DNA of 64,000 nucleotides from an uncultured Litoreibacter sp. (GTDB taxonomy: Bacteria; Pseudomonadota; Alphaproteobacteria; Rhodobacterales; Rhodobacteraceae): positions 310,001-374,000 of the forward strand of contig CANLQL010000003.1 in the NCBI GenBank assembly GCA_947493265.1. The letters are read 5' to 3'. Within the stretch, counting starts at the first letter, position 1. Every line of letters begins with the position of its first letter. Below, piece after piece: positions 1 to 64,000 of the stretch. The notes beneath the pieces are model-generated. The model was not told the DNA's origin and did no database searches. It worked only from the letters and a program-made list of their open reading frames with translations. Position numbers and translations under genes: made by a program.

Positions 1-575
1 TTGCGGCCACGCCTGCGGGGTGGTTCAGGATGGTTCTGCGGCCCACGCCTTCTGACCAGAAGTATTGTTCTGCCTTTGCATCTGATTTTGTGCGGGGAAA
101 TTTCCCCGGACAGAATTCCACCGCCACCAGCCGCGCGATTGCGGCCACGCCTGCGGGGTGGTTCAGGATGGTGTTGCGGCCCACGCCTTCTGACCAGAAC
201 ATTGCGTCAAACTTACCCTTGGATTGAGCGTTGTCACTTCTGGGAAATTTCCCAGAAGTCACATCCACCGCCACCAGCCGCGCGATTGCGGCCACGCCTG
301 CGGGATGGTTCAGGATGGTTCTGCGGCTGACACCATCAGCCCAGAATTTTCCTTCAAGGCGTTTATGCGGATCGTTTTGGGGAAATTTCCCCAAAACAAA
401 GTCCACCGCCACCAGCCGCGCGATTGCGGCCACGCCTGCGGGATGGTTCAGGATAGTTTTCCGGCCCACGCCTTCGGACCAAAACTGGTGTTCTGTGCGG
501 TCTTTTGAATTTGCGGTGGGAAATTTCCCACCGCAAAAGTCCACCGCCACCAGCCGCGCGATTGCGGCCACGCTG
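1..575. repeat. Tandem repeat array, 138-147 bp units, each with a GGGAAATTTCCC palindrome
   Basis: The shared block (ttgcggccacgcctgcggg and its flanks) recurs at 1, 139, 286, 424 and 562. Between the blocks lie four palindromes sharing the core GGGAAATTTCCC: 89-112 (24 bp, one mismatched pair), 236-259 (24 bp, perfect), 374-397 (24 bp, perfect) and 510-537 (28 bp, perfect). The arms outside the core differ between units but stay complementary within each unit. The array continues beyond the left edge. Confidence 0.9.
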
Positions 576-589
576 TCCAAGACGATCAA
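1..589 (-). CDS. Tandem-repeat protein of unknown function, partial (runs off left edge)
   Basis: I do not recognise this protein. The minus-strand frame is open for 196 codons from a TTG at 589-587 to the window edge, with no stop. The TTG overlaps the TGA of the upstream gene (TTGA, 586-589), and AAGGACGG lies just upstream, which suggests translational coupling. The product is a repeat of about 46 residues: FWSEGVGR, then TILNHPAGVAAIARLVAVD, then a variable linker containing GKFP. Unit spacings are 138, 147, 138 and 138 bp, all multiples of three. Differences between copies are largely synonymous in this frame (CAC/CAT, ACC/ACT, CGC/CGG, TTC/TTT, TCA/TCC, GGC/GGT, GTG/GTC) or conservative (E/D, R/K), so this frame appears to be the selected one. 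The first unit is truncated and lacks the FWSEGVGR segment. It is the last visible gene of the element's minus-strand operon. Confidence 0.7.
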   Translation of the reverse strand, partial: MIVLDSVAAIARLVAVDFCGGKFPTANSKDRTEHQFWSEGVGRKTILNHPAGVAAIARLVAVDFVLGKFPQNDPHKRLEGKFWADGVSRRTILNHPAGVAAIARLVAVDVTSGKFPRSDNAQSKGKFDAMFWSEGVGRNTILNHPAGVAAIARLVAVEFCPGKFPRTKSDAKAEQYFWSEGVGRRTILNHPAGVAA

Positions 590-870
590 GATGGGTTCCG
601 TCCTTTCCGTTCACGCATCGCGTGTGCTTGTTCCCGGACAACGCCCTGTGCGCCAATCAGGCGGCGGGTCAGTCCTTGAAGTTCCCTTTCCCGCTTCCGC
701 GTGTTGGCGTTCGCGGCCATCACGTGGAGTTCCGTTTCTGCAATTTCCAAACCCGTCAAAAGCTGCGGCGCGTGTGCCTTCGGAAACGTCACTTGCAGAT
801 ATTCCACCAACCCCGCGCCGTTCGCGTTTTTGATCTTTTCCAACGCCACTTGGGCGATTTGGTATTCCAT
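586..870 (-). CDS. Hypothetical protein of the integrative element
   Basis: This is a small protein of 94 residues with no recognised domain. I chose the ATG at 870 because GGAAGGAAAT lies just before it; the frame itself extends to 891. The sequence looks mostly helical: MEYQIAQVALEKIKNANG at the N-terminus, a central stretch rich in Leu, Glu and Ala, and a very basic C-terminus with RKRERE and RERKGR that could bind nucleic acid. Its TGA overlaps the TTG start of the tandem-repeat gene, so the two are probably translated together. It sits 26 bp after the stop of the helix-turn-helix gene at 896-1312, in the same transcription unit as the replication gene. No function is claimed. Confidence 0.6.
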   Translation of the reverse strand: MEYQIAQVALEKIKNANGAGLVEYLQVTFPKAHAPQLLTGLEIAETELHVMAANANTRKRERELQGLTRRLIGAQGVVREQAHAMRERKGRNPS

Positions 871-895
871 CGGATTTCCTTCCGTTTTCACCCGG

Positions 896-1312
896 CTATT
901 TTAGCCCGTCAGGGGCATCTTGGCCATCTGGGTGGGGACACAGAGCCGGAACTATAACGGGCCTGTGCGGGCCGTTTTGACAGGAGTTCGGTTTCATCGC
1001 GCGCTTGGTCCCATCGGGCAGCGTCACGATTTCCCCGGTGCGTTCCATTTCGGAAATGAGTTGGTCCAAGGGGTCAGCGTCCACCACCTTGGCCACCTGC
1101 GCCGCCCGTTCAACCGTCGCGCGGCTGACACCCCTTTCTTTGGCAATGGTCGCGGCTTCTTTTCCAAAGCCAGCCTCACTTTGAGGCTGGCTTTTCCCCT
1201 TCTGCGCACCGGCTTCCGCAAATGTCTTCTTCCGGCTTTCATGTGCGCGGCCCATGACCATGACGCGCTGTGCGTCGGTCAGGTTGCGCCGGGACAGTGG
1301 GTCAGGCTTCAT
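896..1312 (-). CDS. Small helix-turn-helix protein of the integrative element
   Basis: This is a protein of 138 residues. A plausible helix-turn-helix lies around residues 50-75 (EAATIAKERGVSRATVERA), resembling the DNA-binding segment of ParB/KorB-type and phage regulatory proteins. The N-terminus is basic (SRRNLTDAQRV), and the last third is proline-rich and looks disordered. Its ATG overlaps the TGA of the upstream gene (ATGA, 1309-1312). A perfect 13-bp inverted repeat with a 3-nt loop lies inside the gene at 1166-1194 and encodes the SQPQSEAGF segment just before the helix-turn-helix. It could be a regulator or partition-like factor of the element; the family assignment is tentative. Confidence 0.55.
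   Translation of the reverse strand: MKPDPLSRRNLTDAQRVMVMGRAHESRKKTFAEAGAQKGKSQPQSEAGFGKEAATIAKERGVSRATVERAAQVAKVVDADPLDQLISEMERTGEIVTLPDGTKRAMKPNSCQNGPHRPVIVPALCPHPDGQDAPDGLK
1166..1194. repeat. Perfect 13-bp inverted repeat inside a coding sequence
   Basis: The arms at 1166-1178 and 1182-1194 are exact reverse complements around a 3-nt loop (ctt). The dyad lies within the open frame of the helix-turn-helix gene, well away from its ends, so it is not a normal terminator position. It is the fifth coding-embedded palindrome in this element. Confidence 0.85.
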
Positions 1313-1695
1313 TGTGGCTTCTTCCCACCAGCCAAATAGGCGCTGACATCAACCGTGGACGGGTCAATGTGGCGAACTGGACCCGCCTTGGATTTCGGCC
1401 AGCGGTCCTTCTTTTTCTTCTTCTTTTTCGGATACGCCTTGGTGAAGGCCACATCTTGCAGGCGATTGGGAAGGCGCTTCGCCGCCTTCTTGGCCCTCTT
1501 CAAGCTGCCCTTGGGTTCGCCACTTATCTTGAAGCACCAGTCACTGACAGATTGCGCCCTGTTGACGGGTTCAAAGTTTAGCTTATCCACGTGCCGCCAC
1601 GCCTCACGCGACGTGGGGAAGTCCCCAGCGCTGACGCCACTGGCATGAATTACACGGTGCAGCCCGTTGGCCATTTGTTTAACGCGATAAGTCAT
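1309..1695 (-). CDS. Hypothetical basic protein of the integrative element
   Basis: This is a protein of 128 residues that I do not recognise. The N-terminal half (MTYRVKQMANGLHRVIHASG) could be a small alpha/beta domain. The C-terminal half is strongly basic, with a run of seven lysines after YP encoded by an A/T homopurine-homopyrimidine tract, followed by DRWPKSKAG. This suggests nucleic-acid binding or a disordered tail. It is coupled on both sides: its ATG shares a base with the stop of the replication gene (TGATG, 1693-1697), and its own stop overlaps the start of the next gene (ATGA). The lysine tract is a possible frameshift site. No function is assigned. Confidence 0.6.
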   Translation of the reverse strand: MTYRVKQMANGLHRVIHASGVSAGDFPTSREAWRHVDKLNFEPVNRAQSVSDWCFKISGEPKGSLKRAKKAAKRLPNRLQDVAFTKAYPKKKKKKKDRWPKSKAGPVRHIDPSTVDVSAYLAGGKKPQ

Positions 1696-2435
1696 CAGCT
1701 TGTCCTTTTCATTGCATTGTCCCGGCGTTGGTTCTTGGTGGATGGTTCGGGATTTTCACCCCCCCCGCCCCCTTCCGGGGGTGCCGTCACCGCTGACGCG
1801 ATGACGTGTAGTTTTTTTTGGCCAGTTTTTTGACGTTCCAGATAGTGATTGATGGGGTCATTGCTGGGGAATGGGATGACGATTTCGTCTGGCCCATCCG
1901 GCACGCGGCGCGCAGGGGCTGGTGACCAAGTGCTTGGATCATCCGTCTGGTCAATAACAGCCAAAGGCCCGCCTTTTTTTGGCGTAGTTATTAGGACGCC
2001 ATTTTGGCGCACTAGGGCGTGGTCATTTTGGCGCACTAGGGACGGATGTTTTTTTTGGTCAAATGGCGCACTAGGGAAAACGTCGTTTTGGCGCACTAGG
2101 GGACCCAGCGGATTACAGGCCCAAAGGCGGTCTACCGACAGGCCCCAGACTTCGTTTTTGAAGCCGTTTTGCATCGCCATGCGTTCCACGTAAATCCAGC
2201 CGCTGGACTTCAAGCTGGACTTCGCGCGGCTGACTGTGCGGGCTGCTTTTGGGGGCGACAGGTGGCTACCCAGCGTAGTATTGGATGCGTTGATCCCCAG
2301 CCCTTTGCTGTCCGCGTATTGGGCCATGGCCAGCATCACCGCACCATTGACCCCCGACACCTTGCCGCGCTCAATGTTGCCTCTGACAAGGCGCACCATC
2401 AGGCTAGACATCGCGCCCACCGTGTTGCTGATCAT
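1695..2435 (-). CDS. Helix-turn-helix replication initiator-like protein
   Basis: This is a protein of 246 residues. The N-terminal half matches the helix-turn-helix type found in phage and plasmid replication proteins (lambda O-like, helix_turn_helix_36): VNGAVMLAMAQYADSKGLG, then TTLGSHLSPPKAARTVSRA and LKSSGWIYVER. The middle contains LVRQN three times and one related copy, each encoded by an iteron-like 13-bp repeat at 2002-2101. The C-terminus is low complexity (PPEGGGGGENPEPS) and is encoded across a C8 tract, a possible slippage site. No strong Shine-Dalgarno sequence precedes the ATG at 2435; an internal ATG eight codons in is an alternative start. It heads the coupled operon down to the tandem-repeat gene. 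Role as the element's replication initiator is inferred from domain type and internal repeats. Confidence 0.65.
   Translation of the reverse strand: MISNTVGAMSSLMVRLVRGNIERGKVSGVNGAVMLAMAQYADSKGLGINASNTTLGSHLSPPKAARTVSRAKSSLKSSGWIYVERMAMQNGFKNEVWGLSVDRLWACNPLGPLVRQNDVFPSAPFDQKKHPSLVRQNDHALVRQNGVLITTPKKGGPLAVIDQTDDPSTWSPAPARRVPDGPDEIVIPFPSNDPINHYLERQKTGQKKLHVIASAVTAPPEGGGGGENPEPSTKNQRRDNAMKRTS
2002..2101. repeat. Four iteron-like direct repeats inside the replication gene (putative origin)
   Basis: The core TGGCGCACTAGGG occurs at 2005-2017, 2029-2041, 2064-2076 and 2089-2101. Three of the copies extend leftwards to TTTTGGCGCACTAGGG. An A/T-rich tract (2049-2063) lies between the second and third copies. 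The arrangement resembles lambda-type origins, where iterons lie within the initiator gene; the origin role is inferred. Confidence 0.6.
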
Positions 2436-2513
2436 CTGTGGATTTGATATTGTTCACGGGTCTATTCCTTGCACGGGATGCAAAGGCGCACGGCGGGAAC
2501 CGCGCGCAGATTT

Positions 2514-2543
2514 AAGACCCCCACCAGCAATGGCGGGGGTCTT
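2514..2543 (-). terminator. Hairpin terminator after the excisionase gene
   Basis: A 9-bp stem (AAGACCCCC at 2514-2522 with GGGGGTCTT at 2535-2543) begins three bases beyond the stop of the AlpA-like gene. The stem is symmetric and could act in both directions. On the minus strand the downstream tail is only TTAAATC, so efficiency is uncertain. Confidence 0.6.
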
Positions 2544-2545
2544 TC

Positions 2546-2803
2546 TTATTGGGCGGCGGTGCGTTGGTTTTTGGGAACGTAGTTCCAGTTGACCTTGCCA
2601 CGTGGAAGCGCGGTCATCGCGGCTTCCAGTTCGCTTTCCAGCCAGAACAGACGGCCATCTGAAACGACAGGATCGGGCCACATGTCCGTTTCTTTGCATT
2701 GCTTCAAGAACGTGTTGCGGGACACGCCAACTCTTGCAGCCGCGTCATTGACGGCCAGAAGCCGTTCAGGCTTGGTTTGCAGGTCATTTTCGGTGACAGC
2801 CAT
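2546..2803 (-). CDS. AlpA/MerR-like excisionase
   Basis: This is a protein of 85 residues counted from the ATG at 2803, which is preceded by AAAGGGACTC; the frame is open to 2842 with weaker starts. The core LLAVNDAAARVGVSRNTFLK is the winged helix-turn-helix of AlpA/excisionase proteins, followed by DPVVSDGRLFWLESELEAA, the usual pattern where a recognition helix is followed by a strand and a tryptophan-containing segment. It lies between the integrase and replication genes, as expected for a recombination directionality factor that assists excision and may regulate the integrase or replication operon. It is followed immediately by a hairpin terminator. The exact role (excisionase or regulator) is inferred from family and location. 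Confidence 0.75.
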   Translation of the reverse strand: MAVTENDLQTKPERLLAVNDAAARVGVSRNTFLKQCKETDMWPDPVVSDGRLFWLESELEAAMTALPRGKVNWNYVPKNQRTAAQ

Positions 2804-3003
2804 TTGAGTCCCTTTCATTGGGGTTTCGTCATGGCTGAACATTTATGGTGGGATTTTGATGGTGAACAATAGGTGCAGATTGGACCGGGTTGATGGTCAA
2901 GAATGGTCTTTTGGACCGTCTAGTAATCAGGGATTGTCAGGGGGTGTCAGGCGGGCGGCAAAAAAAATGAGTGTAGCCCAAATTTTCTGCCACCTGTGAG
3001 CGA

Positions 3004-4338
3004 TTATCCGCGCATATGCGCCCGCTGGCTAAAGGAAACCACCCCAGTGCTGTCCGGGCTGATCCGCGTTGCTTCCGGGGTCCGACCAGTAACCCAGTCT
3101 GCCCACAGCGCTCCAATCACCCGCCGCTTATCCAAGAACAGCCGTGATTTTGGCTTCTTCCTGTATGCGTCATTAACTTTGTTCCAGAACTTGTGGTGCA
3201 GACACCACTCCACTTCATTGTCTAAGCCTTCCAGTTTGTCATCCGCCCATTCCCGGAACGTAGACCGGAAACCATGGTTGACCGGGTTGCGCCCACAGAT
3301 GGCTTTGATGTTGATGTGTTCCAGACGCTGGTTTAGCGCCTGACTGGTCAGCACCGCCCCGCGCCCGTCCGGGTTGGTCATTATGTGATCCACATTCCCA
3401 TTTATATCATACAAACGGCGCAGCACGTCCATGGCGGCGTCCGTCAGCGGGATGGTGAAGTCCCCACGGTCTTTAACTTTCAGATGCGCGGCTGGGATGC
3501 ACCATTCCTGCGCGTCCCAATCGAATTCATCCCAAGTTGCCTTTTGCAAGGACCCTACCCTTGTGACGGTCAGACATTGCAGTTGAAGGATCAGGTCTGA
3601 CACCTGTTCTGTCTTGTATTGAGGCCAAACGCTGGCAATGTCGCGGTAACCCATAGCTGGGTTGCCCTTCATTGCGTCATCTTTCTGTGGGGCAGCATCA
3701 TTAGGCAGGCCATTGTCCAACAGCCATTTGCGCCTATCCCGCCACATTTGGGCGTCAATCCCATGGGGGTTGTCAGGTTCCAACATGCGGGCGTGGTCCA
3801 TACACTGTGCGAAGCGCTCTATCGTCTTGATGGCCATGTTGCCTTCACCGGGACACTGGCGATAGTAACCCAGAAACACTTCACCAAGCTGCGCCCAAGT
3901 CAATTCCCAGACCAGACAGTCACCCCAGTTTGGAACAATCAGCCTGTCCAATGAAGCCCGCCAAGCCTTGGCATCTTTGCTTTCAATATTGGAATATTTC
4001 AGCCTGACCTTGGCGTCCAAAATAGCCGCGAAGGTGTAGTCATATTGAGTTGTTTTTTGGGGCGGGGAAATGGCGTGTTGAAGGGCAGTCTTGCCGTCTG
4101 TGCCATCCAAGATGTTCTGAAAGGTCTGGGTGGCGATGTCTTGCGCCCTGTCCCAGCCATAAACTGATAGCGCACCAATGGTCAGAAGAAGCGGTTGGCC
4201 ATTCACAGACTTTTTGAACAACCACGATTTACTGGAACCCTTCGCCGTGGCTCGAATTCGAAGCACCAGTCCGTCATTCCCGGCATAGTCGCCGGGCTTG
4301 TTCCCTTGAAGCACCTTGTGAGTGATTTTCTTTGCCAT
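3004..4338 (-). CDS. Tyrosine integrase (P4-like)
   Basis: This is a site-specific recombinase of 444 residues, the usual size for P4-type integrases. The N-terminal arm-binding region resembles the DUF4102 fold (NDGLVLRIRATAKGSSKSWLF), a central SAM-like core-binding region follows, and the catalytic domain comes after about residue 235. Visible catalytic elements are the first Arg (TVTRVGSL), the Lys hairpin (LKVKDRGDFTIPL), the HxxR box (NHGFRSTFREWAD), a His-rich segment (LHHKFW) and the nucleophile Tyr (NDAYRKK). It is at the right end of the element and transcribed into it. Four GTTACCA repeats lie just upstream and are good candidates for arm-type sites or promoter operators. The long C-terminal tail after the Tyr is typical of the family. 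Confidence 0.92.
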   Translation of the reverse strand: MAKKITHKVLQGNKPGDYAGNDGLVLRIRATAKGSSKSWLFKKSVNGQPLLLTIGALSVYGWDRAQDIATQTFQNILDGTDGKTALQHAISPPQKTTQYDYTFAAILDAKVRLKYSNIESKDAKAWRASLDRLIVPNWGDCLVWELTWAQLGEVFLGYYRQCPGEGNMAIKTIERFAQCMDHARMLEPDNPHGIDAQMWRDRRKWLLDNGLPNDAAPQKDDAMKGNPAMGYRDIASVWPQYKTEQVSDLILQLQCLTVTRVGSLQKATWDEFDWDAQEWCIPAAHLKVKDRGDFTIPLTDAAMDVLRRLYDINGNVDHIMTNPDGRGAVLTSQALNQRLEHINIKAICGRNPVNHGFRSTFREWADDKLEGLDNEVEWCLHHKFWNKVNDAYRKKPKSRLFLDKRRVIGALWADWVTGRTPEATRISPDSTGVVSFSQRAHMRG

Positions 4339-4355
4339 TTTGGGGTCCGTTTCAT

Positions 4356-4405
4356 GTTACCAAATTTGTTACCAAGTTGGTCATTTGTTACCAGATTTGT
4401 TACCA
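4356..4405. repeat. Four GTTACCA repeats upstream of the integrase
   Basis: GTTACCA occurs at 4356, 4368, 4387 and 4399, that is two pairs with 12-bp internal spacing and 19 bp between pairs. The regular phasing just 18 bp upstream of the integrase ATG suggests integrase arm-type sites, excisionase sites or an operator. The role is inferred. Confidence 0.6.
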
Positions 4406-4522
4406 ACCTTGCGTTGATTGCAATTGATGACCGTTAATTGACGGTGACGCAAGTATCCCCAATAAAATAAAGCTCTTAGCGAATGCCAGATCAAATCAAA
4501 TGCGATCAAAAGTAGCCAAATC

Positions 4523-4555
4523 ACCCGCTCCAAAATCGCGCGTTACCCGCTCCAA
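4523..4555. repeat. Direct repeat at the probable right boundary of the element
   Basis: ACCCGCTCCAA occurs at 4523-4533 and 4545-4555, the second copy ending one base before the stop codon of the neighbouring chromosomal gene. The segment between the integrase and this point has no other gene, so the right attachment site probably lies in 4406-4560. Without the left end of the element the att core cannot be defined. Confidence 0.35.
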
Positions 4556-5563
4556 TCATTCTTGAATCAACGCGTCTTCCCATTCGGCCAGAAACTTGGT
4601 CCGCTTCAAGCGATCAAGAAACGTCATCAAGGCAGGCTCCAGCGCAATTGTCGCCCTCTCCCGACCATTGCCCGGCACATCCAAAGACGGAAGCAGTTGT
4701 TTTTCGCCGTTGGTGTTGGATTGCTGCGCCACAAGGTGTTGGATGAACGTCTCGGCAACCTCCGGCTTTGTCGTTTCCTCGGAGACGAACGCAGTGCGCA
4801 TCATCGTCGTCGGAAAATCGGATGGAAGCACAATTTCCAGCGCGCTTTGGCTTTCAACCCGCGCCGCAGCGTAGCTGCCAAGAACATTATAGGCCACGGC
4901 AATCGTACCATCGGTCAGATCATCGATCATATCGCCCGAACAGCAATAAAGCCGCACATTCAGGCTGCCCATCACCTCCATCAGCCGCCAAAACGTCTCG
5001 GACGCACGCGCATCTTGGGTGGCAAAGAGATACCCTAGCCCGGACTGACGCACGTCATAAGTGCCGACCCGGTCACGGAACACGTCCGGACGTGCACGCA
5101 AAGCTTCGATCAAGTCCTGACGGGATTTGGGAATAGGATGTCCGGCAAAAGCAGCCTTGTTTATCACGATGGCAGCAGGTTCAGACGTAAAGGCAAAAAG
5201 ACTTTGCCGCCATTGTGCCCAGGCCGGGTGGGAAACCTCCTGCAAAGAACGCGCGAACCCATCATTGGCCAGTTTTAGTTGCAGATCCATCGCGCTGGAA
5301 ATTGCAATATCGAAAGCCTCAGGGTTTGCCCGAAACCGTCGATCAATGTCAGCGGTGCCCGTGACCAGATACTCAATCGAAATACTGGGATTGCGCGCCA
5401 CAAAGCTTTGCAAGATCGGCGCAAACAGGTCCGTATCCGTGCTGGAGATAATGCGCAGCGGAGAATTTGATGCGCCCTGATTAAAAACTTGCCTGTCTTC
5501 CCAGTCCTGCGCCGCTACAGCGAATGCAAACATGGAAATTGCTAAAGCGAGAATGTAACGCAT
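4556..5563 (-). CDS. Periplasmic binding protein (type 2) linked to TctDE
   Basis: This is a protein of 335 residues with a cleavable signal peptide (MRYILALAISMFAFAVAAQ) and the two-lobe pattern of ABC-type extracellular solute-binding proteins: SPLRIISSTDTDLFAPIL, FDIAISSAMDLQLKLANDG, and GTIAVAYNVLGSYAA near the hinge. No ABC permease or ATPase is near. A good Shine-Dalgarno sequence (GGAGGG) precedes the ATG, and the start overlaps the end of the histidine kinase gene by 22 bp, so it is the third gene of the tctD-tctE operon. It probably senses a ligand for the kinase or modulates citrate-type uptake, as auxiliary binding proteins do in some two-component systems; that role is inferred. 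LYCCSGDMIDD contains adjacent cysteines. Its 3' end abuts the integrative element. Confidence 0.75.
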   Translation of the reverse strand: MRYILALAISMFAFAVAAQDWEDRQVFNQGASNSPLRIISSTDTDLFAPILQSFVARNPSISIEYLVTGTADIDRRFRANPEAFDIAISSAMDLQLKLANDGFARSLQEVSHPAWAQWRQSLFAFTSEPAAIVINKAAFAGHPIPKSRQDLIEALRARPDVFRDRVGTYDVRQSGLGYLFATQDARASETFWRLMEVMGSLNVRLYCCSGDMIDDLTDGTIAVAYNVLGSYAAARVESQSALEIVLPSDFPTTMMRTAFVSEETTKPEVAETFIQHLVAQQSNTNGEKQLLPSLDVPGNGRERATIALEPALMTFLDRLKRTKFLAEWEDALIQE

Positions 5564-6909
5564 GCCCCACCCTCCCGCTGGTTTGTGAGTTTGATAGACC
5601 CGCCATGCGCGGTCGCGACATCTTGCACAATCGTCAGCCCAAGACCCGAACCTATTGTGTCTTCCGCATTCTTACCGCGCTTGAAGCGTGTGGCCAATGT
5701 ATCGATTTCCTGCGTGGGAAACCCCGGACCATTGTCACAGACTTTGATCTCAGGCCTTGGGTTGGCAGTCACAGAAATATCAATCTCGCTGTCCGCAGGC
5801 CCATATTTCATTGCATTATCGACGAGGTTTCGCACCGCACTTTGGATCAGGATCGGATCACCTGCATAGCGGACTTGTTCGTCCCCATACACAGCCAGCG
5901 TCAGATCCTTCATTTCAGCAATCGGCGTCAGCCTGAGAACCAGATCGCGGACCAGTTCCACAAGGTCGATCTCTTCGCGTTCCAGGTGGTCGGCCCGAAA
6001 GGTGATCATCGCGTGATCCAACAGCTGTCCCGCTGCGCGCGAACTTTCGTCAATCGCACGCACCATCGACCGCATCGCCTCCCGATTTTCTTCCTTGTCG
6101 ACACGCTGCAGCGTGGCTTCGGCATAAGACCGGACCGTCGCCAAGGGCGTGCGCACCCTGTGGGCTGCTTCTGCTATAAAGTCTTCTGACTGGCCGAGTG
6201 AATGATCAAGCCGGCCCATCAGCGAATTGAGCGAGTTTACCAACGGTGCCATTTCCCGCGGCACTGGCTTCTTGAATGGGCTGAGGTCTTGCGGCCCTCT
6301 GCGTGTCACCGATGTTGTCAATTTGTTCAGCTGTCCCATGGTCGAGGATGTGGCCCAAAAGGACAATGCCGCCGTCAGCGCAAAGAACCCGATCCCCAAA
6401 AGTGCTGCATTACGGGAAATTTGGTCCAGCGTCTCAGAAAGCGCGTCCTGCGTTTGTGCCAAAGCGATCTGAATTTCGGTTCTTTTGTTTGCCCCGATCA
6501 ACGTGCGGCTCGCACTAATTTGACGCACGGTCGCCCCGCGCACCTTGTTGGTCTGGAACGTCTTGTTCCCCCCGAACGTATCATTTGCAAGGGAAAGGTC
6601 GCCGTAGCCGGACAGAAGATTTCCGTCCTGAAAGACCGAGTAGAAGACACGATCATCAGCCGATGTCGTCAGCATTGAAAACGCGGCATAAGGAATATCC
6701 ACCTCGACCGTACCATCGCGGATCGCGGCGGCATCCAGCATCGACGTGACCGAAGCCACAAGAATATTGTCCTGCCCTTGCTGAGCGACCTGCACGGCAT
6801 AGTTGCGGACCGCAAAGAACAGAAGGATCGCAAGAAGCGCCGCGCCTCCGATCAACGTCAGCGCCAAACGGTTTCTGAGTGAACCAGAGACATTCGGCCT
6901 ATCCGTCAT
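5542..6909 (-). CDS. tctE: Sensor histidine kinase TctE-like
   Basis: This is an inner-membrane sensor kinase of 455 residues for the Tct operon. A transmembrane helix (LALTLIGGAALLAILLFFAV) is followed by a periplasmic sensor domain of about 140 residues, a second membrane helix (GIGFFALTAALSFW), a HAMP-like linker, the phosphoacceptor box (EAAHRVRTPL) and the ATPase domain with N box (VDNAMKYG), G1 box (DNGPGFP) and GSGLGLTIV. The start chosen is the ATG at 6909, which overlaps the response-regulator end (stop at 6899). It should phosphorylate TctD in response to tricarboxylates. The assignment to TctE rests on its position divergent from tctCBA plus its domain order. Confidence 0.88.
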   Translation of the reverse strand: MTDRPNVSGSLRNRLALTLIGGAALLAILLFFAVRNYAVQVAQQGQDNILVASVTSMLDAAAIRDGTVEVDIPYAAFSMLTTSADDRVFYSVFQDGNLLSGYGDLSLANDTFGGNKTFQTNKVRGATVRQISASRTLIGANKRTEIQIALAQTQDALSETLDQISRNAALLGIGFFALTAALSFWATSSTMGQLNKLTTSVTRRGPQDLSPFKKPVPREMAPLVNSLNSLMGRLDHSLGQSEDFIAEAAHRVRTPLATVRSYAEATLQRVDKEENREAMRSMVRAIDESSRAAGQLLDHAMITFRADHLEREEIDLVELVRDLVLRLTPIAEMKDLTLAVYGDEQVRYAGDPILIQSAVRNLVDNAMKYGPADSEIDISVTANPRPEIKVCDNGPGFPTQEIDTLATRFKRGKNAEDTIGSGLGLTIVQDVATAHGGSIKLTNQREGGACVTFSL

Positions 6910-7567
6910 GGTCCAACCGATACCCGAGACCACGCAATGTGGTAATTTTCAAACTCGACGGCATGAGGTGACGGCGCAATCGACCAACATAAACCTCGAT
7001 CGCGTTTTCCGACACATCGTCGTCGTAGGAAAACAACCGATCCGCCAGCTTCTGCTTCGAAAACACCTGTCCGGGCGCGTTGAGAAACAGCTCCAGCAGG
7101 CGAAGTTCCCGGTTGCGCAGGGTCACGGTTTCACCGCGCACCGTCAGGTGGCCCGCGACCGGATCAAACACAATGCCACCCAGTTCAATGGTTGTTTTTG
7201 CGATGCCGGATTTGCGCCTCAGAACTGCGCGGCACCGGGCCTCAAGTTCGGCATGATCAAAGGGTTTGGTGACATAGTCATCGGCTCCCAAATCAAGCGA
7301 TCCGATTCGATCTGAAACCTGACTGCGGGCGGTCAGAACAATTACCGGCGTGCTCAGACCATTGGCGCGGTGCTGCTTGAGAAAGACCCGCCCGTCGCCA
7401 TCTGGCAGCATGATATCAAGCAAGATCAGGTCATAATCCCCGGTCGCAACGAAGGCAGAGGCATCTTCCAATTTCGCTGCATGATCAACCACATGCCCGT
7501 CCAACCGCATGCGAGATCCAATCGCATTGGCCAGCTCTTGATTGTCTTCGACCAACAGAAATTTCAT
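6899..7567 (-). CDS. tctD: Response regulator TctD-like (OmpR family)
   Basis: This is a transcription factor of 222 residues. The receiver domain has the acidic pocket (VEDN), the phospho-Asp (LILLDIMLPDGDG), the Thr switch (LTARSQ) and the Lys (TKPFDH). The C-terminal winged helix ends with VYVGRLRRHL and TTLRGLGYRL, typical of OmpR/PhoB members. It is divergent from tctC, with 108 bp between the two starts holding a pair of direct repeats (7591-7611) that fit OmpR-type binding. It probably activates tctCBA when phosphorylated by the kinase encoded next to it. Confidence 0.9.
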   Translation of the reverse strand: MKFLLVEDNQELANAIGSRMRLDGHVVDHAAKLEDASAFVATGDYDLILLDIMLPDGDGRVFLKQHRANGLSTPVIVLTARSQVSDRIGSLDLGADDYVTKPFDHAELEARCRAVLRRKSGIAKTTIELGGIVFDPVAGHLTVRGETVTLRNRELRLLELFLNAPGQVFSKQKLADRLFSYDDDVSENAIEVYVGRLRRHLMPSSLKITTLRGLGYRLDHDG

Positions 7568-7590
7568 CGCGTATCTGGACTATTCTTCGC

Positions 7591-7611
7591 TTGTGACAGG
7601 TTTGTGTCAGG
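7591..7611. promoter_or_regulatory. Direct-repeat candidate TctD site in the tctD-tctC intergenic region
   Basis: TTGTGACAGG (7591-7600) and TTGTGTCAGG (7602-7611) are 11 bp apart, one helical turn, the normal layout for tandem binding of an OmpR-family dimer. They are the only such pair between the divergent tctD and tctC genes. Confidence 0.5.
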
Positions 7612-7675
7612 TTAACGTGGTTACATCTGTATCAACTGAGCCGCCACGCGGACAGTTGTCAAATGGGAGGACACA

Positions 7676-8659
7676 ATGTCGAATTTTGAAATGGGCCGTC
7701 GCGCCTTTATTGCGGCTGTTGCCGCACTTGGTCTTTCGGGACCTGCCATGGCCGATGGCCACCAAGTTTTGGATAGCATCCACTTTCTGATCCCCGGCGG
7801 TGCCGGTGGCGGTTGGGACGGGACAGCGCGGGGCACAGGCGAAGCCCTGACCGGTGCAGGCCTTGTCGGAAGCGCATCTTACGAAAACATGTCCGGCGGT
7901 GGTGGCGGTAAAGCCATTGGCTATCTGATTGAAAATGCCGAAAGCAACCACGGCACATTGATGGTCAACTCGACCCCGATTGTGATCCGGTCACTGACAG
8001 GCGTATTCCCGCATAACTTCCGCGACCTGACATTGGTCTCTGGGACAATCGGTGACTATGCAGCAATCGTGGTCGGCAAGGACAGCCCCATCAACTCAAT
8101 GGCAGACCTGCTGGCAGCCTATGATGCCGATCCAGCTTCTACAGCAATCGGCGGCGGTTCCGTTCCCGGTGGCATGGACCATCTGGTTGCAGCCATGGTG
8201 ATGGAGGCGGCCGGCAAAGATGCGCTTGGCGTAAAATACATCCCTTATGATGCAGGCGGCAAGGCCATGGCAGCGCTGCTATCAGGCGAAATCGCAGCTT
8301 TGTCGACTGGCTTTTCCGAAGCGGTCGATCTGGCAAATGCTGGTGAGGTCAAAATCATCGGCGTGACAGCCGATGACCGTGTCGGCGCGGCACCAGATGC
8401 GATGACCATGAAAGAGCAAGGCATCGATACAACTTTCGTCAACTGGCGTGGTTTCTTTGGGGCCCCTGGTCTGCCTGATGACAAACTGGCCATGTACCAG
8501 GATGCCATCGGCAAAATGTATGACACACCTGAGTGGGAAGAGGTCCGTGCCCGCAATGGCTGGGTCAACATCCACAATTCCGGTGACGACTTCCTGACAT
8601 TCCTGGAAGCTCAGGAACAGGTCATTGGTGATCTGATGAAAAAGCTGGGCTTTCTGTAA
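7676..8659 (+). CDS. tctC: Tricarboxylate transporter substrate-binding protein TctC
   Basis: This is a periplasmic receptor of 327 residues. The N-terminus (GRRAFIAAVAALGLSGPAMA) is a signal peptide with twin arginines, possibly a Tat signal. The Bug/TctC signature is clear: IHFLIPGGAGGGWDGTAR binds the carboxylate, followed by GSASYENMSGGGGGKAIGYL and VKYIPYDAGGKAMAALLSGEI. GGGAGG-like loops and the length match the family. GGGAGGACACA precedes the ATG. It is the first gene of tctCBA and captures citrate-like or other tricarboxylates; the exact substrate cannot be read from sequence. A pair of hairpin repeats separates it from tctB and may set different expression levels for the receptor and the membrane subunits. 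Confidence 0.92.
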   Translation: MSNFEMGRRAFIAAVAALGLSGPAMADGHQVLDSIHFLIPGGAGGGWDGTARGTGEALTGAGLVGSASYENMSGGGGGKAIGYLIENAESNHGTLMVNSTPIVIRSLTGVFPHNFRDLTLVSGTIGDYAAIVVGKDSPINSMADLLAAYDADPASTAIGGGSVPGGMDHLVAAMVMEAAGKDALGVKYIPYDAGGKAMAALLSGEIAALSTGFSEAVDLANAGEVKIIGVTADDRVGAAPDAMTMKEQGIDTTFVNWRGFFGAPGLPDDKLAMYQDAIGKMYDTPEWEEVRARNGWVNIHNSGDDFLTFLEAQEQVIGDLMKKLGFL

Positions 8660-8670
8660 GACCGGCATGT

Positions 8671-8715
8671 GCGAGGGCTCTGCCCTCGCGCTCCCGAGGT
8701 ATTTTTGGCAAGAGG
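8671..8715. repeat. Dispersed intergenic hairpin repeat, copy 1
   Basis: A perfect stem (GCGAGGGC at 8671-8678, TCT loop, GCCCTCGC at 8682-8689) is followed by CCCGAGGTATTTTTGGCA (8693-8710). A second, inverted copy lies at 8840-8877. The stem could also act as a terminator or mRNA stabiliser behind tctC. Confidence 0.75.
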
Positions 8716-8839
8716 AAGGGGAGGCGAAACCTCCCCCTCCGGTAGAAAGGTCGAACCTTCCCCTTGCGCGGTCATCGGCTCCTCAGCCTGTACCGCTCGA
8801 CTAGATTAGGGCTGGTTCGCTTAACAATTTCTGTCCTTT

Positions 8840-8878
8840 TGCCAAAAATACCTCGGGGGTTTGGGGGCAGAGCCCCCA
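8840..8878. repeat. Dispersed intergenic hairpin repeat, copy 2 (inverted)
   Basis: TGCCAAAAATACCTCGGG at 8840-8857 is the exact reverse complement of 8693-8710 in copy 1. It is followed by the stem GGGGGC-AGA-GCCCCC (8863-8877). The stem differs from copy 1 by paired changes that keep it complementary. Confidence 0.75.
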
Positions 8879-8904
8879 TCAAATCTAGAGAGGTTTTTTG
8901 GGAT

Positions 8905-9387
8905 ATGGCACTGGATCGCTGGATCGCACTTGTTTTACTGGGCATCTGCCTTGCCTATGGCTATACCGCCTGGTTCATGATGGATGGCAGCCTTGCGCCT
9001 TTCATGAAGCGCAACCCGATCTGGCCCAGTACGTTTCCCAAGCTTCTATCGATCCTTGGCATCATTGCATCTTTTGTCATTCTGATGGGGTTCGAGAAGA
9101 GCGAACCGAAAGAAGCAGATATCGATTACCGCCGTCTGGGTGAATACCATCTTGGCCAAGCGCTTCTCTTACTTGGATTGATGGTTGCCTACGCGCTTTG
9201 CTTGCGGCCGATGGGCTTCTTGCTGTCTACATCTGCGTTCCTGATCCTTGGATCATTCATTCTTGGTGAGCGAAAATGGCTCGTCATGCTGCCGGTGGCA
9301 ATCATCGCCACATTTGCAGTTTGGTATTTAGTGCAAGAGGTTCTTGGGATCTACATGCGCCCCCTGCCCGGCATTTTAGGAGGTTGA
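8905..9387 (+). CDS. tctB: Tricarboxylate transporter small membrane subunit TctB
   Basis: This is a protein of 160 residues with four predicted membrane segments: WIALVLLGICLAYGYTAWF, FPKLLSILGIIASFVILMG, LGQALLLLGLMVAYALCL and the pair that follows (LLSTSAFLILGSFILG, LPVAIIATFAVWYLV). The frame is open to 8764, but the upstream part runs through the intergenic hairpin repeat, so the ATG at 8905 (MALDRWIALV) is preferred and gives the usual TctB length. It lies one base before tctA (TGA-T-ATG), with AGGAGG serving tctA inside its end. It forms the membrane complex with TctA. Confidence 0.88.
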   Translation: MALDRWIALVLLGICLAYGYTAWFMMDGSLAPFMKRNPIWPSTFPKLLSILGIIASFVILMGFEKSEPKEADIDYRRLGEYHLGQALLLLGLMVAYALCLRPMGFLLSTSAFLILGSFILGERKWLVMLPVAIIATFAVWYLVQEVLGIYMRPLPGILGG

Positions 9388-9388
9388 T

Positions 9389-10900
9389 ATGTTAGAGGGT
9401 CTTCTGATCGGTCTCCAAACGGCCATGTCGTTTCAAAACCTGGCGATGGTGATCGCAGGGTGCCTAATTGGCACATTCATCGGCATGTTACCAGGATTGG
9501 GACCGATGTCGATTATCGCCATCATGATCCCCGTTGCAATTTCCATGGGTGATCCTTCCGCCGCACTTATTCTTCTGGCTGGCGTCTACTATGGGGCGAT
9601 TTTTGGCGGCTCAACGTCTTCAATTTTGCTCAACGCGCCAGGTGTCGCAGGCACAGTTGCGTCCAGCTTTGACGGCTATCCGATGGCCCGCCAAGGAAAG
9701 GCCGGGAAAGCCCTTACGGTTGCTGCTGTCTCCAGCTTTGCAGGCGGAACCATTGGCGCGCTTCTATTGATGATCTTTGCCCCCGCATTGTCTTCCGTTG
9801 CATTGCTCTTTCATTCCGCAGAATATTTCGCCTTGATGGTTGTGGGATTGTCAGCAATCGCCGCATTCGCAGGGACCGGCCAGGTGGCGAAAGCCATGAT
9901 CATGACCATCCTCGGGCTGATCATGGCAACGGTTGGAGAAGGTGCGCTGTTCAATTTACCCCGCTTCACAATGGGGATCATGGACTTACAATCGGGCTTC
10001 GGCTTCATAACACTTGCGATGGCGATGTTTGCATTGCCGGAGGCGTTGTTCCTTGTCCTGAAGCCAAAGAACCTGCAGGGAGATGACGGTGAGATCAAGG
10101 ATCTGCGGATCACCCGCGCTGAAGCAAAGTCCATTGCGCCCGTGATCGGACGCCAATCATTGCAAGGGTTTTTCATTGGTGTTCTGCCCGGGGCCGGTGC
10201 CACAATCGCCAGCTTTCTAGGCTATGCGGTCGAGCGCAATATTGCGCCAAAACACGAACAGGATGAATTTGGCAAAGGGTCCATCAAAGGTCTCGCTGCG
10301 CCTGAGACTGCAAATAACGCAGCCTGCACAGGCTCTTTCGTGCCGCTTCTGACGCTAGGAATTCCAGGGTCAGGTACAACGGCTATTCTTCTTGGAGCGC
10401 TAATTGCGCTGAACGTTACGCCTGGGCCGCGTCTGATGCTGGACGAACCGCAGATCTTCTGGGCTGTAATCATGTCAATGTTTATCGGCAATTTGGTTCT
10501 GTTGATCCTGAACCTTCCCTTGATCCCATATATCGCGAAGGTCTTGGCGGTCCCGCGTAACTTCCTGATCCCGTTCATTCTGTTCTTCACCCTTATGGGC
10601 GCATATATCGGCCAAAACAACGCGACCGAGCTTCTGTTGCTTGTGGGCTTTGGAGTTTGCGCAACGGCGTTGAAATTTGCAGACTATCCTCTCGCGCCCC
10701 TGCTGATTGGCTTCATCCTTGGTGGCATGATGGAAGACAACTTCGCGCGCTCCATGCAGCTATATGATGGGGTCGGCTTTATCTGGGAGAGACCGATGAC
10801 CTTGGCCCTTCTGGTGATCGCCGCGATCCTCGTTGTTCTGCCAAGCTACCGCGCCCGCCGGGCCAGGGCCCGCGCGAAAGGCGTTGCTGACGGCGATTAA
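9389..10900 (+). CDS. tctA: Tricarboxylate transporter large permease TctA
   Basis: This protein of 503 residues forms the translocation channel and has about twelve membrane segments. Family signatures are visible: the N-terminal GTFIGMLPGLGPMSIIAIMIP, GVYYGAIFGGSTSSILLNAPG, the second-half GFFIGVLPGAGATIASFLGY and LTLGIPGSGTTAILLGALIA. The internal repetition of GxLPGxGxx in the two halves is typical of the fold. A Shine-Dalgarno AGGAGG precedes the ATG. It is the last gene of tctCBA; a 7-bp hairpin without a T-tract follows at 10916-10939. Confidence 0.94.
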   Translation: MLEGLLIGLQTAMSFQNLAMVIAGCLIGTFIGMLPGLGPMSIIAIMIPVAISMGDPSAALILLAGVYYGAIFGGSTSSILLNAPGVAGTVASSFDGYPMARQGKAGKALTVAAVSSFAGGTIGALLLMIFAPALSSVALLFHSAEYFALMVVGLSAIAAFAGTGQVAKAMIMTILGLIMATVGEGALFNLPRFTMGIMDLQSGFGFITLAMAMFALPEALFLVLKPKNLQGDDGEIKDLRITRAEAKSIAPVIGRQSLQGFFIGVLPGAGATIASFLGYAVERNIAPKHEQDEFGKGSIKGLAAPETANNAACTGSFVPLLTLGIPGSGTTAILLGALIALNVTPGPRLMLDEPQIFWAVIMSMFIGNLVLLILNLPLIPYIAKVLAVPRNFLIPFILFFTLMGAYIGQNNATELLLLVGFGVCATALKFADYPLAPLLIGFILGGMMEDNFARSMQLYDGVGFIWERPMTLALLVIAAILVVLPSYRARRARARAKGVADGD

Positions 10901-11263
10901 GGGGATTGGTGGACTGGCTGCGTGAGTTAGAGCGCAGCCGGCATCGCTCATCTGACGCATTCTCAGAACGGCAAAGACCTGCTGTCCTGCTAAAGACCTA
11001 AGTATATTTTGAAATGGTCCCACACGGACTCGAACCGCGGACCTACTGATTACAAACTTCACTGGAATTATTCTATTTCAAACAGTTACTTAAAATAGGC
11101 TGCTGAATTATGCTGAAATCTACCAATTCTAATAATACCCCCAAACGCACCCCCAAAATGGAGACCGTTGCCGCGAAATTCCATCGTCCGGGCCGGACAC
11201 GTCCGGACAGTCGGACGGAAAAACCACTCTCTGACCGCAACACTATGATTTAAAGGGATTTAA
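10901..11263. other. Gene-free region between tctA and tRNA-Thr
   Basis: No credible gene is seen. It holds a stem (GGCTGCG at 10916-10922 with CGCAGCC at 10933-10939) after tctA, a partial copy of the tRNA-Thr 3' half (11019-11056) and about 200 bp of A/T-richer sequence with one short open frame (47 codons from 11110) that I do not regard as supported. The stretch from 11019 to 11263 looks like the leftover of an integrated element. Confidence 0.6.
11019..11056 (-). repeat. 38-bp duplicate of the tRNA-Thr 3' half (att-like scar)
   Basis: These 38 bases are identical to 11271-11308 inside the tRNA-Thr gene and lie in the same orientation, 252 bp apart. They cover the T arm, variable region and anticodon-stem side. 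The match stops just after the anticodon, and the acceptor-stem end is changed by a 3-nt deletion. A direct duplication of a tRNA 3' half is the hallmark of tyrosine-integrase integration. Confidence 0.8.
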
Positions 11264-11339
11264 TGGTGCCCCCACACGGACTCGAACCGCGGACCTACTG
11301 ATTACAAATCAGTTGCTCTACCAGCTGAGCTATAGGGGC
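11264..11339 (-). tRNA. tRNA-Thr (anticodon TGT)
   Basis: The 76-nt gene folds into a full cloverleaf: acceptor GCCCCTA/TGGGGGC, D stem GCTC/GAGC, anticodon stem ACTGA/TCAGT with loop TTTGTAA (anticodon TGT, reading ACA), T stem CGCGG/CCGTG with TTCGAGT, discriminator A and an encoded CCA. Its 3' half is duplicated at 11019-11056. Confidence 0.96.
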
Positions 11340-11444
11340 ACTGCAGCGCGATTTAGCAGGAGAAATCGGGGCTGGCAAGACAGTTTAAGAACTGTTTTTC
11401 AAACTCTTCTCACAGCGCTGAAAAGCCACGGTTTCTATTGTCCT

Positions 11445-12182
11445 CTACTCATCAAACCCTGGCAAATCGCTTTGGCGATCATCAGCAGCATCTGGGGCAT
11501 CTGGCGGCAATTGGGCCAAGGCCGTGTGGCGTCTGTTTGCCAGCCATTCCAGTCGCTGCGACTGGGTCAGCAGCACGCGGCGCAACCCAGATTGCACCTT
11601 ACGCTCCGAAATTGCTTGCGCCAGGCGGGACAGGATCAAAGCCCGGCGCGCAATTCTAAAGTCTGGATGCACGCGGATCCGGTGCACGTGGTCAGATACG
11701 ATCCGCGCCCGCAAAGAGGGTGGCAGGCTGATCTCGAGATCGGAAATTGGTGGGTCTTTTTCGTTCAAGATCGCCTGAAAGCGGCTTGCGGCAATGGCTG
11801 TGTCGAAGACTTTGCGTTCTAACGCATCCAGATGCGCCCGAGCGGTTTCCATATCCGTCCCGCGCAGTTCAAACTGCGGCAGTGGCCAGACCTCGACCTC
11901 ATAAACCTCAAACGGATCGAGGACAGACATGGCGACTGCATCCGTGCGTTGATTGGTCAGATGGCGTCGAATACGCGTGCTTATTTTTTCTTTGGTTTGG
12001 CCGACATAGATCGGCTCCCCGTCATAGTCGAAAAACGCATAGACGCCCCAGATGAACCCGCCGACTGGACGGGGATGGTCTGAGACGGGATCATCAAAAG
12101 GTGTGGCCAGAAAATCGGCCAGCTGCGCGCGCAGGTCTTCGGCTTCAAAAGGGGGATAATTGACGCTATCGGGATCGCGCAT
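11445..12182 (-). CDS. GIY-YIG family nuclease, probable restriction endonuclease
   Basis: This is a protein of 245 residues from the ATG at 12182, preceded by GAGGG. The frame is open further to 12308, but that would run into the methyltransferase gene. The GIY-YIG domain is at about residues 43-130: GVYAFF, ten residues, then PIYVGQT, ISTRIRRHL with the catalytic Arg, and later a Glu (LDALERKVFD) and Asn (AILNEK) in the positions of the metal-binding Glu and the C-terminal Asn. It starts 17 bp after the C5-methyltransferase gene on the same strand. GIY-YIG nucleases of type II restriction systems (Eco29kI family) are known, so the pair is read as a restriction-modification system. The C-terminal 100 residues, rich in Arg and Leu, are not recognised. 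Target sequence is unknown. Confidence 0.72.
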   Translation of the reverse strand: MRDPDSVNYPPFEAEDLRAQLADFLATPFDDPVSDHPRPVGGFIWGVYAFFDYDGEPIYVGQTKEKISTRIRRHLTNQRTDAVAMSVLDPFEVYEVEVWPLPQFELRGTDMETARAHLDALERKVFDTAIAASRFQAILNEKDPPISDLEISLPPSLRARIVSDHVHRIRVHPDFRIARRALILSRLAQAISERKVQSGLRRVLLTQSQRLEWLANRRHTALAQLPPDAPDAADDRQSDLPGFDE

Positions 12183-12198
12183 GGCTGCCCTCGCCCCC

Positions 12199-13344
12199 TC
12201 AGGCGACCAGGGAAAGGCGATTGCGGCGCAAAACCGGCTCAAACAGTGATTGCGCGAGGTGGCGGACAACGGGGACCGCGACGCCATCGCCTGCCAAACG
12301 GTAGGCATCGTTGTAGCGTGTCGGCAAAATGTAGTCGCGCGGCAATCCCATCAAGGCGGCAGCTTCCCGTGGCGCTAAAAGCCGCGACCGAACCTGATCG
12401 CCTTCGACAACAATCACGGTTTGTCTGCTGGAGCCCCCGGAAGGCGTTCGTAAGCATCCCGCGATATCGTCAAATCGGATTTCTGCCCGTTGGCGGCGCT
12501 GCCCTTGGGCGTCAGTTCGGGTGCGGCGATACACAGTGCCCACGACCCGGCCGCCGGTCGCCTTGGCCGCATCAAGCTTGGCCAGATTGTGCGGTGTCAT
12601 CAAGCCGATCAAATGGGAAGTCTCAGCTGCGCTGTGCCAGCGCACGCCCATCGGATCGTCTTCAATCACGTCTGCAAGACCGGAGTTTCGCGCCGGTGGG
12701 ATCGGCAAGTTCCACCACGTCCAATGTTTCGCTGCGTTGCGCCCAAGCAGATTGCGGCCTTCGATCAGCGCCCGACTGTGCCAGGTCGGATGTGGCGCGT
12801 CGCTTTGAATGTGCTCTGGGACGTTGAGGTCACGACGCAGGCCAATCATGAAGAACCGTGGCCGCGATTGCGGAAGAAAATGCGCTGCATCAACGACGAC
12901 AGCACCAAACCGGTAGCCCAATCCTGCAAACGCGTTTGCAAGTGTCGCAAAATCCCGACCACCATTGCTGGTGATTGCGCCACAGACATTTTCCAAGGCA
13001 ATCAGCTTTGGACCGCGCCCTTCAGCGTGCAGATCCTCCATCAAGCTCCAGAAGGGTTTGAACATCCCGGATCGTTTGCCAGCCAAACCGGCGCGCTTGC
13101 CCGCAACCGACAAGTCCTGACACGGGAAAGATGCCCAAACCAGATCGGCCTGCCCCGGCAAATCCTGCGGCGTCACGCGGGCCACGTCCTGGCGAAGTAG
13201 CACGTCCCCGTCTGGATGATTTGTGCGGAAGCTTTCGGCTTTCTTTTCGTCGATGTCATTGGCAAAAAGGCAAGACCAGTCCCGCCCCAGGCCGATGCCC
13301 GCCATGCCACCTCCGGCAAAGAAATCGTAGTATGTGTGGGCCAT
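12199..13344 (-). CDS. DNA (cytosine-5-)-methyltransferase
   Basis: This is a protein of 381 residues with the C5-methyltransferase motifs in order: motif I FFAGGGMAGIGLG for AdoMet, motif IV FPCQDLSVAGKR with the catalytic Cys, motif VI ALENV, motif VIII QSRPRFFMIGLR, then a variable target-recognition region, and motifs IX-X ending AGDGVAVPVVRHLAQ. It is transcribed before the GIY-YIG nuclease, an order that lets protection precede cleavage. No separate controller (C) gene is visible. The pair sits beside a tRNA-Thr that has hosted an integration event, although the pair itself lies on the 5' side of the tRNA and is not bounded by the duplicated half. Confidence 0.93.
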   Translation of the reverse strand: MAHTYYDFFAGGGMAGIGLGRDWSCLFANDIDEKKAESFRTNHPDGDVLLRQDVARVTPQDLPGQADLVWASFPCQDLSVAGKRAGLAGKRSGMFKPFWSLMEDLHAEGRGPKLIALENVCGAITSNGGRDFATLANAFAGLGYRFGAVVVDAAHFLPQSRPRFFMIGLRRDLNVPEHIQSDAPHPTWHSRALIEGRNLLGRNAAKHWTWWNLPIPPARNSGLADVIEDDPMGVRWHSAAETSHLIGLMTPHNLAKLDAAKATGGRVVGTVYRRTRTDAQGQRRQRAEIRFDDIAGCLRTPSGGSSRQTVIVVEGDQVRSRLLAPREAAALMGLPRDYILPTRYNDAYRLAGDGVAVPVVRHLAQSLFEPVLRRNRLSLVA

Positions 13345-13515
13345 GGTGTCTCCGACGCAATATATGGGTTATTGCAGGCAGATGATCGCGGATCAAGGCA
13401 TTGTCGCCGTGGGCGGCGCGCAACGCTTGGCAGAACTCTGTGCGAAGGCATTTGCCAGTCTGATTGTGACAGGTTAAGTGTCAATAAGTGCGCTGGGGCT
13501 AACGGACTGTATGTT

Positions 13516-14400
13516 GTGAAAATTGTTCTCCATATCGGAGCTCATTCCACCGATGATAACCACCTGATCAGTTGTCTGCTGAAAAACGTGGATGCGCTGG
13601 CCGAACAAGGTATCGCGGTGCCGGATCCGCTGGAATACCGTCCTGTTATTCGCGAAGTGTTCAAAGCGCCGAAGGATGACGCGTTGTCTGCCGATAGTCG
13701 GGAATTGGTCATGGACGCGATCCTGGCCAATAGCGATGACCCTGATCGTCTTGTTCTAAGCCACGACGCGTTTGTATCCGTCGCTGGCAATGCCATCAAA
13801 GACAACAAGATCTATCCGTCCATCGGCCAGAAGATGCGCCGGTTTCAACGTCTGTTTGAAGGGTTCGAGTTAGAAATCCTGCTGGGTCTGAAAGATCCCG
13901 CGACCTTTGTGCCCGCGTTGTTTGACAGATCACCCGAAACCAAGTTTTCCAAGTTTATCGCCGGCACCAATCCGGCAGAGCTTCAGTGGTCTGACACGGT
14001 CACTCGTTTAAAGCAGGAGCTTCCCGACGTACCGCTGACCGTGTGGTGCAATGAAGATGCACCGCTGATTTGGCCAGAACTGCTGATGGCGATGGCAAAC
14101 CACGACGAATTTACCATTCTGGAAGGCGAAGATGATTTCCTGCGCACGATCATGATGTGGCGCGGTTTGAAGCGTATGAAAACCTTCATGGAAAGTACGC
14201 CGCCAAATTCTGCCAAGCAACGCCGCTTAATCGTGGGATCGTTTCTGGAGAAATTCCCGCTTGGCGAAACAATGAATACCGTGATCGAATTGCCCGGCTG
14301 GACCGAGGATTTCGTCAATACGCTGACCGCGCAATATTACCGCGACGTTGAAGCCATCGAAGCGATGGACAACGTGACCTTCATTTCGCCCTTCGACTAG
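13516..14400 (+). CDS. Sulfotransferase-fold-like protein with a degenerate P-loop
   Basis: This is a protein of 294 residues from a GTG at 13516; the frame is open upstream but the preceding codons run into the region before the methyltransferase. The N-terminus KIVLHIGAHSTDDNHLISCL aligns by eye with the PAPS-binding loop of sulfotransferases (HIGxHKTGTT), but the Lys and the Thr/Gly residues are replaced. The rest (GFELEILLGLKDPATFVPALFD, FSKFIAGTNPAELQW, DVPLTVWCNEDAPLIWPELL) looks like a conserved globular protein. I infer a sulfotransferase relative that has lost the usual cofactor loop; function unknown. It is a single gene convergent with gapR. Confidence 0.6.
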   Translation: MKIVLHIGAHSTDDNHLISCLLKNVDALAEQGIAVPDPLEYRPVIREVFKAPKDDALSADSRELVMDAILANSDDPDRLVLSHDAFVSVAGNAIKDNKIYPSIGQKMRRFQRLFEGFELEILLGLKDPATFVPALFDRSPETKFSKFIAGTNPAELQWSDTVTRLKQELPDVPLTVWCNEDAPLIWPELLMAMANHDEFTILEGEDDFLRTIMMWRGLKRMKTFMESTPPNSAKQRRLIVGSFLEKFPLGETMNTVIELPGWTEDFVNTLTAQYYRDVEAIEAMDNVTFISPFD

Positions 14401-14403
14401 GGA

Positions 14404-14664
14404 CTACATACCAAGCGCTTCTTTATACAGTTCGAGCACCGCTTCTTCTTCGGAGATATCTTGCGGGTCGCGTTTGCGCAGGGCCACGACTTTGCGCAGG
14501 ACCTTGGTGTCATAGCCCCTGCCCTTGGCTTCTGCCATCACCTCTTTTTGTTGATCGGCAAGGTCTTTCTTCTCCATCTCCAGCCGCTCGTAGCGTTCCA
14601 CAAAGGCGCGCAGTTCGTCGGCGGTCACACGGTAAGAGCTGTCGATGACGGAGGCGTCGGACAT
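14404..14664 (-). CDS. gapR: GapR family nucleoid-associated protein (DUF2312)
   Basis: This protein of 86 residues matches the whole family: [55 protein letters not shown], then the acidic tail [14 protein letters not shown]. GapR is a small coiled-coil dimer/tetramer that encircles overtwisted AT-rich DNA in alphaproteobacteria. AAAGGA precedes the ATG. It stands alone, convergent with the sulfotransferase-like gene (3 bp between stops). Confidence 0.95.
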
Positions 14665-14820
14665 CAGGAAATCCTTTCAAGCTGATCAAGACCTGACGGA
14701 TACAAAGCCCGCAACGAAGTGACAAGTCCAGATGTTGGAAAACCATCTTCTGACGACTTGCACGGACGGCCTCAAGGCGGTAGCCAACAGCTGAACACGC
14801 CGCATCAAAGGACGCGCGCC

Positions 14821-15036
14821 ATGCAATACCTGATACCTATCGGATCCGTTGTGACCATGCTTGGACTGGCCGGGTTGTTTTTCTGCATCTTCCGCGTCGC
14901 CCGCGCAAAACGTGCAGGATTGAGTGACGAGGAATTGTCACAGACACTTCAATCAACCGTCGCGTTGAACCTTGCGGCGCTTTGCCTGTCGGCCTTTGGA
15001 CTGATCATGGTGATCGTGGGCATCACGCTTGGGTAG
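14821..15036 (+). CDS. Small two-helix membrane protein
   Basis: This is a protein of 71 residues: a first membrane helix (LIPIGSVVTMLGLAGLFFCIF), a short basic loop (RVARAKRAGLSDEELSQTL) and a second helix (LNLAALCLSAFGLIMVIVGI). The frame is open upstream to 14719, but the ATG at 14821 gives the compact two-helix product. No family name can be assigned; it resembles uncharacterised small membrane proteins of the Rhodobacterales. It is convergent with the B12-binding gene, with 5 bp between the stops. Confidence 0.65.
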   Translation: MQYLIPIGSVVTMLGLAGLFFCIFRVARAKRAGLSDEELSQTLQSTVALNLAALCLSAFGLIMVIVGITLG

Positions 15037-15041
15037 TCAGG

Positions 15042-15887
15042 CTACGCCTGGACCTCTGGTATGGTGACTTGGGTTCTGGTCCACAGCAACTCTAGCGCTG
15101 CTTTTGCCCCGGCATAGTCGTCTGCAACAGCGTCCGCATCCATCAGATCGACAAGTTCCCGCGCCTCTGACACAACTTTGCCGCTGATCAGGATATACGC
15201 CTGTGGGTTACTGATCCTTAACGCGATCACCAGTTTCGCCAGGTCGACCACGGAATGGGCCCCCGCCGCAGATAGTCCGATTAACCGACTGTTGGACGCC
15301 CCAATCTCCCGAACCAAGTCTTTGTGCGAAATGCCGACCTTCAGGTCGATGTTCCAGCCCTCTTCACGCAACAAGTCAGTTGCCATGCGAATGCCCAAAG
15401 TGTGGTCTTCATCCGGCGTCGAGGCGAAGACCGCACGTTTACCTTTTTGCGGTGTGGTGCTTTCGAACATCGGCGCAAGACTGCGCAAGATCGCAAAAAT
15501 GCGGGACGTTCCGATTGTCACGTCGACCAGGGAGATCTTGTTTTCGGCCCACCATTCCCCCAATTGCTCGGCTGCACCGGCAAGGTAGGTCAGGTACAAT
15601 TTGCGCACCGGGATACCGTCACGGCGTTGCCTGGCGATCCAATTCGCCCCTGCTGTGTCATCGTTAGAGATCAGCGCCTTCGACAAGGCAACCAGGTTTT
15701 CCCCGGTTGTGGGAATGCGCTCAGCGTCGACAAAGCGGGCCTCATCAAGAACCCGGTCCAAAACTTCGCGCGCCAGTGACGAGACTGCCTGCTGCGGCAG
15801 TTTCAGCTTCAGTGATTTGATGTCGGTAAATGCTTGCTCGTAGCGACTGAGGTCGGCGAAGCTACTTCCACTATCTAGTGTCGTCAT
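15042..15887 (-). CDS. Cobalamin-binding regulator, AerR/PpaA-like
   Basis: This is a protein of 281 residues. The C-terminal part (about 145-270) is a B12-binding Rossmann domain with DEDHTLGIRMATDLL in the place of the DxHxxG cobalamin loop, followed by GISHKDLVREI, IGLSAAGAHS and YILISGKV. The middle (about 85-140) fits a helical cobalamin-cap domain (WIARQRRDGIPVRKLYLTYL, AAEQLGEWW). This architecture is shared with the photosynthesis antirepressors AerR/PpaA and light-sensing B12 proteins. No photosynthesis gene is nearby. Two dyads and one TGT-N12-ACA element lie upstream (15906-15974). Whether it binds light-sensitive cobalamin is inferred. Confidence 0.7.
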   Translation of the reverse strand: MTTLDSGSSFADLSRYEQAFTDIKSLKLKLPQQAVSSLAREVLDRVLDEARFVDAERIPTTGENLVALSKALISNDDTAGANWIARQRRDGIPVRKLYLTYLAGAAEQLGEWWAENKISLVDVTIGTSRIFAILRSLAPMFESTTPQKGKRAVFASTPDEDHTLGIRMATDLLREEGWNIDLKVGISHKDLVREIGASNSRLIGLSAAGAHSVVDLAKLVIALRISNPQAYILISGKVVSEARELVDLMDADAVADDYAGAKAALELLWTRTQVTIPEVQA

Positions 15888-15905
15888 CGCGCGCCCCCCG
15901 GTGCA

Positions 15906-15974
15906 ACTTGGTCTCAGTATAGATCACCAAGTGCGATACTGATACACCAAATCGTGTGTCAGGGAAAGTTTACA
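15906..15974. promoter_or_regulatory. Dyads upstream of the B12-binding regulator gene
   Basis: ACTTGGT (15906-15912) and ACCAAGT (15926-15932) form one dyad. CTGATACAC (15939-15947) and GTGTGTCAG (15954-15962) form a second, with one G-T pair. A TGT-N12-ACA match, the consensus of PpsR/CrtJ-type repressors, is at 15957-15974; a single match of this kind can arise by chance. Confidence 0.4.
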
Positions 15975-16033
15975 GTTGCGCGCAGCGTATCTGGACTACA
16001 CACAACCACTTTCATTCGCTCTCAGACGGAAGT

Positions 16034-16558
16034 TCAGGCGTCTTGGCCGGGCGGTGTTTTGTCCCCACGATCAAAGGCTTCCCAGCCGTGTCCGTCAAAG
16101 ACATCGCGGCCCAGTTGTTCAAGCACATGGGCATAGTCCACGCTGACCCAATTGTTGACGATCTTGCCATCTTTGACATGCCAGAAGTCGATCCATTTGA
16201 TCGTCACGCGTTTTCCGGTTGGAGCGATTCCCATGAACTCGCCTGCATGGGTGCCTTCGATATAGCCAAACGCAGAGACCCATTCGCCTTGGGCAACACG
16301 TGCCTCTTCGACATAAACCCGATCATGAAACGCCGCGCGAAACGGTTTCTGCCAATTGCGGCGAAACTCTTCCAGTGAGTTCTTTACGCCGCAGCCCGTA
16401 TTGCCGATCCAGCGAAATTCATCCGCAAAATAGTCCGACATGTTTTCAGCGTTTCGTCCAAGCGCTTCCCCCATTTCGGAAACGATACGTTGGCTTTCTT
16501 CAGTCTTTGACAGATCGTTTTCAGCCGTAAGTTCAGCGTGGTGGTAGGTCTCGGTCAT
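16034..16558 (-). CDS. SnoaL-like polyketide cyclase family protein
   Basis: This is a protein of 174 residues of the NTF2/SnoaL fold: helical N-terminus (RIVSEMGEALG), YFADEFRWIGNTGCG, then strands ending GIAPTGKRVTIKWIDFWHVKDGKIVNNWVSVDYAHVLEQLG, the classic SnoaL tail. The ATG overlaps the end of the transporter ATPase gene (ATGA), so it is the last gene of the ABC sugar importer operon. It may act on the imported compound, but no reaction can be read from the sequence. Confidence 0.78.
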   Translation of the reverse strand: MTETYHHAELTAENDLSKTEESQRIVSEMGEALGRNAENMSDYFADEFRWIGNTGCGVKNSLEEFRRNWQKPFRAAFHDRVYVEEARVAQGEWVSAFGYIEGTHAGEFMGIAPTGKRVTIKWIDFWHVKDGKIVNNWVSVDYAHVLEQLGRDVFDGHGWEAFDRGDKTPPGQDA

Positions 16559-17598
16559 GTCAGACGCTCACCCGTTGTCGTATCGAAAAGGTGACAGATC
16601 GAAGCCGGTACCGATGCCGACACCAATGTGCCAATTTCTGTTCTGAAGTCTTTTTCGGCTTTGACGGCCAGCAGTGCCCCACCCGATTTGACGGTAAACA
16701 TCGTCGCATCGCCCAGCAGTTCCATTGAGTAGACGGGGGCCGTGATCTCACCAGTTTCGGCAACGGCGGCGTCTTCGGCCCGGAACCCGAGGGTCACTGG
16801 GCCAGAACGGTTTTCAAAACCGGGGATTTCGACATGCTGCGCCCGGAATGTGCCGTCGGTGATTTCCCCATCGATCAGATTCATCGCCGGGTTGCCGATA
16901 AAGCTGGCGACAAATGTGTTGGACGGATTGTCATAAATTTCCGTGGGCGTGCCAACCTGCTGCACGATGCCTTTTTCCATCACCACCACGCGGTCAGCCA
17001 GTGTCATCGCTTCGATTTGGTCATGGGTCACGTAGATCGTTGTAACTTGCAGCTCGTGGCTGAGGTTTTTGATCTGCGCGCGGGTCGAGACCCGCAATTT
17101 CGCATCAAGGTTGGACAAAGGTTCATCCATTAGGAAAACCTGTGGCTGGCGCACGATGGCACGGGCCAGTGCCACCCGCTGCCGCTGCCCACCAGACAAA
17201 GCGGCAGGTTTGCGGTGCAGAAACTCATCGAGTTCCACCATCGCCGAGGCACGCATCACCCGCTCATCATGCTCGTTATCTGGGACCTTACGGACCTTGA
17301 GCGGGAAGCGAATGTTGTCGTAGACATTCATGTTCGGATACAGGCCGTAGCTTTGGAAAACCATAGCCACATCACGGTCTTTAGGTTCCATATTGTTGAC
17401 CATCTTGTCGCCAATCCAGATCTCGCCCTCGGTCGGATCTTCAAGGCCCGCAATCATCCGCATGGTCGTGGTCTTGCCACAGCCTGACGGTCCAAGCAGC
17501 ACCAGAAACTCCCGGTCTGCGATCGTTAGATTGAAATCCTTGACGCCCACGAAAGAGCCCCAACGCTTGTTGACGTTATTCAGTTTGATCTCAGCCAT
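16555..17598 (-). CDS. ABC transporter ATPase, CUT1 family (UgpC/MalK-like)
   Basis: This is a protein of 347 residues. Walker A GPSGCGKTTTMRM, Q-loop MVFQSYGLYPNM, signature LSGGQRQRVALARA, Walker B VFLMDEPLSNLDAKLR and switch His YVTHDQIEAM are all present. A C-terminal TOBE/OB domain follows (LGFRAEDAAVAETGEITAPV), the region typical of MalK/UgpC. It energises the two permeases encoded just upstream (spacing 4 bp) and is followed by the SnoaL-like gene. Confidence 0.93.
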   Translation of the reverse strand: MAEIKLNNVNKRWGSFVGVKDFNLTIADREFLVLLGPSGCGKTTTMRMIAGLEDPTEGEIWIGDKMVNNMEPKDRDVAMVFQSYGLYPNMNVYDNIRFPLKVRKVPDNEHDERVMRASAMVELDEFLHRKPAALSGGQRQRVALARAIVRQPQVFLMDEPLSNLDAKLRVSTRAQIKNLSHELQVTTIYVTHDQIEAMTLADRVVVMEKGIVQQVGTPTEIYDNPSNTFVASFIGNPAMNLIDGEITDGTFRAQHVEIPGFENRSGPVTLGFRAEDAAVAETGEITAPVYSMELLGDATMFTVKSGGALLAVKAEKDFRTEIGTLVSASVPASICHLFDTTTGERLT

Positions 17599-17602
17599 GA
17601 GC

Positions 17603-18487
17603 TTATCCTTTCACGGCACCAGCGGTCAGTCCGCTGACAATTTGGCGTTGGAAGAACATCACCAACACGAACAGAGGTGCTGTGGCCGACACAACGGCCG
17701 CGACGGCAAACATCACGTTGCCTTCTGTTTGTGTGGTTCCAAGGAATGCGGCAATCGCGGGCACCATGGTACGGTTTTCCTCTGACAGAAGCATCGCTGC
17801 GACAGCAAAGTCGTTATAGGCGAGAAGGAAGGAAAACAGCCCCGTGGTGATAACACCCGGCCACATCACCGGAATGATCACGTGCCGGAATGCCTGAAAC
17901 TGCGTGCAGCCATCCACTTTGGCACTTTCATCAAGTTCGATCGGGATCTTGGTGAAGAAGCTGTGCAACATCCAAAGCGTAAACGGCTGATTGATCGCCA
18001 CCAACACGATGATCGTTGTTGGCAAAATCCCCCACAGGTTCCACGCAAAGAACGGCTGCAGGTAGCCCGACACCAAGGTGATCTGAGGCAATGCACGAAA
18101 GATCAACGCGATGATCAGCAGCCAGAAGACGTATTTGTAACCAGACCGCGACAAGGCATAACCGCCAAGCGTTCCGAAGGTTAGTGAGATACACACAACG
18201 CAGAAACACACGATGGATGTGTTCAGAACGGCGCGCCAAAACTCTTCCTGGACCCAAGCGCCTTCATAGCCTGCCCCGGTAAATGGCTTGCCATAGACGG
18301 CTTCGGTCCGTGGACCAGTCAGTGCATCCGTCCAGTTCGACAAAGAGAAGAAATCAAGCTCCACCTTGAAGCTGCCCCAAAGGGTCCACAGGAACGGAAA
18401 GGCTGCAAGGATCAGCCATATGACGACAAAAGCGTAAAGGGCGATGCGAAGGCCAAGCGGTTGGCGACGGGCAAGTGACGTACTCAT
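17603..18487 (-). CDS. ABC sugar transporter permease, MalG-like
   Basis: This is a protein of 294 residues from the ATG at 18487 (MSTSLARRQPLG); the frame is open to 18556, which would overlap the upstream permease. Membrane segments include LRIALYAFVVIWLILAAFPF, FCVVCISLTFGTLGGYAL, VFWLLIIALIF and a C-terminal PLFVLVMFFQRQIVSGLTAG ending, typical of MalG. The EAA loop is ELDESAKVDGCTQFQAFRHV, which docks to the ATPase. It begins one base after the stop of the other permease gene. Confidence 0.9.
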   Translation of the reverse strand: MSTSLARRQPLGLRIALYAFVVIWLILAAFPFLWTLWGSFKVELDFFSLSNWTDALTGPRTEAVYGKPFTGAGYEGAWVQEEFWRAVLNTSIVCFCVVCISLTFGTLGGYALSRSGYKYVFWLLIIALIFRALPQITLVSGYLQPFFAWNLWGILPTTIIVLVAINQPFTLWMLHSFFTKIPIELDESAKVDGCTQFQAFRHVIIPVMWPGVITTGLFSFLLAYNDFAVAAMLLSEENRTMVPAIAAFLGTTQTEGNVMFAVAAVVSATAPLFVLVMFFQRQIVSGLTAGAVKG

Positions 18488-18488
18488 A

Positions 18489-19517
18489 TCAATGGGCCTT
18501 TGCGTTAAAGTCGCGCCATGTGCGCACCAACACCGGTGACAGCAGGATAGCGACACCCAAGATCGTCAGCACGGAGGTGGTGGCCGCCGATGACAAGAGG
18601 CGTGTCTCACCGCCCAAATCGTTGAAGATAATCCAACTGAGAGAGGTTGCATGCGCTTCCGATTTGAAGCCGACAATGGGCTCAAACACCCTGAAATTGT
18701 CCATCAGCTGTATCAAGGCCACGAAGGTCACAAGCGGCATCAAATGCGGGATCACCACATAACGGGTCTGTTCCCAACGGCTTGCCCCATCGATCACAGC
18801 GGATTCGATCGTGTCTTGCGGAACAGTTTGCAGGCCCGCGTAGAAGATGACGAAAGCAAAGGGCGCGGAATGCCAGATGCCGTAAACCATCAGCATGATC
18901 CAGGTCAGCGCCGTTGACGCCTTGAGCGACAGGTTCGGATCGCCCGATAAATATTGCAGGAACGTGCCAAACACGCCGCGGCTATCAACCATCCAGAACA
19001 GGATCAGGGAGCCGATAAGCGGTGGCACGATGAACGGCAGCAACGAGAAAAAGATCACCAGGCCCTTGAGATGGCGGTGCAGCGAATTGACCGCCAAAGC
19101 GATCATCAGACCAAGAATGATCACCATCGGGGTCACAACAGCAACATAAGTGACTGTAAAGCTCATCGCGCGGTAAAAAGGCAGGTTGCCTAGGCGGCTG
19201 AAAAAGCTGCTCCAGGTCGGCTCAGACGCCCAAAGCTGGCTGACTTCCTGCACGGCCAGATGGCCGCGATCCAGGTAGATTTCCAAACCGACAAACCGCC
19301 CTAAGGGCTCAGCTGCGCGTAGGGCTTCTGTCGCGGCCTGATCGACGGTCGTTTCTTCTTTGCATCCAAAGGGTCCGCAATTTTCGACGATACTCAGCAC
19401 CGCCTCGTGCGGGGCATAAAGAGATTGCGTGACGACGGAAATGATTGGCAAAGCGATAAACAATAGCATCGCCAGCCCGGTCGGTAGAAAGAACCAAAAA
19501 AACGTTCTGTGCTTCAT
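18489..19517 (-). CDS. ABC sugar transporter permease, MalF-like
   Basis: This is a protein of 342 residues. The N-terminal helix FFWFFLPTGLAMLLFIALPI is followed by a periplasmic loop of about 80 residues between the first and second segments; it contains two cysteines (NCGPFGC) that could form a disulfide. This insertion is longer than in many CUT1 permeases. The later segments and the EAA loop (DTIESAVIDGASRWEQTRYV) are normal. A hairpin lies between this gene and the upstream binding-protein gene. Confidence 0.88.
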   Translation of the reverse strand: MKHRTFFWFFLPTGLAMLLFIALPIISVVTQSLYAPHEAVLSIVENCGPFGCKEETTVDQAATEALRAAEPLGRFVGLEIYLDRGHLAVQEVSQLWASEPTWSSFFSRLGNLPFYRAMSFTVTYVAVVTPMVIILGLMIALAVNSLHRHLKGLVIFFSLLPFIVPPLIGSLILFWMVDSRGVFGTFLQYLSGDPNLSLKASTALTWIMLMVYGIWHSAPFAFVIFYAGLQTVPQDTIESAVIDGASRWEQTRYVVIPHLMPLVTFVALIQLMDNFRVFEPIVGFKSEAHATSLSWIIFNDLGGETRLLSSAATTSVLTILGVAILLSPVLVRTWRDFNAKAH

Positions 19518-19541
19518 CGACCTGCCCCCCTTTAAAGAAAT

Positions 19542-19565
19542 CGAGGAGGGGTTTCCCCCTCCTCG
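19542..19565. terminator. Intercistronic hairpin between binding protein and permease genes
   Basis: CGAGGAGGGG (19542-19551) and CCCCTCCTCG (19556-19565) form a 10-bp stem with a 4-nt loop, 12 bp beyond the binding-protein stop. On the minus strand it has no T-tract directly after it, so I read it as an mRNA-stabilising or attenuating stem that keeps the binding protein in excess. Confidence 0.65.
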
Positions 19566-19577
19566 TGTTTTTTCGGC

Positions 19578-20831
19578 TTAGTTCAGGAAGCCTTTTTCTT
19601 TGGCCGCTGCTGTGTAGGCAGCTTCTGCATCGGCCAGCGCTTGTGCTGCGCTTTCTTTGCCTTGCATGAAGTCAGAAAGCTCTGCGCCCAGTGCTGTGTG
19701 CAACAGGCCCTGGTAAGGCAGCATTGGATATGGAACGGAGCCCATGTTTGCGGCTGCAAAAACACCGGTTGCGGCTGGTGTCGGCTCGTAGCCTTCGATC
19801 AACCAAACAGCTTGAGGTGTTGTTTCTTCGTTCAGGATTGCCGGATCAATGGCCGCCTTCAACGCCTTGAATGTTGCTTCGGCATCTTCATCCGAGATGT
19901 TTTTGGCAACAGTCCAGCCGTCCCACCAAAGCGTTGTCGCAGGTGTAGAACCGCCACCAACTGTCATCGGTGCAGAGATCATGGTGTTGTCGACAACTTC
20001 CTGGCTTGACCCTTCTGTGTCACGCAGCGGACCGACGCGGGACCCCCACATGTTCATCAATGCAACGTTGCCTGCTTTCCATTCCGCAGATGTCGCGTTG
20101 GAATCGTGCGTCAGGAAGTCCGGGTTCATGTACTCAGACAGAGCTTTCATCATTTCCAACGCGGCGACGCCTTGTTCGTTGTTGATGGATACCTCGGCAG
20201 TGCCTGGTTTAAAGAATTGACCGCCATGGCCGATATACATGTTGTTGAATTCCTGCGCGAGGTTCCAACCAGCTGCATATGCGCCACCCAGCGGGTTTTC
20301 CATGATGCCTTTGTCGCGGATCATCTTAGCTGCTGCCAGCATGTCTTCGTAGGTTTTTGGTGGCTCAACACCAATTTCCTTCAGAACGTCGTCGCGGTAA
20401 ACAAGGTGCTGCGCGTTTGCCATGAAGGCCACGGCCACGATCTCACCGCCGACAGTGATCAGCTGGTTTTTCTTCAGGTCGCCACCGAATTTCGCAACCA
20501 GATCGTCCAGCGGACGGATCACGTCGTCATTCATCAGCGCCACGATGGACGAGTTCGCAACAATTGCGGATGTGTATTCCGCAGGATTGCCCGACATACC
20601 GGCGAGGTTAATCTTCTGGTGATCTGCCGTGAGGTTTGTCTTCACTTCGACAGAGCCGCTTGCGCAGGCTTGCGCGCCAGCACCAACAGTTTGGATGGCT
20701 GGGAATTCGTTCCCAACGATCGACACGCGGCCGGTTTCAATGCCGCAATTCGCGTGGCCATCGGCCATTGCAAAATCGCCCATCGCGATAACCGCTGCTG
20801 CTGAAAGCAGTGCTGTTTTTACGTGTTTCAT
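19578..20831 (-). CDS. ABC sugar transporter substrate-binding protein (CUT1)
   Basis: This is a periplasmic protein of 417 residues with a signal peptide (MKHVKTALLSAAAVIAMGDFA, cleaved near AMADG). Characteristic features are SIVALMNDDVIRPLDDLVAKFG, VYRDDVLKEIGVEPPKTYEDML, WKAGNVALMNMWGSR and the tail AEAAYTAAAKEKGFLN. It heads a five-gene minus-strand operon: receptor, two permeases, ATPase, SnoaL-like protein. GGGAGAAG precedes the ATG. The substrate is unknown; the family carries oligosaccharides, polyols and related solutes. A small dyad (ATGGCGC at 20849-20855 with GCGCCAT at 20863-20869) lies just upstream and may be an operator or leader hairpin. Confidence 0.9.
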   Translation of the reverse strand: MKHVKTALLSAAAVIAMGDFAMADGHANCGIETGRVSIVGNEFPAIQTVGAGAQACASGSVEVKTNLTADHQKINLAGMSGNPAEYTSAIVANSSIVALMNDDVIRPLDDLVAKFGGDLKKNQLITVGGEIVAVAFMANAQHLVYRDDVLKEIGVEPPKTYEDMLAAAKMIRDKGIMENPLGGAYAAGWNLAQEFNNMYIGHGGQFFKPGTAEVSINNEQGVAALEMMKALSEYMNPDFLTHDSNATSAEWKAGNVALMNMWGSRVGPLRDTEGSSQEVVDNTMISAPMTVGGGSTPATTLWWDGWTVAKNISDEDAEATFKALKAAIDPAILNEETTPQAVWLIEGYEPTPAATGVFAAANMGSVPYPMLPYQGLLHTALGAELSDFMQGKESAAQALADAEAAYTAAAKEKGFLN

Positions 20832-20994
20832 TCTTTCTTCTCCCTAATATGGCGCTTCTTATGCGCCATTTACTAACATTCTGCAGGCCTGCAAAACGCG
20901 CTTTTCTTAACCAAATACAGTTATGAATGCGTATTCACAAGCTCAATGTGCGTAGGTTTGCAATCGCTGCGCGCTATTGCAAGGTATTTCTACT

Positions 20995-23064
20995 TCAAGC
21001 CAGTTCGATATCGCTGATTTTTTGCCGTTCCGCGGCCAATCGCAACAAACTTTCTGACGGTTGCCAGAAATCAGGCGCTTCCTGTTGCAGAGATTTCAAC
21101 CTTTTTGCGACCGCAAATGTGGTCAGGCTGTCGCTTTCAAATGTCGGCCCGCCCCGTTCGCGCGGATAATTCAATCCGGCAAGCGCCACCGCATCAATAT
21201 CACAAGCCCGGTCAACTACCCCGCTTTCCAACAGGTCCACGGCACAATTTATAAAGGCCGTTTGAACCTGTTCCTGGATGTCGTGGACCGAAAACGTGCG
21301 CGGTGTGATTTGCCACGCTTCGCGTTCCACAGTCAAAAGCTCTTCGATCACGGGGTTGGGTTTCGGTGTTTTGAAATCTTCGTAAATGTAGAAGCCGACA
21401 CCGGTTGTCTTTCCGTTTGCGCCAGCCTCAATCAAAGCGTCACGGACCAAGGTTGGGTCATTGCCGCTTTTAGGTTCCGTTTCCAACCCCAACTCATCGC
21501 GGATCAGGAAGGGACCGCGATCAAATCCAAAGATCTGCATCGCAGTGTCAATCTGGGGAATACTTGCGCCCATCAGCAGCAAATGATCCACGACCTGGCA
21601 ATAGGTTTGCCAGAGTGCTTTCGCAACGAAACCATCCTGAGGACCCACGCGAACCGGTAAAAACTGCATCCGGCTGATCAACGCGTGAACGGTGACCGCC
21701 GCTTGCGCGGACGCTTCGGATGAGACGACAATCTCGGCCAATCGACCATCGCCGAAATGGTCGACAAAATTAACGCCGATAACATCTTCGGTCCGGTTGG
21801 AGGTTTTCTGCAATTTCTGCAGCGTCGCCGGAGAGACATCCGTAGTGACAAGCGCAATGCCGGGGCGCGCCAGAATGTCCACGGCGGCGAAAAGCTCCAT
21901 CTTGTCCGACGCGTTGTTCAACGTATCAAGATAAAGATCGGCATCCCGAATTTTGTCGGGGTCCGTGGTCAGAGTCAGGCGGGACAGAATGTCAGCCCCC
22001 TGCCCGTCGCTAAGCAGCCCGCCATCCACGGCGCTTTCGTAAGCTTCACCCAATGCTTCGAGGGCTGTTTCGACACCGCTTTGAGAACTGGCCAAAAGCA
22101 CCACCTCGTAGCCGATATCCAAGAGGCGCTTGGCAGCCCAAAGACCACGCGGGCTTTCCCCGATCACGGCAATTATTTCCAAATGCTGAGGGTCGGCGTC
22201 TTCAAGTTCCAGAAACTCTGCAGCCTTCCGTTCCGCTTCAGCGGCGTGGCGCAGAGCTTTGGAAAGATGCGTGTTTCGGCAGTCCTGTCCGGCTTCGGCT
22301 TCAACATCAACCGCGATGTCGAACGGCAGCACCATCGCGTTTTCGATACAGTCGATGATCTTGTGTAATGCTGTATCCGCCTGATCATCATCGTCCGCGG
22401 TGTCGCTGACCTCGGCACGGAACAACGCCACCGTTTCCGCAAATTGACGCGCATCTGAAAAATGGTGCCGCAGAACTTGTGTGGGACGGACCAAAAGGTT
22501 TTCTTGCGCAAATGCCAAGGAGGCGTCGCGCAGATCTGCGGGTTCGAACACCTCGTCGATCAATCCCATACGTTTGGCCAGCCCCGCGGAAATGACCCGA
22601 CCGCTTAGCAGCAGATCAAGCGCGTTTTCCGCGCCAACAAGACGGGGCAAACGCTGTGTGCCACCAGCTTGCGGGATCAGCCCGAGCGATATGTCACTAA
22701 GCCGAAACTCCGCCCGGTCGCTGGCCAGCCGGTAATGCGCCGCCATCACAAGCTCCACACCCGGACCTTCTAGCCGGCCTTGAATGGTGGCAATGACAGG
22801 TTTCGGGGAGGCTTCCACAAACAGGCACAGATCACGCAGACTGGGCATGTCCTGATCGTCACGATCTTCATCGGACAGCGCCGATGGAAACGCTTCACCG
22901 CGCGCAGCCAGCAAGATCACCCGGATGGTCCTGTCAGCAAGTGCAGCCTGCAGCGCCGCCGCAATCCCTGCGCGCATTGATGCATCCAGTAGACCCGCCC
23001 CATCAGACCTGAGGATAATAGCCCCAATGCCATTTTGCTTTTCGAGACGGATCGGTGGGCTCAT
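20995..23064 (-). CDS. FadJ-like fatty-acid oxidation protein with a degraded dehydrogenase half
   Basis: This is a protein of 689 residues from the ATG at 23064 (GAGGAAAAG just before it). The layout is that of the fused enoyl-CoA hydratase/3-hydroxyacyl-CoA dehydrogenase. The crotonase half keeps the first catalytic Glu (EGPGVELVMAAH, about residue 104) and the GGTQRLPR motif, with Asp124 where the second Glu usually is. The dehydrogenase half is degenerate: the NAD loop reads IGESPRG (about 301-307) instead of GxGxxG, and the catalytic His of the HFFxP motif is Asn432 (VNFVDHFGDG), while its partner Glu444 is kept. It may act only as a hydratase or have a new role. Single gene, no thiolase partner nearby. 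Confidence 0.8.
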   Translation of the reverse strand: MSPPIRLEKQNGIGAIILRSDGAGLLDASMRAGIAAALQAALADRTIRVILLAARGEAFPSALSDEDRDDQDMPSLRDLCLFVEASPKPVIATIQGRLEGPGVELVMAAHYRLASDRAEFRLSDISLGLIPQAGGTQRLPRLVGAENALDLLLSGRVISAGLAKRMGLIDEVFEPADLRDASLAFAQENLLVRPTQVLRHHFSDARQFAETVALFRAEVSDTADDDDQADTALHKIIDCIENAMVLPFDIAVDVEAEAGQDCRNTHLSKALRHAAEAERKAAEFLELEDADPQHLEIIAVIGESPRGLWAAKRLLDIGYEVVLLASSQSGVETALEALGEAYESAVDGGLLSDGQGADILSRLTLTTDPDKIRDADLYLDTLNNASDKMELFAAVDILARPGIALVTTDVSPATLQKLQKTSNRTEDVIGVNFVDHFGDGRLAEIVVSSEASAQAAVTVHALISRMQFLPVRVGPQDGFVAKALWQTYCQVVDHLLLMGASIPQIDTAMQIFGFDRGPFLIRDELGLETEPKSGNDPTLVRDALIEAGANGKTTGVGFYIYEDFKTPKPNPVIEELLTVEREAWQITPRTFSVHDIQEQVQTAFINCAVDLLESGVVDRACDIDAVALAGLNYPRERGGPTFESDSLTTFAVAKRLKSLQQEAPDFWQPSESLLRLAAERQKISDIELA

Positions 23065-23280
23065 CTTTTCCTCAGATGCAGGGAACAAAACGCTCTGACC
23101 AACATGCGCGATGTTACGGAGCGCGCGAAACTAACTGTCTGAATGCCTGCTTTAAATTGGTGCTGCACCGACCATTTTTACGCGCCGCACCTGCTTTGAC
23201 AAGCACAGTTCGTTCTAAATTGATGCCTTTCCAGCGAAAATTCGCTTTGCCTTCGGCGCTGTCCCGCGCAAACATGGATT

Positions 23281-23703
23281 ATGGATATTCGTTACCTCAC
23301 ACCCGACTTCGCCGTTGCCCCGCAAATCGCCCCTCATGACCTGAGCGCTTTGGCGGAGGCCGGGTTCCAAGCCGTTATCTGCAACCGCCCCGCGATGGAA
23401 AGCGCGCCCGGAGAAAGCCCGCAAGACATTGAAGCAGCGGCCAAAGCGGCGGGGCTTCATTTTCATGACAATCCAATCGTTATGGGGCAAATGACCTTGG
23501 ATGCCGTTGAAGCCCAGAAAACGACTGTTAAAACGCTGGCTTATTGCGCGTCTGGCACACGGTCGGCGATCGTTTGGGCGTTCTCCCAGGCGGGAAAAAT
23601 GCAAACGGCAGATATTTTGGCCGCCATTTCTGACGCAGGCTATCCGATGAACCAGCTGGCCCCGCAGATTGATGCGCTTGCAAGCCAAAATGCGCAGGGG
23701 TAG
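23281..23703 (+). CDS. Beta-lactamase hydrolase-like/DUF442 sulfurtransferase-phosphatase protein
   Basis: This is a protein of 140 residues. The N-terminus DIRYLTPDFAVAPQIAPHDL and GFQAVICNRP are typical of the Blh/TIGR01244 family, and the catalytic loop YCASGTRSAIVWAF has the CxxGxR arrangement of cysteine-dependent phosphatases and sulfurtransferases. It lies 9 bp before the split hydratase operon on the same strand, so it may be co-transcribed. Sulfur handling would fit a thiocyanate-related role for those genes, but that link is only inferred. Confidence 0.8.
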   Translation: MDIRYLTPDFAVAPQIAPHDLSALAEAGFQAVICNRPAMESAPGESPQDIEAAAKAAGLHFHDNPIVMGQMTLDAVEAQKTTVKTLAYCASGTRSAIVWAFSQAGKMQTADILAAISDAGYPMNQLAPQIDALASQNAQG

Positions 23704-23712
23704 CGTTTCGCC

Positions 23713-24057
23713 ATGACAAAAACACCATCTCATCGCTGGCACGACATGGGCGGTGCCGCAGCCGGGGCCGTTCCGATGGACGGGCATGACTTCGCACTTT
23801 GGGAAAAACGCGTCGATGCGCTGATGATCCTTGGTTCCGGCAAAGGGCACTTTACCGTCGATGGCCTGCGCCGCGCGCTCGAAGACATGGGCGAGCCTGC
23901 CTTTGAGAGCATGAGTTATTATGAACGTTGGATTGCAGCCATTAACCAAAACCTGATCGAGGCTGGCGTCTATTCGCTGGAAGAGCTTGGTGAAAAGATG
24001 GCCGAAGTGGACGCGCGCGGTGAAACCTATGCCGCAGCGCAAGGCATAAGCGAATGA
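23713..24057 (+). CDS. Nitrile hydratase beta subunit, N-terminal half (separate gene)
   Basis: This is a protein of 114 residues. HDMGGAAAGAVPMDGHDFAL, WEKRVDALMILG and SYYERWIAAINQNLIEAGV are the N-terminal helical half of nitrile hydratase beta chains (HDMGG and YYExW are the hallmarks). The C-terminal beta-barrel half is encoded separately by the next gene, whose ATG overlaps this stop (ATGA). Three separate chains of this kind occur in thiocyanate hydrolase (beta, alpha, gamma) and toyocamycin nitrile hydratase. Activator proteins are also homologous to this half, but the HDMGG start argues for a structural subunit. Confidence 0.82.
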   Translation: MTKTPSHRWHDMGGAAAGAVPMDGHDFALWEKRVDALMILGSGKGHFTVDGLRRALEDMGEPAFESMSYYERWIAAINQNLIEAGVYSLEELGEKMAEVDARGETYAAAQGISE

Positions 24058-24329
24058 CTCGCGCGCCCGGATCCGCTGTGAAAATACGTGCGCTTAGTCC
24101 GCCCGGACACATTCGGACGCCACATTATCTGCGCGGAAAATCAGGGATTGTTGAGCGGGTCTTGGGACGTTTCAAAAACCCCGAACAGCTGGCCTATGCC
24201 CTGCCCGCCCCAAAACGGGTTCTGTATCGTGTGCGCTTCACGATGCAGGAAGTTTGGGGCGAAACGGCGGAAGCCCCCAATGACACGCTGGACGCCGAGA
24301 TTTACGAACACTGGCTGGAGGACGCGTAA
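24054..24329 (+). CDS. Nitrile hydratase beta subunit, C-terminal half (separate gene)
   Basis: This is a protein of 91 residues matching the SH3-like C-terminal domain: GHIRTPHYLRGKSGIVERVLG, then YRVRFTMQEVWGE and a short acidic tail (YEHWLEDA). It overlaps both neighbours: ATGA with the N-terminal half upstream and TAATG with the alpha subunit downstream. The gene order (beta-N, beta-C, alpha) is the same as the scnB-scnA-scnC order of thiocyanate hydrolase. Confidence 0.85.
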   Translation: MTRAPGSAVKIRALSPPGHIRTPHYLRGKSGIVERVLGRFKNPEQLAYALPAPKRVLYRVRFTMQEVWGETAEAPNDTLDAEIYEHWLEDA

Positions 24330-24973
24330 TGCCCCATGACCATCACGACCACCTCAGCCCGTCAGGCCATCCGTACCGTCAGGACAATGACAGCGGCCTG
24401 ACTTACTGGCAGACCATGGAAATCGCAGTGCGCGAATTGCTGGTGGAGAAAGGCGAAGTGACCGCCAGTCAAATCGCCGATCAGATCAGCGCTATGGATG
24501 AGCGAAGCCCGGCAAACGGTGCGGCCGTGGTTGCCCGTGCCTGGACAGATCCCGACTTCAAAGCCCGCCTGATGGACAACGCGTCAGACGCCAGTCGCGA
24601 AATGGGGTTCGATATCGGGCCGATGCACTTGGTGGCGGTTGAGAATACGGCAGAGGTGCACAACCTGATCGTGTGCACATTGTGTTCATGCTACCCACGC
24701 AACCTTCTGGGACTTCCACCTGATTGGTACAAAACTCGCGAATACCGGTCCCGTGCAGTACGTGAGCCGCGCGCGGTATTGCGGGAATTCGGGGTGGAGC
24801 TTGCGAATGGCGTACAGGTTCGCGTCCACGATTCAACGGCAGACATGCGCTATATCGTGTTGCCTGCCAGACCCGCAGGCACCGAAGGGATGGACGCGGA
24901 AGCGCTTGCCGCCTTGGTGAGCCGTGACAGCATGATCGGCACAGGATTGCCGCGCACTCCCTCATCCACCTAA
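24329..24973 (+). CDS. Nitrile hydratase/thiocyanate hydrolase alpha-type metal subunit
   Basis: This is a protein of 214 residues. The claw motif VCTLCSCYPR provides the three cysteine ligands; CTLCSC is the cobalt-type version. LGLPPDWYKTREYRSR and EPRAVLREFG follow as in the family, with Arg where many nitrile hydratases have Trp after CYP. The N-terminus is His-rich (HDHHDH), possibly helping metal loading. It hydrates a nitrile, or hydrolyses thiocyanate; sequence alone does not decide. No separate activator gene is seen in the window. Confidence 0.85.
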   Translation: MPHDHHDHLSPSGHPYRQDNDSGLTYWQTMEIAVRELLVEKGEVTASQIADQISAMDERSPANGAAVVARAWTDPDFKARLMDNASDASREMGFDIGPMHLVAVENTAEVHNLIVCTLCSCYPRNLLGLPPDWYKTREYRSRAVREPRAVLREFGVELANGVQVRVHDSTADMRYIVLPARPAGTEGMDAEALAALVSRDSMIGTGLPRTPSST

Positions 24974-25072
24974 ACTAAATGAATGCAGGTCGGCAGCGCT
25001 TGTTATCAGCGTGGCGGGACTTTATGTCTGAGCCCGCATCCCGTGACCAACCGCAAAGCAAACCACACCGAT

Positions 25073-26020
25073 ATGGCAATCGCTGACACCGCATCAGGGC
25101 GAAAAGACCCCGCAGATTTTGTGGCAAATCTGGTGATCCGCATGATCATCGGAACAGCCTTGTTGCTGCCATACAGGTTGCGCGTGCCTTTGGCGGGTTG
25201 GGTCGTGTCGCGAATCGTGTCGCCGGTTGCAGGCTATTCCACGCGCGTGCGCGAAAATCTTGCCCATGTTTGCCCGGACCTTCCCATCGCTGAGGTCGAA
25301 AGACTGGTCCGTGCCGTGCCCGACAACGCCGGGCGCACCTTGATCGAGATTTATTCCGGCAAGAATTTCATCGACCGCTTCAAAACCGCCCCATTGACCG
25401 GCCCTGGGGTGGAACATCTGGATTCTGCGCACAAAAACGGCCGCCCTGTCGTTCTGGTCACCGGACATTTTGGCAATTACGACGCCCCGCGCGCCGCGTT
25501 GATCGCGAAAGGCTACCCTGTCGGCGCGCTCTACCGGGAAATGAACAACGGCTATTTCAATCCGCACTATGTCGCGGCGATCTCCAAAATTGGCACGCCT
25601 GTTTTTCCACGCGGCCGCAAAGGTCTCAGCGGCTTGATCCGGTTTCTGCGGGATGGCGGGATGGCAGGGATACTGATCGATCAGTATATGACCGACGGCG
25701 CGGACCTGACCTTTTTTGGCAAGACCGCGCCGACCGCGCTTTCCGCCGCTGAGATCGCGTTGAAATATGACGCGCTTGTCGTGCCGATATACGGCGTCCG
25801 GCAGCCAAATGGATTGGATTTTGAGGTTCTGTGCGAAGCCCCAATTGCGCATGGAAGCCCAGAGGACATGACACAAGCGCTCAACGATTCCCTAGAGGCG
25901 CTGACGCGCAAGCATATGGACCAGTGGTTCTGGATACATCGCCGCTGGAAACCTGACCGGGAAGCTTGGCGTCAGTCCAGACGTGCAGCCGCCAATATCG
26001 GGCCGGATGCCCCATCCTGA
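25073..26020 (+). CDS. Lipid A biosynthesis lauroyl-type acyltransferase family protein
   Basis: This is a protein of 315 residues from the ATG at 25073; the frame is open to 24983 but that region carries no better start. A membrane-proximal helix (LLPYRLRVPLAGWVVSRI) is followed by the acyltransferase box GHFGNYD (HxxxxD) at about residue 127, then YREMNNGYFN, FPRGRKG and ILIDQYMTDGADLTFFGK. It would transfer an acyl chain to a lipid A precursor at the inner membrane or act on a related lipid. Its last 49 bp overlap the end of the convergent DUF1223 gene. Confidence 0.85.
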   Translation: MAIADTASGRKDPADFVANLVIRMIIGTALLLPYRLRVPLAGWVVSRIVSPVAGYSTRVRENLAHVCPDLPIAEVERLVRAVPDNAGRTLIEIYSGKNFIDRFKTAPLTGPGVEHLDSAHKNGRPVVLVTGHFGNYDAPRAALIAKGYPVGALYREMNNGYFNPHYVAAISKIGTPVFPRGRKGLSGLIRFLRDGGMAGILIDQYMTDGADLTFFGKTAPTALSAAEIALKYDALVVPIYGVRQPNGLDFEVLCEAPIAHGSPEDMTQALNDSLEALTRKHMDQWFWIHRRWKPDREAWRQSRRAAANIGPDAPS

Positions 26021-26670
26021 ACGATCACTGCGGTATGCTGCGGACCTTCTGTCGGTGCTTCAACGGACAGCGCCTCGGCCCCATCCCAATCAGCAACCAC
26101 GTCCCATGACGTCACAACGTTGTGGTAGGTAATATTGCGGCCTGCGTTTTCACCACTGCGTATTTCGGCCGTCAAACTGGGTTCATAGCGCACGAGTTGG
26201 ACGATCATCCGGTTGGTCCCATCCGCACCCGGCACCAGATCAATCGTGATCCCGTCTGCGCTTTTCGCGACTGTTAAGCCAAGCTTGGTGTCGCGTTCCG
26301 CATGCTGTTGCACGGCATCCATAAGCTCCATTCCACGGGTGCCGACGATGGATGTCACGCCGCCCACAATCATTTGCGGCGTGTAGATCATGTTGGTGCT
26401 TGCAGCCTGCGCATAGCCTTGCTGGCGCGTTGTGTGCGCGGGTTTGGCGAAAGCATCTTTCCAACCCAGATAGTCCCAATAGTCCACATGCAGCGACAGC
26501 GCGATGATATCGTCCCGTTGCGCCAGCTTGCCCAGCAGTTCATCCGCAGGTGGGCAGGACGAACACCCTTGCGACGTAAACAACTCAACCACAACCGTAT
26601 CGGCCAGCGCGGCTGTCCCTGCAGACAGGCTTAGCGCAGAGGCGGCGATAAAATTCAGAACTGGACGCAT
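25972..26670 (-). CDS. DUF1223 thioredoxin-fold secreted protein
   Basis: This is a protein of 232 residues from the ATG at 26670 with a signal peptide (MRPVLNFIAASALSLSAGTAA). The thioredoxin-like core contains VELFTSQGCSSCPPADELL with the CSSC motif, then HVDYWDYLGWKDAFA and YTPQMIVGG with the cis-Pro-type loop, as in DUF1223 proteins. The family is of uncharacterised periplasmic redox-like proteins. The 3' end overlaps the acyltransferase gene tail to tail. Confidence 0.85.
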   Translation of the reverse strand: MRPVLNFIAASALSLSAGTAALADTVVVELFTSQGCSSCPPADELLGKLAQRDDIIALSLHVDYWDYLGWKDAFAKPAHTTRQQGYAQAASTNMIYTPQMIVGGVTSIVGTRGMELMDAVQQHAERDTKLGLTVAKSADGITIDLVPGADGTNRMIVQLVRYEPSLTAEIRSGENAGRNITYHNVVTSWDVVADWDGAEALSVEAPTEGPQHTAVIVQDGASGPILAAARLD

Positions 26671-26787
26671 GTATTGGACTCGATTTTGTAAAACTTGCCT
26701 GAACCTAGCAATGGCATCCCCAACTTGCCAATCAAGGAATTGCGAGCGGTGTGTCATAATTTTCAGGCTTTTCGTGAGGTCAGTACT

Positions 26788-27240
26788 CTATAGCCAACGC
26801 CGCGTCCGCTTGAGGTAGCGTTCCGCCTGCGGGCCGAAAACCTCCTTCAAGGCGTTTTCCTCAGGAATAATGAACCTTTGGGTCATCAACCCGATGAAAA
26901 ACGGCACCAGGATCAGCGCCAATGGTTGGCCGTTCGCGATGATCGATCCAATCAGAATGATCACCATCGCAAGATAGATCGGGTTTCGTGTCAGTTTGTA
27001 CGGACCCTTTGCGATCAGATTTTTGGGGGTATGGTGTGGCTCGATACTGGTCTCATGGGTCCAGAAATACGTGGCCGACCATAGGATGATGACCAGACCA
27101 AATCCGATCAGACCCCAACTGAAATATTCAAAGAACCGGGAGCCTGGATTGCCGGGGATCGCCCGCGCAAGCCCCCAATTTATGGCCATGAAAACAACAA
27201 GCCACACTGGTGGAAGGTCTGGAAACCCTTTCATAAACAC
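26788..27240 (-). CDS. Isoprenylcysteine carboxyl methyltransferase family protein
   Basis: This is a protein of 150 residues with four or five membrane helices and the ICMT/PEMT signature: IAKGPYKLTRNPIYLAMV, then the C-terminal EENALKEVFGPQAERYLKRTRRWL (E-x4-E, Y-x2-Y/R pattern). Bacterial members methylate unknown substrates at the membrane. It stands alone between DUF1223 and aconitase. Confidence 0.85.
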   Translation of the reverse strand: MFMKGFPDLPPVWLVVFMAINWGLARAIPGNPGSRFFEYFSWGLIGFGLVIILWSATYFWTHETSIEPHHTPKNLIAKGPYKLTRNPIYLAMVIILIGSIIANGQPLALILVPFFIGLMTQRFIIPEENALKEVFGPQAERYLKRTRRWL

Positions 27241-27321
27241 CGCCCCCTAATCTGTCGAAACGACCGCAATTAATCCCGGACGGGACGTTGTCACATCCTG
27301 TTTGCAAATGAAAGTGGCAAG

Positions 27322-27354
27322 AAAAAACCCTCCCCGGTTGCACGGGAAGGGTTT
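27322..27354 (-). terminator. Rho-independent terminator of acnA
   Basis: Read on the minus strand, AAACCCTTCCCG pairs (one mismatch) with CGGGGAGGGTTT across a short loop and is followed by TTTTTTCTT. It lies 23 bp beyond the acnA stop codon. Confidence 0.88.
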
Positions 27355-27376
27355 GGTCATTCTTATGAACAAAGCG

Positions 27377-30067
27377 TTATGCGGCTTTGGCGAGATCACG
27401 CAGCACGTAATGTAGAACGCCACCATGCTCGATATACTCTTTCTCGATTGCTGTATCGATCCGGCATTTCAAGGTGATTTCCTTGACCGTTCCGTCCGCC
27501 ATCGTGATCGTGCACGGCACTTCGGACAAAGGCTTCAGGTCCCCTTCCAGCCCATGGATCGACACGGTTTCCTCACCGGTCAAACCAAGAGATTTCCGGC
27601 TGTCACCGCCTGTGAACTCGAACGGGATCACGCCCATGCCAACCAGGTTGGAGCGGTGGATACGCTCAAACGTTTCCGCGATCACGGCTTTGACACCCAG
27701 AAGAGCTGTGCCTTTCGCCGCCCAATCGCGTGAAGACCCTGCACCGTATTGCTCACCGCCGAAAATCACCAATGGCGTGCCATTGGCCTGATAGGCCATC
27801 GCGGCATCGAAAATCGACATTTGCGTTCCGTCAGGCCCTTTCGTGTAGCCACCTTCAACGCCGTCTAGCATTTCGTTCTTGATCCGGATATTGGCGAATG
27901 TGCCGCGCATCATCACCTCGTGATTGCCGCGCCGTGAGCCGTAGGAGTTGAATTCCCGCGGGGCCACTTGGCGATCAATCAAGTACTGACCAGCAGGTGT
28001 CGTCTCTTTAAACGACCCCGCCGGAGAGATATGGTCGGTGGTGATCATATCGCCCAGAACGGCCAGAACCTTTGCGCCTTCAACGTTGGAAATCGTGCCA
28101 GCTTCGGCTCCCATCCCTTTGAAATACGGAGGGTTTTGCACATATGTCGACGATGCTGGCCAATCATATGTCAGGCTGTCTGTCGTCTCCACACCTTGCC
28201 ACTTTTCGTCGCCGGTAAAGACTTCAGCGTATTTTTCCATGAACGCTTCACGGGTTACAGTTTGCTCGACCAGTTCAGCCACTTCCTGCGACGTTGGCCA
28301 GATGTCTTTGAGGTAGACATCATTGCCGTCCTTGTCCTTGCCAAGGCTGTCGCTTGCCAGGTTGATATCTAGCGTACCAGCCAAAGCGTAGGCCACGACC
28401 AGCGGGGGCGAGGCCAGATAATTCGCGCGCACATCCGGGCTGATGCGACCTTCAAAGTTGCGGTTCCCAGACAGAACAGAGGTTGCCACCAGATCGCCTT
28501 CGGCAATCGCGTCCGACAGCTCTTTCTGGATCGGGCCGGAGTTCCCGATACAGGTTGTGCATCCGTAGCCCACAAGATTGAACCCAATTGCGTCCAGGTC
28601 GTCCTGCAATTCCGCCGCTTCAAGATAGGCCGAAACCACCTGAGACCCCGGCGCCAAGGACGTCTTCACCCATGGCTTGCGATCAAGTCCAAGCGCGCGC
28701 GCTTTGCGGGCGACAAGCCCTGCCCCGATCATGACATAAGGGTTCGATGTGTTGGTGCAGGATGTGATCGAAGCGATCACAACCTTGCCCGATTCCATCG
28801 TATAGTCTTCGCCGGCGACCGCGACTTCCTTGCCCATCGGGCGTTTGAACGTTTCTTCCATTTCTCGGCGGAATGCGGTTTGGCCTTCGGTAAGCGCCAC
28901 GTAATCCTGCGGGCGTTTCGGGCCGGAAATCGCTGGAACGATGGTCCCCATATCGAGGCTCAGCGTGTCCGTGTAGATCGGATCGTAATCGTCACCACGC
29001 CAGAAGCCGTTTTCCTTGGCATAGGCTTCCACCAGCGCAATCGTGTCTTCTTCGCGGCCTGTTGTCCGCAGGTAGCGCAGTGTTTCGCCATCGATCGGGA
29101 AGAAGCCGCAGGTTGCGCCATATTCCGGGGCCATATTGCCGATTGTCGCGCGATCTGCGAGCGGCAGCGTGTCCAGACCTTCGCCGTAGAATTCCACGAA
29201 TTTACCGACGACGCCTTTTTCGCGCAGCATCTCAACCACTTTCAGAACAAGGTCGGTCCCGGTGGTGCCTTCCATCATCTTGCCAGTCAGCTTGAAGCCG
29301 ACAACTTCCGGGATCAGCATGGAAATCGGTTGCCCCAGCATCGCGGCTTCCGCCTCGATCCCGCCAACACCCCAACCAAGAACAGCCGCGCCGTTCACCA
29401 TGGTTGTGTGGCTGTCCGTTCCGACCAATGTATCTGGGTAGGCAACAAGTTCCCCGTTTTGATCAGTGTCCGACCAGACGGTTTTGGACAGATATTCAAG
29501 GTTTACCTGGTGGCAAATGCCGGTGCCGGGTGGCACGACGCGGAAATTGTTAAAGGCAGACTGGCCCCATTTCAGAAAAGTGTAGCGCTCCATGTTGCGC
29601 TCATATTCACGGTCGACATTCATCTGAAACGCGCGCGGATTGCCGAATTCGTCAATCATCACGGAGTGGTCGATGACCAGATCAACAGGGTTCAGCGGGT
29701 TGATCTTTTCGGCGTCGCCCCCCAGTGCTACCAAGCCGTCACGCATCGCAGCCAGGTCGACAACAGCCGGTACGCCGGTGAAATCCTGCATCAAAACACG
29801 GGCGGGACGGTATGCGATTTCACGCGGGTTCTTACCACCTTTCGAGGCCCATTCCGAAAACGCCTTGATGTCATCAACGCTGACGGTTTTTCCGTCCTCA
29901 AAGCGCAGCATGTTTTCAAGCACGACTTTCAGCGCTGCGGGCAATCTGGAGAAATCGCCCAGGCCTGCTTTTTCAGCCGCATCGATTGAGTAGAAAGCGT
30001 AGCTTTTGCCGCCAGCTTTCAGGGTTTTTCGGGTTTTGGCTGTGTCATGTCCAACAGTGACTGTCAT
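27377..30067 (-). CDS. acnA: Aconitate hydratase AcnA
   Basis: This is a protein of 896 residues, the normal AcnA/IRP length, which isomerises citrate and isocitrate in the TCA cycle. Cluster-binding cysteines are in ASITSCTNTSNPYVM and GYGCTTCIGNSGP. LVGTDSHTTMVNG and the fourth-domain YGSRRGNHEVMMRG and GAGSSRDWAAKG are also present. AGGAGA precedes the ATG. It is divergent from ccmA and ends in a strong terminator (27322-27354). Confidence 0.97.
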   Translation of the reverse strand: MTVTVGHDTAKTRKTLKAGGKSYAFYSIDAAEKAGLGDFSRLPAALKVVLENMLRFEDGKTVSVDDIKAFSEWASKGGKNPREIAYRPARVLMQDFTGVPAVVDLAAMRDGLVALGGDAEKINPLNPVDLVIDHSVMIDEFGNPRAFQMNVDREYERNMERYTFLKWGQSAFNNFRVVPPGTGICHQVNLEYLSKTVWSDTDQNGELVAYPDTLVGTDSHTTMVNGAAVLGWGVGGIEAEAAMLGQPISMLIPEVVGFKLTGKMMEGTTGTDLVLKVVEMLREKGVVGKFVEFYGEGLDTLPLADRATIGNMAPEYGATCGFFPIDGETLRYLRTTGREEDTIALVEAYAKENGFWRGDDYDPIYTDTLSLDMGTIVPAISGPKRPQDYVALTEGQTAFRREMEETFKRPMGKEVAVAGEDYTMESGKVVIASITSCTNTSNPYVMIGAGLVARKARALGLDRKPWVKTSLAPGSQVVSAYLEAAELQDDLDAIGFNLVGYGCTTCIGNSGPIQKELSDAIAEGDLVATSVLSGNRNFEGRISPDVRANYLASPPLVVAYALAGTLDINLASDSLGKDKDGNDVYLKDIWPTSQEVAELVEQTVTREAFMEKYAEVFTGDEKWQGVETTDSLTYDWPASSTYVQNPPYFKGMGAEAGTISNVEGAKVLAVLGDMITTDHISPAGSFKETTPAGQYLIDRQVAPREFNSYGSRRGNHEVMMRGTFANIRIKNEMLDGVEGGYTKGPDGTQMSIFDAAMAYQANGTPLVIFGGEQYGAGSSRDWAAKGTALLGVKAVIAETFERIHRSNLVGMGVIPFEFTGGDSRKSLGLTGEETVSIHGLEGDLKPLSEVPCTITMADGTVKEITLKCRIDTAIEKEYIEHGGVLHYVLRDLAKAA

Positions 30068-30255
30068 GGCGTCTCTCCTAAAATAGCGATGCGTGGCGGA
30101 ATTCTGCTTTGCACTAAACCTAACCAGTGGCTGCGATCAAGTCCTGAAACGGAAATTGGTATACAATTGCATACATTTTGATCAAATTCCCGCGATATTT
30201 GAAAATACAAGCCGATAGCTTCCAGTCGCAATCGCTTTCCGCTAGAGGTGACATA

Positions 30256-30879
30256 ATGGAATTTTCGGTTGAAGGACTGGCGTGTCGCCGCGGAGAACTG
30301 CGTGTTCTGGAAGGTGTCGGCTTTACGCTGACCCCCGGCGAGGCCGTTATTTTGCGTGGCCCGAACGGGGCCGGAAAAACGACGCTTCTGCGCTGTCTTG
30401 CGGGTCTTACTCCGCCGCTTGAAGGGAAGATGAGTTTTTCCCCAGACGATGTGGCTTATGCAGGTCACCTTGATGGGTTGAAAGCGCAACTGACCGGGGC
30501 GGAAAACCTGCGGTTTTGGGCGGCTATCTACGGCAGTGATCAGATCGACACGGCGGTCGCGCAGTTCGATTTGGAAGGGCTGCTGGATCGCCAGGCCCAG
30601 CATATGTCCGCAGGTCAGAAACGCAGATTGGCCTTGGCTCGACTGATGCTGACGGGCCGGAAAATCTGGGCTTTGGACGAACCAACCGTGTCCTTGGACA
30701 CGCAAAATGTTGCACGATTTGCGCGATGCGTCGAAAGCCACCTTGCCACAGGCGGTTCTGCGATCATTGCCACGCATATCGATCTGGGTCTGCCTAACGC
30801 ACGTGTTCTGGATGTTGGGCCTTTCAAAGCGAGTGCTGCATCCGATCAACTCGACCCGTTTCTGGAGGATATGATTTGA
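30256..30879 (+). CDS. ccmA: Heme exporter ATP-binding protein CcmA
   Basis: This is a protein of 207 residues from the ATG at 30256; the frame is open to 30178. It carries Walker [14 protein letters not shown], an unusual signature [13 protein letters not shown], and Walker [12 protein letters not shown]. With CcmB and CcmC it drives loading of heme to CcmE in cytochrome c maturation. The stop overlaps the TTG start of ccmB by four bases. Confidence 0.95.
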
Positions 30880-31532
30880 TTGCGCTTCTCCGGCGTGACC
30901 TGATCCTGGCCATCCGCGCAGGCGGCGGGTTTGGGCTTGGCCTGGCATTTTTCCTGATCCTGGTGGTCTTGGTGCCTTTTGGTGTTGGACCGTCGCAGGC
31001 GATGTTGGCGGCCATCGCACCGGGGATCTTGTGGATCGGGGCGCTGCTGTCCTGCCTTTTGTCCTTAGACCGGATTTTCCAGCTCGACTATGAAGACGGA
31101 ACGCTGGACATCCTTGCGACATCGCCCATGCCGCTTGAAGCGCTCGCCACGATAAAAGCGCTGGCCCATTGGATCACAACCGGATTGCCGCTGACCTTGA
31201 CCGCGCCTTTTCTGGGCATTCTGCTCAACCTCCCGTGGGAGGCTAACATCTGGCTCATCGCAAGCCTCGCCCTTGGGACCCCGGCACTGTCTGCCTTGGG
31301 CACCTTTGGGGCTGCGTTGACTGTGGGGTTGAAGCGCGGTGGCTTGTTGATTTCGCTGCTGGTCCTGCCGCTATACGTACCGACGCTAATATTCGGTGCG
31401 GAAACGGTCCGGCGGGGTGCAGAAGGCTTACCAGCGACGACCCCTCTGATGCTTCTTGCCGGGATCACGGCCGGGACCCTTGCGATCTTGCCATTTGCAA
31501 CCGCCGCCGCCCTGCGCGCAAACCTCAGATGA
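30876..31532 (+). CDS. ccmB: Heme exporter permease CcmB
   Basis: This is a protein of 218 residues with six membrane segments, for example [17 protein letters not shown] and [19 protein letters not shown] (the [11 protein letters not shown] segment follows), plus the C-terminal [21 protein letters not shown]. It starts with TTG, overlapping the ccmA stop (TTGA). It is the membrane partner of CcmA. Confidence 0.94.
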
Positions 31533-31631
31533 GCGCATTTCAGATGGCCCAGAACACACAACATCCAACATCACACAATTGGCACCAGTTCGATATTGCT
31601 GCCCCTGCCCCGATTGCATAGGGTCCCGCGC

Positions 31632-32360
31632 ATGTCGATCTGGGAATACGCAAATCCGAAACGCTTTATGCAGACCTCAGGCTGGGCGCTGCCCTATCTG
31701 ACGGTTGCGTCCGCTGTCTGCTTGGTCGTGGGGTTGGTCTGGGGTTTCTTCTTTACACCTGATGATTTCCGCCAGGGATCGACAGTCAAGATTATCTATC
31801 TGCACGTACCCTCCGCGCTTATGGCGATCAATGCCTGGTTGATGATGCTGGTGGCCTCGTTGATCTGGTTGGTGCGCCGGCATCATGTTTCGGCGTTGGC
31901 GGCGAAAGCGGCAGCACCAGTGGGGGTCACGATGACGCTGATTGCATTGGCCACGGGCGCGATTTGGGGTCAGCCAATGTGGGGAACCTATTGGGCCTGG
32001 GATCCGCGACTGACCTCGTTTCTGATCCTGTTTCTGTTTTATCTTGGCTACATGGCGCTTTGGGCAGCGATTGAAGACCCTGACACGGCTGCGGATTTGA
32101 CATCTGTTTTATGTCTCGTCGGATCGGTCTTTGCGCTTTTGTCACGCTACGCGGTGAACTTCTGGAACCAAGGTCTGCACCAAGGCGCGTCACTGTCGCT
32201 TGATAAAGAGGAAAACGTCGCCGACGTGTTCTACTTCCCGCTGCTGGTCAGTATCGCCGGGTTTGTGTTGCTGTTCGTGGCCTTGGTCCTTTTGAGAACC
32301 CGCACGGAAATTCGGGCCCGCAGACTTTCAGCACTGCGCGCCCGTGAGCGTGCCAGCTAG
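31632..32360 (+). CDS. ccmC: Heme ABC exporter permease CcmC
   Basis: This is a protein of 242 residues with six membrane segments. The tryptophan-rich WWD signature WGTYWAWDPRLTSFLILFL binds heme, and the conserved His residues are in IIYLHVPSALM and VNFWNQGLHQG. I chose the ATG at 31632 over the frame opening at 31596. It lies 99 bp after ccmB and 23 bp before ccmD. Confidence 0.96.
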   Translation: MSIWEYANPKRFMQTSGWALPYLTVASAVCLVVGLVWGFFFTPDDFRQGSTVKIIYLHVPSALMAINAWLMMLVASLIWLVRRHHVSALAAKAAAPVGVTMTLIALATGAIWGQPMWGTYWAWDPRLTSFLILFLFYLGYMALWAAIEDPDTAADLTSVLCLVGSVFALLSRYAVNFWNQGLHQGASLSLDKEENVADVFYFPLLVSIAGFVLLFVALVLLRTRTEIRARRLSALRARERAS

Positions 32361-32383
32361 CGCCGAGAAAGGAAAACCCCAGC

Positions 32384-32542
32384 ATGCCCGATCTCGGAAA
32401 ATACGCAGATACCGTCTTTTCGGCCTATGCCGCATCCATTGTTTTGCTGGTGATCGTGATCGCGATGTCTTTGATCCGGTCGCGCAATGTCAAGAAAGCG
32501 CTTGAACAGGCCGAAGCACGGCGCGACGCCGCAAAACCCTAG
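32384..32542 (+). CDS. ccmD: Heme exporter protein CcmD
   Basis: This is a small protein of 52 residues: MPDLGKYADTVFSAYAAS, a single membrane helix (IVLLVIVIAMSLIR) and a basic, charged tail (SRNVKKALEQAEARRDAA). This is the standard CcmD plan; it releases holo-CcmE from the CcmABC complex. AAAGGAAAA precedes the ATG. The last 4 bp overlap the stop of the convergent MarR-type gene. Confidence 0.93.
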   Translation: MPDLGKYADTVFSAYAASIVLLVIVIAMSLIRSRNVKKALEQAEARRDAAKP

Positions 32543-33036
32543 TAGATATAGCGGATCTGGTCGCTCCAGTACCGTTCCATGCGCTTCAACGCGCGGTTGA
32601 TATCTTCCATACCGTCAGAGCCGATTAGCCCCTTGGTTTTCAGACCATCTGCGTGACGTTCGAACAACTCTTCCACATGGGTCCGGACAGAGCGGCCCTT
32701 TTCGGTAAGGCGCACCCGAACCGACCTGCGATCAATTTCGCAACGCTGATGGTGCATATAGCCCATCTCAACCAGTTTCTTGAGATTGTAGGAGACATTG
32801 GAGCCTTGGTAGTACCCACGGCTTTTCAATTCGCCAGCGGTGACTTCATTTTCGCCGATATTGAACAGAAGCAAGGCTTGAACCGCGTTGATGTCCAGCA
32901 ATCCCAGCCGCTCAAACTCGTCCTTGATCACATCGAGAAGCAGACGATGGAGCCGCTCCACCATAGCAAGGCTCTCCAGATAGGACCCCATGAAATCCTG
33001 CGTTACAGGCGTGGGCATCTGCTCGTGTCTACTCAT
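32539..33036 (-). CDS. MarR/winged-helix transcriptional regulator
   Basis: This is a protein of 165 residues from the ATG at 33036 (GGAGAACACAA before it); the frame opens at 33051. The winged helix is INAVQALLLFNIGENEVTAG, ELKSRGYYQGSNVSYNLKKLVEMGY and the wing RSVRVRLTEKGR, typical of MarR regulators (LdtR-like in alphaproteobacteria). The ligand and targets are unknown. It is convergent with ccmD. Confidence 0.88.
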   Translation of the reverse strand: MSRHEQMPTPVTQDFMGSYLESLAMVERLHRLLLDVIKDEFERLGLLDINAVQALLLFNIGENEVTAGELKSRGYYQGSNVSYNLKKLVEMGYMHHQRCEIDRRSVRVRLTEKGRSVRTHVEELFERHADGLKTKGLIGSDGMEDINRALKRMERYWSDQIRYIY

Positions 33037-33131
33037 TTGTGTTCTCCGCATTTACGCTCTTTGGCGGTAAATTGGCGGGAAATTTTGAATATTCAGTTAA
33101 GTCAGCTTCGCTTTGAGAAAAATTGGTCCGA

Positions 33132-33410
33132 TCAGACGCCGGAGGCCTTTACAGCAAGGCGCAACAGCGCTTCAAATTCTGAAGGTGGCGTACCTTGGCC
33201 TGACGCCCAGAGGTATAAATCATGGTCATTTTCAGATAACATACGGTCATAAACCAGCAAATCCTCATCACTCAGATTTGCCAATCCGTTGTCTGCAAAA
33301 CCGCCCAGAATCAGGTCCATTTCCTTGATCCCCCGCCGCCAAGACCGAAGCTTCAGACGCTTGATCTTGACCTCGCGCGTTTCTGGTGCGGTTGAAACCG
33401 GCTCCTTCAT
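33132..33410 (-). CDS. sdhE: FAD assembly factor SdhE
   Basis: This is a protein of 92 residues with the RGxxE signature (SWRRGIKEMDLILGGFAD), DLLVYDRMLSENDHDLYLW and the short C-terminal helix. It promotes covalent FAD attachment to succinate dehydrogenase. The ATG overlaps the TAG of the XRE regulator gene upstream (start at 33410, stop at 33407), so the two are translated together. Confidence 0.93.
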   Translation of the reverse strand: MKEPVSTAPETREVKIKRLKLRSWRRGIKEMDLILGGFADNGLANLSDEDLLVYDRMLSENDHDLYLWASGQGTPPSEFEALLRLAVKASGV

Positions 33411-33805
33411 AGCGGTGTCTTGAGCGCTTTTTGCAGGCGTTTTTCTAAATGGCCCAAATGGTCAGCCAGCCGGGTGAATTCTGCCTTGGTACGTCTGATC
33501 TCAATCAGAATTTCCGAGATGTCGCCGCCGATCTCCTGCTGCTCATCCGGATCGTCAAGCCCGTCGCCTTCACCGTTCAGCAACCACATGATGGAGACAT
33601 TTAACAACCCCGCAACCATTTGCAGCTTGTTGGCGCGCGGTTCTGCCAGGTCCTCTTCCCAGGCCTGAACAGTCTTAAATTTCACGCCCAGCTTATGGGC
33701 CAGCTCTTTTTGCGTCAGGTTCAACGCTTCACGCGCAGCATGCAGCCTGTCACCAAAGGTGGCGCTTGCATTGCCGAAATAGCCTTGTTCTGGATAATCT
33801 TCCAT
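33407..33805 (-). CDS. XRE-family helix-turn-helix regulator
   Basis: This is a protein of 132 residues. The HTH is FGDRLHAAREALNLTQKELA, HKLGVKFKTVQAWEEDLAEP and NKLQMVAGLLNVSIMWLLNGEG, followed by a coiled-coil-like C-terminus (EILIEIRRTKAEFTRLADHL) that likely makes an oligomer. It is cotranscribed with sdhE. Targets are unknown. Confidence 0.9.
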   Translation of the reverse strand: MEDYPEQGYFGNASATFGDRLHAAREALNLTQKELAHKLGVKFKTVQAWEEDLAEPRANKLQMVAGLLNVSIMWLLNGEGDGLDDPDEQQEIGGDISEILIEIRRTKAEFTRLADHLGHLEKRLQKALKTPL

Positions 33806-33904
33806 TCATCTTGCTCCAAATAATTTGCCTGCACACCCGCAAAAATCTTGTGCATGCGATGCAGCTCTTGAACGTACTCAGGCCTGCCCGTAAGACACCC
33901 ATGA

Positions 33905-35146
<1,242 letters not shown>

Positions 35147-35156
35147 GCACAACAAA

Positions 35157-35186
35157 GCGCGGCCATGTCATTGAACTTGGCCGCGC
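35157..35186. terminator. Bidirectional hairpin between aatA and pgi
   Basis: GCGCGGCCA (35157-35165) and TGGCCGCGC (35178-35186) form a 9-bp stem with a 12-nt loop, sitting between the two convergent genes. Confidence 0.7.
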
Positions 35187-35196
35187 AATTCAGAAC

Positions 35197-36804
35197 TCAG
35201 CTCTGATAATAGTCCACAAGCATCTTGGTGGAGCCGTCCTTGCCTTTGGTATCGGCATCTCCTGACAGAATTGGTGCCAGCGCGGTCGCAAGTTCTTTTC
35301 CAAGCTCCACGCCCCATTGATCGTAGGAATTGATGCCCAGCATCACCCCTTCGACGAACACGCGGTGTTCATAAAGCGCGATGATCTGGCCCAGAACAAA
35401 TGGTGTAAGCTTGGGGTAGATCAATGTTGTCGACGGACGGTTGCCCGGGAAGACCCGGTGACGGGCTTGGCGCTCTAACTCATCGCCCGTCAAGCCTTTG
35501 GCTTTCATCATCTTGCGCGCAACTTGCAGACTGCGTCCCTGCATCAACGCTTCGGACTGCGCAAAGCAATTGGCGACCAGCAGTTCGTGCTGATGGGCCA
35601 GATCCGGCTCGTGCCCGGAAGCGGCTACCAGAAATTCACAGGGCACAACCCGCGTGCCTTGGTGGATCAGTTGGTAGAACGCGTGCTGGCCATTCGTGCC
35701 AGGCTCCCCCCAGACGATGGGGCCGGAATTGATCGCGAGTTGACTGCCATCCATCGCAACCGACTTGCCGTTACTTTCCATCTCCAGTTGCTGAAGATAC
35801 GCAGGCAAACGGCTGAGGCGTTGATCGTAGGGCAGCACCGCCCGGGTTGAAAAGCCGCATCCTTGATTGTGCCAAATCCCGACAAGTGCCAGCAGAACCG
35901 GCATGTTTTTGTTCAACGGCGCGGTTTTGAAATGGCAATCCATGGCCCAGCCGCCATCCAGAAATTCGGTGAACTCTTCTGGCCCAATGGCCAACATCAG
36001 TCCCAAACCAATCGGCCCCCAAAGCGAATAGCGTCCGCCCACCCAGTCCTCAAACCCGAATACGCGGGCCGGGTCGATGCCAAATTCCGCGGTTTTATCC
36101 AGCGCTGTGGAAACAGCCGCAAATTGCGCGCCTGTATCGGTGACTTTTTCGGCCATCCAGGCCTGCGCGGTGCGCGCATTGGTCATCGTCTCGATCGTTG
36201 TGAAGGTTTTCGAGGCAACAATGACTAACGTCGTTTCCGGGTTGAGGCCGTTCAGCGTGTCATGAATATGCGCGCCATCCACATTTGACACGTAGTGAAG
36301 CCGGGGGCCGTCATGATACGGGGCCAAAGCCAGCGTCGCCATTGCGGGACCCAGGTCTGAGCCACCGATGCCGATATTGACCACATCTGTGATCGCGCCG
36401 CCCTGCCCTTTGTAGTCACCCGACCGCACGGATTTTGCGAAGTTTTCCATCCGCACTCGGATGCGTAAAACGTCCAGATAGACCTCGTCATCGACGCCCT
36501 GCGGTCCGCCACCAAGATCGCGCAGCATCGTGTGCAACACAGCGCGATCCTCAGTTTCGTTGATATGGACGCCTGAGAACATTTCATCACGGCGACCAGC
36601 GACATCCGCACGACCTGCCATATCCAGCAAATGTTCCAACGCAGCACCATCAAGATGGGTCTTGGAGAAATCAAAAAGCAAATCGCCGTCCCGCAGGCTG
36701 AATTTCTGCGCGCGATTGGCGTTTTTGGAAAACAGATCCAGAATTGCCGGACGGTCATCAGCGCGGGAGGCCAATTCCTCCCAGTCGGAATGAGAAAGTG
36801 CCAT
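35197..36804 (-). CDS. pgi: Glucose-6-phosphate isomerase
   Basis: This is a protein of 535 residues converting glucose-6-phosphate and fructose-6-phosphate. Signatures are [63 protein letters not shown] and [25 protein letters not shown] with the catalytic Lys. It is the third gene of the zwf-pgl-pgi operon, two bases after pgl. Confidence 0.97.
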
Positions 36805-36806
36805 TG

Positions 36807-37478
36807 TCAGGGTGCCCAGTGAACAGTTGCGTGGGAAAGAACAGTTTTAATCGGCGCTTCATGCGGGTCCAGACGTTCAGCGGCTTCAAAGGCCGCGCGT
36901 TTGTCTGCGCCGGTGATCAAAACGTGGGTGTTCATGGCCCCTTCCAGAACCGGCCCGGTCAGTGTGACGCGCGGCTCTGGTGTGCCGGGTGCGCGCATCG
37001 CCAGGACGGGTGGCGCGTCCGGGGATAATGCAAGGTCCAGTTGATCAGCCCCCGGAAACAAGGACGCCGTGTGCATGTCCGCGCCCATCCCGAGCAGCAA
37101 GACAGAAATTGGTAGATGTGGTGCGATGGTTTCACCCAAGCCTGCCATTGCGTCATCCGGGTTCGACTCTCCGGTATAAAACGGCACGAAATTCGCGTTG
37201 CTTGCACTGTTGGTCAAGAGCCGCGCGCGCAGAAGCGCGGTGTTGGAGCGATCCGACGTCTCCGGCACCCAGCGTTCATCGGTAAGCATGACATGGACCC
37301 TGTCCCAATCCAGCCGGGCCGCGCAAAGCGCATCAAAAACCGGACCCGGCGTGGTTCCGCCCGGCACTGCAAAGCTGGCTGTATCGTGGGTAAGAAGGCA
37401 TTCCTCAAGGTCGCCCGCAAGACGGGATGCGACATCGATCATCATCATGTCGCGATCTGGGTATTCAATGAAGTTCAA
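36807..37478 (-). CDS. pgl: 6-Phosphogluconolactonase
   Basis: This is a protein of 223 residues with [32 protein letters not shown] and [20 protein letters not shown], all standard for the Pgl (DevB-type) lactonase. The start is a TTG overlapping the zwf stop (TTGA). It hydrolyses the lactone made by Zwf to 6-phosphogluconate for Edd. Confidence 0.95.
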
Positions 37479-38929
37479 GACTTGATCTCCCGCCAGCGAC
37501 GACCGTCTTGATGAAGTAGCATAAGCGCGTCTTCCGGGCCAGAGCTGCCGGGTTCATAAACCTTCGGCTTGTCCCCTCGCGCCTGCCAGCCTGCAATGAT
37601 CGGGTCGGTCCACCGCCATGCGGCTTCAACCTCGTCGCCGCGCATAAAGAGCGTCTGATTTCCCCGGATCACATCCATGATCAGACGCTCATAGGCATCC
37701 GGCACGTCTTTCGCTTCCGGGCCCAAGGCATCGGCAAACGTCATATCAAGCGGCACATCAACCAGTCGCATTCCGCCCGGACCCGGTTCCTTGATCGTCA
37801 CCCGCATATCCATGCCTTCATCGGGTTGTAGACGGATGGTCAGCACATTGGCATGGCTGCCCGCATCCTCGTCAAAAATGGAATGCGGGGTCTCTTTAAA
37901 ATAGACCACAATCTCGGACACACGCGCCTTCAAGCGTTTGCCGGTACGCAAGTAGAACGGCGTGCCTTTCCAGCGCCAGTTGGAGATATGGCAGCGCAGG
38001 GCGATAAAGCTTTCGGTGCGGCTGTCGGGATTTTCACTGTCTTCTAAATAAGACGGCCCGTCCGCATCCGCACCGTATTGTCCGCGCACGATGTCATCTG
38101 GAACCAGATCATCCAATGCGCGGATGACTTTCAGCTTTTCATCGCGCACCGCGTCGGGGTCAAATTTCGACGGCGGCTCCATCGCGGTCAGGCATAAAAG
38201 CTGCATCAGGTGATTCTGGATCATATCGCGCATTGCGCCGGACTTGTCGTAATAACCACCGCGCCCACCGACGCCGACCGTCTCTGACACTGTGATCTGG
38301 ACATGGTCGATATACTGCGCATTCCAGAGCGGCTCGAACAGGACATTGGCAAAGCGCACGGCCATCAGGTTCTGCACGGTTTCTTTGCCCAGATAGTGGT
38401 CAATCCGGTAAATCTGATGTTCGTCGAAAGACGCCGCCAAAACTTCGTTCAGTGCATGCGCGCTTTCCAGATCACGACCAAACGGTTTTTCCACGACAAT
38501 CCGGGAAGTGTCATTGGCAATCTTGTATTTATGAAGCCGTGTCGCGATATCGCCAAACAGACCCGGCCCGACTGAGAAGTAGAACGCCTGAACGCAGTCT
38601 TTCCGGATTTTCGTTGCAAGTTCTTTCCAACCCGCCGTGCCGCGCGCATCAACCGTCAGATAGCTAAGCTGATCCAGGAACGCCGCGATCTTCTTTTTGT
38701 CGCGCTTCTTTTCAGAGACGAACTCTTCAATCGCTTCGCCGACAAACTTGCGGTAACCGGCATCGTCCAACGCACCACGCGCAGCCCCAACGATCCGCGC
38801 ATCGGTCGGCATTTGGCCTGCGAGAAAACGACGATAAAGACCCGGCAGGATTTTTCGGCGGGCAAGATCGCCAGTTCCGCCAAAGATAACGAGGTCGAAT
38901 GTATCGACAGGTATGACGCGAGAAACCAT
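37475..38929 (-). CDS. zwf: Glucose-6-phosphate 1-dehydrogenase
   Basis: This is a protein of 484 residues. NADP loop IFGGTGDLARRKILPGLYR, active site RIDHYLGKETVQNLMAVRFAN and the late WRWTDPIIAGW are present. It makes 6-phosphogluconolactone, the entry to the Entner-Doudoroff and pentose phosphate routes. A 14-bp palindrome identical to the one before edd lies 13 bp upstream of its start. Confidence 0.97.
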   Translation of the reverse strand: MVSRVIPVDTFDLVIFGGTGDLARRKILPGLYRRFLAGQMPTDARIVGAARGALDDAGYRKFVGEAIEEFVSEKKRDKKKIAAFLDQLSYLTVDARGTAGWKELATKIRKDCVQAFYFSVGPGLFGDIATRLHKYKIANDTSRIVVEKPFGRDLESAHALNEVLAASFDEHQIYRIDHYLGKETVQNLMAVRFANVLFEPLWNAQYIDHVQITVSETVGVGGRGGYYDKSGAMRDMIQNHLMQLLCLTAMEPPSKFDPDAVRDEKLKVIRALDDLVPDDIVRGQYGADADGPSYLEDSENPDSRTESFIALRCHISNWRWKGTPFYLRTGKRLKARVSEIVVYFKETPHSIFDEDAGSHANVLTIRLQPDEGMDMRVTIKEPGPGGMRLVDVPLDMTFADALGPEAKDVPDAYERLIMDVIRGNQTLFMRGDEVEAAWRWTDPIIAGWQARGDKPKVYEPGSSGPEDALMLLHQDGRRWREIKS

Positions 38930-38942
38930 ATCGGGGCCTTTT

Positions 38943-38956
38943 TGTTAGCGCTAACA
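38943..38956. promoter_or_regulatory. LacI-type operator upstream of zwf
   Basis: TGTTAGCGCTAACA is a perfect 14-bp palindrome. It lies 13 bp before the zwf start codon, downstream of a possible -10 (TAAAAG on the minus strand), so bound repressor would block initiation or elongation. The identical sequence precedes edd at 58205-58218. Confidence 0.75.
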
Positions 38957-39102
38957 GCGGTCTTTTAGCATGTATTCGCAAGGTGTCTAGCATTGTCGGA
39001 AAGCCGCATAAACCTTCACAAAACTGTTAATTTCACCTCGAAGGCTTTTGTTTCCAAAACGAAGGCGCTAGCCATATCGGCAGGCATAAAGGACGGCAGT
39101 AT

Positions 39103-40056
39103 ATGAAAGACCAAGTTGCAGGCGCAGCAAATTCAGGCAAGTTCATCGACCCTGTGTTTACAGCGGATGGATCGCGCCGGGCCGAAGTGGCGTTGAAGGA
39201 CCCTAAAACCCTTTGGTTCAACACTGGTACGCTGTGCAACATTGAGTGTGAGAACTGCTATATCCTCAGCTCGCCCACCAATGATGCGCTGGTCTATCTG
39301 ACCGCCGATGAGGTCAGCAGCTACCTGACACAGATTGAAGATCGCGGCTGGCCCGTGCGCGAAATCGCGTTCACCGGCGGCGAGCCGTTCATGAACCCCG
39401 AGATGATCGAAATGGCGCGCCGTCCATTAGAGCAAGGCTTTGATGTGCTCATTTTGACAAATGCGATGCGCCCGATGATGCGAAAATCCGTTCGCGCGGG
39501 ATTGGCTGACTTGATTGCAACCTATGGTGACAAACTGACATTGCGCATCTCCATTGATCATTGGGATGAAGCACGTCACGACGCCGAACGCGGTGCAGGA
39601 TCGTTTCGAAAGACACTTGAAGGCATGGCTTGGCTGCGTGACCAAGGCGCGCGAATGGCCGTTGCCGGACGATCTGCCTGGTCTGAAAGCGATGCCCAGG
39701 CCCGAGAAGGCTATGCCGCGCTTTATGCCGAAAATAACTTTAAGATTGATGCACAAGACGCTGCGATGACAGTTCTTTTCCCGGAAATGGATGAAAGTGT
39801 AGAAGTCCCTGAAATCACAACAGAGTGTTGGGCAATTCTCGGAAAATCGCCGGACGATGTCATGTGTTCATCGTCACGGATGGTCGTGAAACGCAAAGGT
39901 GCGGAAAGCCCCACGGTTCTTGCTTGCACAATTTTGGCCTACGATACCGCGTTTGAGCTTGGGGAAACTTTGGAACAGGCAGAAAAGCCCGTGAAGTTGA
40001 ACCATGCGCATTGCGCGAAGTTCTGTGTTCTTGGTGGGGCCAGCTGTTCGGCCTGA
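39103..40056 (+). CDS. Radical SAM protein
   Basis: This is a protein of 317 residues. The [4Fe-4S] motif is GTLCNIECENCYI (CxxxCxxC), with the AdoMet-contact region IAFTGGEPFMNPEM and ISIDHWDEARHD. A C-terminal Cys cluster (HCAKFCVLGGASCSA plus earlier Cys) could hold an auxiliary cluster. AAGGACGG precedes the ATG. The reaction is unknown; similar roseobacter proteins are annotated only as radical SAM. It runs the same way as no neighbour and is 3 bp from the convergent HNH gene. Confidence 0.85.
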   Translation: MKDQVAGAANSGKFIDPVFTADGSRRAEVALKDPKTLWFNTGTLCNIECENCYILSSPTNDALVYLTADEVSSYLTQIEDRGWPVREIAFTGGEPFMNPEMIEMARRPLEQGFDVLILTNAMRPMMRKSVRAGLADLIATYGDKLTLRISIDHWDEARHDAERGAGSFRKTLEGMAWLRDQGARMAVAGRSAWSESDAQAREGYAALYAENNFKIDAQDAAMTVLFPEMDESVEVPEITTECWAILGKSPDDVMCSSSRMVVKRKGAESPTVLACTILAYDTAFELGETLEQAEKPVKLNHAHCAKFCVLGGASCSA

Positions 40057-40059
40057 GAT

Positions 40060-40650
40060 CTACTCTTCCAGTTCGGCGTCCCAATACAGGAAATCAATCC
40101 AGCTTTCATGCAAGTGGTTTGGCGGGAACTTCCGGCCCAGGTTGCGCAGTTGCGCCGCACCGGGCTGGCCGGGCGGTTTACGTAAGCTCATCCCACACTG
40201 ATGCAACGGCTTGGACCCTTTGCGCAGGTTGCATTTTGAACAGGCCGCAACCACATTTTCCCAGCTTGTGATCCCGCCCCGCGCCCGCGGTACAACGTGA
40301 TCAAAGGTCAAATCCCCACGCGATCCGCAATATTGGCAGCAGAACTCGTCGCGCAAGAACAGATTGAAACGGGTAAAGGCCACCCGTTTTTGCGGTTTCA
40401 CATAGTCTTTAAGAACCACAACCGATGGGATCTTGATCTCGGTCGTGGGCGACCGGACCACATCTTCGTATTCCGCCAGAATGGTCACCCGGTCCAAAAA
40501 TGCCGCCTTCACGGCCTCCTGCCATGTCCACAAAGACAAAGGGTAGTAAGAAAGAGGTCTGTAATCCGCGTTGAGGACCAAAGCCGGATTGTGCCTTAGA
40601 TTGCCCGGTTCCCGAACAAACTCATGTCTGAAATCGCCGTCCATCGTCAT
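40060..40650 (-). CDS. HNH endonuclease
   Basis: This is a protein of 196 residues from the ATG at 40650 (GGGAG upstream); the frame opens at 40674. The HNH core is CCQYCGSRGDLTFDHVVPRA, then RGGITSWENVVAACSKCNLRKG, with two CxxC zinc pairs. NPALVLNADYRPLSYYPL at the N-terminus is typical of the chromosomal HNH family found widely in alphaproteobacteria. No partner methyltransferase is adjacent. Confidence 0.9.
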   Translation of the reverse strand: MTMDGDFRHEFVREPGNLRHNPALVLNADYRPLSYYPLSLWTWQEAVKAAFLDRVTILAEYEDVVRSPTTEIKIPSVVVLKDYVKPQKRVAFTRFNLFLRDEFCCQYCGSRGDLTFDHVVPRARGGITSWENVVAACSKCNLRKGSKPLHQCGMSLRKPPGQPGAAQLRNLGRKFPPNHLHESWIDFLYWDAELEE

Positions 40651-40716
40651 TTGCTCTCCCGCCATGCGAAGCAAGCCTTGCCCAAGGCGGGCTGACCTGC
40701 CCTGACTTTGATCGAA

Positions 40717-40757
40717 CTATATATTGTCTTCGGGGGCTTACAAGCCCCGGTATATAG
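40717..40757. repeat. Nested dyad upstream of the HNH gene
   Basis: CTATATA (40717-40723) and TATATAG (40751-40757) flank an inner stem, GGGGCTT (40733-40739) and AAGCCCC (40742-40748). It lies between the HNH start and the end of the esterase gene, and may be a terminator or operator. Confidence 0.5.
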
Positions 40758-40824
40758 AAGTTCTCACAAGCCGTACGTAGCGCTGAAATGTAACGGCGAA
40801 TTGACACCCTGGCGGGCGTGATCT

Positions 40825-41496
40825 TCAGCCCAGATCAAGACCCAATTGGCGACCGATAAAGGACAGCGCGACTCCCAGCCCATCCGGTGCAATGCCGTGC
40901 CCTGTACCCTCCATGACATGGCCATAGACCTGGAACCCGGCCTCTTGCAGCGCGTCCCCGGCTTCAGGCATGGAAACGGGTGGCACAACTTCGTCCTGAT
41001 CACCGTGGATCAGCAGGACAGGCGGTTTTGATATCGCCTCATCAGCCAAAGCCTCAGGGCGCAGAAGTCTGCCGGAAATGCCGACAACGCCCGCAAACGC
41101 GTCTTTGCGACGTGGCGCGACTTCAAGGCTCATCATCGTGCCTTGGGAGAACCCGAAGAGGATCGTTTCGGCCTCTGAGACGCCTTCTTCTTCCATCACC
41201 GTATCGATATATGTGTTCAGGTCCTCGACGGCGCGCTGCATGCCGGCTTCCGCATCATCTTCGCTGGAACCGTCGATCCAAGGGATCGGGAACCACTGAA
41301 AGCCCATCGGGTTGCCAATGCATCGCTCAGGCGCGTTGGGGGCGACGAAAACCGTGTCGGGCAAATGCTCCGCCAAGGGATCGGCCAAGCCCAGAAGATC
41401 ATTGCCGTCGGCCCCGTAGCCATGCAGGAAAATCACCAGCGAGCTGTCTTCCCCAGATTTCGACGCCTTCCGGCCCCCTTCCAAAACGCGCGTCAT
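40825..41496 (-). CDS. Phospholipase/carboxylesterase family hydrolase
   Basis: This is a protein of 223 residues from the ATG at 41496, overlapping the glycosylase stop (ATGA). The alpha/beta-hydrolase parts are VIFLHGYGADGNDL (oxyanion), ILFGFSQGTMMSLE with the nucleophile Ser, LLIHGDQDEVVPP with the Asp, and GTGHGIAPDG with the His. It is an esterase of broad or unknown specificity. Confidence 0.92.
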   Translation of the reverse strand: MTRVLEGGRKASKSGEDSSLVIFLHGYGADGNDLLGLADPLAEHLPDTVFVAPNAPERCIGNPMGFQWFPIPWIDGSSEDDAEAGMQRAVEDLNTYIDTVMEEEGVSEAETILFGFSQGTMMSLEVAPRRKDAFAGVVGISGRLLRPEALADEAISKPPVLLIHGDQDEVVPPVSMPEAGDALQEAGFQVYGHVMEGTGHGIAPDGLGVALSFIGRQLGLDLG

Positions 41497-42116
41497 CTGA
41501 TCCCCTCTCGCTCTTTGATCACCCGGTAATAGGCCCACAAAATCCGCGCTGCAACCGATTGCCATGGCGACCACGCCTGCGCCATTTCGCGAAACGGGGC
41601 TTCCTTGGGGCGGTCCTTCAGGTCGAACAGAACTTTTGCAGCTTCCTGGAGGGCCAGATCGCCCGGCGCGAACACATCCGCATGCCCGAGGGAGAACATC
41701 GCATAGATCTCGGCCGTCCACCGTCCGATCCCAGGCACCTTGACCAGGTCTGTGATCACATCTTCCGACGACATTGCCCTGTAGGCCAGATAGTCCAGCT
41801 GCGCGTCCGCCAAAGCCTTTCCGTAGCGAATTTTCTGGCGCGAAAGCCCACACGCGCGCAGATCATCATCCGTTGCCTTTTGCACTGCGATTTCCTGATC
41901 AAGACCTGCCGCACATAGCCTGCCCCATATCGCTTGTGCAGACGCGACGCTGACCTGCTGAGAAATGATTGCGCTGAACAATTCGCCGAACCCATCCGGC
42001 TTCAACCGCAAGGGCAATGGACCGGTTTGTTCCAACGCTTGCGCAAATTCTGGGTGCTTGCTGGCCAGTGAGGCGGCCCCTTCAGCAACACAGGCATCTG
42101 ATTTAATGATCCGCAT
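41493..42116 (-). CDS. DNA-3-methyladenine glycosylase II (AlkA-like)
   Basis: This is a protein of 207 residues from the ATG at 42116. It has the HhH-GPD fold: VKVPGIGRWTAEIYAMFSLG with the hairpin, and DVFAPGDLALQEAAKVLF with the catalytic Asp. It removes alkylated bases. It overlaps the end of cobK by 14 bp and is translationally coupled with the esterase gene that follows. Confidence 0.92.
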   Translation of the reverse strand: MRIIKSDACVAEGAASLASKHPEFAQALEQTGPLPLRLKPDGFGELFSAIISQQVSVASAQAIWGRLCAAGLDQEIAVQKATDDDLRACGLSRQKIRYGKALADAQLDYLAYRAMSSEDVITDLVKVPGIGRWTAEIYAMFSLGHADVFAPGDLALQEAAKVLFDLKDRPKEAPFREMAQAWSPWQSVAARILWAYYRVIKEREGIR

Positions 42117-42840
42117 GTTTTGCCACCCAGTCCAAAGCAACAGACACGGTTTCTACCTTTAAACCAGCGGGTTGCACGGGACGGTTGATCATCAAGACCC
42201 GAATTCCCAACGCGCGGGCGGCGTCGAGTTTTGTTCGCGACGCCTGCCCGCCTGCATTTTTGACAACGAGGCAACTCACACCGAGCTTCTTGAACAAGGC
42301 GACTTCATCTTCTTGGGAAAATGGCGGGCGGCCGATGATGTATTCGCCTTTTTCAAACGGAAATTCCCCATCCGGCGGATCAATCTGTCGGCAATAAAGC
42401 CAATTTGCTTTGACCCGTGCGAACGACTGCAGCGTTTGGCGGCCGGTTGCCAGAAAAACCACATCATCAACAGAAATATGGTCTGCAGCATCCTCAGGTT
42501 TATCGATAAAAACCCAATTATCTGCGCCACTTGTAGTCCATTCCTGCCTTAGAATTTGCAGATATGGCAGACCCTTTTCCGCACATATCTTGAACGTTCT
42601 ATTCGAAATGCGGTGCGCGAAGGGGTGGGTCGCGTCGATGATCATGTCAACGGGATGGGCTGCGAGCCATGCAACAAAACCTGCATCTCCACCAAACCCG
42701 CCGATACGGGTCTCGCATCCCAATTGCTTGGGCATCCGCGTGGCCCCGGAAAGGGACGCGACGACGCTGTGACCAGCCTCCACGAGGCCTTGGATCAAGG
42801 CCCGCGCTTCACCGGTTCCAGCCAAGACGAGAATTTTCAC
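42103..42840 (-). CDS. cobK: Precorrin-6A reductase CobK
   Basis: This is a protein of 245 residues starting at a GTG that overlaps the cbiD stop (GTGA). VLAGTGEARALIQGLVEAGH is the N-terminal nucleotide-binding start, and DATHPFAHRISNRTF plus CLVVKNAGGQASRTKLDAA are characteristic of CobK/CbiJ. It reduces the macrocycle in the aerobic corrin pathway. Confidence 0.95.
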   Translation of the reverse strand: MKILVLAGTGEARALIQGLVEAGHSVVASLSGATRMPKQLGCETRIGGFGGDAGFVAWLAAHPVDMIIDATHPFAHRISNRTFKICAEKGLPYLQILRQEWTTSGADNWVFIDKPEDAADHISVDDVVFLATGRQTLQSFARVKANWLYCRQIDPPDGEFPFEKGEYIIGRPPFSQEDEVALFKKLGVSCLVVKNAGGQASRTKLDAARALGIRVLMINRPVQPAGLKVETVSVALDWVAKHADH

Positions 42841-43916
42841 GTGCCTGCCTCGGCCAGGATCGTACCTTTCCGGTCAATGATCACGACATCTGCTTGAACC
42901 GGAGCACCCTCCAAAATTTCGTTGACCCGACGGACCGCTTCGCTTGCAACAACCTTGGATATTTCTGGAACATTTTCAGAGACTTCCAAAGCGGTATTCA
43001 TCCGCTCCACGGGTTTTTCGGAATATGGTTTTGCCCAATCTGCCAAGATGTCGAAATCGACTTGAGAGCGTTTGGAATGAAGGTCGCGCGCTCCTTGGGC
43101 CAGCTTTGTCATTTTGCCGATCCCGCCGCCGATTGTGATCCGGTCAACAGGATGACGACGCAAGTATTTCAGCAAGCCGCCCGCAAAATCCCCCATATCC
43201 AGCATGGCATGATCCGGAAGCCCGAACCTCTCTTGCACCACCCGCTCAGAAGTTGCGCCGGTGCAGCCAGCAACATGGCGAAGCCCATCGGCGCGCGCCA
43301 CGTCAATGCCGCGGTGGATGGATGCGATCCAGGCAGCGCAGCTGAACGGCCGCACAATTCCCGTGGTCCCGAGAATTGACAACCCTCCTTCGATGCCAAG
43401 CCGCGGGTTCCATGTTTTCTTTGCAAGCGCTTCGCCATTCGGAACAGAAACGGTGATCCGTATATCAGGAGAAACACCATATTTTTCAGCCTGTTCCGTG
43501 ACGACCTTGATCATCATTTCACGCGGCACCGGATTGATCGAAGGCTCCCCAACAGCGATTGGCAAACCAGGTTTGGTGACGACACCGACACCGCGTCCAG
43601 CCTTGAACACGACCCCACCCTCAGATGCCTGGACCCGCGCAATAATTAGCGCGCCGTGAGTAACATCAGGATCGTCGCCTGCGTCTTTTTCGATCCCGGC
43701 TTCTGCCCAGCCATCACCTTGGTCCGTGTGCGCCAAGGAAAATCGGGGCGTTTCACCTTTGGGAAGCACGATCTGCACCTTCTCTGGAAATCCCGCCCCC
43801 CAAAGCGCATCCAACGCCGCTTTGACCGACGCTGTCGCGCAGGCACCTGTCGTCCACCCGCGGCGAAGGCGAACCTGGTCTGGTGGCATATTTGAAGGAT
43901 CAGTTTCAGAACTCAT
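42837..43916 (-). CDS. cbiD: Cobalt-precorrin-5B (C1)-methyltransferase CbiD
   Basis: This is a protein of 359 residues from the ATG at 43916; the frame is open far upstream (44129) but overlaps the divergent cobA. RRGWTTGACATASVKAAL, GRGVGVVTKPGLPIAVGE, INPVPREMM and GGLSILGTTGIVRPFS are CbiD signatures. CbiD is the usual C1-methylating enzyme of the anaerobic route, here beside cobK and cobB. The divergent starts of cbiD and cobA are 97 bp apart, with no room for a cobalamin riboswitch. Confidence 0.95.
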   Translation of the reverse strand: MSSETDPSNMPPDQVRLRRGWTTGACATASVKAALDALWGAGFPEKVQIVLPKGETPRFSLAHTDQGDGWAEAGIEKDAGDDPDVTHGALIIARVQASEGGVVFKAGRGVGVVTKPGLPIAVGEPSINPVPREMMIKVVTEQAEKYGVSPDIRITVSVPNGEALAKKTWNPRLGIEGGLSILGTTGIVRPFSCAAWIASIHRGIDVARADGLRHVAGCTGATSERVVQERFGLPDHAMLDMGDFAGGLLKYLRRHPVDRITIGGGIGKMTKLAQGARDLHSKRSQVDFDILADWAKPYSEKPVERMNTALEVSENVPEISKVVASEAVRRVNEILEGAPVQADVVIIDRKGTILAEAGT

Positions 43917-44013
43917 GGAGAAACTTATAGACAGCGGTTTTCCCGCCGCCAATGGTCCATTCTTGGTCGCTCTTTCGCTTTGCCTGCGCGGGCACAAGGT
44001 CCATACTGCCGCC

Positions 44014-44865
44014 ATGAACGACTCGCTTTCCTTTCCCAAGGGCCATTGGCCTGATCTGCAACCCGGCTGGGTCTGGCTTTGTGGCGCTGGTCCCGGTGAT
44101 CCGGGACTGCTGACCCTGCATGCACTCAACGCGCTGCGTCAGGCCGACGTGATCGTTTATGATGCGCTGGTTCAGGAAGCGACCTTGCAATGGGCCCCGC
44201 AGGCCAAGCACATCTATGCGGGAAAGCGTGGTGGCAAGCCTTCTGCGAAACAGCGCGATATTTCGTTGCATCTGGTGGAACTGGCGCGGTCCGGAAAGCG
44301 TGTTTTGCGGCTGAAGGGCGGTGATCCGTTCGTCTTCGGCCGGGGCGGTGAAGAAGCGCAGACGCTTGTGCAGCACGGCGTTCCAATCCGGATCATTCCC
44401 GGTATCAGCGCAGGTATCGGCGGGTTGGCCTATGCCGGAATTCCGGTCACGCATCGCGATGTGAACCAGTCCGTCACGTTCGTCACCGGCCATGACCAAA
44501 GCGGCAATACGCCCTCATCATTGGATTGGGCTGCGATTGCCAAAGGGTCTCAGGTGATCGTGATCTATATGGGCATGAAGCATATCGCGCGAATTTCGCA
44601 GGCCTTGATAGCGGCTGGACGCCTCGACAGCGAACCCGTTGGCGTCGTTACAACAGCCACAACAATTGATCAGCAAGTGCTCGAGACAACGCTGGGCAGT
44701 ATTGAGGCCGATATCGCCGCCGCCGGGCTGGAACCCCCTGCCATTATCTGTGTCGGGCGGTCTGTTTTGATGCGGCAGGTTCTTGATTGGCAATCGCAGA
44801 TCGCAGGTGAGGTCCCGCGCGATCTTGATCCTTTGGGGCGTGGCAGACCTGCTGAAAGCGCATGA
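44014..44865 (+). CDS. cobA: Uroporphyrinogen-III C-methyltransferase CobA
   Basis: This is a protein of 283 residues. GWVWLCGAGPGDPGLLTLHA, IVYDALVQE, KRGGKPSAKQRDI, RLKGGDPFVFGRGGEE and PGISAGIGGLAYAGIPVTHRD are the full SUMT signature set. It makes precorrin-2, the branch to siroheme and cobalamin. The ATG overlap with cobB (44862) indicates coupling. Confidence 0.97.
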   Translation: MNDSLSFPKGHWPDLQPGWVWLCGAGPGDPGLLTLHALNALRQADVIVYDALVQEATLQWAPQAKHIYAGKRGGKPSAKQRDISLHLVELARSGKRVLRLKGGDPFVFGRGGEEAQTLVQHGVPIRIIPGISAGIGGLAYAGIPVTHRDVNQSVTFVTGHDQSGNTPSSLDWAAIAKGSQVIVIYMGMKHIARISQALIAAGRLDSEPVGVVTTATTIDQQVLETTLGSIEADIAAAGLEPPAIICVGRSVLMRQVLDWQSQIAGEVPRDLDPLGRGRPAESA

Positions 44866-46127
44866 GCCGCAAAGGCTTGATGATTGCAGCCCCGTCTTCC
44901 GGCGCTGGCAAAACAACCATCACACTTGGCCTCTTGCGGGCCCTGTCCCTTAGGGGGGCGGTCGTTGGCGCTAAATCCGGCCCTGACTATATTGATCCGA
45001 AATTTCATGAAGCGGCAACTGGGCAGCCTTGCGTCAATCTAGATGCCTGGGCGATGTCGCCGCAAAGCATCCTGCGCCGAGCTTCAGGGGACGCTCCGTT
45101 GATCGTGGAGGCCGCGATGGGCCTGTTCGACGGTGCCCCCCCGGACGGCGCTGGATCTGCCGCAGATCTGGCCAAGATACTCGGGCTGCCCGTGGTATTG
45201 GTTGTGGACTGCGCGAAGGCGGCCCAAAGCATTGCTGCCGTTGTTCAAGGGTTTGCAAGGTTTGATCCAGACGTCACCATTGCCGGGATCATCCTGAACC
45301 GGGTCGGTAGTGATCGTCATGGGGCGATGATCAAGACGGCATTGGAAGCGGCGAACGGTCCGCCTGTTCTTGGGGTCGTGCCTCGGCAAGACGGCTTGAG
45401 CCACCCATCGCGGCATCTTGGGCTGGTTCAAGCGCAAGAGCGGGGCGATCTTGGCGATTGGCTGACCCATGTCGCGGAGGTTATCAGCAGGTCCATTGAT
45501 TTAGATGCCTTGCCGTTTGGCGCGGTGAGCAGCGGACCGCAAAGCGGTGGTTTGCGCCCGCCTGCGCAGCGCATCGCAGTTGCACAGGATGCGGCTTTTG
45601 CCTTCAGCTATCCGCATATGTTGCACGAATGGTCCCGCGCCGGGGCTGAGATCAAACCGTTTTCGCCACTCAAAAATGAGGCGGTGCCAGATGCCGATCT
45701 GATCTTTCTTCCCGGCGGATATCCGGAGCTTTATGCCGGTCAGATTGCGCAGGCAGACGCGTTTACCAGTTCAATAAAGAAAGCCGCACAAACCACTGAG
45801 ATATATGGTGAATGCGGAGGATATATGGTTTTGGGCGAAGGCCTGACTGATGCAGATGGCAACCGGCACCCGATGCTGGGTTTGCTATCTTTGGAGACCA
45901 GTTTTGCCACCCGAAAATTGCATCTGGGCTATCGGCATTTGCAGGCAGATAAAGGCCCATTCAATGGAAATTTCAGCGGGCATGAGTTTCACTACGCCAC
46001 GACAGTGTCAGTGGCGGGCGACCCGCTGTTCAAAGCGCAGGACGCGGAGGGGCGCGACCTGCCGGATATGGGGCTAAGACGCGGCAAGGTCTCAGGCTCG
46101 TTCGCCCATATCATTGACCAGAAATGA
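44862..46127 (+). CDS. cobB: Cobyrinate a,c-diamide synthase CobB
   Basis: This is a protein of 421 residues. The N-terminal P-loop domain (APSSGAGKTTITLGLLRAL, KSGPDYIDPKFHEAATG, AMGLFDG) is joined to a glutamine amidotransferase-like domain with FLPGGYPELYAGQI and the nucleophile region EIYGECGGYMVLGEGL. It amidates cobyrinate or hydrogenobyrinate. It is coupled to cobA. Confidence 0.96.
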   Translation: MSRKGLMIAAPSSGAGKTTITLGLLRALSLRGAVVGAKSGPDYIDPKFHEAATGQPCVNLDAWAMSPQSILRRASGDAPLIVEAAMGLFDGAPPDGAGSAADLAKILGLPVVLVVDCAKAAQSIAAVVQGFARFDPDVTIAGIILNRVGSDRHGAMIKTALEAANGPPVLGVVPRQDGLSHPSRHLGLVQAQERGDLGDWLTHVAEVISRSIDLDALPFGAVSSGPQSGGLRPPAQRIAVAQDAAFAFSYPHMLHEWSRAGAEIKPFSPLKNEAVPDADLIFLPGGYPELYAGQIAQADAFTSSIKKAAQTTEIYGECGGYMVLGEGLTDADGNRHPMLGLLSLETSFATRKLHLGYRHLQADKGPFNGNFSGHEFHYATTVSVAGDPLFKAQDAEGRDLPDMGLRRGKVSGSFAHIIDQK

Positions 46128-46184
46128 TCCTATTTGGCGCGACCCATCTTGTCCTTTGCAAGAGAACCCGATACGCGCAAAATC

Positions 46185-47402
46185 ATGACGGACGCAGAAC
46201 AACATAAAACGGCTTTGCGCAATGTTGCGATCCTGGTCTTGGCGCAAGCCGTGATCGGCGCGCAGATGCCAATGTTGTTTGTCATCGGCGGTCTGGCTGG
46301 CAATTCACTGGCCAGCAACCCATGTCTGGCAACGCTTCCGATATCCCTGATTGTCTTTGGCTCGATGACCACCGCCCCCTGGATCAGCCCGCTGATGCAA
46401 AAGCGCGGGCGCAAGCTTGGCTTCGTGATCGGCGCATTGGGCGGTGCATTGGGGGCTGGTGTGGCGGCTTATGCCGTCTTTTCCGGATCATTCGCCCTCC
46501 TGCTTGTCGGCAGCTACCTGAGCGGGATCTATATGTCCGCACAAGGGTTTTACCGATTTGCCGCTACTGATGCAGCATCAGAGGATTTCCGCCCGAAAGC
46601 TATTTCCTACGTGATGGCAGGTGGTTTGTTTTCCGCCGTGATCGGGCCGCAGCTGAACAAACAGGTTATGGATTACTCGGCTATTCCGTTCCTTGGCTCA
46701 TATCTCGCGATTGTCGTTTTGAACCTCCTCGGTATGTTCATTTTCTTTGCGCTCAAATCCGGCACGCAACAGAAAGAAACACCGCAGGAGGCAGCAACCC
46801 CTGCCCGCACCCGGCTGGAGATGCTGAAAACACCGCGCATTGCTGTCGCGGTGATCTGCGCAATGGTGTCTTATTCGCTGATGAACCTGGTGATGACCTC
46901 GACGCCACTAGCAGTGATGGGCTGCGGGTTCACCCAAAACGATGCAAATGACATCGTGTCCGTGCATGTCCTTGCGATGTTCCTGCCGTCATTTGTGACA
47001 GGTCATCTGATCGCGAAATTCGGTCATGAAAAGATCGTGGCGACCGGGTTGGTCATTCTGGCAGGTGCCGGTGTTGTCGCTTTGTCCGGGGTGAGCCTAT
47101 CGAATTTCTTCATCGCATTGGCGCTGTTGGGTTTCGGTTGGAATTTCGGGTTTATCGGTGCAACATCGATGCTGGCCTCGGCCCATGCGCCGAATGAACG
47201 TGGTGCTGTTCAGGGGATGAACGATCTGCTGGTCTTTGGATGTGTGACGGTTGCGTCGCTGGCATCTGGCGGGTTGATGAACTGTTCTGGCGGGAACCCG
47301 GTTGAGGGATGGCATGCTGTAAACTATGCGATGGTGCCGTTTCTGATCTTGGCCGGTGGTGCGCTTTTGTGGATGACGCTGCGCCCGAAATCACTGGCCT
47401 GA
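46185..47402 (+). CDS. MFS transporter
   Basis: This is a protein of 405 residues from the ATG at 46185; a TTG start at 46134 is possible. There are twelve predicted helices, with the loop MQKRGRKLGFVIGALGGALG (MFS A-like motif) between helices 2 and 3 and AKFGHEKIVATGLVILAGAG in the second half. It follows cobB by 57 bp, so it may be cotranscribed. The substrate is not known. Confidence 0.85.
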   Translation: MTDAEQHKTALRNVAILVLAQAVIGAQMPMLFVIGGLAGNSLASNPCLATLPISLIVFGSMTTAPWISPLMQKRGRKLGFVIGALGGALGAGVAAYAVFSGSFALLLVGSYLSGIYMSAQGFYRFAATDAASEDFRPKAISYVMAGGLFSAVIGPQLNKQVMDYSAIPFLGSYLAIVVLNLLGMFIFFALKSGTQQKETPQEAATPARTRLEMLKTPRIAVAVICAMVSYSLMNLVMTSTPLAVMGCGFTQNDANDIVSVHVLAMFLPSFVTGHLIAKFGHEKIVATGLVILAGAGVVALSGVSLSNFFIALALLGFGWNFGFIGATSMLASAHAPNERGAVQGMNDLLVFGCVTVASLASGGLMNCSGGNPVEGWHAVNYAMVPFLILAGGALLWMTLRPKSLA

Positions 47403-47404
47403 GC

Positions 47405-48169
47405 CTACCAGCGCCCGGACATCATTCGGAGAAGACCGGGAAGCCGTGCCATCGGGCCGTCCACAACCAAGCGCCCTTCCCCAACCGCGCGCGGGTTTTT
47501 GATCACTTGCCTCAAGATATGTCCTGCCTGCCAAACAGGCATCATCGCGGGAATAGCCGCAGGCGCAATGGCCTTGCGATTGGACCTTGCCCGCGTCAAG
47601 CGGTTTCGCGCGTCCTCTGCCAAGGCTTGAACAGCCTCTGCGCGGCCGTCGACCAACGGTTTTCTGCCTTGCGCTTCCAACTCCGGCACTGCCAGAAACC
47701 ACTTTGCCAGTCCGATCGCGAATGCTGCGTCCCGGACAACTTCTTCCGATCCACCACCAAGCAGACGCACGCCTGTCCACATCAAATGGCCGGAGGTTGC
47801 GTCCAGATATTCCTGAAAATGTGCTTCATTTTCAAAAGTGTCGCGGTAGATGTCCCATCGCCTTGCGGCAATCAGCTTGTCCAATAGGGCGGCACCATCT
47901 GCATCCAAAACCTCTGAAAGAGGCGTGACAACTTCATGGCGGCGCACCTGCCCGCCCGCAGCGATTTCGCCCAAAGCATCGCGCCACCATTGCAGACGCA
48001 TTTCGGCAATATGCGCCTCTTGCGTCACCCAGGGCGCGCGCGCGACCTCCAGATTGAACGCATAGAGCGGAAACAGAACGCGCTTTGCAGGTTCAGCAGC
48101 GCGGTAGGTCGTGATGAACCGGTCCAGATCGCCGCGTTCGACCAACTCAGCGCAGCGCTGCCAACTCAC
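47405..48169 (-). CDS. Squalene/phytoene synthase-like protein (NDUFAF6-type)
   Basis: This is a protein of 254 residues starting at a GTG that overlaps the cimA stop (GTGA). It resembles the squalene/phytoene synthase fold: RFITTYRAAEPAKRVLFPLY, EMRLQWWRDAL and ATSGHLMWTGVRLLG. The Asp-rich catalytic motifs are not preserved (the first reads RLQWWRD), as in NDUFAF6-type proteins that assist complex I assembly. A carotenoid role is unlikely. Confidence 0.72.
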   Translation of the reverse strand: MSWQRCAELVERGDLDRFITTYRAAEPAKRVLFPLYAFNLEVARAPWVTQEAHIAEMRLQWWRDALGEIAAGGQVRRHEVVTPLSEVLDADGAALLDKLIAARRWDIYRDTFENEAHFQEYLDATSGHLMWTGVRLLGGGSEEVVRDAAFAIGLAKWFLAVPELEAQGRKPLVDGRAEAVQALAEDARNRLTRARSNRKAIAPAAIPAMMPVWQAGHILRQVIKNPRAVGEGRLVVDGPMARLPGLLRMMSGRW

Positions 48170-49782
48170 CCGCGCACACCTTCCTGGATCAGCTTCCAAT
48201 TCACCGCATCCAGAAGCGCCTCAAAAGAGGCATCGACTATGTTGGGTGACACGCCCACGGTCGACCATTGACGCCCGGAACTGTCGGCGCTGTCGATGAT
48301 AACGCGGGTTACGGCCTCGGTGCCGCCATCGGTGATCCGCACTTTGAAATCGACAAGCCGCATATCCGTAATCGCGTCTTGGTACGGGCCGAGATCTTTT
48401 GCCAAGGCCTTCCACAGTGCGTTGACAGGCCCCCGGTCGCGGCCGGTTTCATCCATCGATTCCGAGACGGACAGCATCTTCTTGTCACCGACTTTCACCA
48501 CGACCACAGCTTCCGACAGGCTGACCATCTTGTCGTATTTGTTCTTCCGCCGCTCAACCGAGACCTTGTAGCGCTTCACCTCGAAATATTTCGGAAGCAA
48601 TCCAAGCTGATTACGCGCCAACAACTCGAACGAGGCTTGCGCGGTGTCGTAGGAATAGCCTTGATCTTCGCGTGTCTTGATCTCGTCCAGAATGCGGGTC
48701 AGCGCCTGCTTGTCTTCCGTTTCGATCCCCGCATCTTTCAACCGCTTGCGCAGGTTTGATTGCCCGGCTTGATTGGACATTGGGATGACGCGCGTGTTGC
48801 CGACCGCGGCCGGGTCGATATGCTCATAGGTCGTCGGATCCTTGAGAATTGCTGACGCGTGCAGACCCGCCTTATGGGCAAATGCAGAACTGCCGACATA
48901 GGCCGCGTTCTTGTAAGGTACTCGGTTGAGAATATCGTCCAGCAAGCGGCTTGCCCGGGTCAGCCCAGCAAGGTTTTCAACGCTCACGCCAATGTCGAAC
49001 TGGCTGGCGTAGGGCTCCTTCAACAGAAGCGTCGGGATCAGAGTTACCAGATTGGCGTTGCCGCACCGCTCCCCTAGACCGTTCAACGTGCCTTGGATTT
49101 GCCGTGCACCTGCGTCAACCGCCGCCAGGCTGCCCGCAACCGCGTTTTCGGTATCGTTATGCGTATGGATACCAAGGTGATCGCCGGGAATGCCGGACGC
49201 GATGACTGCCGTAACGGTTTCAGAGATTTCCGTGGGCAACGTGCCACCATTGGTGTCACAAAGCGCGATCCAACGGCATCCCGCCTCATAAGCTGCATGG
49301 ATCGCTTTTAGCGCGTAGTCGGGGTTGGATTTGAAGCCATCGAAGAAATGCTCCGCGTCGAAGATCGCCTCGCGGCCTTGGGCCGTGATGTGTTTGAAGG
49401 AGGCAGAGATATTCTCCAGATTTTCCTCCAACGTGATCCCCAAGGCTGTTTTCACATGGAAGTCGTGGGTCTTGCCGACAAGGCACACGCTGGGGGTGTT
49501 CGCATTCAGAACCGCCGCCAGAACATCGTCATTTTCAGCCGAGCGACCGGCCCGCTTGGTCATCCCAAACGCGGTCATCGTGGCACGGGTCTTGGGCGGG
49601 TTGGCGAAGAATTCGCTGTCCGTCGGGTTCGCACCAGGCCAGCCACCTTCGATATGATCAATGCCCAGATCATCAAGCATCTGCGCGATTTGCACTTTTT
49701 CAGGCGTGGAGAATTGCACGCCTTGCGTTTGCTGCCCGTCGCGGAGCGTCGTGTCGAAAAGGTAGAGCCGCTCGCGGGTCAT
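48166..49782 (-). CDS. cimA: (R)-citramalate synthase CimA
   Basis: This is a protein of 538 residues. LYLFDTTLRDGQQTQGVQFS is the LeuA/CimA start; the HMGL-like domain includes HIEGGWPGANPTDSEFF and HTHNDTENAVAGSLAAVDAG. The C-terminal regulatory domain (VRITDGGTEAVTRVIIDS) is present. It makes citramalate from pyruvate and acetyl-CoA for isoleucine synthesis. It follows cysS by 136 bp. Confidence 0.94.
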   Translation of the reverse strand: MTRERLYLFDTTLRDGQQTQGVQFSTPEKVQIAQMLDDLGIDHIEGGWPGANPTDSEFFANPPKTRATMTAFGMTKRAGRSAENDDVLAAVLNANTPSVCLVGKTHDFHVKTALGITLEENLENISASFKHITAQGREAIFDAEHFFDGFKSNPDYALKAIHAAYEAGCRWIALCDTNGGTLPTEISETVTAVIASGIPGDHLGIHTHNDTENAVAGSLAAVDAGARQIQGTLNGLGERCGNANLVTLIPTLLLKEPYASQFDIGVSVENLAGLTRASRLLDDILNRVPYKNAAYVGSSAFAHKAGLHASAILKDPTTYEHIDPAAVGNTRVIPMSNQAGQSNLRKRLKDAGIETEDKQALTRILDEIKTREDQGYSYDTAQASFELLARNQLGLLPKYFEVKRYKVSVERRKNKYDKMVSLSEAVVVVKVGDKKMLSVSESMDETGRDRGPVNALWKALAKDLGPYQDAITDMRLVDFKVRITDGGTEAVTRVIIDSADSSGRQWSTVGVSPNIVDASFEALLDAVNWKLIQEGVRG

Positions 49783-49918
49783 GACCGGGTTCCCTCGACT
49801 AGAAATTCACAGAACCAAACAGGGCTGTTTCGAGCCGGAGTCGATGCTACGCATCGGGCGGCGCCCGACCCACCCCCACCTTCGGACCGGGCGCTGGAGT
49901 ATGTCTTGAGATCGGAGG

Positions 49919-51307
49919 TCATTTGAGGGCCTCCAATTTAATGGGATCGAACCGCGAAGTCGTAAGCAAATCCACACCTTCTTTGGTCATCCGGACCTCT
50001 ACACCCGCGTCGTCTAATCGGGACTTAAGCTTATCCAACGCGCTAAAATCTTTGCTCTCCATCGCCGCAGAACGCACCGATGACACCAATTCCTCATACG
50101 CTTTCAGATCAACTTGGTATTCTTGCGCCCAAGAAGGGATGGTGTCGCCCATCAGGCCGAGAAATTGAAGCGAATATCGGAGTGCGCCGATATCATCTGC
50201 AAGTGACAGTTGGTGCAGTTCAGCAATCGCGCCAGCTGTATTCAGATCGTCTTTGAGCGCTTGTATCACTGTATCGTTTGGCTTCCTTTTACCAACACCC
50301 TGCTCAGCTTGGGCATACCACTTCCTCAGCGTCTTCTCCGCCTCTTCCCGCTTCTTCTCCGTCCAGTCCATCGGCTTGCGGTAATGCGTCGACAACATCA
50401 CGAAGCGGATTACTTCGCCCGGTACGCCTTGGTCCAGCAAGTCGCGCACGGTGAAGAAATTGCCCAATGACTTGGACATTTTCTTACCTTCGACCTGCAG
50501 CATCTCGTTATGCATCCAGACACTCGCGAACTCATGGCCTGCGCATTTGGATTGCGCGATCTCGTTTTCGTGGTGGGGAAATTGCAAATCATTGCCACCG
50601 CCGTGAATATCGAAACGCGCGCCAAGGAGCTCAAACGCCATGGCTGAGCACTCGATGTGCCAGCCGGGGCGACCCCGGCCCCACGGACTGTCCCAACCGG
50701 GCAGTTCATCGGTCGATGGCTTCCAGAGGACAAAATCCATTGGATCTTCTTTGTAGGGCGCTACTTCGACGCGGGCACCGGCGATCATGTCCTCAACCTT
50801 GCGGCCCGACAGTTTGCCGTAATCCTTGTAGCTGCTGACTTTGAACAACACGTGGCCTTCCGCCTCATAGGCGTGACCTTTGGCGATCAAATCTGCGATC
50901 ATTGCCACCATCTGGGCGATATATTCCGTCGCGCGCGGCTCGTGATCCGGGCGCAGTGTTCCCAACGCGTCCATATCTTCGTGGTACCAGCGGATCGTCT
51001 CGTCAGAGCGTTCGCGGACAAGCTCTTCAATGCTGCTATCGGCCCCGGCCTCTTTGCGCGCAAGGGCTGTGGCGTTAATCTTGTCATCAACATCCGTGAA
51101 ATTTCGCACATAGGTGACGTGGTCGTCGCCATACATATGGCGCAGCAATCGGTTCAGAACGTCAAACACCACGACGGGTCGCGCATTGCCCAGATGCGCC
51201 CGGTCATAAACCGTCGGACCGCAGACATACATCCGCACATTGTCCGGATCGATCGGCGTAAACACCTCTTTGGAGCGGGTCGCGGTATTGTAGAGCTTGA
51301 TACTCAT
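49919..51307 (-). CDS. cysS: Cysteinyl-tRNA synthetase
   Basis: This is a protein of 462 residues from the ATG at 51307 (AAAAGG before it). [19 protein letters not shown] contains the HIGH-type motif with its zinc Cys, [14 protein letters not shown] holds KMSKS, and [15 protein letters not shown] and [14 protein letters not shown] carry the other zinc ligands. It charges tRNA-Cys. Confidence 0.97.
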
Positions 51308-51490
51308 GTCGTGCCTTTTCATGCGCTTCGCGCGGCGGGCTTAACAAGTCTGGAACATGATGGAAACAGAAAGCGGACCCGCCTGAGCAATGTCAGTTGG
51401 TAATGCAGCAGATAATGGTGCAAATTCGGGTCATGCAGGATGGGTAGCAGAGTTTGCGCGCCCCGCCTAGGCCAAATCTGGAGGACGCCA

Positions 51491-51838
51491 ATGTCACGAG
51501 ACGCCGTCAGGACCATTTGCGAGAGATTTCCCGGGGCCACGTTGGAACATTCCTTCGGACCAGATCATGACGTCTGGAAAATTGGCGGCAAGATGTTTGC
51601 CAGCATCGGGGCGATGAATGACGGCGTCAGTTTGAAATGCGTCGATGCGGAAACAGCAGCCTTCCTGATTGATCTGAAGATCGCCCGGCCTGCTCCGTAT
51701 TTGAAACGTGGCGGTTGGGTGCAGATCCAGTGGGAGGCGTTTGACCCATCTGAAGCCGCCATGCGTTTGCGCCAATCCTATGACGTGGTGCGCGGCACGC
51801 TTCCCAAGAAGGTTCAAGCCGCGTTGCCTGACACGTAA
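51491..51838 (+). CDS. MmcQ/YjbR family DNA-binding-like protein
   Basis: This is a protein of 115 residues from the ATG at 51491 (GGAGGACGCCA upstream). FPGATLEHSFGPDHDVWKIGG, KMFASIG, SLKCVDAETAAFLID and a Tyr-containing C-terminal helix (RQSYDVVRGTLPKK) match the MmcQ/YjbR fold. Function unknown. Confidence 0.88.
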   Translation: MSRDAVRTICERFPGATLEHSFGPDHDVWKIGGKMFASIGAMNDGVSLKCVDAETAAFLIDLKIARPAPYLKRGGWVQIQWEAFDPSEAAMRLRQSYDVVRGTLPKKVQAALPDT

Positions 51839-51910
51839 CCAATCACAATTTGACAAATAAGATACGACATAGTCTGCCTTGGGAAAACCTGACTGGAAGG
51901 CGTTGTCGGC

Positions 51911-53083
51911 ATGAACATTTCCCACCGTATTTCGAACATCCTGCCCGGCGGCTCTGACGGCTGGGAGGTCTTTTACCGCGCCAGAGCGATGATTGCTGAC
52001 GGGGTTGAGGTGACCGAGCTGACAATCGGGGAACATGATATCCGCACGGATCCGATTATTCTGGAGGCAATGAGCAGATCCGCTGCATCTGGCCACACAG
52101 GCTATGCAGCTGTCCCCGGCTCGGCCGCGTTGCGCGATGCGGTGGCTGACAGGTTCGTACAACGCACCGGAGTTCCCACAACGCGCGACAATGTTGTCAT
52201 CACACCCGGCGGCCAAAGCGCGTTGTTTTCCGCGCATTTTGCGACCTGCGATCCCGGGGATACGGCGCTGTATTGTGACCCCTACTACGCGACATATCCC
52301 GGAACGATCCGCGCCACGGGCGCAGTTGACGTGTCGATCCCAACGCGCGCAGAAGACGCGTTTCAGCCAAGTTTTGAAGATATTTCTTCCCGTGCAGATG
52401 GCGCGAAATCCTTGCTGATCAACACACCGAACAATCCAACCGGGGTTGTCTATGATGACCCCACGATGGACGGGATTGCGCGTGCCTGTATCGCGCATGA
52501 TCTTTGGCTGATCTCGGATGAGGTCTATGACACCCAGGTGTGGGACGGCACACATATCAGCCCACGCGGCTTGCCCGGCATGGCGGAACGCACCTTGGTT
52601 GTCGGGTCCATGTCAAAAAGCCACGCGATGACCGGCAGCCGCATCGGTTGGATCGTCGGCCCAGAAGAAATGATCGCGCATATCATCAACCTTGCGACAC
52701 ATACGACCTATGGGGTGCCCGGCTACATTCAGGACGCCGCAACTTTTGCGTTGGCGCAAGGCCCTGCCCTTGAAGAAAAGGTCGGCGCGCCGTTTGCCCG
52801 TCGTCGGGTCATTGCGAAGGACATGATCGCGTCGCAAAATCTTGTGCGGATGGTACCGTCCGGCGGCGCGATGTATCTGATGCTTGATCTGCGTGGAACC
52901 GGTGTTCCAAGCATGGAGTTTGCCAACGGACTATTGGACAAACACAAGATCGCCGTCATGCCCGGTGATAGTTTTGGCACATCCGCAGCGGGCCATATCC
53001 GGGTGGCGATGACTGTTGATGACGCTGCTTTTGCTGCCGCACTTGGCACAATCCTTTCCTACGCACAGGAGATTTCAAAATGA
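51911..53083 (+). CDS. PLP-dependent aminotransferase (class I/II)
   Basis: This is a protein of 390 residues. VTELTIGEHDIRTDPIILEAM, VITPGGQSALFSAHFATCDPG, LINTPNNPTGVVYDD, ISDEVYDTQVWDG and the Schiff-base Lys in VGSMSKSHAMTGSRIGWIVG are in order. The substrate is not known. Its end overlaps the next gene (ATGA at 53080), so it is coupled to the PEP mutase-like lyase. Confidence 0.9.
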   Translation: MNISHRISNILPGGSDGWEVFYRARAMIADGVEVTELTIGEHDIRTDPIILEAMSRSAASGHTGYAAVPGSAALRDAVADRFVQRTGVPTTRDNVVITPGGQSALFSAHFATCDPGDTALYCDPYYATYPGTIRATGAVDVSIPTRAEDAFQPSFEDISSRADGAKSLLINTPNNPTGVVYDDPTMDGIARACIAHDLWLISDEVYDTQVWDGTHISPRGLPGMAERTLVVGSMSKSHAMTGSRIGWIVGPEEMIAHIINLATHTTYGVPGYIQDAATFALAQGPALEEKVGAPFARRRVIAKDMIASQNLVRMVPSGGAMYLMLDLRGTGVPSMEFANGLLDKHKIAVMPGDSFGTSAAGHIRVAMTVDDAAFAAALGTILSYAQEISK

Positions 53084-53880
53084 CCAGCTTCAGAGATTTG
53101 CACGTCAAAGGCGCACCCTTCGTCTTGGCCAATGCCTGGGATATCGGTTCTGCCAAGATGCTGGCGGTTATGGGGGCGAAGGCCATTGCCACCTCGTCTG
53201 CGGCGCATGCGTTTACATTGGGCAAGCCTGATGGCGGTAAGGTTTCGCGCGATGACGCATTGGCCCATGCGCAAGACTTGATTGCAGCCGTAGATGTTCC
53301 GGTTTCCGGTGATTTCGAGGACGGGTTCGGCGAAAGCCCGGATACCTGTGCCGAAACCGTCCGCTTGTCCGGCGAGATCGGGCTGGCCGGGATTTGCATC
53401 GAAGACACGATAGAGGCCAGTGACAAGGTATATGATTTTGATCTGAGTGTGGAACGGGTCCGCGCGGCCGCCGCTGCAGCCCGTGCCTTGCCTGAAGATT
53501 TTTTCTTCGTTGCCCGTGCAGATGGTGTGATGACCGGGGCCTACGACATTGACGAGGCGATCAAACGGATCAAGGCTTTTGATGACGCAGGCGCGGATGG
53601 GCTTTATGTGCCGATCCCCAAATCGCTTGAAGATCTGCAACGGATCATCGATGCGACAGATAAGCCGGTGAATGTTCTAGCCGCCGGGCCATATGCAAAA
53701 CATCCGCTAAGTACATACGCAAAAATGGGGGCTGCGCGGATCTCGCTTGGGTCTGCATTGGCGCGGGTTACCCATGCCGCTATCCTTGAAGCCGGGCGCG
53801 CAATTCTTGAAGACGGTGACTTTTCTCCTTTGAGAAACGCAGCTTCAGGGTCTGAAATCGACAAAATGCTGCTCAAATAG
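53080..53880 (+). CDS. Isocitrate lyase/PEP mutase family protein
   Basis: This is a protein of 266 residues. LANAWDIGSAKMLAVMG, VPVSGDFEDGFGESPDTCAETV, GLAGICIEDTIEA and the Mg-binding DFED/ED residues match the oxaloacetate decarboxylase / PEP mutase-like branch, which lacks the KKCGH loop of true isocitrate lyase. It probably cleaves or decarboxylates a 2-oxo acid. It is coupled to the aminotransferase before it, so it may act on that enzyme's product. Confidence 0.88.
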   Translation: MTSFRDLHVKGAPFVLANAWDIGSAKMLAVMGAKAIATSSAAHAFTLGKPDGGKVSRDDALAHAQDLIAAVDVPVSGDFEDGFGESPDTCAETVRLSGEIGLAGICIEDTIEASDKVYDFDLSVERVRAAAAAARALPEDFFFVARADGVMTGAYDIDEAIKRIKAFDDAGADGLYVPIPKSLEDLQRIIDATDKPVNVLAAGPYAKHPLSTYAKMGAARISLGSALARVTHAAILEAGRAILEDGDFSPLRNAASGSEIDKMLLK

Positions 53881-54082
53881 CGGAATTTGACGCAAACAGA
53901 ACAGATTGCATAGGGTGGTCTTGCCGACGATTGCGTTGGGAGAACAGCAAACGTGCAACGACATTTTTGTAAACAAGTCATCGTGATACGCACCATTGGT
54001 GCGCGCAGAGGACGTGCTGCCCGTGGTCGCCCCCAAGCAGGATCAAAGCCCATCCTTTGACCCTTGTTTGAAAGACCAAAAA

Positions 54083-55657
54083 ATGACAGATACGACAACA
54101 GATCAGCCAACAGCCCCACGCCGTTCGGGCGGTAGAAAAGCACGCAAAGCCATGCGGGCAGCCCCATTGGCCGAAGCGAAACGTCCGGTGCGCGCCGGCA
54201 TGCCGGGTGGCACATACAAACCACTGAGTGACGCAGATATCGCCCGTATCCACGAGGCCGCGCTGTGTGCATTGGAAGAAATTGGTCTTGCTGATGCGCC
54301 CCAAAGCGGCATCGACCACATGACCAAAGCCGGGGCCGTTCTGGGCGATGACGGGCGTCTTAGGTATCCGCGCGCGTTGGTCGAAGATATGCTGGCAAAG
54401 GCTGCAAAAACCATCACGCTTCCCGGGCGGGATCCGGCGTTTGACTTGGATCTGTCCGGCACGAAAGTTCACTACGGAACTGCAGGCGCGGCCGTCCATA
54501 TGGTCGATGTGCTGGGCCGCGATTACCGCGAAAGCACCGTTCAGGATCTGCACGACGCCGCAAAGATTGTTCAAAGCCTCGACAATATCCACTTTCTGCA
54601 GCGCCCAATGGTGTGCCGCGATATCTCTGACAATTACGAAATGGATCTCAACACGATCTATGCGACGGTCAGCGGCACGAAGAAGCATATCGGGACCTCC
54701 TTCACGGAGCCCGGATTTGTTGCAGGCGCAATCGACATGTTGCACATGATCGCGGGAGGCGAAGCGGCATGGCGCGCGCGGCCTTTTGTGTCGAACTCCA
54801 ATTGCTTCGTGGTGCCGCCAATGAAGTTTGCAACCGAATCCTGCGAGGTGATGGAAAACTGCATCAAGGCCGGGATGCCGGTTTTGCTGCTTTCAGCTGG
54901 TATGGCCGGTGCGACGGCCCCTGCCCCGATTGCGGGTGCCATTGTGCAAGCCGTCGCGGAATGTCTGGCGGGCGTGGTCTATGTCAATTCAATCGCACCG
55001 GGCCATCCGGCTGTCTTTGGTACCTGGCCGTTCGGTTTGGACCTGCGCACCGGGGCAATGTCGGTGGGGTCCGGCGAACAAGCGCTGCTGACCGCGGGAT
55101 GCGCCCAGATGCACCAGTTCTACGGCATTCCCGGTGGCGCTGCCGCGGGAGCGTCGGACGCGAAGCTGCCTGATATGCAAGCCGGTTGGGAGCAGATGTG
55201 CTCAAACGTTATGGCCGGTCTGTCCGGGCTGAACATGGTCTATGAGGCCGCCGGAATGCACGCATCGCTTCTGGGGTTCTGCCACGAGTCGCTGATCCTC
55301 GGTGATGATCTGATCGGACAGGCGCTGCGCTGTGTGCGTGGTATTGAGGTCAATGATGACACCACCTCCCTTGAGGTGATCCGATCAACGTGTATTGCCC
55401 CTGATGGGTCGCGCGGGGTTGGCCACTATCTGGGGACGGATCAGACATTGGGACTGATGGAGTCGAACTTCGTCTATCCGAATTTGGGGGATCGAACGTC
55501 GCCCAAAGAATGGGCCGAAAAAGATCGCCCTGACCTGATTAAAAACGCGGTCGCCAAGAAGGAACAGATCCTGTCCGCCCCTTCAAGCGCTGCGTTTTCG
55601 CCGGAGTTGGATCAGAAAATTCGCGCGGCGTTCAACATCCACCTTCCGGTGAGCTAA
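54083..55657 (+). CDS. Trimethylamine methyltransferase (MttB) family protein without amber codon
   Basis: This is a protein of 524 residues from the ATG at 54083; the frame opens at 53996. The N-terminus is basic (RRSGGRKARKAMRAA), followed by the MttB TIM-barrel: GGTYKPLSDADIARIHEAAL, YGTAGAAVHMVDVLGRDYR, RPFVSNSNCFVVPPMKFA and GAAAGASDAKLPDMQAGWEQ. No in-frame UAG is needed, so it belongs to the non-pyrrolysine branch, whose known member MtgB uses glycine betaine with a corrinoid protein. No corrinoid protein gene is adjacent. Confidence 0.88.
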   Translation: MTDTTTDQPTAPRRSGGRKARKAMRAAPLAEAKRPVRAGMPGGTYKPLSDADIARIHEAALCALEEIGLADAPQSGIDHMTKAGAVLGDDGRLRYPRALVEDMLAKAAKTITLPGRDPAFDLDLSGTKVHYGTAGAAVHMVDVLGRDYRESTVQDLHDAAKIVQSLDNIHFLQRPMVCRDISDNYEMDLNTIYATVSGTKKHIGTSFTEPGFVAGAIDMLHMIAGGEAAWRARPFVSNSNCFVVPPMKFATESCEVMENCIKAGMPVLLLSAGMAGATAPAPIAGAIVQAVAECLAGVVYVNSIAPGHPAVFGTWPFGLDLRTGAMSVGSGEQALLTAGCAQMHQFYGIPGGAAAGASDAKLPDMQAGWEQMCSNVMAGLSGLNMVYEAAGMHASLLGFCHESLILGDDLIGQALRCVRGIEVNDDTTSLEVIRSTCIAPDGSRGVGHYLGTDQTLGLMESNFVYPNLGDRTSPKEWAEKDRPDLIKNAVAKKEQILSAPSSAAFSPELDQKIRAAFNIHLPVS

Positions 55658-55670
55658 ACAACTGCACCTT

Positions 55671-56312
55671 CTACCGAGGCAGCTGGCTCGCGTCGCGGGC
55701 CAGCGCTTCGATGCCGCTCCAGTCGCCCTCTGCGACCTTGTCTTTCGGGGCCACCCATGACCCACCTGCACAGATAACATTGGGCAAGCTCAGGTAGCTT
55801 TCTGCGTTGGACGGGCTGACACCGCCCGTAGGACAAAAGCTTATTTGGGGAATTGGCGCGCCAATCGCCTTGAGCGCGGGTGCTCCGCCAGATGCTTCAG
55901 CCGGGAAAAACTTCAACATTGAATAGCCGCGTTCCAGTAGGCGCATCGCTTCAGTCGCGGTTGCTGCACCGGGCAGAAGCGGCAGTTCTGCATCTTCGCA
56001 GGCATCCAGCAATCTGTCTGTGGCCCCGGGCGACACACCGAACAACGCGCCTGCATTCTTTGCCGCAATCACGTCCGCCGGGGTCATCAGGGTGCCTGCC
56101 CCAACGACACCGCCGTCGACTTTCGACATCTCTGCGATCGCTTCCAATGCGGCTGGTGTGCGAAGGGTCACTTCCAGCGCGGGCAAACCACCCGCAACCA
56201 ATGCGTTTGCGAGTGGTGCGGCTGTCTTGGGATCATCCACGACGAGCACCGGAACAATCGGGGCCAGAAGGCAAATGTCACGGGCTTGTTCGCTGGCCTG
56301 TTGCGGGGTCAT
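55671..56312 (-). CDS. eda: KDPG aldolase Eda
   Basis: This is a protein of 213 residues from the ATG at 56312 (AGGACTGCCCC upstream). APIVPVLVVDDPKTAAPLAN, GGLPALEVTLRTPAALEAI, VGAGTLMTPADV, the Schiff-base Lys region MLKFFPAEASGG and FCPTGGVSPSNAESYL are the Eda motifs. It splits KDPG to pyruvate and glyceraldehyde-3-phosphate. It follows edd by 49 bp. Confidence 0.96.
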   Translation of the reverse strand: MTPQQASEQARDICLLAPIVPVLVVDDPKTAAPLANALVAGGLPALEVTLRTPAALEAIAEMSKVDGGVVGAGTLMTPADVIAAKNAGALFGVSPGATDRLLDACEDAELPLLPGAATATEAMRLLERGYSMLKFFPAEASGGAPALKAIGAPIPQISFCPTGGVSPSNAESYLSLPNVICAGGSWVAPKDKVAEGDWSGIEALARDASQLPR

Positions 56313-56361
56313 GGGGCAGTCCTTTGTCTTATGTTGCGGTCTTATCGGATGTGTCGGTCGT

Positions 56362-58167
56362 TTATACAACCACTGCCGCCCCGGCATCGCTGCGCGAGAC
56401 GGTTTGGCGGAACACTTCAAACAACTCACGACCGATCCCGTGGCTGTTGTCTGACAAGTTAGGCGTTGCAGGTTCGCGGTCTTCAACACCGTCGGTCAGG
56501 ACCTCCAAACTGCCTGCTGGTGCGTCAAGACGCACGATATCGCCGTCTTGCAGCTTTGCGATCAAGCCGCCATCCATCGCTTCCGGGCTCACGTGGATCG
56601 CTGCGGGAACTTTGCCCGACGCGCCCGACATCCGCCCATCCGTGACTAGGGCGACCTTGAAGCCACGATCCTGCAGAACTGACAAGACCGGGGTCAGCCC
56701 ATGCAATTCCGGCATCCCGTTTGATTTCGGACCCTGAAACCGCACGACGATTACGCAATCCTGCGCGAGTTTTCCGTCCTTGAACGCCTGTTTGACGGCA
56801 TCCTGGCTGTGGAACACACGCACGGGCGCTTCTGTCACATAGCGCTCAGGTGCTACGGCAGAGATCTTGATCACACCGCGTCCCAGATTTCCTTTCAACT
56901 GTTTCAATCCGCCTTGTGGTTGGAACGGGTCAGAGGCGGGTCGCAGGATTTTTTCGTTTTGCGATTTGCGCGGGCCGTCGACCCATGTGACTTCGCCGTT
57001 TTGGAACTTTGGTTCGGCCACATAATCCTGCAGCCCATCGCCTATCACCGTTTTGGTATCGGGATGTAGGAGGCCCGCATCCAAAAGCTCTCCGATCATG
57101 TAGCCCAGACCGCCAGCGGCGTGGAAATGGTTCACATCGGCCAGACCATTTGGATAAACCTTCGCCATCAAGGGGGTCGCGTCCGAGATATCTGCAAGGT
57201 CCTGCAGATCCAGTTGCACCCCTGCCGCACGCGCCATGGCCACGATATGCAGCACCAAGTTGGTGGAGCCGCCCGTGGCCATAAGCCCAACCAACCCGTT
57301 AACGAATGTGCGCTCATCAAGAATGTCGCATACAGGGCGGTAATCATTGCCCAAATTGGTAATCTCAAGCGCCCGCTTTGCACCTGCTTCGGTTAACGCA
57401 TCGCGTAGATCGGTGCCGGGATTGACAAAGCTCGCGCCGGGCAAATGCAGGCCCATAAATTCCATCAGCATTTGGTTGGAATTCGCTGTGCCGTAGAATG
57501 TGCAGGTCCCGGGCGAATGGTAGGAGGCCATTTCCGCCTTCATCAGCTCTTCCCGACCAATTTCACCGGTTGCAAACTTCTGGCGTACTTTGGATTTTTC
57601 GTCGTTTGGGATGCCTGATTGCATCGGACCCGCTGGCAGGAAAATACCCGGCAGATACCCGAAAGTCCCTGCTGCGATGATCAGCCCCGGGACGATCTTG
57701 TCGCAAACACCCAGATAAACTGCCGCATCAAAGGTGTTGTGGCTGAGCGCGACACCTGCGGACAGGGCAATCACGTCGCGCGAAAAAAGCGATAGCTCCA
57801 TCCCGACCTGCCCTTGGGTGACCCCGTCACACATCGCCGGCACGCCACCTGCCACTTGCGCCGTCCCACCGTTCTTTCTGGCGGTTTCCTTGATCAGGTC
57901 CGGGTATGTCGCGAATGGCTGATGGGCTGACAGCATATCATTATAGGCCGTCACGATCCCTAGATTTGGCGCTTTTTCAGCCACCAAAGCATCTTTGTCC
58001 CCACCCATCGCCGCATAGGCGTGGGCCTGGTTGCCGCATGTCAGATGGCCCCGACGCGGTCCTTCTTCAGCAGCTTGGCGCATCCGATCAAGATACGTGG
58101 CACGGCTGCCTTTTGAGCGCGCAATGATCCGTGCAGTGACATCAGAAATAGTTGGATTGAGCGACAT
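56362..58167 (-). CDS. edd: Phosphogluconate dehydratase Edd
   Basis: This is a protein of 601 residues of the IlvD/Edd family. The [4Fe-4S] cysteines lie in LTCGNQAHAYAAMGG, VPAMCDGVTQGQVGMELSL and LGVCDKIVPGLI, and the C-terminal FKVALVTDGRMSGASGKVPA is typical. It makes KDPG from 6-phosphogluconate. GGAGGATTCT precedes the ATG, and the operator at 58205-58218 lies between a possible -35 and -10 on the minus strand. Confidence 0.97.
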   Translation of the reverse strand: MSLNPTISDVTARIIARSKGSRATYLDRMRQAAEEGPRRGHLTCGNQAHAYAAMGGDKDALVAEKAPNLGIVTAYNDMLSAHQPFATYPDLIKETARKNGGTAQVAGGVPAMCDGVTQGQVGMELSLFSRDVIALSAGVALSHNTFDAAVYLGVCDKIVPGLIIAAGTFGYLPGIFLPAGPMQSGIPNDEKSKVRQKFATGEIGREELMKAEMASYHSPGTCTFYGTANSNQMLMEFMGLHLPGASFVNPGTDLRDALTEAGAKRALEITNLGNDYRPVCDILDERTFVNGLVGLMATGGSTNLVLHIVAMARAAGVQLDLQDLADISDATPLMAKVYPNGLADVNHFHAAGGLGYMIGELLDAGLLHPDTKTVIGDGLQDYVAEPKFQNGEVTWVDGPRKSQNEKILRPASDPFQPQGGLKQLKGNLGRGVIKISAVAPERYVTEAPVRVFHSQDAVKQAFKDGKLAQDCVIVVRFQGPKSNGMPELHGLTPVLSVLQDRGFKVALVTDGRMSGASGKVPAAIHVSPEAMDGGLIAKLQDGDIVRLDAPAGSLEVLTDGVEDREPATPNLSDNSHGIGRELFEVFRQTVSRSDAGAAVVV

Positions 58168-58204
58168 AGAATCCTCCGGGCTGGATATCCCGGTATATAG
58201 ATCA

Positions 58205-58218
58205 TGTTAGCGCTAACA
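58205..58218. promoter_or_regulatory. LacI-type operator upstream of edd
   Basis: TGTTAGCGCTAACA, identical to the palindrome before zwf. On the minus strand it sits between TGGACT and TATATA, a possible -35/-10 pair spaced by 18 bp, so a bound repressor would occlude the promoter. Confidence 0.78.
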
Positions 58219-58237
58219 GTCCAGCCGTTCCCGACAC

Positions 58238-59335
58238 CTACCGATAGAGGAGTGATTGACCATCCGCAAAAAGATGCACTTTTTCTGGCGCGGCCGTCAT
58301 ATGCATATCACGTCCGCGGACATCCGTGTGGATACCTTGCAGTTTCGCGATCACCGACGCGCCTGCCGCATTCGGATCACCGAAGTAAAGCTGAGTCAAC
58401 TCACCCAGTGCCTCTGAAATGTGGACTTGGCCAGAAAACGCGTAGTCCGGCCCATCGGTTGTCACCATATCTTCGGGACGGATACCGACATTTACTTTGC
58501 GTCCCTTGTCTGCATCATTGCTTGGGATGTTGGCTGTGAACGTCCCTGCCCCTTGATCTGTCTTCACAGTGGTCACCTGCCCGGTTTCCACAATCTCACC
58601 GGATAACAAGTTCATTGCTGGAGAGCCGATAAATTGTGCCACGAATTCATTTTCCGGGGTCTCATACAGTTCAAGCGGTGTCCCCACCTGCGCGATGCCT
58701 TTGTTGGCGAGCACGACAATGCGGGAGGCCAGCGTCATCGCTTCCACCTGGTCGTGGGTCACATAGATCATCGTGCTGTCGGGCATCGCCTCTTTCAGCT
58801 GAGCGATTTCGATCCGGGTGGCCACGCGCAAGGCTGCATCAAGGTTGGAAAGCGGCTCATCAAACAAATAGACCTTCGGGTCGCGCACAATCGACCGGCC
58901 GATGGCCACGCGCTGGCGCTGTCCACCTGACAGGGCTTTTGGCAAGCGGTCCAGATATTCGGTCAGTTGCAAGATGCGCGCCGCTTTTTCGACAGCCTCA
59001 TCAATCTCGGCTGGGCTTTTCTTGGCGATTTTCAATGCAAACGACATGTTGTCGCGAACCGTCATATGCGGATAAAGCGCGTAGCTTTGGAACACCATCG
59101 CGATGCCACGTTGCGCCGGTGGCACGTCGTTCATCTTGGCTCCATCGATTTCCAATGTGCCGGATGTGATCCGTTCCAGACCTGCAACCATGCGCAACAG
59201 CGTCGATTTCCCGCACCCAGATGGACCGACAAAGACGATCAGCTCCCCTTGTTTGATGTCGAGATTGATGTCCTTGAGAACCTCAACCGTGCCGCCATAT
59301 TCCTTGCCGACATTCGTCATTTTCAGATCAGCCAT
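58238..59335 (-). CDS. aglK: Alpha-glucoside ABC transporter ATPase AglK
   Basis: This is a protein of 365 residues: Walker A GPSGCGKSTLLRM, signature LSGGQRQRVAIGRS, Walker B VYLFDEPLSNLDAALR, His switch YVTHDQVEAM, then the TOBE domain (VNVGIRPEDMVTTDG). It is the last gene of the agl operon and energises AglF and AglG. Its stop is just 20 bp from the edd operator region. Confidence 0.92.
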   Translation of the reverse strand: MADLKMTNVGKEYGGTVEVLKDINLDIKQGELIVFVGPSGCGKSTLLRMVAGLERITSGTLEIDGAKMNDVPPAQRGIAMVFQSYALYPHMTVRDNMSFALKIAKKSPAEIDEAVEKAARILQLTEYLDRLPKALSGGQRQRVAIGRSIVRDPKVYLFDEPLSNLDAALRVATRIEIAQLKEAMPDSTMIYVTHDQVEAMTLASRIVVLANKGIAQVGTPLELYETPENEFVAQFIGSPAMNLLSGEIVETGQVTTVKTDQGAGTFTANIPSNDADKGRKVNVGIRPEDMVTTDGPDYAFSGQVHISEALGELTQLYFGDPNAAGASVIAKLQGIHTDVRGRDMHMTAAPEKVHLFADGQSLLYR

Positions 59336-59359
59336 GTCGCGTTCCCTCCCCGTCAGAGT

Positions 59360-61009
59360 TCATTTTGATTTGATCGCAAAACACGGCTGCCAAGGGCCGA
59401 GATGCAGTCGTCCGTCTTGTGCTGGCCCGGTGGAGCCAAGCTCCGCCCCGACCGGTATCCAGTTGCCCGCAGGCATGTCGATTGTCGAAGGTGTGTCGCT
59501 CAGATTGAAGGCGCAGAAAATTTCCTGCCCGCCATGGCTGCGCGTGAACTGCAAAACCTCATCAGTTGCCGCCAGTCCGGCATGTGTGCCTTTGATCAGC
59601 ACCTTATGGGTGCGGCGGAAGGCCAAGGCCTTTCGGTAGTGGTGCAGCAGCGATGTCGGGTCTTCTTCCTGCGCGGCGACCGAGTTGTGGACATGCTCGT
59701 TCGAGACGGGCAGCCATGGATTGCCGGATGTGAAGCCGCCATTCTGGTTGGATGGCTCCCACACCATCGGCGTCCGGCACCCATCGCGGCCTTTGAATTC
59801 AGGCCAGAATTCGATGCCGTAGGGATCTTGCAGATCCTCAAACGCGACATCGGCTTCCGGAAGGCCCAATTCCTCCCCCTGGTACAGGCAGAGGGAGCCG
59901 CGAAGCGCCATCATCATCGTCGTATAAAGTCGCTGTGCGGCAGGCGTCAGCGACCAGCGGGTGACATGACGCATAACATCGTGATTGGAAAACGCCCAAC
60001 AGGCCCAGCCATCTGGCGCAGCCGTTTCGAGCCTGTTCATCACATTCACAATTTTACTTGCGGTCAACGGCGCGGCTTCAAGAAATTCAAACGCGTAGCA
60101 CATGTGCACGCCTGTGGTCCCGGCAGTGTATTCGCCCAGAATTTCAAGGCCACGCTGGGCGTCGCCAACCTCGCCAACCGCGGCAGCACCCGGGTACTGA
60201 TCCAGCAACGCGCGATAGCGCTTTAGAAAGTCTAGGTTCTCGGGTTGGTTCTTTGAATACAGATGCACCTGGTGGTTATAGGGATTAACCGACGGTGCAA
60301 TTGTCGCGTTGCGCTTTTCCTTGGGCAATGGCGGGTTGTCCCGCAACTCTTTATCCGCGAAATAAAAGTTGATCGTATCAAGCCGGAAACCGTCGACGCC
60401 ACGGTCCAGCCAGAACCGTGTAACATCCAGCAGTGCATCCTGAACAACAGGGGCGTGAAAGTTTAGATCAGGCTGGGTGGCCAGGAAATTGTGTAAGTAA
60501 TATTGCTCCCGACGGGCGTCCCAATGCCAAGCTGGCCCCCCAAAGATCGACAGCCAGTTGTTGGGCGGTGTGCCGTCAGGTTTCGGATCGGCCCAGACAT
60601 ACCAATCGGCTTTCGGATTGTCCCGGCTGGCACGGCTCTCTTGAAACCAGGGATGCTGATCGGACGTGTGGCTGAGCACCAGATCAATCATCACCTTCAG
60701 ACCCAGCTTGTGGGCCATATCGATCAGCGCGTCGAAATCAGCCAGACTGCCAAACATCGGATCAACGTCGCAATAGTCACTGACGTCATAGCCGAAATCC
60801 TTCATCGGTGAGGTGAAGAACGGCGAAATCCAAACCGCATCCACGCCTAGCGAGGCAATGTAGGGCAGACGCTGGACGATCCCCAGCAGGTCGCCGATCC
60901 CGTCCCCATTGCTGTCTTGGTAGCTGCGCGGATAAATTTGATAGATCACCGCCCCGCGCCACCAGTCCTCATCGACCTTTGCCGCGGTTATCACTTCGGA
61001 TTTCGTCAT
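59360..61009 (-). CDS. aglA: Alpha-glucosidase AglA (GH13)
   Basis: This is a protein of 549 residues from the ATG at 61009, overlapping the aglG stop (ATGA). WWRGAVIYQIYPRSYQDSNG, DGFRLDTINFYF with the nucleophile Asp, AAVGEVGDAQRG with the acid Glu and WAFSNHDVMRH with the transition-state Asp are the GH13 motifs. It hydrolyses imported alpha-glucosides (maltose, sucrose, trehalose) to glucose in the cytoplasm; it has no signal peptide. Confidence 0.94.
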   Translation of the reverse strand: MTKSEVITAAKVDEDWWRGAVIYQIYPRSYQDSNGDGIGDLLGIVQRLPYIASLGVDAVWISPFFTSPMKDFGYDVSDYCDVDPMFGSLADFDALIDMAHKLGLKVMIDLVLSHTSDQHPWFQESRASRDNPKADWYVWADPKPDGTPPNNWLSIFGGPAWHWDARREQYYLHNFLATQPDLNFHAPVVQDALLDVTRFWLDRGVDGFRLDTINFYFADKELRDNPPLPKEKRNATIAPSVNPYNHQVHLYSKNQPENLDFLKRYRALLDQYPGAAAVGEVGDAQRGLEILGEYTAGTTGVHMCYAFEFLEAAPLTASKIVNVMNRLETAAPDGWACWAFSNHDVMRHVTRWSLTPAAQRLYTTMMMALRGSLCLYQGEELGLPEADVAFEDLQDPYGIEFWPEFKGRDGCRTPMVWEPSNQNGGFTSGNPWLPVSNEHVHNSVAAQEEDPTSLLHHYRKALAFRRTHKVLIKGTHAGLAATDEVLQFTRSHGGQEIFCAFNLSDTPSTIDMPAGNWIPVGAELGSTGPAQDGRLHLGPWQPCFAIKSK

Positions 61010-62145
61010 TTCACCGATCCTGCGAGCAAGCCGCGCACAAGGTATTTCTGCATGGCAAAGAATACGAGCAATGGCACCGCGATGGACACGAACGCCGAGG
61101 TTGCGAGAATTTCCCACTGCCCGCCTCGCGAGCCTAGCAAGTTCACAAGCCGCCCTGTCAGCACCAGCGTGTCGTCATCAGTGCCCAGGAAGACCAGTGC
61201 CACTAGCAAGTCGTTCCATGTCCACAAGAACTGGAAGATCGCAAACGAAGCCAAGGCCGGGAAGCTCAAAGGCAACACGATCTTGGTAAAAATTTGGAAG
61301 TCTGTCGCACCATCAACCTTGGCGTTTTCGATTATATCGCGCGGCAATCCGACCATATAGTTGCGCAACAGATAAATCGCGAGCGGCAATCCGAACCCGG
61401 TATGGGCCAACCAAACCCCCAGATACCCTTTGCCGATGCCGATGGAATTGTGCAATTGTAACAATGGGATAAGTGCTAGTTGTAGGGGAACGACGAGCAA
61501 GCCCACGACGGTCGCAACCAACAATGCACGGCCCGGAAACTCCATCCATGCTAATGCGTAAGCGGCAAAGGCTGCGACTAAAATCGGGATCACGGTGGCC
61601 GGGATAGCAACCGTTAAAGTGTTAAGAAACGCCTTGCCCACGCCCGCCGCCGCCGTAGAGCTAAAGAGCACGTTTTCATAATTTCCAAGCGTAAACTCCG
61701 GTGGCGTCGCCGTACTGGAAAAGATGCGCGGCAGGCGCGTGCCTTCAAAACTGGCAGGCCCTGTCAGAGTAAATGCGCCTTTGTCGTCAAGCGTCAGGGT
61801 CGCACCGTCCTTTAGCTCGGCCACATCACCCGGCGCGTATGCTTGGGGCGCACGTGAAGAGGTTCCCCAAGCGCTGACAACAGCATCGGTGTCTGGAAAC
61901 AGCTCGCCTGAAATTGTGTAAAGACCTGCATCTGAGACTTCTTCCCCCGAAACGCGGATCGCCGGTACGTTGCGTTCTTGCGAAGACAAAGCCGACCACC
62001 AGCCGCTGGTGGAAATTTGATCTGCTGTGCGGAACGAGGACACCAAAAGTCCCAAGGTCGGCAGCAACCACGCCAACACCAATACCACCACTGAGATGTG
62101 AACCGCCCAAGTGAGGCTCGATTTTTTTCCGGCAATATTGTCCAT
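61006..62145 (-). CDS. aglG: Alpha-glucoside ABC transporter permease AglG
   Basis: This is a protein of 379 residues from the ATG at 62145 (GGGAGG upstream). AVHISVVVLVLAWLLPTLG is the first helix, followed by a periplasmic insertion of about 120 residues before the next segment, as expected for AglG. The EAA loop is DIIENAKVDGATDFQIFTKI. It pairs with AglF. Confidence 0.93.
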   Translation of the reverse strand: MDNIAGKKSSLTWAVHISVVVLVLAWLLPTLGLLVSSFRTADQISTSGWWSALSSQERNVPAIRVSGEEVSDAGLYTISGELFPDTDAVVSAWGTSSRAPQAYAPGDVAELKDGATLTLDDKGAFTLTGPASFEGTRLPRIFSSTATPPEFTLGNYENVLFSSTAAAGVGKAFLNTLTVAIPATVIPILVAAFAAYALAWMEFPGRALLVATVVGLLVVPLQLALIPLLQLHNSIGIGKGYLGVWLAHTGFGLPLAIYLLRNYMVGLPRDIIENAKVDGATDFQIFTKIVLPLSFPALASFAIFQFLWTWNDLLVALVFLGTDDDTLVLTGRLVNLLGSRGGQWEILATSAFVSIAVPLLVFFAMQKYLVRGLLAGSVK

Positions 62146-62158
62146 AGTCCCAGCCTCC

Positions 62159-63157
62159 CTATCGCATTTCTTTGCGCACATTGTGCACATTCCAGATCAG
62201 GATCGGCAGAACCAGGACCATGATCACAATCGCCGACGCCGAGCCCACACCCCAGTCAAAGGACCGAAACAGCTTGTCATACATGTAGTTGGCCAGCACT
62301 TGCGTCTCCCACTGGCCGTTGGTCATTGCCAAGACCACATCGAAGACTTTCAAAACCACGAGTGTGATTGTCGTCCAGACCACCACGATCGTGCCCATGA
62401 TCTGCGGCACTTTGATTTTGAAAAAGATCTGCAAAGGATTCGCCCCGTCAACAATCGCAGCCTCGATAGTTTCTTCGGGAATGCCGCGCAGAGCGGCTGA
62501 CAAGATCACCATTGCAAAGCCGGTTTGGATCCAAATCAATACCGCCATCAGCAGAAAATTGTTCAACAGTGGTATCGTCAGCCATGTTTGCGGCTCGCCA
62601 CCAAAAAAGACCCAGATCGCGTTGAGCATACCGATTTGCTCAGTGCCTTCGGGGCGCGTGTCATAAATAAGTTTCCAGATCACCGACGCGCCGACGAAGG
62701 AAATTGCCATGGGCATGAAAATCAAGGACTTGGCGAAACTGCCCCAGCCGATCCGGTCGGTCAGTTGCGCTGCCAATAGCCCAAAAGCCGTCGAGAGGGC
62801 AGGCACGACGATCAGCCACATCATATTGTTGCGCATTGCTTCCCAGAACTTCGCCTCACCAAACATCTGGCTGTAGTTGGCAAGCCCGACGAATGCTCCC
62901 CCCTGATCCCGGTCCGTCAATGACAGCCATAGCGTCGCAATCACTGGGTAAACGAGGTATATCCCGAGCGCCAGGATCGCCGGGGCTAGAAACAACCAAG
63001 GGCGAACGATATTTGCGCGGTTAATATTGCGCCCGGCATTAGGACCGCGCGCAGGATAGAGAACTTTGTCCAAAAATTGGTTGGAGAAGTAAAAGTAGCC
63101 AATGCAGCCACCCACCCCGATGATGATTGTAAACAGACCTTGGAGCGCTGGATGCAT
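62159..63157 (-). CDS. aglF: Alpha-glucoside ABC transporter permease AglF
   Basis: This is a protein of 332 residues: an extra N-terminal helix (LFTIIIGVGGCIGYFYF), then the core segments (WLFLAPAILALGIYLVYPVI onward) and EAA loop ETIEAAIVDGANPLQIFFKI. GGGAGAG precedes the ATG. It lies 13 bp before aglG. Confidence 0.93.
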   Translation of the reverse strand: MHPALQGLFTIIIGVGGCIGYFYFSNQFLDKVLYPARGPNAGRNINRANIVRPWLFLAPAILALGIYLVYPVIATLWLSLTDRDQGGAFVGLANYSQMFGEAKFWEAMRNNMMWLIVVPALSTAFGLLAAQLTDRIGWGSFAKSLIFMPMAISFVGASVIWKLIYDTRPEGTEQIGMLNAIWVFFGGEPQTWLTIPLLNNFLLMAVLIWIQTGFAMVILSAALRGIPEETIEAAIVDGANPLQIFFKIKVPQIMGTIVVVWTTITLVVLKVFDVVLAMTNGQWETQVLANYMYDKLFRSFDWGVGSASAIVIMVLVLPILIWNVHNVRKEMR

Positions 63158-63255
63158 CTGTCTCTCCCTCGAATTGGTGGCGCGAATGGATGGAAAACGT
63201 CTTGGTCAGTCCGCGCCCGAATGAGTGCATCCGGGCGCGGGCATGTCTTGGTTAC

Positions 63256-64000
63256 TTATTTCAAGCCGTCCCAGCTGGACTGGATTTCTGCGGCAACATC
63301 CGCGGCAGATTTACCGCCCGCATAATCCACCATCCCCGTCCAGAAAGAGCCAGCGCCAACACCCGCAGGCATCAGGTCTGAACCGTCAAAGCGGAACGTT
63401 GTCGCATCGAGCAGGATTTGGCCCTGCTTTTTCAGCGCATCGTTGCCGTAAAGGTCTGTGTTAGCTGACTTCAATGGTGTCAGGAAGCCGGACTGCGACA
63501 TCCACAACTCATGTGCGATCGGTGTTTTCAGGAAGTCGATGAATGCACGCGATGCATCACTATCTTGCGTGATGAAGGCCAGTGTCCCTGCTCCCAAAAC
63601 CGGGTTGCCTAGCCCTTTGCTCTCGTAGCTTGGGAAGTAGAAGAAGTCCGCGTCCAAGCCTAGCTCTGTGCCTTCCGGGAAGAAGGTTGGAATGAACGAC
63701 GCCTGTCGGTGCATGTAGCATTGTGGCGGCGAAGAGAAGATCCCGTCAGGACTGTCTCGAAAATCGGTTGAGGCCACCGCCCCGGCACCACCTGAAACAT
63801 AGGCGTCATTCCGCGCGAAAGCGCCAAACTCATCGATTGCGGCGACGACACGCTCGTCTGTGAACGGAATTTCGTTGGCAACCCAGGCGTCATAGACCTC
63901 GGCTGGCTGGGTGCGCAGCATCATTTCTTCGACCCAGTCGGTTGCAGGCCACCCCGTCGCACCACCTGATCCCAGACCGATACACCAAGGCGTACCGCCA
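63256..64000 (-). CDS. aglE: Alpha-glucoside ABC transporter substrate-binding protein AglE, 5' part missing
   Basis: This is a partial gene: the frame is open from the stop at 63256 to the right edge, and the start lies beyond it. The visible 247 residues include GGTPWCIGLGSGGATGWPAT, DWVEEMMLRTQPAEVYDAWV, PPQCYMHRQASFIPTFFPEG and the tail AAEIQSSWDGLK, as in AglE. It is the periplasmic receptor of aglEFGAK and should carry a signal peptide in the missing part. Confidence 0.92.
   Translation of the reverse strand, partial: GGTPWCIGLGSGGATGWPATDWVEEMMLRTQPAEVYDAWVANEIPFTDERVVAAIDEFGAFARNDAYVSGGAGAVASTDFRDSPDGIFSSPPQCYMHRQASFIPTFFPEGTELGLDADFFYFPSYESKGLGNPVLGAGTLAFITQDSDASRAFIDFLKTPIAHELWMSQSGFLTPLKSANTDLYGNDALKKQGQILLDATTFRFDGSDLMPAGVGAGSFWTGMVDYAGGKSAADVAAEIQSSWDGLK

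Follow-up and report, generated by a model that had tools for sequence, protein, structure and literature searches.

How can one stretch of DNA encode a repeat protein and also keep long palindromes whose arms differ from one repeat to the next and still pair? The question is raised by a tandem-repeat gene at the left edge of the window, the whole stretch of 64,000 nucleotides analysed here, from an uncultured Litoreibacter sp. Hairpin-forming DNA that shares its letters with a protein code is an uncommon case, and when arms covary, this is often regarded as the strongest sign that an RNA or DNA structure is under selection. Here the covariation lies inside a protein code, between copies with nearly unchanged flanks, and so this case allows a test of whether hairpin-templated copying is by itself enough to produce covariation. 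It also illustrates how copying of this kind could alter several residues of a protein loop in one go, and how, in a mobile element, a single part of a ParB gene can become a repeat protein. The reading that we prefer, tentatively and at somewhat below an even chance, is that a ParB-like segment was amplified, that the core of its palindrome is maintained for the sake of the protein and probably as a DNA sequence too, and that the arms, lying in a tolerant loop, are copied from one another at hairpins.

The gene consists of five tandem units that make up 240 codons and a stop, and the genome continues it past the window edge (Table 1). Its minus-strand frame, which a preliminary description made from the letters of the window had called open for 196 codons, is indeed open to that edge. 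Among the six frames, only this sense frame is free of internal stops; two antisense frames contain just two stops each. The start codon, TTG, overlaps the stop of the upstream ORF as TTGA. From unit 1 to unit 5 the lengths are 138, 138, 147, 138 and 138 nt (46 or 49 codons), and so multiples of three as described. Judged from sequence, expression of the gene is putative. A frameshift slippery site at the core was considered and rejected, the reading phase being, by reading, wrong for -1 slippage.

Table 1. Features of the array gene and its surroundings (window positions unless a contig or locus is named)
Feature	Position	Strand	Remarks
Window part of five-unit repeat gene	1..589	(-)	134 nt more outside window to stop
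Unit 5	genome C3:309873-310010		outside window except its first 10 nt
Unit 4 (46 codons)	11..148	(-)	
Unit 3 (49 codons)	149..295	(-)	
Unit 2 (46 codons)	296..433	(-)	
Unit 1 (VAAI..NHPAG, 46 codons)	434..571	(-)	
Unit 4 palindrome, 24-mer	89..112		one mismatched pair; core 95-106
Unit 3 palindrome, perfect 24-mer	236..259		core 242-253; one mismatch, then three more pairs
Unit 2 palindrome, perfect 24-mer	374..397		core 380-391
Unit 1 palindrome, perfect 28-mer	510..537		core 518-529 = GGG AAA TTT CCC on minus strand (GKFP)
101-aa ORF upstream of array	586..891	(-)	weak relative, 28%, E 6e-5, in G353 element
138-aa ORF	896..1312	(-)	weak match, ParB-like PHROG phrog_4715, E 0.0058
128-aa ORF	1309..1695	(-)	
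246-aa protein	1695..2435	(-)	weak match to phage replication initiators, best E 0.00024
98-aa excisionase-like protein	2546..2842	(-)	phrog_2790
Tyrosine integrase of element	3004..4338	(-)	
Compact integrated element	L004:9364-17870 + window 586-4338		integrase, excisionase-like, portal, protease-capsid fusion; extent approximate
Five TTCCC direct repeats	C3:308762-308806 (L004:16762-16806)		exact 10-bp steps; outside window

The origin of the units is indicated by one relative. A four-unit profile was run on a genome collection, where 25 stretches matched the pattern and one was confirmed: a single unit at residues 105-150 of a 379-aa ParB_N protein of an uncultured Tateyamaria sp. (Rhodobacterales). 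In this homologue the ParB N-terminal domain is matched at E 2.7e-07, and the array is 57-66% identical to its residues 93-150, with matching ends (LDSVAAI at the start, NHPAG at the end). No ParB_N domain was found in the array (Pfam scan of the window part), and no similarity to the rest of the homologue's gene better than E 0.48 occurs in the surrounding 82 kb. A single-unit ParB_N homologue, matching ends and no other ParB part imply tandem amplification, and going by these alignments the segment that comes after the ParB_N domain and the ENLxR motif has been multiplied five-fold in the array. In the canonical ParB layout, the segment after the ENLxR motif is a helix-turn-helix. Low-confidence structure models (mean pLDDT 53.3 and 44.5) predict some three helices in each unit and place GKFP between helices one and two; on these models the unit would be a helix-turn-helix, and the palindrome would lie where its first helix turns into the second.

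The four palindromes of the window lie where the preliminary description had placed them and are as perfect as it had said, and the next longest perfect palindrome in the window measures 18 nt. A fifth core lies 33-44 nt left of the window's first base, in a palindrome of 16 nt only. The 12-nt core, GGGAAATTTCCC, encodes Gly-Lys-Phe-Pro and is identical in all six copies (five units and the homologue); arm complementarity is reduced or lost in two of the six, unit 5 and the homologue. Pairing runs unbroken outward from the core for 8, 6 and 6 pairs in units 1-3 and then breaks, and over the first eight arm positions units 1 to 5 pair at 8, 7, 7, 6 and 2. The homologue keeps the core but pairs at none of the first three arm positions. 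That all five units should write the core as GGG AAA TTT CCC has a probability of 5.7e-7 under local codon usage, codons being assumed free, and the core forms an island that is identical while most neighbouring positions differ. Its conservation points to a constraint at the DNA level besides the protein, on the assumption that gene conversion does not keep the island alike. The earlier reading of two constraints on one stretch of DNA, protein and self-complementarity, is well supported.

These palindromes might be in-frame mobile elements of the Rickettsia kind that were inserted into the gene, a candidate of the preliminary description that would fit their place in frame within a variable, probably exposed stretch. 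However, the single-copy homologue has the same GKFP segment in the same place, and so there is no insertion relative to it; a distant plasmid ParB also aligns EFPKR opposite KFPKQ. In the 3.52-Mb genome the core occurs seven times, five of them in the array, and the two cores elsewhere are single sites whose flanks pair at 2/10 and 7/10, neither contiguously from the core. This candidate is disfavoured, and we regard it as very improbable. At the second of these sites (L025:4911, contig C5 of the same genome) the core codes for GKFP in an unrelated gene and is followed by EAQGVLDFW; none of its seven complementary flanking positions adjoins the core, and the site is probably due to chance.

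The claim that the arms differ between units and are nevertheless self-complementary was borne out beyond chance, with 30 of 40 positions paired. When right arms were permuted among the units, the true pairing alone of 120 arrangements reached 30, and the best of the 44 derangements reached 17. Arms taken from different units pair at 12.5/40 on average (10 if unbiased) and never at more than 5/8 for any two, and codons drawn from local usage give 10.6 on average and never more than 26 in 2,000,000 draws. The covariation score over the units and the homologue is 0.550, against 0.180 in shuffles, none of 500 of which scored as high, and it falls to 0.18 or less when the register is slid. The count of pairs changed on both sides, a weak measure with six sequences, is 6 against 4.3 in shuffles, and 89/500 shuffles reach 6. 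Arms that vary without keeping complementarity, which the preliminary description had named as evidence against its reading, are found in part: the homologue pairs at 4/8 and unit 5 at 2/8. As a control, none of the 21 further 12-nt palindromes in the surrounding 82 kb extends by more than three pairs; on average 2.0/8 of their flanking positions pair, as by chance, and 16 12-nt palindromes in other loci show no extension.

A by-product of biased codons, with T-rich left and A-rich right arms, could lift the pairing of different-unit arms above 10/40, as seen. Neither this nor plain chance accounts for a true pairing that stands alone among the permutations, for the ceiling of 5/8 between units or for a covariation score that no shuffle matched, and we consider such an origin hardly credible. 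Left arms tend to hydrophobic residues and right arms to hydrophilic ones, with a slight rise in pairing. In the terms used in the accessible part of one earlier study (PMC6649704), the pairing is phase 2, with second codon positions opposed, so that where the left arm is hydrophobic the right arm tends to be constrained to hydrophilic residues; such a pair would suit a helix end with an exposed linker after it.

Change is unevenly spread along the unit. The first shared block (block A, 10 codons) shows no differences among the five units, the 12-nt left arms differ between units at 6-8 positions, and block C (FW..NHPAG, 51 nt) differs at 2-11 nt. The linker measures 33 or 42 nt in the units and 30 nt in the homologue, and in 14 of 15 linker pairs, the homologue included, similarity does not exceed that of codon shuffles at p < 0.05; the linkers of units 1 and 5 are the sole exception (p 0.004). 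Capture of foreign DNA as a source of linkers was rejected, the longest matches in the 82 kb being 10-15 nt with one 15-mer and otherwise shuffle-like. It had been said that differences in the shared block are mainly synonymous, which is too strong, since the FW..NHPAG block has 28 synonymous and 26 other differences summed over ten unit pairs. Units 3 and 4 differ at 0/30 and 2/51 nt in the shared blocks, with no synonymous change in 27 codons, and yet at 7/12 nt in their left arms, with linkers that are unalike. Near-identical flanks with unlike arms suggest multi-base events rather than slow compensatory substitution. Change is concentrated in the arms and linker and probably proceeds by multi-base steps, unless gene conversion refreshes the shared blocks only, which could make the arms seem younger than they are.

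Such a pattern is what the preferred reading, copying of one arm from the other, would lead us to expect. The core would be retained for the Gly-Lys-Phe-Pro that it encodes, with a probable second constraint at the level of DNA, and the arms would sit in a loop that tolerates almost any residue. Now and then, during replication, the core would fold into a hairpin and one arm would be copied from the other, by template switching or by hairpin repair, with no selection for a particular arm sequence. If the core forms a hairpin in which arm templates arm, the arms change together and several bases at once. According to the available parts of the papers concerned, template switching homogenises inverted-repeat arms in yeast coding genes, with several amino-acid changes at once (PMC8604942), and has been proposed to keep RNA-gene hairpins paired (PMC8794818) and to convert arms in nematomorph mitochondria (PMC6649704).

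Several observations speak against template switching, a candidate that the preliminary description had raised and that we nevertheless prefer. None of the 21 other 12-nt palindromes in the 82 kb extends by at least four pairs, so that a general process acting on any short palindrome is not seen here, and the arms of unit 5 and of the homologue stand uncorrected. Nor is the core supported as a special seed for long palindromes. In viral contigs, its 14-nt form, TGGGAAATTTCCCA, extends by at least four pairs at 8 of 66 distinct sites among the matches listed, compared with 11 of 90 for other 14-nt palindromes. For this comparison 80 of at least 120 stretches were taken, sites near locus ends were dropped and 85 occurrences were reduced to 66, while the control keeps duplicates. 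Some viral contigs do carry the same core with long, mutually different arms that are partly or fully complementary (L100:315 and 564, L091:3384 and L107:9140); the two sites on L100 lie 249 nt apart.

The unextended nearby palindromes, the lack of a special seed and the uncorrected arms make selection on the hairpins themselves a real rival, although on balance we think it rather unlikely. Under this alternative, hairpins of mRNA, antisense RNA or single-stranded DNA would be recognised by their apical GGGAAAUUUCCC, and the stem would be free to change as long as selection kept it paired. Recognised hairpins usually look like this, with a fixed apical part on a stem that covaries, and the codon identity of the core in all five units would fit. 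Predicted folds are of -19.8 to -24.9 kcal/mol for units 1-3 on both strands and of -16.7 (sense) and -21.0 (antisense) for unit 4, but weaker for unit 5 (-14.8 sense, -13.3 antisense), where a second GGGAAA five bases past the core competes in the predicted fold, and for the homologue (-14.8 and -18.2); these two copies lack most arm pairs and yet keep the core. Potential G-U mismatches were seen, by reading, on either strand, and so neither strand is favoured. No Rfam family reached its cut-off; two matches fell below it, the better being a microRNA hairpin model at unit 1 (E 0.011; 24.7 bits, cut-off 100). Around the array, promoter-like and terminator-like sites do not exceed the level of shuffled sequences.

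The core may instead be a double-stranded binding site, two inverted TTTCCC half-sites read by a helix-turn-helix protein that the element encodes and that may be the array product. In our view this explanation, under which the palindromes serve as operator, handcuffing or centromere-like sites within the gene and the arms are secondary, is unlikely. It would account for a core kept in six of six copies and for the clustering of five of its seven genomic copies in the array, and in known ParB proteins palindromes are bound by the segment behind the ParB_N domain, the segment to which the units are homologous. It also draws on the five TTCCC direct repeats nearby (52 bp before a 164-aa plus-strand ORF; the array gene ends 1.06 kb away, and the nearest core is at a distance of 1.15 kb), whose three-copy pattern is confined to this site in the 3.52-Mb genome. 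However, it leaves the sustained arm complementarity unexplained; the homologue's loci have one full core and no triple TTCCC repeat; and a spacing of 138-147 bp is long for iterons. No such repeats were found in the related loci L005, L031, L034 and L074. The 164-aa ORF has a weak ParB-like or helix-turn-helix match (E 0.11), and neither it nor the 138-aa ORF has an NCBIfam match. Taken together, the repeats, the inverted TTTCCC cores and the weak matches of the neighbours suggest that a protein of the element may read TTTCCC. A further step, which we consider improbable, is that the five-unit helix-turn-helix protein reads the TTCCC repeats, spaced by one turn at a single site, in a private code, TTTCCC, while its own gene carries the five inverted half-site pairs as covarying hairpin or cruciform palindromes and is thereby at once message, site array and autoregulator. 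A likeness to the Noc binding site was set aside, because the string taken for that site was not found in the accessible text of the literature checked, including PMC7333895 and PMC8429893.

The array belongs to an integrated element with integrase, excisionase-like, portal and protease-capsid fusion genes and a weak replication-initiator match. Within the 246-aa replication-like gene are four short direct repeats, TGGCGCACTAGGG, at window 2005-2102, which are possible iterons. Two related regions have the portal, the capsid and two further genes in common with this element, the portal and capsid genes being 66-71% identical. One, in a genome of the same family (L031), showed neither the ParB homologue nor the core; it contains a 1128-aa frame that resembles, by reading, a tape measure protein. 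The other adjoins the Tateyamaria ParB gene (L005), near which a second integrase lies beside tRNA-Ser, so that this ParB may belong to the capsid element or to its neighbour. Between the Tateyamaria ParB gene and the capsid genes lies a homing-endonuclease-like protein (L005:4873-6309; phrog_314, E 3.5e-12), by reading of the GIY-YIG type with repeated modules. Capsid-bearing satellites of the cfPICI-like kind have integrase, AlpA, replication and capsid genes without the full gene set of a phage. The element here has matches for integrase, the excisionase-like protein that we take to be AlpA, replication (weakly) and capsid genes, and may be a candidate for this kind.

Comparison of the array with known families gave matches below cut-off in Pfam for the window part (five families at E up to 1), in NCBIfam for the whole array (three, each falling far short of its cut-off), in PHROGs (six families of unknown function, the best at E 0.00039, with no single stretch that passed) and in PADLOC (one homing endonuclease model, E 0.0027); none of these, nor those from Rfam, is taken as homology. 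Plasmids and phages gave no match to the 196-aa array as protein or to the whole array as distant DNA. The ParB_N homologue matched 4 phage and 16 plasmid records at 25-39% identity, mostly in its N-terminal part. Viral contigs yielded no relative of the array, the translations around 7 and 28 pattern matches looking unrelated. Whole-genome scans returned the array's own genome only (1/101, 1/394 with at most four candidates per genome scored, 1/21 and 1/385). In another 394-genome scan 12 passed E 0.05, its own genome and 11 weak matches, at none of whose loci the core was present; the one inspected was unrelated. The homologue's own genome was the single hit among 61 genomes, and among 225 there were two, the second a 19-position match in a 992-aa frame. 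These searches cover part of the known genomes, and more homologues may exist.

How does the array compare with known systems? The preliminary description knew no family with this combination. This was wrong in part, as PARCELs, intragenic tandem repeat coding sequences with dyad symmetry, have been described (PMC2996958); a ParB-derived array was not found in the accessible text of the literature searched on coding palindromes and template switching. The array, too, is tandem-repeat coding DNA with dyad symmetry and has mobile-element genes around it. As far as the available part of that account goes, PARCELs are linked to mobile elements in some taxa, alternate conserved with hypervariable residues and have palindromes of unknown meaning (PMC2996958). 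PARCEL domains are amphipathic and helical; for the array, the low-confidence model predicts roughly three helices in a unit. By the same account, however, their unit is of 25 residues, for the most part recognised by DUF285 and TIGR02167, with imperfect, statistically derived palindromes, whereas the array has ParB-type units of 46-49 residues and differing arms that are perfect in three of five units around a fixed core; DUF285 was not among its Pfam matches (window part), nor TIGR02167 among its NCBIfam matches (whole array).

Other precedents share single features with the array. In the part of the nematomorph study available, long palindromes in mitochondrial ORFs are kept perfect, arm conversion by template switching being proposed, but they reach up to 284 bp and lie in mitochondrial protein genes, as opposed to 24-28 nt with a fixed core in a repeat gene (PMC6649704). 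For the inverted repeats of yeast, the proposed mechanism is alike, equalising arms in one event with several amino-acid changes; as presented in the accessible text, the evidence there consists of strain phylogenies, and that for the array is inference from the units of one gene (PMC8604942). Rickettsia palindromic elements likewise place palindromic DNA in frame within coding sequence (PMC2996958, PMC6649704, in their available parts). They are insertions in assorted genes, whereas the palindromes of the array are an original part of the gene, amplified with it; the segment is present in the one homologue found, and no dispersed copies were seen, the core occurring only twice outside the array. 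Within the ParB/Spo0J family, the unit is homologous to the segment after ParB_N, and the array itself is without that domain. The origin of phage lambda lies inside gene O, where repeated dyad-symmetric sites occur in coding sequence as close-packed iterons. The array similarly has dyad sites in phage-type coding sequence, but at a spacing of 138-147 bp. Among coding palindromes, the array is distinct by its fixed core, its perfect covarying arms and its traceable ParB origin.
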